Positions 1-20,819 of a stretch of DNA of 20,819 nucleotides are shown one piece after another. The stretch is from a virus. Location of the stretch: IMG/VR virus record IMGVR_UViG_3300034198_006947, positions 1 through 20,819 of that record. One strand, 5' to 3'. The first letter of the stretch is position 1. Each line of letters opens with the position of its first letter. The translations under genes were made by a program, and so were the position numbers. Under the pieces are notes generated by a model. It had not been told where the DNA came from, ran no database searches, and was given only the letters and a program-made list of their open reading frames with translations.

Positions 1-6
1 CAGCAT

Positions 7-20
7 GGTCGGGGTTTTTT
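7..20. terminator. Half of a possible bidirectional terminator (partial)
   Basis: The plus strand reads GGTCGGGG then six T; the minus strand therefore reads six A then CCCCGACC. This is the form of one arm of a symmetric terminator with its partner arm to the left of the window. It lies about 40 nt after the stop of the last gene, where the cluster's transcript would be expected to end. The stem itself is not visible. Confidence 0.4.
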
Positions 21-57
21 GCTTACCTGACTATGGTAGCACAGGCAGCAGGGTCTG

Positions 58-438
58 TCAAGCCCCCTCGGCAGGTTCCTCTGGTTTTGATTTGATGACA
101 ATATTTTCGTATTCAAATTCTCCCTCTGGAGAAATAACATAACAATGCCAGTAGTAGTCACTATCTGGTAGGTAATCAACTGCTGGGAACCATTCAGTGG
201 CATTCATTACCGCAGAATCAGTAGTCTCACATTTTACAATACGTTCGTTTGTATTTTTTATTTTCAGTAAAATATCTTCTGGTAAAAATTCTTCATAGTA
301 TGATAGAATTTCTTGTTTTTTGTCAGCATCAAACGATGAATACAATTCATTATAAAAATATATTAAAGCACAATTATTGCGTTCGGCATAATCAAATAGT
401 ATATCATAAACACTATAAGAATCGTAAATTTCTATCAT
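58..438 (-). CDS. Small acidic protein of unknown function (126 aa)
   Basis: I do not recognise this protein. It is acidic and rich in Glu, Asp and Tyr, with a probably helical first half (YDILFDYAERNN, DADKKQEILSYYEEF) and a beta-like second half (DYYWHCYVISPEGEFEYENI). It has no signal peptide, membrane segment or catalytic motif. The start overlaps the stop of the chaperone-type gene (ATGA), and AGGAG at 446-450 lies 7 nt upstream, the best Shine-Dalgarno in the window with that of the 515-residue collar gene. This supports a real, coupled gene. Its ending (EEPAEGA) resembles that of its neighbour (ASEGAEQ), which may be chance. From position it may be a second assembly accessory factor or a minor virion protein; this is a guess from context only. 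Confidence 0.65.
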   Translation of the reverse strand: MIEIYDSYSVYDILFDYAERNNCALIYFYNELYSSFDADKKQEILSYYEEFLPEDILLKIKNTNERIVKCETTDSAVMNATEWFPAVDYLPDSDYYWHCYVISPEGEFEYENIVIKSKPEEPAEGA

Positions 439-1343
439 TGCTCTGCTCCTTCTGACGCAGGAAGGACTCCAATTTTACCTTCCTCGATCAAACTAATAAG
501 TTGATCTAATTTACCAGAATTTGATACTCTTTCGTCAAACATAGAATCAAACTCATTCCTATTTGCTGTTGCCTTCATAGTTTGCATAAAGCTCTCAAAA
601 TACCATTGTTCAGTAACTTCTTTAACCATTAGGTATCTAACCATCTTTTCTTTAAATGTTGTCAAATAATGAGCAGCAAGAGGTAAAAATTGGTCTGGTG
701 TTTCTAGATACTCAACTCCTGGATTATTTTGTACAAATAACTTGGTGTACATGTTGGGATTGATTGGAAATTTAATCTCTTCTGGTATCATAGATGAGAC
801 ACTTTCTGGCAAATCTCGTAAAAAATTACGATATTTTTTCCACATTTCTTTGGTGTCATCATCAATAGTTGCGTCAGAAGCAAAGATCCAATCAGTTTCG
901 GATAGAAGAAAATTTCTGGCCAATCTAATTGTCAACCAGTTTACGTTAGAAGTTTCGGCATAAACATTTGCCAACTCATTCTGGAATTCTTCATTTTCAA
1001 TGGAATCTACTAAGAAAAAAGTATCCTTCAGAAAATTAAAAAGTTTACTAGCTTCATCATTATCCATCTTCTCCATTTCATAATCACGCCACTCATACTC
1101 ATTAGTTTGAAAATTTTTAACAAATTTTCTTCTTTGAGCATGATAGGTATTATTGTCATACCAAGTGAAAACAATTAATTTATCCTTGTCAGTATCCCAC
1201 AAAGGATACAGCATAGAAACTACATCACTTTTCCAAAAATTTTCAGGAATGTTTTTGTAAATTCCTTTGTAAAAAATTTGTTTTTGAACTACATTAAATT
1301 GTAGTATTAAATTTGGTAAATTGGAATTAACTACTATTCCCAT
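435..1343 (-). CDS. Putative tail fibre assembly chaperone-type protein (302 aa)
   Basis: The central segment, residues about 136-180, carries LARNFLLSETDW followed by MWKKYRNFLRDLPE. This matches the hallmark of phage tail assembly chaperone proteins (RN.LL..TDW ... W..YR..LRD.P, pfam Phage_tail_APC). In phages such proteins are commonly encoded directly after a fibre or adhesin gene and assist its folding or assembly, which fits the position here after three tip-like genes. The protein is longer than typical members, with an N-terminal part of about 130 residues (beta-rich, aromatic) and a C-terminal part of about 120 residues (charged, helical-looking) that I do not recognise. It has no signal peptide or membrane segment. 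A GGA lies 9 nt before the ATG, a weak ribosome binding site. The stop overlaps the next start (ATGA). The family call is fairly firm; the client protein is inferred. Confidence 0.65.
   Translation of the reverse strand: MGIVVNSNLPNLILQFNVVQKQIFYKGIYKNIPENFWKSDVVSMLYPLWDTDKDKLIVFTWYDNNTYHAQRRKFVKNFQTNEYEWRDYEMEKMDNDEASKLFNFLKDTFFLVDSIENEEFQNELANVYAETSNVNWLTIRLARNFLLSETDWIFASDATIDDDTKEMWKKYRNFLRDLPESVSSMIPEEIKFPINPNMYTKLFVQNNPGVEYLETPDQFLPLAAHYLTTFKEKMVRYLMVKEVTEQWYFESFMQTMKATANRNEFDSMFDERVSNSGKLDQLISLIEEGKIGVLPASEGAEQ
446..450 (-). promoter_or_regulatory. Ribosome binding site AGGAG of the 126-aa gene
   Basis: AGGAG lies 7 nt before the ATG at 436-438, within the final codons of the chaperone-type gene. 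It supports independent or re-initiating translation of the small downstream gene. Confidence 0.65.
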
Positions 1344-1374
1344 GATTAGAATTCCGTGTTATATCTGTATTAAG

Positions 1375-1381
1375 TATTTAG
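1375..1381 (-). promoter_or_regulatory. Possible internal late promoter CTAAATA
   Basis: On the minus strand CTAAATA overlaps the TAA stop of the 1261-residue gene, 31 nt before the start of the chaperone-type gene. The spacing resembles that of the TATAAATA promoter at the right end. The motif is like the late core but imperfect, and the region is A+T-rich, so chance is possible. It falls in the longest internal gap of the cluster (34 nt). Confidence 0.35.
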
Positions 1382-4300
1382 AATGCTTTTATTAAATGTT
1401 TAACCAAAACATATGGTTCCAACAACGGCACATCAACATCTGGACTAATTGAAGGAACAGGAACTAATGGCGTTGCTGAAGTTAAAGCAAAACTAACATC
1501 ATTAGATGCCATACCTGTAGTGTAAGTAGAGTTAGTGGGTCCAGCAACTTCATAAGTTAATTCATCAGCACTGGTGCTAATTCTTCCAGGTGTAGAAATG
1601 AATTGAAGTTCAGTAACTACTTTATTTTCAAAAATAAAATCACAAATACCATATTGATCTGTATCTCCAGCATTATCATTGGCACCAGAAGCAGCATTTC
1701 GATTTTGAACAATTTTAAATCGAACATTTGTGGTTTGTACAGTTGATGGTAAATCTATGCTATAGGTATACCATTGAGTATTTCCACTTGTTCCATCATA
1801 ATTCGTAGCAATATCCGTAAGCGATGGAATCGGAACAAGTGGTCCCAAATATTGAGATTGTGGAAAATTATTAGTGCTATCAGTACTATAAAATAGTTGT
1901 AGTTCTTCGCCACCACTTTCGGGTAAATTTCCTCCATTGATTCCATTTCCTCTTGCTACTTTAACACTAAACCTTTTCACATTGGTACAATCTTGTTCTG
2001 CTAATACAATAAAACGCACCAAATCAGTGCCCGCAAATTTAACATATTTTGTATATGGTGTACTTGGATTAGTAGTAGTATTTAAAGTTAATGATGTTAC
2101 TACTCCAGAAGCATTTATTGTTGCTGTTGCTGTAGTACCAGAACCAGCACCTCCTAAAAATCTAACAGTTGGAGCACTAGTATATCCAGATCCACCAGAA
2201 TTTAATGTAACTGAAGATACTTTATTACCAGAAACTACTGCAGTTGCTGTGGCAACAGTCGTTGGAGATCCTCCCTCAAAAACTATCGTAGGAACTTGAG
2301 TAGTTGGCAACACAAATCCAGTAGTAGATCCAGTCCCAGCTCCAGAAGAATATATTTCTACTCCATTGCTAGCAGATATAACAATATCACCAATTGTAGT
2401 ATTTGTTGTTCCACCAGCATATCCAGTAATAGTTCTGAATTGAATTCCAACATATCCATTAGAACCATTAGCAGTGCTATACGAACCGCTAGAAACTCCA
2501 GCGCCACCAGATCCAACCGTAGCACTTATAGTTTGTGCTCCAGTAGCAGCAACTTCGTCTCCATCTAAATCTACAGTAGTTACGATAGATTGTCCACCGC
2601 CACCACCACCTGAAGTCCAATAACTTTCATTTGTGGTATAAGATATTACTACTTTACCATTGCCCGTAGAATTATTTCCTGAAGATACCACAGAAAAATA
2701 ATCACTACGGTAACTAGTAAGACCTCTAGCTCCACCATATCCAGCGCCGTGGTCACCATTTCCACCACCACCACCGCCAGAACCGCCAGCAGCAGTAGAT
2801 TGAGCAGCAGTTCCTATGCCGCCACCACCGCCGCCACCGCCACCGCCAGTACAACCATAACTACCACCAGTAGCACCAGCACCAGAAAATAAATTCTCGG
2901 TAGTTCCTTGTGGAGTATCACCAAATTGTGTATTATTTGTTCCATTTGTTCCACATTCGCCTTCGCCAGCAGCGCCGCCACCACCACCGCCGCCAGCACC
3001 CGCAAGAGGAGTAGAACCAACTGTAATTACAGTAGCTGCACCACCGCCGCCGCCATCATTATTTAAGTATCCATCACCACCAAATCCACCATCACCAAAA
3101 GTACCATCGCCACGAGAAGTACCAGATCCAGCTGGTCCTGGATATACATTTAAACTCCAAGTTTTTGTTGCTAATTGACTAGAAACCATTGAAAGTTTCA
3201 CGTATTTACCAGCGCCACCGAGTCCAGTAGTACAACCACCAAAATTATTATCATAACCACCAACAGTAGAAGTCGTGAATCCACCAAAGTTACCACAAGT
3301 AGCACCCGCACCACCGTAAAGTTCAATTGTTACATTAGTAAGACCATACAAAGAATTTGATACTCCAAAAGTTGCGGTGCCATTGCTAGTATATTCAGTT
3401 GGTCCATATGTTGGTGTAGAATTAATAAAACTAAATGTACCAGCAGATCCAGCAGCAGATGGCGCAGTTCCTCCAGCACCACCCAAATTTGTTGGGGTAC
3501 TTGTAGTAGCAGCTTGGTAAATAGGACCATTACCACCGCCATTAGCATCTACTCCAACACTATAAGTAACAAATGTTGCCGATGCTGTTGCTAAACTACC
3601 ACCAATTGTTGCTGTTCCTCTATTTCCAGGAGATCCACCAGCTGCAGATGTTTGTGCTGCTCCGCCGCCGCCCCCGCCACTAGCAACAAAATTACCAATC
3701 GTAGAATTACCAACAACAACCGTGGTTGGTGTACCTGCATTTCCAGCAACATTATATGCTGCCCCAGAACCAGAACCAGCAGCAAATTGTATGTTTATAC
3801 TATCAATATTAGCAGGTATTGCAGTCGAATAATTCCCAGGAGTAGACCAACCAACAGTGGTTGTTGCATATATTGGTGTTCCAGAAGTTGTAACTTGTCT
3901 TCCACCAATCACAGATGACGAAATAAATTTTAAAAATATAGAAGCAGGTGTGAATGTTACCAACTCATATGTTCCAGATCCGATGCCTCCAGATGCCCAA
4001 TAATATCCAGGTTCTTTAATAGTTCCAGTTCCACTATCACCACCACTAAAATTAAAAAGATCATACGATGCTATAGTATTATCAGACAGTGCTTTTTTAA
4101 ACAATGCATGTTTATGAGTATATGATAATCCACCCGCAGGAAAAAATGAATTAAGTTTTCCAGTTGATGCTCGATATCCTCTTAAATAATTATCACCAGT
4201 ATATTTTCTAGAATACGCAGCATCCTTCGAAGCTTCACAATGCAACAAATAATGAGAATGATTCGGTGGACCTTGTAATTTTTTCTCGTCCATCGTAACT

Positions 4301-5163
4301 TTAATTACTTGAGACCCAATAATAGTGGCGCTAATACTGTCTTTAACATTTGTATAACCAGTAGTTGTTACATTACCCAAAGAAAATTGTTGTTTTTGAG
4401 CATTTTTATCAAGATACCATTTCCCATCAATACCATCAACACCAACTTGTAGTGAAGAATTACCAATTGTTGGTGTACCAACTCCATAGACTGGACCATT
4501 ACCAACTATTTTTTTTGCTAATAAATCAGGAACATTGAAAGTTCCCATTTTTGTTTCTGGCCAAATAGAAAAAACATTTGTTGTTGTTACAGGAAGAATA
4601 GAACCATTAAGAAATCTACTAACCTGAGCAGCAGCACCAACACCACCAGATCCAGTTATTGTAATTGATGGCGCAGTTACATATCCAGAACCATATGATT
4701 GAATATCAATTCCAATTATTTTTCCAGCACTAATAATTGGAGTTCCTATTGCTCTAACTGATCCTATCCCAGCTGGCGGTGCAGAGAATGTTACAGTGGT
4801 TGTAGTTGGGTATCCACTTCCTTGTGATGTAATAGTAATACCATTATCAGCAGTTCCGCCATATTCATTTCCAATGATAGAATACAACGCTGGGTAATCT
4901 TTAATATTATATTCGGCGCCATCACAATATAGATATCCTCTATACTGAAATTCTGGGTTTATTTCTGTTATAGCATTTCCAGAAATATTTTCGTATGCGG
5001 TTGTACCGTTTGATGGAATATTAGTTGGTATTTTGGTATGCTCAAAAGAATTTTGATCAGATTTCAATACTTCAATAATAGTACCAATTTCTAAAGTATC
5101 AGATGTTTTATCAGAGTAAAACCCAACACGATTATTTCTGTAACTAGGATTAGTATCTACCAT
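1378..5163 (-). CDS. Large collar/glycine-rich adhesin-like tail protein (1261 aa)
   Basis: This is probably a host-recognition adhesin at a fibre tip. The order is: a collar domain, residues about 25-225 (EIGTIIEV, YRGYLYCDGAEYNIKDYPAL, NEYGG, then after an inserted segment GTFNVPDLLAKK); HxH motifs NHSHYLLHC (about 300) and THKHALF (about 347); a glycine-rich region, about 451-917, with several GGGGGG runs and beta-strand segments such as NVTIELYGGAG, WSLNVYPG and GKVVISYT; a GSGY beta repeat (about 988); a jelly-roll-like domain, about 1038-1180 (KVARGNG, GGEELQLFYSTD, YGICDFIFE), like reelin or sialidase-associated repeats; and the ending YVLVKHLIKAF, shared in pattern with the two genes before it. 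The polyglycine layout recalls T-even gp38 adhesins and the phage glycine-rich domain family. It starts 7 nt after the preceding stop without a clear Shine-Dalgarno, which suggests coupling. Function is inferred from domains. Confidence 0.82.
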   Translation of the reverse strand: MVDTNPSYRNNRVGFYSDKTSDTLEIGTIIEVLKSDQNSFEHTKIPTNIPSNGTTAYENISGNAITEINPEFQYRGYLYCDGAEYNIKDYPALYSIIGNEYGGTADNGITITSQGSGYPTTTTVTFSAPPAGIGSVRAIGTPIISAGKIIGIDIQSYGSGYVTAPSITITGSGGVGAAAQVSRFLNGSILPVTTTNVFSIWPETKMGTFNVPDLLAKKIVGNGPVYGVGTPTIGNSSLQVGVDGIDGKWYLDKNAQKQQFSLGNVTTTGYTNVKDSISATIIGSQVIKVTMDEKKLQGPPNHSHYLLHCEASKDAAYSRKYTGDNYLRGYRASTGKLNSFFPAGGLSYTHKHALFKKALSDNTIASYDLFNFSGGDSGTGTIKEPGYYWASGGIGSGTYELVTFTPASIFLKFISSSVIGGRQVTTSGTPIYATTTVGWSTPGNYSTAIPANIDSINIQFAAGSGSGAAYNVAGNAGTPTTVVVGNSTIGNFVASGGGGGGAAQTSAAGGSPGNRGTATIGGSLATASATFVTYSVGVDANGGGNGPIYQAATTSTPTNLGGAGGTAPSAAGSAGTFSFINSTPTYGPTEYTSNGTATFGVSNSLYGLTNVTIELYGGAGATCGNFGGFTTSTVGGYDNNFGGCTTGLGGAGKYVKLSMVSSQLATKTWSLNVYPGPAGSGTSRGDGTFGDGGFGGDGYLNNDGGGGGAATVITVGSTPLAGAGGGGGGGAAGEGECGTNGTNNTQFGDTPQGTTENLFSGAGATGGSYGCTGGGGGGGGGGIGTAAQSTAAGGSGGGGGGNGDHGAGYGGARGLTSYRSDYFSVVSSGNNSTGNGKVVISYTTNESYWTSGGGGGGQSIVTTVDLDGDEVAATGAQTISATVGSGGAGVSSGSYSTANGSNGYVGIQFRTITGYAGGTTNTTIGDIVISASNGVEIYSSGAGTGSTTGFVLPTTQVPTIVFEGGSPTTVATATAVVSGNKVSSVTLNSGGSGYTSAPTVRFLGGAGSGTTATATINASGVVTSLTLNTTTNPSTPYTKYVKFAGTDLVRFIVLAEQDCTNVKRFSVKVARGNGINGGNLPESGGEELQLFYSTDSTNNFPQSQYLGPLVPIPSLTDIATNYDGTSGNTQWYTYSIDLPSTVQTTNVRFKIVQNRNAASGANDNAGDTDQYGICDFIFENKVVTELQFISTPGRISTSADELTYEVAGPTNSTYTTGMASNDVSFALTSATPLVPVPSISPDVDVPLLEPYVLVKHLIKAF
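2410..3815 (-). repeat. Polyglycine-rich adhesin region within the 1261-aa protein
   Basis: Residues about 451-917 contain repeated Gly-Gly tracts, the longest a run of ten Gly near 2820-2850, separated by short beta-strand segments. Many Gly codons here are GGT and GGC, making local G+C peaks in an A+T-rich gene. The pattern suggests packed polyglycine helices on a beta scaffold, as in T-even gp38 adhesins. It contains four Cys (in ATCGNF, GGCTT, GECGTN and YGCTGG). Confidence 0.7.
4660..4830 (-). repeat. GSGY beta-repeat pair inserted in the collar domain
   Basis: Two related units, GSGYPTTTTVTF and GSGYVTAPSITITG, separated by a spacer of about 30 residues, sit between the NEYGG and FNVPDL parts of the collar domain. 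A third unit (GSGYTSAPTVRFLGG) lies at about 2090-2205 in the same gene. Confidence 0.7.
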
Positions 5164-5170
5164 AAGAATT

Positions 5171-6583
5171 CTATATTTTAATTAAATATTCCATAATAAT
5201 GTATGGGGAAGACACCGCATCCAATGAATGTGCAGTATCTGGAGTAAGTGTCAGTTGAGTATTAAGAGCATCTGGTTCCAATAAAAAAGGAGACGTTTTT
5301 ACTTTATATGTATGTGTTCCTATATTTAATTGAATTTTGTGATTATGTATCGTTGGGTCTCCATCTTCTTGCACTAATTCATCAACTTCCGTAAAAACAT
5401 TAGTAATTTGTGGATATGCTTGAGCAGTAGTTGACGCATTATTGCTATTAATTGGCACAACATCAGCTAGAGATACATTTTTCCAATCTATAGGAACTCC
5501 AGCAGCACCAGCAATATATGTAGCTGGTGCATCTTGCCTGGTAGAAGCAGTGTCATATGGACCATTTGATTCTTGGTTACAGAAGAAAAATAGTTGTTTA
5601 ACATCATCTAGTCTAGACGCAGGAATTCCAGAAGATCCAATAGCATATAAAGACTGTCCCAAATTATATCTAACGGGAGATGGAAGCAAACAATTATATC
5701 TCAATTCATTTAAAGTACCACCAGTATAACATATATTATAGTAAATAAATTCACCTGTTCCACCAAGAGCACCACCAAGAACACTATCATCAACGACTGG
5801 TCCACCTAGAGCAGCAGCTGCTGCTTGACTAGCTATAGCCCAACAAGGTGGTTGATTACTTCCTGGTGGAGTAGAAGAATTAATCCTAGTATTATTTAAC
5901 CAATCAGTAAGACTAATGGTGCTTGCTGTTCTATAGGAACACGATCCAGCAGTAACATCCAATCCTGTTGCGGGAGTATTACTAGATTTAATTCTACATC
6001 TATTTGTAGTACTAAAATGCATATGGGGATGAACTGCTGTATTATCTACAGATTCAGGATCAGTATATCCCAAATTATTTGTTCCTTTTATCCAAGAAGG
6101 TTTCCCTTTTAATGCTATTTCTTGTGAAGGAATACTAAATTTACCAGTATAAGTAACAGCAATAGTTGAACCAACTGTTGATGTTGCTTCAATTCCCATT
6201 CCAGATCTTCTTTTTTCTACGCCACTTTTATTAACTACACTAATTCCATTATATGTACCAGCATCGGATCCAGGAACTGGTCTAATATATTTTGATCCTA
6301 AATCAGGAACAACAAATTCTTCATCAGTCAGAGAAGTTAATGGATCACCAGCTAAATTTCTTCTCAAAAAAATACAATTATTTCCAGTGCCAATTATTTC
6401 TGCTAGTTGTGGATATACTGATGCATTATATTTGGAACCATCACATTTTAAATATCCACTAGGAAGTTTTCTTTTGTTTTCTTCGCTTACTGGATTTAAA
6501 TTGTCCAATTCAATCGGCCAACAAATTATTGTTCCACTTATAGAACCAGTTTTACTTCTTTCTTTTGCGTAAAATGATGCCAT
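5171..6583 (-). CDS. Tail collar domain protein, fibre-tip-like (470 aa)
   Basis: This is a second collar-family protein. The collar domain covers residues about 17-100: SGTIICWP, then LPSGYLKCDGSKYNASVYPQ, AEIIG and EFVVPDLGSKYIRP. HxH motifs occur at VHPHMHF (about residue 188) and IHNHK in the C-terminal part, consistent with metal binding along a trimer axis as in T4 short-fibre and long-fibre tips. The C-terminal ending YIIMEYLIKI matches the pattern of the preceding and following genes, so the three look like diverged paralogues. The ATG shares its A with the preceding TAA stop (TAATG), with a weak GAG at 6591-6593, so translation is probably coupled to the upstream gene. The middle part (about 200-400) has no motif I recognise and probably holds the variable receptor-binding surface. 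Confidence 0.82.
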   Translation of the reverse strand: MASFYAKERSKTGSISGTIICWPIELDNLNPVSEENKRKLPSGYLKCDGSKYNASVYPQLAEIIGTGNNCIFLRRNLAGDPLTSLTDEEFVVPDLGSKYIRPVPGSDAGTYNGISVVNKSGVEKRRSGMGIEATSTVGSTIAVTYTGKFSIPSQEIALKGKPSWIKGTNNLGYTDPESVDNTAVHPHMHFSTTNRCRIKSSNTPATGLDVTAGSCSYRTASTISLTDWLNNTRINSSTPPGSNQPPCWAIASQAAAAALGGPVVDDSVLGGALGGTGEFIYYNICYTGGTLNELRYNCLLPSPVRYNLGQSLYAIGSSGIPASRLDDVKQLFFFCNQESNGPYDTASTRQDAPATYIAGAAGVPIDWKNVSLADVVPINSNNASTTAQAYPQITNVFTEVDELVQEDGDPTIHNHKIQLNIGTHTYKVKTSPFLLEPDALNTQLTLTPDTAHSLDAVSSPYIIMEYLIKI

Positions 6584-8130
6584 TAGTATGCTCGTATTAT
6601 GTAAGTTATACTAAGAGATGGTGCTTGTATATCCGCAATAATATTTAGTGCGTCATTGATATTTTCTGGCACAACATCACCTATACTGATATTGGTAACG
6701 GGATGAGTTGCGGGTCCAGTTAAAGAACCTTTAGACATACCAACTTCAAAACTAGCATGATTGTGCCCAGTAAATACAGCACCATCTGGGTCTTGACCCG
6801 CCGCCAAAGTATTTAGTGTCGTTGGATATGTTCCATTCCTAAAAGTTACTGTTTCTACGGAAGTAGTTACATTTGCCGTTGATTGTGAAAGTTCTATTTC
6901 ATAAACATAATTTGCGGTAGAAGTTCCACTAATCCTATTAATTCCCAAAACTTGAGTTCCTGGGGCAATACTAGCACTGTATACCCACATATATGGTCTA
7001 ATATCATTAAAATATGTTCCAATATTTGCTCCAGCTGCTAAATTAAATTTAGTTGCTCCTGCTGGAATACTTACAGTATATGTTTTAACAGGAACTAGTT
7101 CTGGATCATCAACCAATCCAGTTGAGGAATTGGTAAAACCAGTGTTAATTCCGAAGAAATTTCTTCTATTTGCATATTGTCCAGGTCTAGGGAACATACC
7201 ACTCCAAGCATCCATCTGGTGTGTTTTTACTGGCGCAGACGAAAAAGAAGTAGTATATGTTCCACCAGCAACATCACTATTCAATGAGGTTGGCCACACA
7301 GTAGCAGGAACTTTGGTGTAATCTTTATTAGCGGCACTATCAAATGATCTAAAAATATCAGTGGTAACTAGTGTATGTTCTCTAGTTTCATCAGCAAAGT
7401 AAGTCATAAAAGCAGATCCATTTTGCCAAGTAGCTGCTCTAGCAATATCTCTAAGTTGACACTCAATATTATTACCAGAATATTGAGGGCAAACTGTTCC
7501 ATTAACACTACCACTTTGCTGAACTGCCATCGGTTCAAAAATCATCGGTCCACTTGATTCAGCAACGGCTTGTGAATATGTACCTGGATGAGAATGCCCA
7601 GGCATATGATTGATACCAAGTTTTCTGTTTGCTGTATAAATGGTAGTGTTAAAATCTGGATCAGTGATAGTAATATTTGTCATTTTTCCAGTAAATATTA
7701 AAGTACTATCTACCGTAAAATTAATATCAGCATTGGCAGAAATCAATGTTTGTATTGGAGTTGTAAGTCCATAATTTAAAACTTTAGTACCCAATACTGT
7801 AGAAGCATCGGATTGTCCATACTGATATCTTTGATCAGTTAACATATATGGTTCTAAATCCATGGGGCATTTTCCAGTCATATTAGGAACCGTAAAAGTT
7901 CCATTATAGTCTGGAAATACCCCAGAAAAATTAGTACCACCATAAGTATCGCCAAGAACAGATGCTAGTAAAGGAAATCTACTAGCATTATAACTAGTTC
8001 CATTACATAAAATCCATCCTTTCGGAACATTAGAAACCAAAAATCCATCATTTCCATTGCCACACCAAGGCATGATTGTGCCAATTTTGGCAATCTTCAT
8101 GGATTTTAGACGATTGTAACTTACCGACAT
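6583..8130 (-). CDS. Tail collar domain protein, fibre-tip-like (515 aa)
   Basis: This is a phage tail-collar-family protein, likely a trimeric short-fibre or tip protein for host binding. The collar domain spans residues about 17-87: GTIMPW, VPKGWILCNGTSYNASRFPL, DTYGG and FTVPNMTGK follow the family pattern (pfam Phage Tail Collar). HxH motifs appear at GHSHPG (about residue 176) and GHNHASFE (about 455). In T4 gp12 and gp37, such motifs bind metal along the trimer axis. The C-terminus ends SLSITYIIRAY, close to the endings of the next two genes. I chose the ATG at 8130 over the in-frame TTG at 8154 because GGAG (8139-8142) lies 8 nt upstream, the ATG falls 2 nt after the upstream stop, and the 8-residue extension contributes nothing family-like. 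The stop overlaps the next start (TAATG). The receptor is unknown. Confidence 0.85.
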   Translation of the reverse strand: MSVSYNRLKSMKIAKIGTIMPWCGNGNDGFLVSNVPKGWILCNGTSYNASRFPLLASVLGDTYGGTNFSGVFPDYNGTFTVPNMTGKCPMDLEPYMLTDQRYQYGQSDASTVLGTKVLNYGLTTPIQTLISANADINFTVDSTLIFTGKMTNITITDPDFNTTIYTANRKLGINHMPGHSHPGTYSQAVAESSGPMIFEPMAVQQSGSVNGTVCPQYSGNNIECQLRDIARAATWQNGSAFMTYFADETREHTLVTTDIFRSFDSAANKDYTKVPATVWPTSLNSDVAGGTYTTSFSSAPVKTHQMDAWSGMFPRPGQYANRRNFFGINTGFTNSSTGLVDDPELVPVKTYTVSIPAGATKFNLAAGANIGTYFNDIRPYMWVYSASIAPGTQVLGINRISGTSTANYVYEIELSQSTANVTTSVETVTFRNGTYPTTLNTLAAGQDPDGAVFTGHNHASFEVGMSKGSLTGPATHPVTNISIGDVVPENINDALNIIADIQAPSLSITYIIRAY

Positions 8131-8132
8131 TT

Positions 8133-11100
8133 TTAGAGCTCCATTAACCACCAACCACGTAAGTTGGCGGGAATTTCTGATGCTAGTGGGTCACCAGGAG
8201 CATCTGATTGTCCAACAAAGAGTAATCCAAACGAAGCATTCCTAGTTTGAACTATCAATTCTCCACTATCCCAAGCAACTGCCAATGGTGCTTGAGCACC
8301 TGCGTTAATCTTAGAACCAGTAATATCACCTTGAATTGCTGTTGCCACGTTAGAAATTTTCAGTGCTCTAATAACCAAATTAGTGTTAAATTGTAAATTA
8401 CCACTTACCTCAATAAATCTAATGATGTCACCAGTTGTAGCATAATCTGGTAGATAGAGAACTGTGTTAGAACCACTACTACAGTTAATAATATAATTGT
8501 TATTTGGTTGTAGTGGATTTGTCTGAGTTTGACCCAATCCAGTCAAAGATTGAGCAACATATGTCCATCTTCTTCCACCATTAGATGTGAAATATTGTTT
8601 GATACCAAAAGCATCTATCGCACCATCTTGATACATGATGAAATCTCTTGGTCCAGTAGCACCACCAACACCAGCAGAACCAATATTATCAATATGTAAT
8701 AATGGGAGGGAGTTATCTGCTACCGCAAGAACTTTACCTTCTATGTAAAGTTTTTGCCCCATATTAAGAGAACCAGTAGTATTATCAACATCAAATGTTA
8801 ATTTATCAGTACATGTACCATATTCTTGACAAATACTATCATATATGCTTAGTTTACCATAATTATTAATATTTCCATTAAAGTACATCCCCACTCTTCC
8901 TGTGTAAGGATCATTCAACGAACCGTCGCCTGGGTGCCCGTCATCATTAGCAACTACAAAAATTGGAGTATATCCATCACTTCCTAAAATTCTAAGACTT
9001 CCACTTTGAATTTGTAAATCATCATTAATAGTTAACTTACCACCACCAAAGAAATTAGTTAATTGTAATGAAACTGGATCACGATATGATTTTGGCATTC
9101 TAACCGCAAAAGCAGGATCCACTGCTCCAGATTTTGAATCTGGATAGAAGAATTCATTATCAATTCTAATTAAATAAGCATTATCTAATTTTTCAGCAAC
9201 CAAATCTCCATTTACTAATTTAATTCGAATTTTACTGCTGAGAGTGTTTGGTAGTTCAACTGCAGTTCTTCCAGTTGCTGGTACTGCTTCACCCAAAGTA
9301 GTTGTTCTGAAATCTTTGTTAATTTTGACAACAGTTGCTCCAGCAGCAAATGATTGCTTACTAGTAGTCTCTTGAGCTCTACCACCGTTGGGATATGTTT
9401 GAACAGGATAAGTAGCATTATAAATTGTTGGTAAATACCCAATACCTCCCGAAGTATAAGGAGCACTGGTAATTTTAATAATTTCTGCTGGGTTGATCAA
9501 CGCGCCACCACCGCCAACAGCAGTTCCAGTGCTTATAAGAACCAAATCACCAACGCTAAATCCACTAATACTTTGAACTGGAATATCCCAAGTTCCAGTA
9601 TTAACAGATCCAACAATAGTTGTTAAAGGACCATTCTGCTGTCTAGCAAATGGGTCATTTCTATAAACATAAACTGGAGTTGAGGTAGTATGATTTGCTG
9701 GAGTAGTACCAAAAAATCCTCCAATTACAAAGACTGTTGCATATTGACTACCAAAAGTAACGTCACCTGAACATGTATTGATATTTACAGTTTCATAGAG
9801 TTCATTGCGGAATTTTAATGCTCTATCGGTAGTTGTAGAACCATTACCACAACCACCTTGTAGAGTAATACTTCCATAAATTGATAGATTACCGCTATTA
9901 GCAAGCGAAGGACTACCAATAGTAGTATTTCCATTCAACGAATCGACTTCAAATACTGTGAGTGCTGGAGATCCACCATCAGTAATTCTAAATTTCCTAG
10001 AATTTGTAGTAGCACTAGAAGCAATTTTAACAAATTCACCAACAGTGCCAGCACTATTTCTTTGAAGAATAATATAATCACCAACTCCTAATTGACCACC
10101 AAATTCGGATAGTGAAACCAATGCAGTGCCAGTAGTAGCAGTTAGATTATTGGTCACCCATGTAGAATCTAAAGCAATATTAATCTTTCTAACATAGGTT
10201 AAATCGGGATGGTCTGCTCTAGTTGGTGCAAATGTACCAAGTGGTTGTCTTTCAACAATGATATAATATGGAGCAGTACCAGTTCTAACCAATCCTCCAG
10301 TAGGAATTCTAACAATTTCAGGATGTCTACCACCCAACACAACAGTATCAATTAATAAGAAATCTCCTTCTGCATATGTTGGCGCAACATCCAATGGTAG
10401 GTAATAATTATTACCTGTTAGAGCAGGCAAAGAATAGACGGGAATTGATGATTGGAATGCTGCTCCACCCCATGCACCTGCACCAGCAGTGTCAACTTGA
10501 TTAACAAAATAGGTAGCATTCCCAACAGTACCATTTACAATGGTTACCAAATCAACAGGTTTATCGATTGGAGAAGCAGCTTGACCAGTTAGAGCAAGAG
10601 CAGGAGTTCCTAATTGTGCTCTGTTTCCATTAAAATCAAAGGAAGATAAACCACCATTCAAAATAGTGTTACCATTAACACTCAAACTAGCATCAACTGT
10701 AAGAGCATTTCTAACCTTCGTGTTACCACCTTGTCCACCAAAAGTGATAGTAGAAGCATTATTTGCAAGGTTCAGAACTGTTGCTTCGTTGAAAGCATCA
10801 AGTGTAGATCCAGTAGGAACGGTAATCTTGAGTGAAGAACCAAGACCTCTTAGATAGCTAAGCGCAAGATCACCACCAACTCTAGTTAACTTAGAATCAA
10901 ATGATACGAAACTATTTGATTCGTTATTGTTGAACGCGCCGCCAATGTTGACCTTAGAAACATTGGAAGAAGTTACGGCAGTGTTATTACCAATTTTAAT
11001 ATTAGAATTGGTTGATTGACCACCAACCGTGATGTATTGATCGCTTGTTCTGCTTGTGCCAATATTGATAGCAGCAGCATAGTTAGCAAGGTTTAAACCA

Positions 11101-14100
11101 GTTGTTGTGATAATACCAGAATTATTAGTGATACTACCGACAAATGTGTTCTGATTAAAGATATTAAAATCGGCAGTTGTAACTGTAGTTGTGATATCAC
11201 CACCGTTAATAGCAAGGTCAGTTTCAACTCTGACACTACCACTAATGGTAGAGTTACCGATTACAGCAAGCGCAACGTTGTAGATTCCAGCATCAGCAGC
11301 ACCATTGAGTTGAGCATTGGTTGTATTAATACCAACTCTACCACCATTAGTAGTAGAAATTCTGAACACAGAACCATTTGTTGGGTTAGCACTATCGCCA
11401 CCAACTAACAACGCATTGTCTTGATTGATGAATGTTCTAGCAGCAAGGGTTGGGTTGGCAATGAAATTATTTGGTGAAGTTGCTAGAATCTTACCACTGA
11501 TGAATGTTGTTCCAACAACATCAAAGTTAGCTCTTGGATCAGTAGCGCCACTCTCAACAAATCCATTCTTATAAGCAGTGTGTGCCGCACGAGCAACAGT
11601 GTTAATACCAACTTTGTAATTACCAATGTCATCAGTGTTGGTTCTGATTGATTCAGCACCAATAACACCAACTTCCTTCCAAGCAACGTTAGAAACGGAA
11701 ATAATTACAGTTGGTTCTGTGGCAGCAGAGATGTCATAGTTACCAACATCAACATAAGTATTAAGTTGAATATCAACATAAGTATTAGTATCACTGAATG
11801 TAGCACCAACAATACTCCAAGCACCCAGAACTTTGGAAGTTAACCCACCGTTAGCAGAGTTTTGGAATGTTCCAGTGATCTTAACTTGATAGTTAGCAGA
11901 CTTGATACCTACTTGACTATTAGTATAGCGAGAAGTTGTACTTGGAATAATTGCCCAGGTAATTCTAATTGTGTTATTACCAGCTCCAAATCCTTGAATT
12001 TGATACTTATAAGCAGGAGTAACTGTCTCAAAGTTGTTGCCATATACCCAAGCAATAGAACCAGTTAATCCAACTTGCTCACCTTTTAGGAGAATATCGC
12101 CAGTCTTGAGAGCATACTTAGATCCAAAACCAACAACTTGCGTAGTGCTACCCGAAAGAGCACCAAATACATTGAGTTGATCTGGAGTTACTTGATTTAG
12201 AGCAGTGCGAATCGAATAATCCTGTAATCCTCTAGTATTGAAGTCAACAACAGCAACTTGTAGTCTGTTATCGGTTAAGATAATATCACCAGTTGGTCTT
12301 GTTGTTGCTGGATTAATTCTTAAAGATGAGTCATCATTCGTGGCAATGTTTGCCTTAATCTGAATAGCAGGTGGAGCATCAAATCCAGTTGTAGGAACAA
12401 TAGTGCCTACATCCATGTAGATTGGTGAAGTCCACTGGTTTGCTCCTTTATTGAGTGGAGCAAGGAAGGAAACAACATCATTAAATGTAACAGGACCATC
12501 AAAGGTTGTTACGAAGTTACCAATCGAATCACCTTCATCAGAAGATTCAACAAGCAACGCAGACTCTAGGAATGTTTCTTCACCAGTAATAGCGTTGATC
12601 TTACGGTTACCAATGTATAGGTCACCGTTAGAGTTTAGACCAGTGTAGAATACAATACCACCGTTCTCTCTCTTTGCCTGAGCATAGAAGTCTTGAACAT
12701 CTGATAGCACAACTTCTTGACGAGCAGGGAAACCAGTTGAGTAGTTACCAGGACCGAAACCAAGATATTCAAACGTGTGGTTACCAGAACGAGCAATCGA
12801 TGGTCTACGAAGTTCTACATATAGTTTTCTTTCTGTAGGATATAGAGAATCACCACAGATAGGAATTTTTCTAGCTTCAGAACCAGCAGAAGCACCACCA
12901 GATTGAGCTTGGATAGCATTATTACCAGTGAATGTATATTTTTTGGAACCTGAATCCATTACAAGATCAAGTACACCTTCTCTTGTTACACTGGACTTGG
13001 ATTCATTAACAGTAACTAGACCATGAATATAGTTGTCAGCAGCAGAAACTGTTGCTGGGGGATCGATGGCACTAGCATCAAGTTGCTTATACCATTCTGG
13101 ATCGTTCTTGTAGAACTCAGGATACAATCTAGATACTGGTTGAGAGAACTTGAAGTTTCTGAAGTTTTCGCCAACACCAGCACCAGTTGGGAATGGACGA
13201 ATGTCGCCACGTAGGCAAGTTAGGTAGTAAATACCATCTTGCTGACCATAGATTCTTCTGCGGATTTCATCAATATCATAGATGTAGAAGGTGTTACCAA
13301 AATCTTCAGTATCTTTAACCGAAGCAATGGTGTAGTTACCATTTTCTGCCTGGAAAGTATCACCAGGAGTCATGGTGTAAACGTTAGCACCTTCAATTAC
13401 ATAGAGGTAATTATCTAGATCAGAACGACCTTCATTTGGAGGAGCAATTAAAGTAGAAGTTACAGAACCTTGGGTAAAGACAGTTGGAATATTAGCATCA
13501 TAATTTAATGATGATGTAACTGTGATGTCCTTGAGAATCATGTAATTTTGATTCTCATAATTAAAGTAGGCATGAACTCTTGCTGTGCCTTTAGAATTAC
13601 CATTCCAAGTAACAATATTTGATGTATTGCCAGCAGGTAAGTTAGCGATATTAGCAACAAATGTACCAGTTCCTCCCTGGGGAGCATCAATCTTAACAGT
13701 GGTGAATAGTTTTTCCTTGTATCCTTGCTCTTCAATGCCAACGTTAAATACGGTTAACTCTAGATACTCAGTGTTATTAGTGAAAACTTTTCTCGCAGAT
13801 TGAACATAGAAAGTTACCTTAGAATCAGTAGTAATTCTGGTTCTATACTTAGGTGTTTGGTCAATCTCGGATAGAGTTTCTGGATTATATGGATCATATA
13901 AACTGCTGAAGTTTGGTCCATGATCACTAGTGGTATAACCCAAATATTCTCTATTTGGTGACTTACCAGATACAGCAGCTCCTTGGTTAGGAATACTCAA
14001 TTCAGCAATATTAGCGCCGCTACCAGTTGGTTTTACAAGAATCTTCTGTGGTAGAAGTCTTCTGGTTTGGTCATTCCTTGACTTAATAACAAATCCACGC

Positions 14101-17100
14101 AATGGATCACGAACTGACTTGAGATAGTTAGGAATAACATAACGTATTCTATAAACACGATCTTCTTTTGATCTAGTATCTTCAATTCTTTCAAACCATG
14201 TATCTGGTGTCTTATCCTTGGTAGCAAAATCATCTCTTCTGATTCTTTCCAAGATAGTGTTAGGTCTGGTAGTATCTGTAGCAATATACCATGTTCCACC
14301 AGCATAGTTACCACTTTCTGCAGCAGTTAGCAGTCTTGGGTATCCTTCAGTTAGAGTTGTGGTTACAGAAGGAGAAGCAGCAGCAAGTGCTAGTTTAGTT
14401 GCCGTTACAACGCCAAGTTGTTGTTGAACTACTGTTCCAAGTTGTGCTCTTAGAACAATAACTTGGGTTCCTTCAATGGAAACAATTTTAACAACTTCAG
14501 TGAGAGCATTTTGATTATTTGTTATTCTTACATAATCACCAGCAGCAAAATTGGTTACAGAAGTAAAGTCAAGGATTGTTTCAACAAGATCTACAGTTTC
14601 AGTAAGAGTTGTAGTTGTAGCAGTTGAACCATAATTCCACTTAATTACAGTAGCGCCAACTGAGTGATTTACTGGATAAGTACCAAGTGATGCTCTGGTA
14701 ACAACTAGGTGATCAGCACCAGTGGTAGAAATACCAGTGACAAAGAAGAATTCTTGATCAACTTTAACGTAGTTGCCAATAGCAAATACCGTTTTGTCGT
14801 TGACATACAATCTAGTCTCATCATAAGATAGTGCTGCGCCTGCTTCGGGAGCAAATCTAAGTGGTGATCTCTTTTTGCTTGAGAATGTATAGAATGATCC
14901 ACCAAAAGCAGGGAATGTAAGTGGAGTAGCACCAGCAATAGCTTCAGTTAATGTATCATAAACTTCAAACTGACAATTTACAGGAAGATTTGATTTGTTA
15001 ACGTAGCGAGCATAGTATTCTCTAGCAGAAGAAATGCCAGTTGGTAGCGAACCATTGCCAATTGGTTTGAAGAAGATTGCTTGGAACTTCTGGTTATCAT
15101 CACGATTCCAAGAAGAATTTGGTTTATCAAATACGTGTGGTTCTTCTGAAACTAAAGTAGTTCCATCTCCTCTTCTAGTTGTGTACTGGTTTAGATCATA
15201 CTTAACATCAAGAACATACTGGTAAACATCAATTACAACATTCTCATCAATGCTTTGAGTTTCAGATGAATAGATGTAAATACCAGTTGCTGCATTTTCT
15301 GCACTACTAGCAAGCATGAGGTTCTGGAAAGAACCAGCAGTTGTGCCATCAAATCTTGTAGTATTTGAATAATCATATGGATCAGTCTTTCTACCAGAAG
15401 CAATTACATAATAAACAGTATTTGTATCAAAACCTTTTGGAAGTCTGATGAGGCGCTTATCTACATCAACACCATCCTTAGCACGAGGAACAAGTCTTAC
15501 AGGTGTTCCAGTTTCTAAGTGGTGAGGATCTGTAGGAGCAGCACCAGCAGAAGTATCAGTTAGAGTGAATAGGGTTGCTCTCTTGGCAAAAGATCCAGTG
15601 TTAAGATTAGAAATCTTCTTAGCAACACTACCGATACCATTGTTGATAACGGTATTGAATGTGGTGAAGAATGTATTGATATTCTCAACTACCGATGAAC
15701 ACTCACCATTGGTAGCAGTATAATTATAATCTTGAATTACACTGTTGTCAACCGTTGGTTCAACAGCATTTGCCCAAACGCCTTCTTCGAGTTGGAAGAA
15801 GAATTTAACTGGTGTATTGGTTCCAAGTGAACCAGAAGCATTTACAGTTACACCAGAATCAAACCTAGAACCCTTTGAACCTAATTTTATTTGATTTACA
15901 GCTAGACCATTGTTACCATCACCAATCTCCATGATGTAGGCAGTAGAAGGAATAGAAGTGGTGTAGTTACTTGCCTTAGGAACAACTCTACCGTTTAAAA
16001 TTTCTTCTAGTTCATCGTTATAGTTGGTTGCCAATACATTCAATGAACCAGTGTTAGCAGGAATTGTAGTTACGCTACGAACCTTCATGCCAACAACAAG
16101 ACCAGATGTGCTAGGAACTGTAATAATTGGTGAGTTACCAGTAGCGGTGCCATTAACATAGGTATTGTGATTTCTCATTGAAGAGATCGCTAGATTTCTT
16201 ACATAATCGTAAGCATCTAGAGTTTCAACTCTTTCTCTTTCAATGTAATCAAGTTGGTTAGCAACAAAGGAAATAGCACCAGCAGTTACACTACCAGAAG
16301 TTTGAGTAACGGTAATTGTGTTGCTTCCACCAATCGAAAGAATAGTTGGGTTAACACCAAATGCTCCAACACCAGAAGTTTTAGTTAGTGCCATACCAAC
16401 TAATAGATTGGCGGTACTTGTTAATCCTGTGATAACACCGTTTGAAGCAAGGGTGCCAGATAGTGTCTGTTGACCAGTGCCAGTGAAGTAAGATTCAGCA
16501 GCATTGATGATATTTTCGTTACCACCTAAACGTAGGTCAGCAGTGATAGCTTCAACAATGTATCCGATGTCTCTGCGGCACTTACTTGACTCACTAACAG
16601 TGCTCCAAGGACCAGGATTAGATGCTGGAAGAGCAAGAATACTGGAGGTGGTTAACGAAGTTGTGAGAATAGCAAACAGAGTATCAATAGTATTTCTTAC
16701 GTTAGCACAATCCCAGTCTCCATTATCAATAGGGGGAAGAGATGAAAGTGTACCAGCATTTAGAGTATTAATGATGGTGGCAAAGAGAGAATCAACTGTT
16801 GATTGAACATCAACACAAGATGCTGCGTTGCCAGATGTGCTAACAGCAATATTACCGCCAGGTCCACCAGCGGTAGCAGGACCAGCAGACAATAATAAAT
16901 TTTTGGCGTATAGTTGGTTAGTAACTGCTTTCTTGACCATTGTTCTTGCTGCGTCAAAAGCAATTACAGATTGAACAATTTCCCCATTGAGTGAACCAGA
17001 TGAAGTTGAACCATTGTTACCAAAGTATTCACGAATAGCACCAACAGTAAATTCGTTACCACCCCAGTAAAGGTCTTGAGCAATAGAGTCAACAATGTAT

Positions 17101-20100
17101 CCAATATCACGCATACACTTAAGTTCACCAGCTCCTTCGGATAAACCATTACTCTCTGCTACTAAAGCAGTAATATTTCCCGTAGTAAGTGAACTTGTTA
17201 CAAGTAAAGTAAGACTAGTAACTGCACTTCTAACATCAGCACAAGCAGCAGCATTGTTATTTGCAATGTTTCCACCACCACCGCCATAGTTAGCAGGGCC
17301 AGGAGAAATAGTTAGGTCAGTATAAACTGTTTTAGTACCAGTGCTACCATCTTGCCATGTACCACCAGCAGGTGATGATGTTACAAGACCAACAAGTGCT
17401 GCTAATGTATTTGTAATCGCAGCATTCATAGCATCACGAGCTTTATTGAATGCTGTGTTTGATTGTGATACTTCACCAGCAAGACCATTAGTAATAAGAG
17501 TGTTTCCAGCAGTATTAAAGTACTGTTGTAAGAACTTGCGAGTATACTTATTACCATTTGATGAACTTACACTACCCAAAAGAAGGTCTAGTGATACTGC
17601 ATCAACAAAATAACCGATATCGCGCTTACACTTGTTTAGTAGATCTGCAGGCGCGGGTACTGGAGGAGAAGCAACAACTGTAGCATATGCAGTTTCAATA
17701 ATAATTTGCTTGTTTTTTTGAACTAAACGATATGCATCAAAATAGCGTGAAAGATTTGTAGTAACAGTATCGCCAGGAACTACCCAATTAGTGCCCCAAC
17801 CAGCTTCAGTATACTGAACTGCAATTTCAGCAAATGCTCCATCAATAATCTCTTGTCTGTTAGAAGTAACTAGTTTAGAAGCATCCTTGTAGCGACCAGC
17901 AGGATCATTAGTATTTTCTGGATCAATTGTAACCGTGGAACAATAGAAAGCACCAGTTGCGGTGGTTATTCCTGGAGCAACAGCTACTTGGTACTTAAAT
18001 TGAGTTGGAGTAAATCCAGTTGCTAAAACAACAGTCTTGTAAACATTATACTCATCTTGTGTAGCACCACCAACATTAATTTCCTGACCAATCGTAAGAT
18101 TATGAGCAGAAGAGGTTGTAGCAGTGATTGTTGTTCCACTGGATGTTAGTGATGTAACAGGAACTAAAGATGTATTGCCAAGTAGGTTAGAAATTGCTTT
18201 CTTTGCCCAATCTCTAGCACGGTTGAACGCAAATACCGATTGTGTTACTTCTCCAACTAGACCATCACTAATTGGGTTGCCATCAACATCAAAGTATGCC
18301 TTGGTTGCTTCAATCATATGTGCGTTGCCACCATCATAAAGGTCAGCAGCAAGAGCATCAACAATATAACCTAAATCACGCTTACACTTGTCTGCGCTAG
18401 GTGGAGTAAATGTTGGGAAAGCAACCAACATCTGGTTGTAAGCATAATCAATGATTTCCTGACGGTTTGAGAGAATGAGATTACGAGCATCTCTATAACG
18501 CCCAGATTCAAACGTAATATTAGGATTGACGTATGAAACTGTTTGTAGGTATGGGTATTTCTCTAGAATATAACCAAATGCTTCTGATTGAATGAAAATT
18601 TTGTTTGCATCAATTAAATTAGCAGCATCCTGACGTAGGTTGAATGAAAGAGTGTCAGCAGCAGTATTTGGTGTGCCATCTTCGTTGAAGTCACCAACAC
18701 CCAAATCAGCAGGGCTTAGTGTATCAAGAGCAGCAGACCAAATCTTGAATCCTTGTGGGTAAACTACAGCAGTCTTGGTTGTTGAACCAGTTTCACCCGC
18801 AGTTTGATCAGCAGTGGTGTTTACAAATAGTTTTTCGCACTTATCATCATTGATATAAGTTCTGGCACCTAATCTATAACCATTGATACTAGCAGCAGGA
18901 CGAGATAGGTAGTTATTTGCTTTGTCACCTGTTAGATAAAGTCTATTGCTATTAGTTGATGGTTTTGATAACTGAACGTTAACTGGATAATAATTTGTTT
19001 TAATTGGTTGTGCATCAGAATCAAGAGTCTGTGGAGGAATAATATCAGTGATATATCCACCTTTGTCTTGGTTGAACGCAAATCCTTTAAATCCCTTCGA
19101 GTGCATCGAAGTGTTACCAAAGTTTGAGTTCGAGTTGGTGATTGACATGTCACCACCACTCTCTAGCAAGAAGTGATCAGCAAAACCAACCGCGAAGATA
19201 GAAACGTTCTGAATGAAGGAGTCATCCGAAGCACGAACGTGGAAGTTTCTCCAATCATCCTTCCAATATGCATCACCCTTGATGTGATAAGGAGTGGTAG
19301 CAAACGCATCAGTTAATGGTGCTTGGTTCCAAGTATTACTAAACTCATCGTAGCGAATGAACGCACGGTCATCTTTCTGCAGCGAAACACCAGTATACTG
19401 GGCGATAACCATTGATTTGAAACCAGTTGCCTTACGACCATCTGCCCAGATACCGCAAATACCCCAAGTTGAACGAATCGAAACGTTGAAGACGTATGGA
19501 GATGCTGATTCTACGCTATCTACTTCTGCCTGTACGGTAGCATTAGCGTTTGGAGTGATAGATGCTCCAGGAATCAATCCAACGGCATTAGCGGTCGTTA
19601 CAACGCGATACTTGAATTCCTTAGGATTGGTTGGACTGATGCTGATAACTTGGAATACACCTTCCAAATTAGCATTCAAACCAGTGTTGGCAATAGCAAC
19701 ATACTGACCAGGGAAGAATCCATGGTTGATTTTTGTTCTTACAGTAACATCAAGTAATCCAGATGATGGTTCAGTTACAACCAATTCATCTAGTTGGATG
19801 GTGTCAGCAAGAGGTCCAACAATTCTGTTTTCTTGGATTCTATAGTCAAATTCACGAGAAATCGTGCTTAGACGCTCCCAATAAGTATCTTCTAGGTCTG
19901 GACGCTTATTGGTTGATCCAGCAATTGCTTTATAAGCTTCACCGCCAAATACAACATTAGTATTAGTAACATATGCTTGTGATGATACCCAAGTATCTTG
20001 AATTCTACCAGATTCAGCAGTATAAACGTCATCAATAGCAGTTTGATACTTACTGAATACTTTAGAAATCTTCCTGTAAAGTAAACTTAGATCTTCTTTG

Positions 20101-20756
20101 TCTGCAAAGACAAAGTTGGTCATTTTGTGGTGTGAAAACAGAGGAATTGACTTCTGTGTTGAACCAGGCTGAGTATAAACTTGCCCATTCAAAGGACCAC
20201 TTTCTGGGTTACCATCAAGAATAGTAAACTGCCAGAAATAGCAACCACCAGTTACGTTGAAAAGAGCACAACGGGGAACATCTTTATCGGCTGGATCAGG
20301 TAGATAAAGAGCACGAATTTGAGTTCTACGAAGATCTGTTCCTACAAGTGAAGTTCCACGAGGGATTGTTGCGCCACCATCACGACCATTGAAACGATAA
20401 AGAATGTTATTTGGGTTACCTAGGTCAAAAATAGCAGGATCATCCCATGTATCAGTAACCGAGTCGTAGTTAAATACAGGAACGTTTGCTGTGTCAAGAT
20501 CACCAGGGCGGTTATCAATATAGTGCGTACCAGGCGCCAGCATGATAGTGAACTGGTCAAACCTATCATTATCAACACCAGGAACATAAGAGTAGCGGGC
20601 TACTTCTAGGAATGCTCTTTGAATAGAAACAAAAGGTCTTAATTGACTATTACCTCTGTTGTCTAATGCGTCACTAGCGTTAAAATCATCAGGCGAAACA
20701 TAGATGTACTTACCAGTTTTGCTTGATAGTAAATTATCTAACCTTGTTAATGGCAT
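8133..20756 (-). CDS. Giant virion structural protein, fibre-like (4207 aa)
   Basis: This single uninterrupted frame encodes a very large structural protein of the kind seen in T4-like cyanophages, probably a long tail-fibre or baseplate-attached component on the virion surface. The N-terminus (residues about 1-85, MPLTRLDNLLSSKTG then YVSPDDFNASDA, PFVSIQRAF, LAPGTHYIDNRPGD) resembles the conserved N-terminus of that family and looks like the start of a beta-helix. Residues about 750-1430 hold four diverged repeats centred on C-(K/M/R)-RD-(I/L)-GY. Residues about 1985-2125 and 3455-3815 carry repeated GDY/GTY-type beta modules. The region from about 2900 to 3380 is rich in Ser, Thr, Asn and Gly, as in fibre shafts. 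The C-terminus ends PANLRGWWLMEL. The start is fixed: an in-frame TGA lies at 20760-20762, and the next Met is about 70 residues in. No catalytic motif was recognised. It heads the gene cluster, directly behind a late promoter. The exact virion location is inferred. Confidence 0.85.
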   Translation of the reverse strand: MPLTRLDNLLSSKTGKYIYVSPDDFNASDALDNRGNSQLRPFVSIQRAFLEVARYSYVPGVDNDRFDQFTIMLAPGTHYIDNRPGDLDTANVPVFNYDSVTDTWDDPAIFDLGNPNNILYRFNGRDGGATIPRGTSLVGTDLRRTQIRALYLPDPADKDVPRCALFNVTGGCYFWQFTILDGNPESGPLNGQVYTQPGSTQKSIPLFSHHKMTNFVFADKEDLSLLYRKISKVFSKYQTAIDDVYTAESGRIQDTWVSSQAYVTNTNVVFGGEAYKAIAGSTNKRPDLEDTYWERLSTISREFDYRIQENRIVGPLADTIQLDELVVTEPSSGLLDVTVRTKINHGFFPGQYVAIANTGLNANLEGVFQVISISPTNPKEFKYRVVTTANAVGLIPGASITPNANATVQAEVDSVESASPYVFNVSIRSTWGICGIWADGRKATGFKSMVIAQYTGVSLQKDDRAFIRYDEFSNTWNQAPLTDAFATTPYHIKGDAYWKDDWRNFHVRASDDSFIQNVSIFAVGFADHFLLESGGDMSITNSNSNFGNTSMHSKGFKGFAFNQDKGGYITDIIPPQTLDSDAQPIKTNYYPVNVQLSKPSTNSNRLYLTGDKANNYLSRPAASINGYRLGARTYINDDKCEKLFVNTTADQTAGETGSTTKTAVVYPQGFKIWSAALDTLSPADLGVGDFNEDGTPNTAADTLSFNLRQDAANLIDANKIFIQSEAFGYILEKYPYLQTVSYVNPNITFESGRYRDARNLILSNRQEIIDYAYNQMLVAFPTFTPPSADKCKRDLGYIVDALAADLYDGGNAHMIEATKAYFDVDGNPISDGLVGEVTQSVFAFNRARDWAKKAISNLLGNTSLVPVTSLTSSGTTITATTSSAHNLTIGQEINVGGATQDEYNVYKTVVLATGFTPTQFKYQVAVAPGITTATGAFYCSTVTIDPENTNDPAGRYKDASKLVTSNRQEIIDGAFAEIAVQYTEAGWGTNWVVPGDTVTTNLSRYFDAYRLVQKNKQIIIETAYATVVASPPVPAPADLLNKCKRDIGYFVDAVSLDLLLGSVSSSNGNKYTRKFLQQYFNTAGNTLITNGLAGEVSQSNTAFNKARDAMNAAITNTLAALVGLVTSSPAGGTWQDGSTGTKTVYTDLTISPGPANYGGGGGNIANNNAAACADVRSAVTSLTLLVTSSLTTGNITALVAESNGLSEGAGELKCMRDIGYIVDSIAQDLYWGGNEFTVGAIREYFGNNGSTSSGSLNGEIVQSVIAFDAARTMVKKAVTNQLYAKNLLLSAGPATAGGPGGNIAVSTSGNAASCVDVQSTVDSLFATIINTLNAGTLSSLPPIDNGDWDCANVRNTIDTLFAILTTSLTTSSILALPASNPGPWSTVSESSKCRRDIGYIVEAITADLRLGGNENIINAAESYFTGTGQQTLSGTLASNGVITGLTSTANLLVGMALTKTSGVGAFGVNPTILSIGGSNTITVTQTSGSVTAGAISFVANQLDYIERERVETLDAYDYVRNLAISSMRNHNTYVNGTATGNSPIITVPSTSGLVVGMKVRSVTTIPANTGSLNVLATNYNDELEEILNGRVVPKASNYTTSIPSTAYIMEIGDGNNGLAVNQIKLGSKGSRFDSGVTVNASGSLGTNTPVKFFFQLEEGVWANAVEPTVDNSVIQDYNYTATNGECSSVVENINTFFTTFNTVINNGIGSVAKKISNLNTGSFAKRATLFTLTDTSAGAAPTDPHHLETGTPVRLVPRAKDGVDVDKRLIRLPKGFDTNTVYYVIASGRKTDPYDYSNTTRFDGTTAGSFQNLMLASSAENAATGIYIYSSETQSIDENVVIDVYQYVLDVKYDLNQYTTRRGDGTTLVSEEPHVFDKPNSSWNRDDNQKFQAIFFKPIGNGSLPTGISSAREYYARYVNKSNLPVNCQFEVYDTLTEAIAGATPLTFPAFGGSFYTFSSKKRSPLRFAPEAGAALSYDETRLYVNDKTVFAIGNYVKVDQEFFFVTGISTTGADHLVVTRASLGTYPVNHSVGATVIKWNYGSTATTTTLTETVDLVETILDFTSVTNFAAGDYVRITNNQNALTEVVKIVSIEGTQVIVLRAQLGTVVQQQLGVVTATKLALAAASPSVTTTLTEGYPRLLTAAESGNYAGGTWYIATDTTRPNTILERIRRDDFATKDKTPDTWFERIEDTRSKEDRVYRIRYVIPNYLKSVRDPLRGFVIKSRNDQTRRLLPQKILVKPTGSGANIAELSIPNQGAAVSGKSPNREYLGYTTSDHGPNFSSLYDPYNPETLSEIDQTPKYRTRITTDSKVTFYVQSARKVFTNNTEYLELTVFNVGIEEQGYKEKLFTTVKIDAPQGGTGTFVANIANLPAGNTSNIVTWNGNSKGTARVHAYFNYENQNYMILKDITVTSSLNYDANIPTVFTQGSVTSTLIAPPNEGRSDLDNYLYVIEGANVYTMTPGDTFQAENGNYTIASVKDTEDFGNTFYIYDIDEIRRRIYGQQDGIYYLTCLRGDIRPFPTGAGVGENFRNFKFSQPVSRLYPEFYKNDPEWYKQLDASAIDPPATVSAADNYIHGLVTVNESKSSVTREGVLDLVMDSGSKKYTFTGNNAIQAQSGGASAGSEARKIPICGDSLYPTERKLYVELRRPSIARSGNHTFEYLGFGPGNYSTGFPARQEVVLSDVQDFYAQAKRENGGIVFYTGLNSNGDLYIGNRKINAITGEETFLESALLVESSDEGDSIGNFVTTFDGPVTFNDVVSFLAPLNKGANQWTSPIYMDVGTIVPTTGFDAPPAIQIKANIATNDDSSLRINPATTRPTGDIILTDNRLQVAVVDFNTRGLQDYSIRTALNQVTPDQLNVFGALSGSTTQVVGFGSKYALKTGDILLKGEQVGLTGSIAWVYGNNFETVTPAYKYQIQGFGAGNNTIRITWAIIPSTTSRYTNSQVGIKSANYQVKITGTFQNSANGGLTSKVLGAWSIVGATFSDTNTYVDIQLNTYVDVGNYDISAATEPTVIISVSNVAWKEVGVIGAESIRTNTDDIGNYKVGINTVARAAHTAYKNGFVESGATDPRANFDVVGTTFISGKILATSPNNFIANPTLAARTFINQDNALLVGGDSANPTNGSVFRISTTNGGRVGINTTNAQLNGAADAGIYNVALAVIGNSTISGSVRVETDLAINGGDITTTVTTADFNIFNQNTFVGSITNNSGIITTTGLNLANYAAAINIGTSRTSDQYITVGGQSTNSNIKIGNNTAVTSSNVSKVNIGGAFNNNESNSFVSFDSKLTRVGGDLALSYLRGLGSSLKITVPTGSTLDAFNEATVLNLANNASTITFGGQGGNTKVRNALTVDASLSVNGNTILNGGLSSFDFNGNRAQLGTPALALTGQAASPIDKPVDLVTIVNGTVGNATYFVNQVDTAGAGAWGGAAFQSSIPVYSLPALTGNNYYLPLDVAPTYAEGDFLLIDTVVLGGRHPEIVRIPTGGLVRTGTAPYYIIVERQPLGTFAPTRADHPDLTYVRKINIALDSTWVTNNLTATTGTALVSLSEFGGQLGVGDYIILQRNSAGTVGEFVKIASSATTNSRKFRITDGGSPALTVFEVDSLNGNTTIGSPSLANSGNLSIYGSITLQGGCGNGSTTTDRALKFRNELYETVNINTCSGDVTFGSQYATVFVIGGFFGTTPANHTTSTPVYVYRNDPFARQQNGPLTTIVGSVNTGTWDIPVQSISGFSVGDLVLISTGTAVGGGGALINPAEIIKITSAPYTSGGIGYLPTIYNATYPVQTYPNGGRAQETTSKQSFAAGATVVKINKDFRTTTLGEAVPATGRTAVELPNTLSSKIRIKLVNGDLVAEKLDNAYLIRIDNEFFYPDSKSGAVDPAFAVRMPKSYRDPVSLQLTNFFGGGKLTINDDLQIQSGSLRILGSDGYTPIFVVANDDGHPGDGSLNDPYTGRVGMYFNGNINNYGKLSIYDSICQEYGTCTDKLTFDVDNTTGSLNMGQKLYIEGKVLAVADNSLPLLHIDNIGSAGVGGATGPRDFIMYQDGAIDAFGIKQYFTSNGGRRWTYVAQSLTGLGQTQTNPLQPNNNYIINCSSGSNTVLYLPDYATTGDIIRFIEVSGNLQFNTNLVIRALKISNVATAIQGDITGSKINAGAQAPLAVAWDSGELIVQTRNASFGLLFVGQSDAPGDPLASEIPANLRGWWLMEL
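8139..8142 (-). promoter_or_regulatory. Ribosome binding site GGAG deciding the start at 8130
   Basis: GGAG lies 8 nt upstream of the ATG at 8128-8130, inside the last codons of the giant gene. It favours this ATG over the in-frame TTG at 8152-8154 for the 515-residue collar protein. Confidence 0.7.
16480..16584 (-). repeat. Giant-protein repeat copy 4, shortened (CRRDIGYIVEA type)
   Basis: This copy carries CRRDIGYIVEAITADL, GGNENII and ESYFTG, then departs from the pattern: the GEV-Q-S...AF-ARD half is replaced by a Gly/Thr/Ser-rich segment. A degenerate half copy may resume at VETLDAYDYVRNLAISS, about 16190-16240. Confidence 0.65.
16915..17121 (-). repeat. Giant-protein repeat copy 3 (CMRDIGYIVDS type)
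   Basis: This copy carries CMRDIGYIVDSIAQDL, GGN, a YF motif, GEIVQSVIAFDAAR and VKKAVTNQ. It follows a segment with CADVRSAVTSL that itself recurs in variant form (CVDVQSTVDSL, CANVRNTIDTL) between copies 3 and 4. Confidence 0.8.
17410..17633 (-). repeat. Giant-protein repeat copy 2 (CKRDIGYFVDA type)
   Basis: This copy carries CKRDIGYFVDAVSLDLL, a YF motif, GEVSQSNTAFNKARD and AAITN, in the same order as copy 1. Two NRQEIID-like segments (SNRQEIIDGAF and KNKQIIIETAY) precede it. Confidence 0.8.
18190..18390 (-). repeat. Giant-protein repeat copy 1 (CKRDLGYIVDA type)
   Basis: This copy encodes residues about 790-855 of the giant protein. It starts CKRDLGYIVDALAADL, continues GGN, a YF motif and GEVTQSVFAFNRARD, and ends AKKAISN. 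A linked helix-like segment (ARNLILSNRQEIID) precedes it. The three later copies are aligned by the same landmarks. Confidence 0.8.
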
Positions 20757-20793
20757 CCTTCAGTAACCCGTAGTATGGAGATTTCTTCTGAGT

Positions 20794-20801
20794 TATTTAT
20801 A
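20794..20801 (-). promoter_or_regulatory. T4-type late promoter TATAAATA
   Basis: Read on the minus strand, this is an exact match to the T4 late promoter core TATAAATA, which is recognised in T4 by the host RNA polymerase with gp55 and gp33. It lies 37 nt upstream of the giant gene's ATG, directly after the T-run of an upstream terminator, so it should start a new late transcript with a leader of about 25-30 nt that covers the whole gene cluster. Confidence 0.75.
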
Positions 20802-20802
20802 C

Positions 20803-20819
20803 AAAAAAACCCGAGGCGA
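20803..20819 (-). terminator. 3' arm and T-run of an upstream terminator (partial)
   Basis: The minus strand reads TCGCCTCGGG followed by seven T. This looks like the closing arm and U-tract of a rho-independent terminator for a minus-strand gene lying beyond the right edge. The opening arm is outside the window, so the hairpin cannot be confirmed here. The late promoter of the giant gene begins one base after the T-run. Confidence 0.5.

Follow-up and report, generated by a model that had tools for sequence, protein, structure and literature searches.

Predicted nesting of a glycine-rich domain within another in a tail collar protein related to those of Kyanoviridae

Phages change host largely through altered fibre tips. 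In known domains of the glycine-rich kind, glycine loops leave the β-sandwich at one end and pack as a lattice. Two described systems are relevant here: the TNF-like/glycine-rich (TG) domain of the receptor kinases ALK and LTK (PDB 9g5i, 7mzy, 7nx0) and the tail fibre gp24 of Pam3 (PDB 7ypx), a chaperone-assembled trimer with a TNF-like and glycine-rich domain at a cyanophage fibre tip (PMC9608196). The glycine loops of Pam3 extend from the sandwich as far as the distal tip, and the polar residues at their ends have been proposed as the receptor sites (PMC9608196). Here we describe a tail protein of a marine cyanobacterial virus in which the outer parts of the glycine-rich region, left and right, are very probably the halves of one glycine-rich β-sandwich, with a complete ALK-type domain inserted in its loop. 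What is new is a known fold nested in a related fold, with a reusable insertion loop; a search of the open literature found no description of this nested arrangement.

The tail protein and its gene neighbourhood

The window, by which we mean the whole stretch of DNA analysed, is one virus record of 20,819 bases. On its minus strand, positions 1378..5163 encode a tail collar or short-tail-fibre-like virion protein of 1261 amino acids that bears the nested domains, an assignment drawn from the open reading frame together with domain and family matches (Phage Tail Collar domain at residues 73-107, Pfam Collar, E 4e-11; phrog_30655, virion structural protein, E 4e-270). Its named relatives are Kyanoviridae, and the best-covered annotated relative in cultured phages is gp221 of Synechococcus phage S-WAM2. 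The N-terminal region (residues 1-420; 3904..5163, minus strand) includes the Tail Collar domain identified with Pfam, the glycine-rich region occupies residues 428-916, and a conserved C-terminal domain (residues 917-1261; 1381..2415, minus strand) proved common to all full-length relatives in the homologue comparison. Downstream, the collar gene is adjoined by a tail fibre assembly chaperone gene (435..1343, minus strand; PF16778, E 6.5e-13; phrog_4697, tail assembly chaperone, E 2e-31). It is from the fold and this gene neighbourhood that we infer a receptor-binding tip, the term already used in the first-pass annotation.

Several features lie outside the glycine-rich region. A common repeat of the GSGY..AP.V type is found in the N-terminal and the C-terminal part of the protein (window 4633-4860 and 2074-2316, minus strand; residues ~102-177 and ~950-1030), and profile cross-hits between its copies score about 9-26 bits. 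Stretches of this sort match baseplate wedge proteins from other cyanophages, and the N-terminal copy is missing from relatives L069, L156, L158 and L159. In L092 and L093 an insert of about 280 residues, near residues 121-402, breaks up the collar region; it looks like an alpha/beta hydrolase (VVVAFHGT ... GHSQGG) and has a weak match to Pfam Hydrolase_4 that falls short of the cut-off (E 0.002). About 270 extra residues separate the collar region from the left half in L115, L123, L127, L128, L134 and L135, and likewise in L137, L138, L139, L141, L143 and L144; those of L115 contain repeats such as TAHGFSTGDEVTYS and have no Pfam match. Elsewhere in the window, a single giant open reading frame of 4207 amino acids (8133-20756, minus strand) takes up most of the record; the equivalent place in S-WAM2 is occupied by a large gene (19001-33280), which is annotated as short tail fiber protein.

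Predicted structure of the glycine-rich region

Residues 412-925 were modelled with AlphaFold2 from a 41-sequence alignment (model residue = protein residue minus 411), and the model was subjected to structure comparison with Foldseek and VIA-align. Its pLDDT of 87 and pTM of 0.73 count in favour of nesting, since values this high would be surprising if the three parts of the chain moved independently. The left half (residues 428-584; 3412..3882, minus strand), defined like the right one from AlphaFold2 strands, profile matches and shuffles, passes from opening strands through a short hairpin (TTVVV/GNFVA) to GGGGGG. Its predicted opening strands lie at 429-439, 443-448 and 455-461 and its hairpins at 480-484/490-494 and 518-521/530-534; SINIQFAAGSGSG is located at residues 455-467 and GNFVASGGGGGG at 490-501, and a closing strand is absent. 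The right half is short, at 71 residues (846-916; 2416..2628, minus strand), and comprises WTSGGGGGG (849-857), the hairpin VTTVDLD/TISATV (861-867/878-883) accompanied by a short helix, and the long closing strand YVGIQFRTITGYA (904-916), with GYVGIQF at 903-909; here it is the opening strand that is absent. Between them, the middle domain (residues 585-845; 2629..3411, minus strand), delimited with VIA-align, carries NVTIELYGGAG at 610-620, WSLNVYPG at 669-676 and GKVVISYT at 836-843, and its opening strand (607-616) is preceded by extra strands at 585-591 and 595-600. The first-pass annotation had picked out its motifs from the letters alone and had read the left part as opening without closing and the right part as the reverse; all the motifs that it quoted lie in the 1261-residue frame, and the predicted strands agree with that reading.

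The middle domain aligns with human ALK (9g5i_B) at Z 16.0 and rmsd 2.8 over 182 residues, with the Pam3 fibre at Z 9.9 and with the Bxb1 tail tip at Z 8.6 (VIA-align; model residues 173-435, such ranges giving first and last residues only). Unrelated entries reach Z of only about 6, which places the predicted domain in the TNF-like/glycine-rich (ALK/LTK TG) fold. Because the ALK/LTK, Pam3 and Bxb1 matches span model residues 173-435, the model points to a complete domain that starts nearer residue 585 than 609. The completeness previously claimed for residues ~609-846 therefore stands on the fold match to ALK, whereas the borders shift, the start to ~585 and the end to ~845.

The next group of VIA-align matches, made up of XepA, galectins and invertase sandwiches, has Z of about 4-6 over 72-120 aligned residues, and begins at model residues 20-26 and ends at 498-502, although the targets are mostly single small sandwiches. 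In the XepA match, 88 residues are aligned within target 36..141, with both flanks used for one target domain. That residues from both flanks match single-sandwich targets is as expected of one sandwich built from both flanks, and the model thus suggests that both flanks belong to one domain enclosing the middle, with putative left-right strand pairing. Z values of about 4-6 are modest and indicate a common arrangement, not kinship. With a monomer prediction that is confident across the three parts, the model supports the completeness of the middle domain as well as the joint folding of the two flanks implied by the earlier reading.

The polyglycine sandwich of S16 gp38 is not among the matches listed for the model, which is not evidence of its absence. 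Against Pfam PF21722 (Gly_rich_2), the glycine-rich pieces of the window gave no match, and a relative, L082, scored 18.7 bits against a curated cut-off of 24.3 through its right half (profile positions 33-96). A sequence search of solved structures, with the window protein, profiles and relatives as queries, returned nothing meaningful.

Unsplit, differently loaded and close relatives

Glycine-rich domains of two kinds emerge when the other tail proteins of related cyanophages are read. The first runs opening, long hairpin, short hairpin, closing, as in the middle domain, Syn1_037 and Pam3, whose gp24 sequence was found to have this long-then-short order with a made-up generic glycine-rich query. 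The second runs opening, short hairpin, long hairpin, closing, as do left and right together. This second kind is uninterrupted in S-PM2 p224, S-CAM1 and metagenomic phages, where the two halves make a single domain of about 186 residues; in S-RIM32 gp222, ACG-2014i gp033 and others it holds a different insert between the hairpins, and Syn1_036 has an insert much longer than that of the S-RIM32/ACG-2014i type. In profile comparisons with the S-RIM32/ACG-2014i split type, the left part matches the N-half (P 5e-7) and the right part the C-half (P 1.2e-5), against P of only 0.005 for the middle domain; with the uninterrupted domains, left and right give P 6e-4 and 4e-4, in matching order. Column-shuffled profiles reached the observed score in 0 of 200 trials in each of four tests (either flank against either family), and glycine content therefore does not explain the flank matches. 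When left plus right were compared directly with the middle by profile, the opening and closing ends aligned and the remainder was uninformative. At the sequence level, these comparisons indicate that left and right are halves of one domain whose loop has empty and alternative versions. The proposed insertion of one domain in another is thus upheld by the model and by flank matches to unsplit or alternatively loaded relatives; homologues without the middle domain do occur among different tail proteins within the same virus family, with the halves joined or placed around an unrelated insert.

To the uninterrupted form belongs L275, which was modelled over 1450-2007 from 13 sequences with medium confidence (pLDDT 74, pTM 0.71). 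Its strand series is that of left plus right, with three opening strands, a short hairpin, a long hairpin and a closing strand. The model matches best the TNF-like/glycine-rich domain of the Pam3 fibre, at Z 8.8 over 129 residues; the Bxb1 tail tip comes second (7.8), and various β-sandwiches, C1q/TNF folds among them, score near 5, whereas ALK reaches Z of only 4.4-4.7. At medium confidence, these matches favour placing the host domain, too, in the TNF-like/glycine-rich group. The reversed hairpin order may be a true permutation of strands, but the alignment with Pam3 over 129 residues is in sequence order and would also fit exchanged hairpin lengths with unchanged topology.

Among close homologues, a scan of 2.9 million viral contigs, with identical proteins counted once, recovered the order N-left-middle-right-C in all 105 full-length relatives and no relative among the 105 that was without the middle domain; the close family is uninformative on middle-less homologues because the middle is fixed there. 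S-RSM4_211 also has the nested order, judged by reading its sequence. When S-RSM4-type relatives were scanned with the profiles of the window, the middle was detected in nearly all, the left in some and the right rarely, so nesting in that group rests on the reading of S-RSM4. Separate tblastn searches with left and right against cultured phages returned S-WAM2 only, probably because low-complexity filtering hides glycine runs. In a comparison of the window gene with L001, its closest relative, all parts are under purifying selection (dN/dS 0.10-0.36), and both domains are therefore maintained. In the same comparison, the middle domain (2629-3411, minus strand) has roughly double the dS found elsewhere in the gene (0.32 vs 0.12-0.20), possibly through recombination or glycine-codon effects. 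Frequent recent exchange of the middle within the close family was considered and is not supported: flank and middle identities are largely correlated (r 0.88 across 820 pairs, some of them discordant).

In a tandem arrangement, the left part would be a self-contained, degenerate first domain, and the right part would be either a linker or the beginning of the C-terminal domain. This would accord with the ample strands of the left part, for which eight strands or bridges are predicted, and with a middle that is never missing in close homologues. We consider it unlikely, because the right half has a hairpin and closing strand of its own, at pLDDT mostly 86-97, and matches the C-halves of split domains elsewhere, because the two halves are a single domain in uninterrupted relatives, and because the sandwich matches take residues from both flanks. 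Still less probable is a domain swap in a trimer, in which the right half of one chain would complete the left half of its neighbour: phage fibres are usually trimers, Pam3 gp24 included (PMC9608196), and the monomer prediction is compatible with a swap, yet that prediction is confident, the matches span both flanks, and uninterrupted versions such as S-PM2 p224 have a mere glycine-rich linker between the halves.

Inserts also occur at other places in these domains. L012 carries a DUF5648 module inside its ALK-like middle domain (residues 688-828 of that relative; E 2e-19), L068 and L070 have about 180 extra residues beside the closing strand of the middle domain (residues 843-1021), and L193 and L197 have a module resembling the latter in the host loop before the middle domain (residues about 760-960). 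These modules of ~180 residues share NGIYP/YGIYP...DPY.G.W, have no Pfam match and sit in different loops. Insertion into loops of these glycine-rich domains has therefore happened repeatedly.

A possible socket, and comparison with known systems

With one domain inserted in the loop of another as the preferred reading, a loop at the glycine-lattice end could accommodate an entire additional domain, anchored through two strands rather than one linker. By analogy with the Pam3 loops, the inserted domain would lie at or beside the tip on this two-strand tether, its likely use being a second binding surface held rigidly at the fibre tip, and the neighbouring chaperone may help the nested protein to fold. 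Since relatives show the loop empty or filled with a different module, the host domain could act as a socket and its modules could be exchangeable. More specifically, we put forward, tentatively and as a possibility, that it is a dedicated tail socket of the Kyanoviridae, of the TNF-like/glycine-rich kind with hairpins reversed relative to the ALK type, whose loop either stays empty or carries entire modules (an ALK-type domain or other β modules) as an exchangeable receptor-binding cassette held at two points. Tip location, receptor binding and module exchange as the selective reason are what we infer. Complete modules borne on a loop, with empty and alternative versions in nature, would explain how cyanophage tips become larger or different without redesign of the fibre. 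It is also a case of an ALK-like domain occurring in the tail protein of a virus, and of a domain within a domain of the same general kind.

Compared with the ALK/LTK TG domain, the middle domain is alike in predicted fold (Z 14.6-16 over about 180 residues at 2.7-3.1 Å), sharing the opening strands, two hairpins, glycine lattice and closing strand; it differs in sitting in a phage tail protein, inserted in another domain, and in being without a Pfam match. Pam3 gp24 resembles both the middle domain and the uninterrupted relative of the host domain, and in the window a chaperone gene adjoins the collar gene. However, gp24 has one such domain with none inserted, and its hairpins run long then short, whereas those of the host domain run short then long. 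The N-terminal domain of S-PM2 p224 and S-CAM1 SXBG_00070 show a strand and hairpin series like that of left plus right, but without an insert and at the N-terminus of another tail protein. S-RIM32 gp222, ACG-2014i gp033 and metagenomic relatives resemble the host halves and carry their insert between the short and long hairpins, although that insert is a different β-rich module. S-WAM2 gp221 (50% identical over the alignment) and the more distant and longer S-RSM4_211 (1406 amino acids) are nested like the window protein and differ from it by sequence divergence only.
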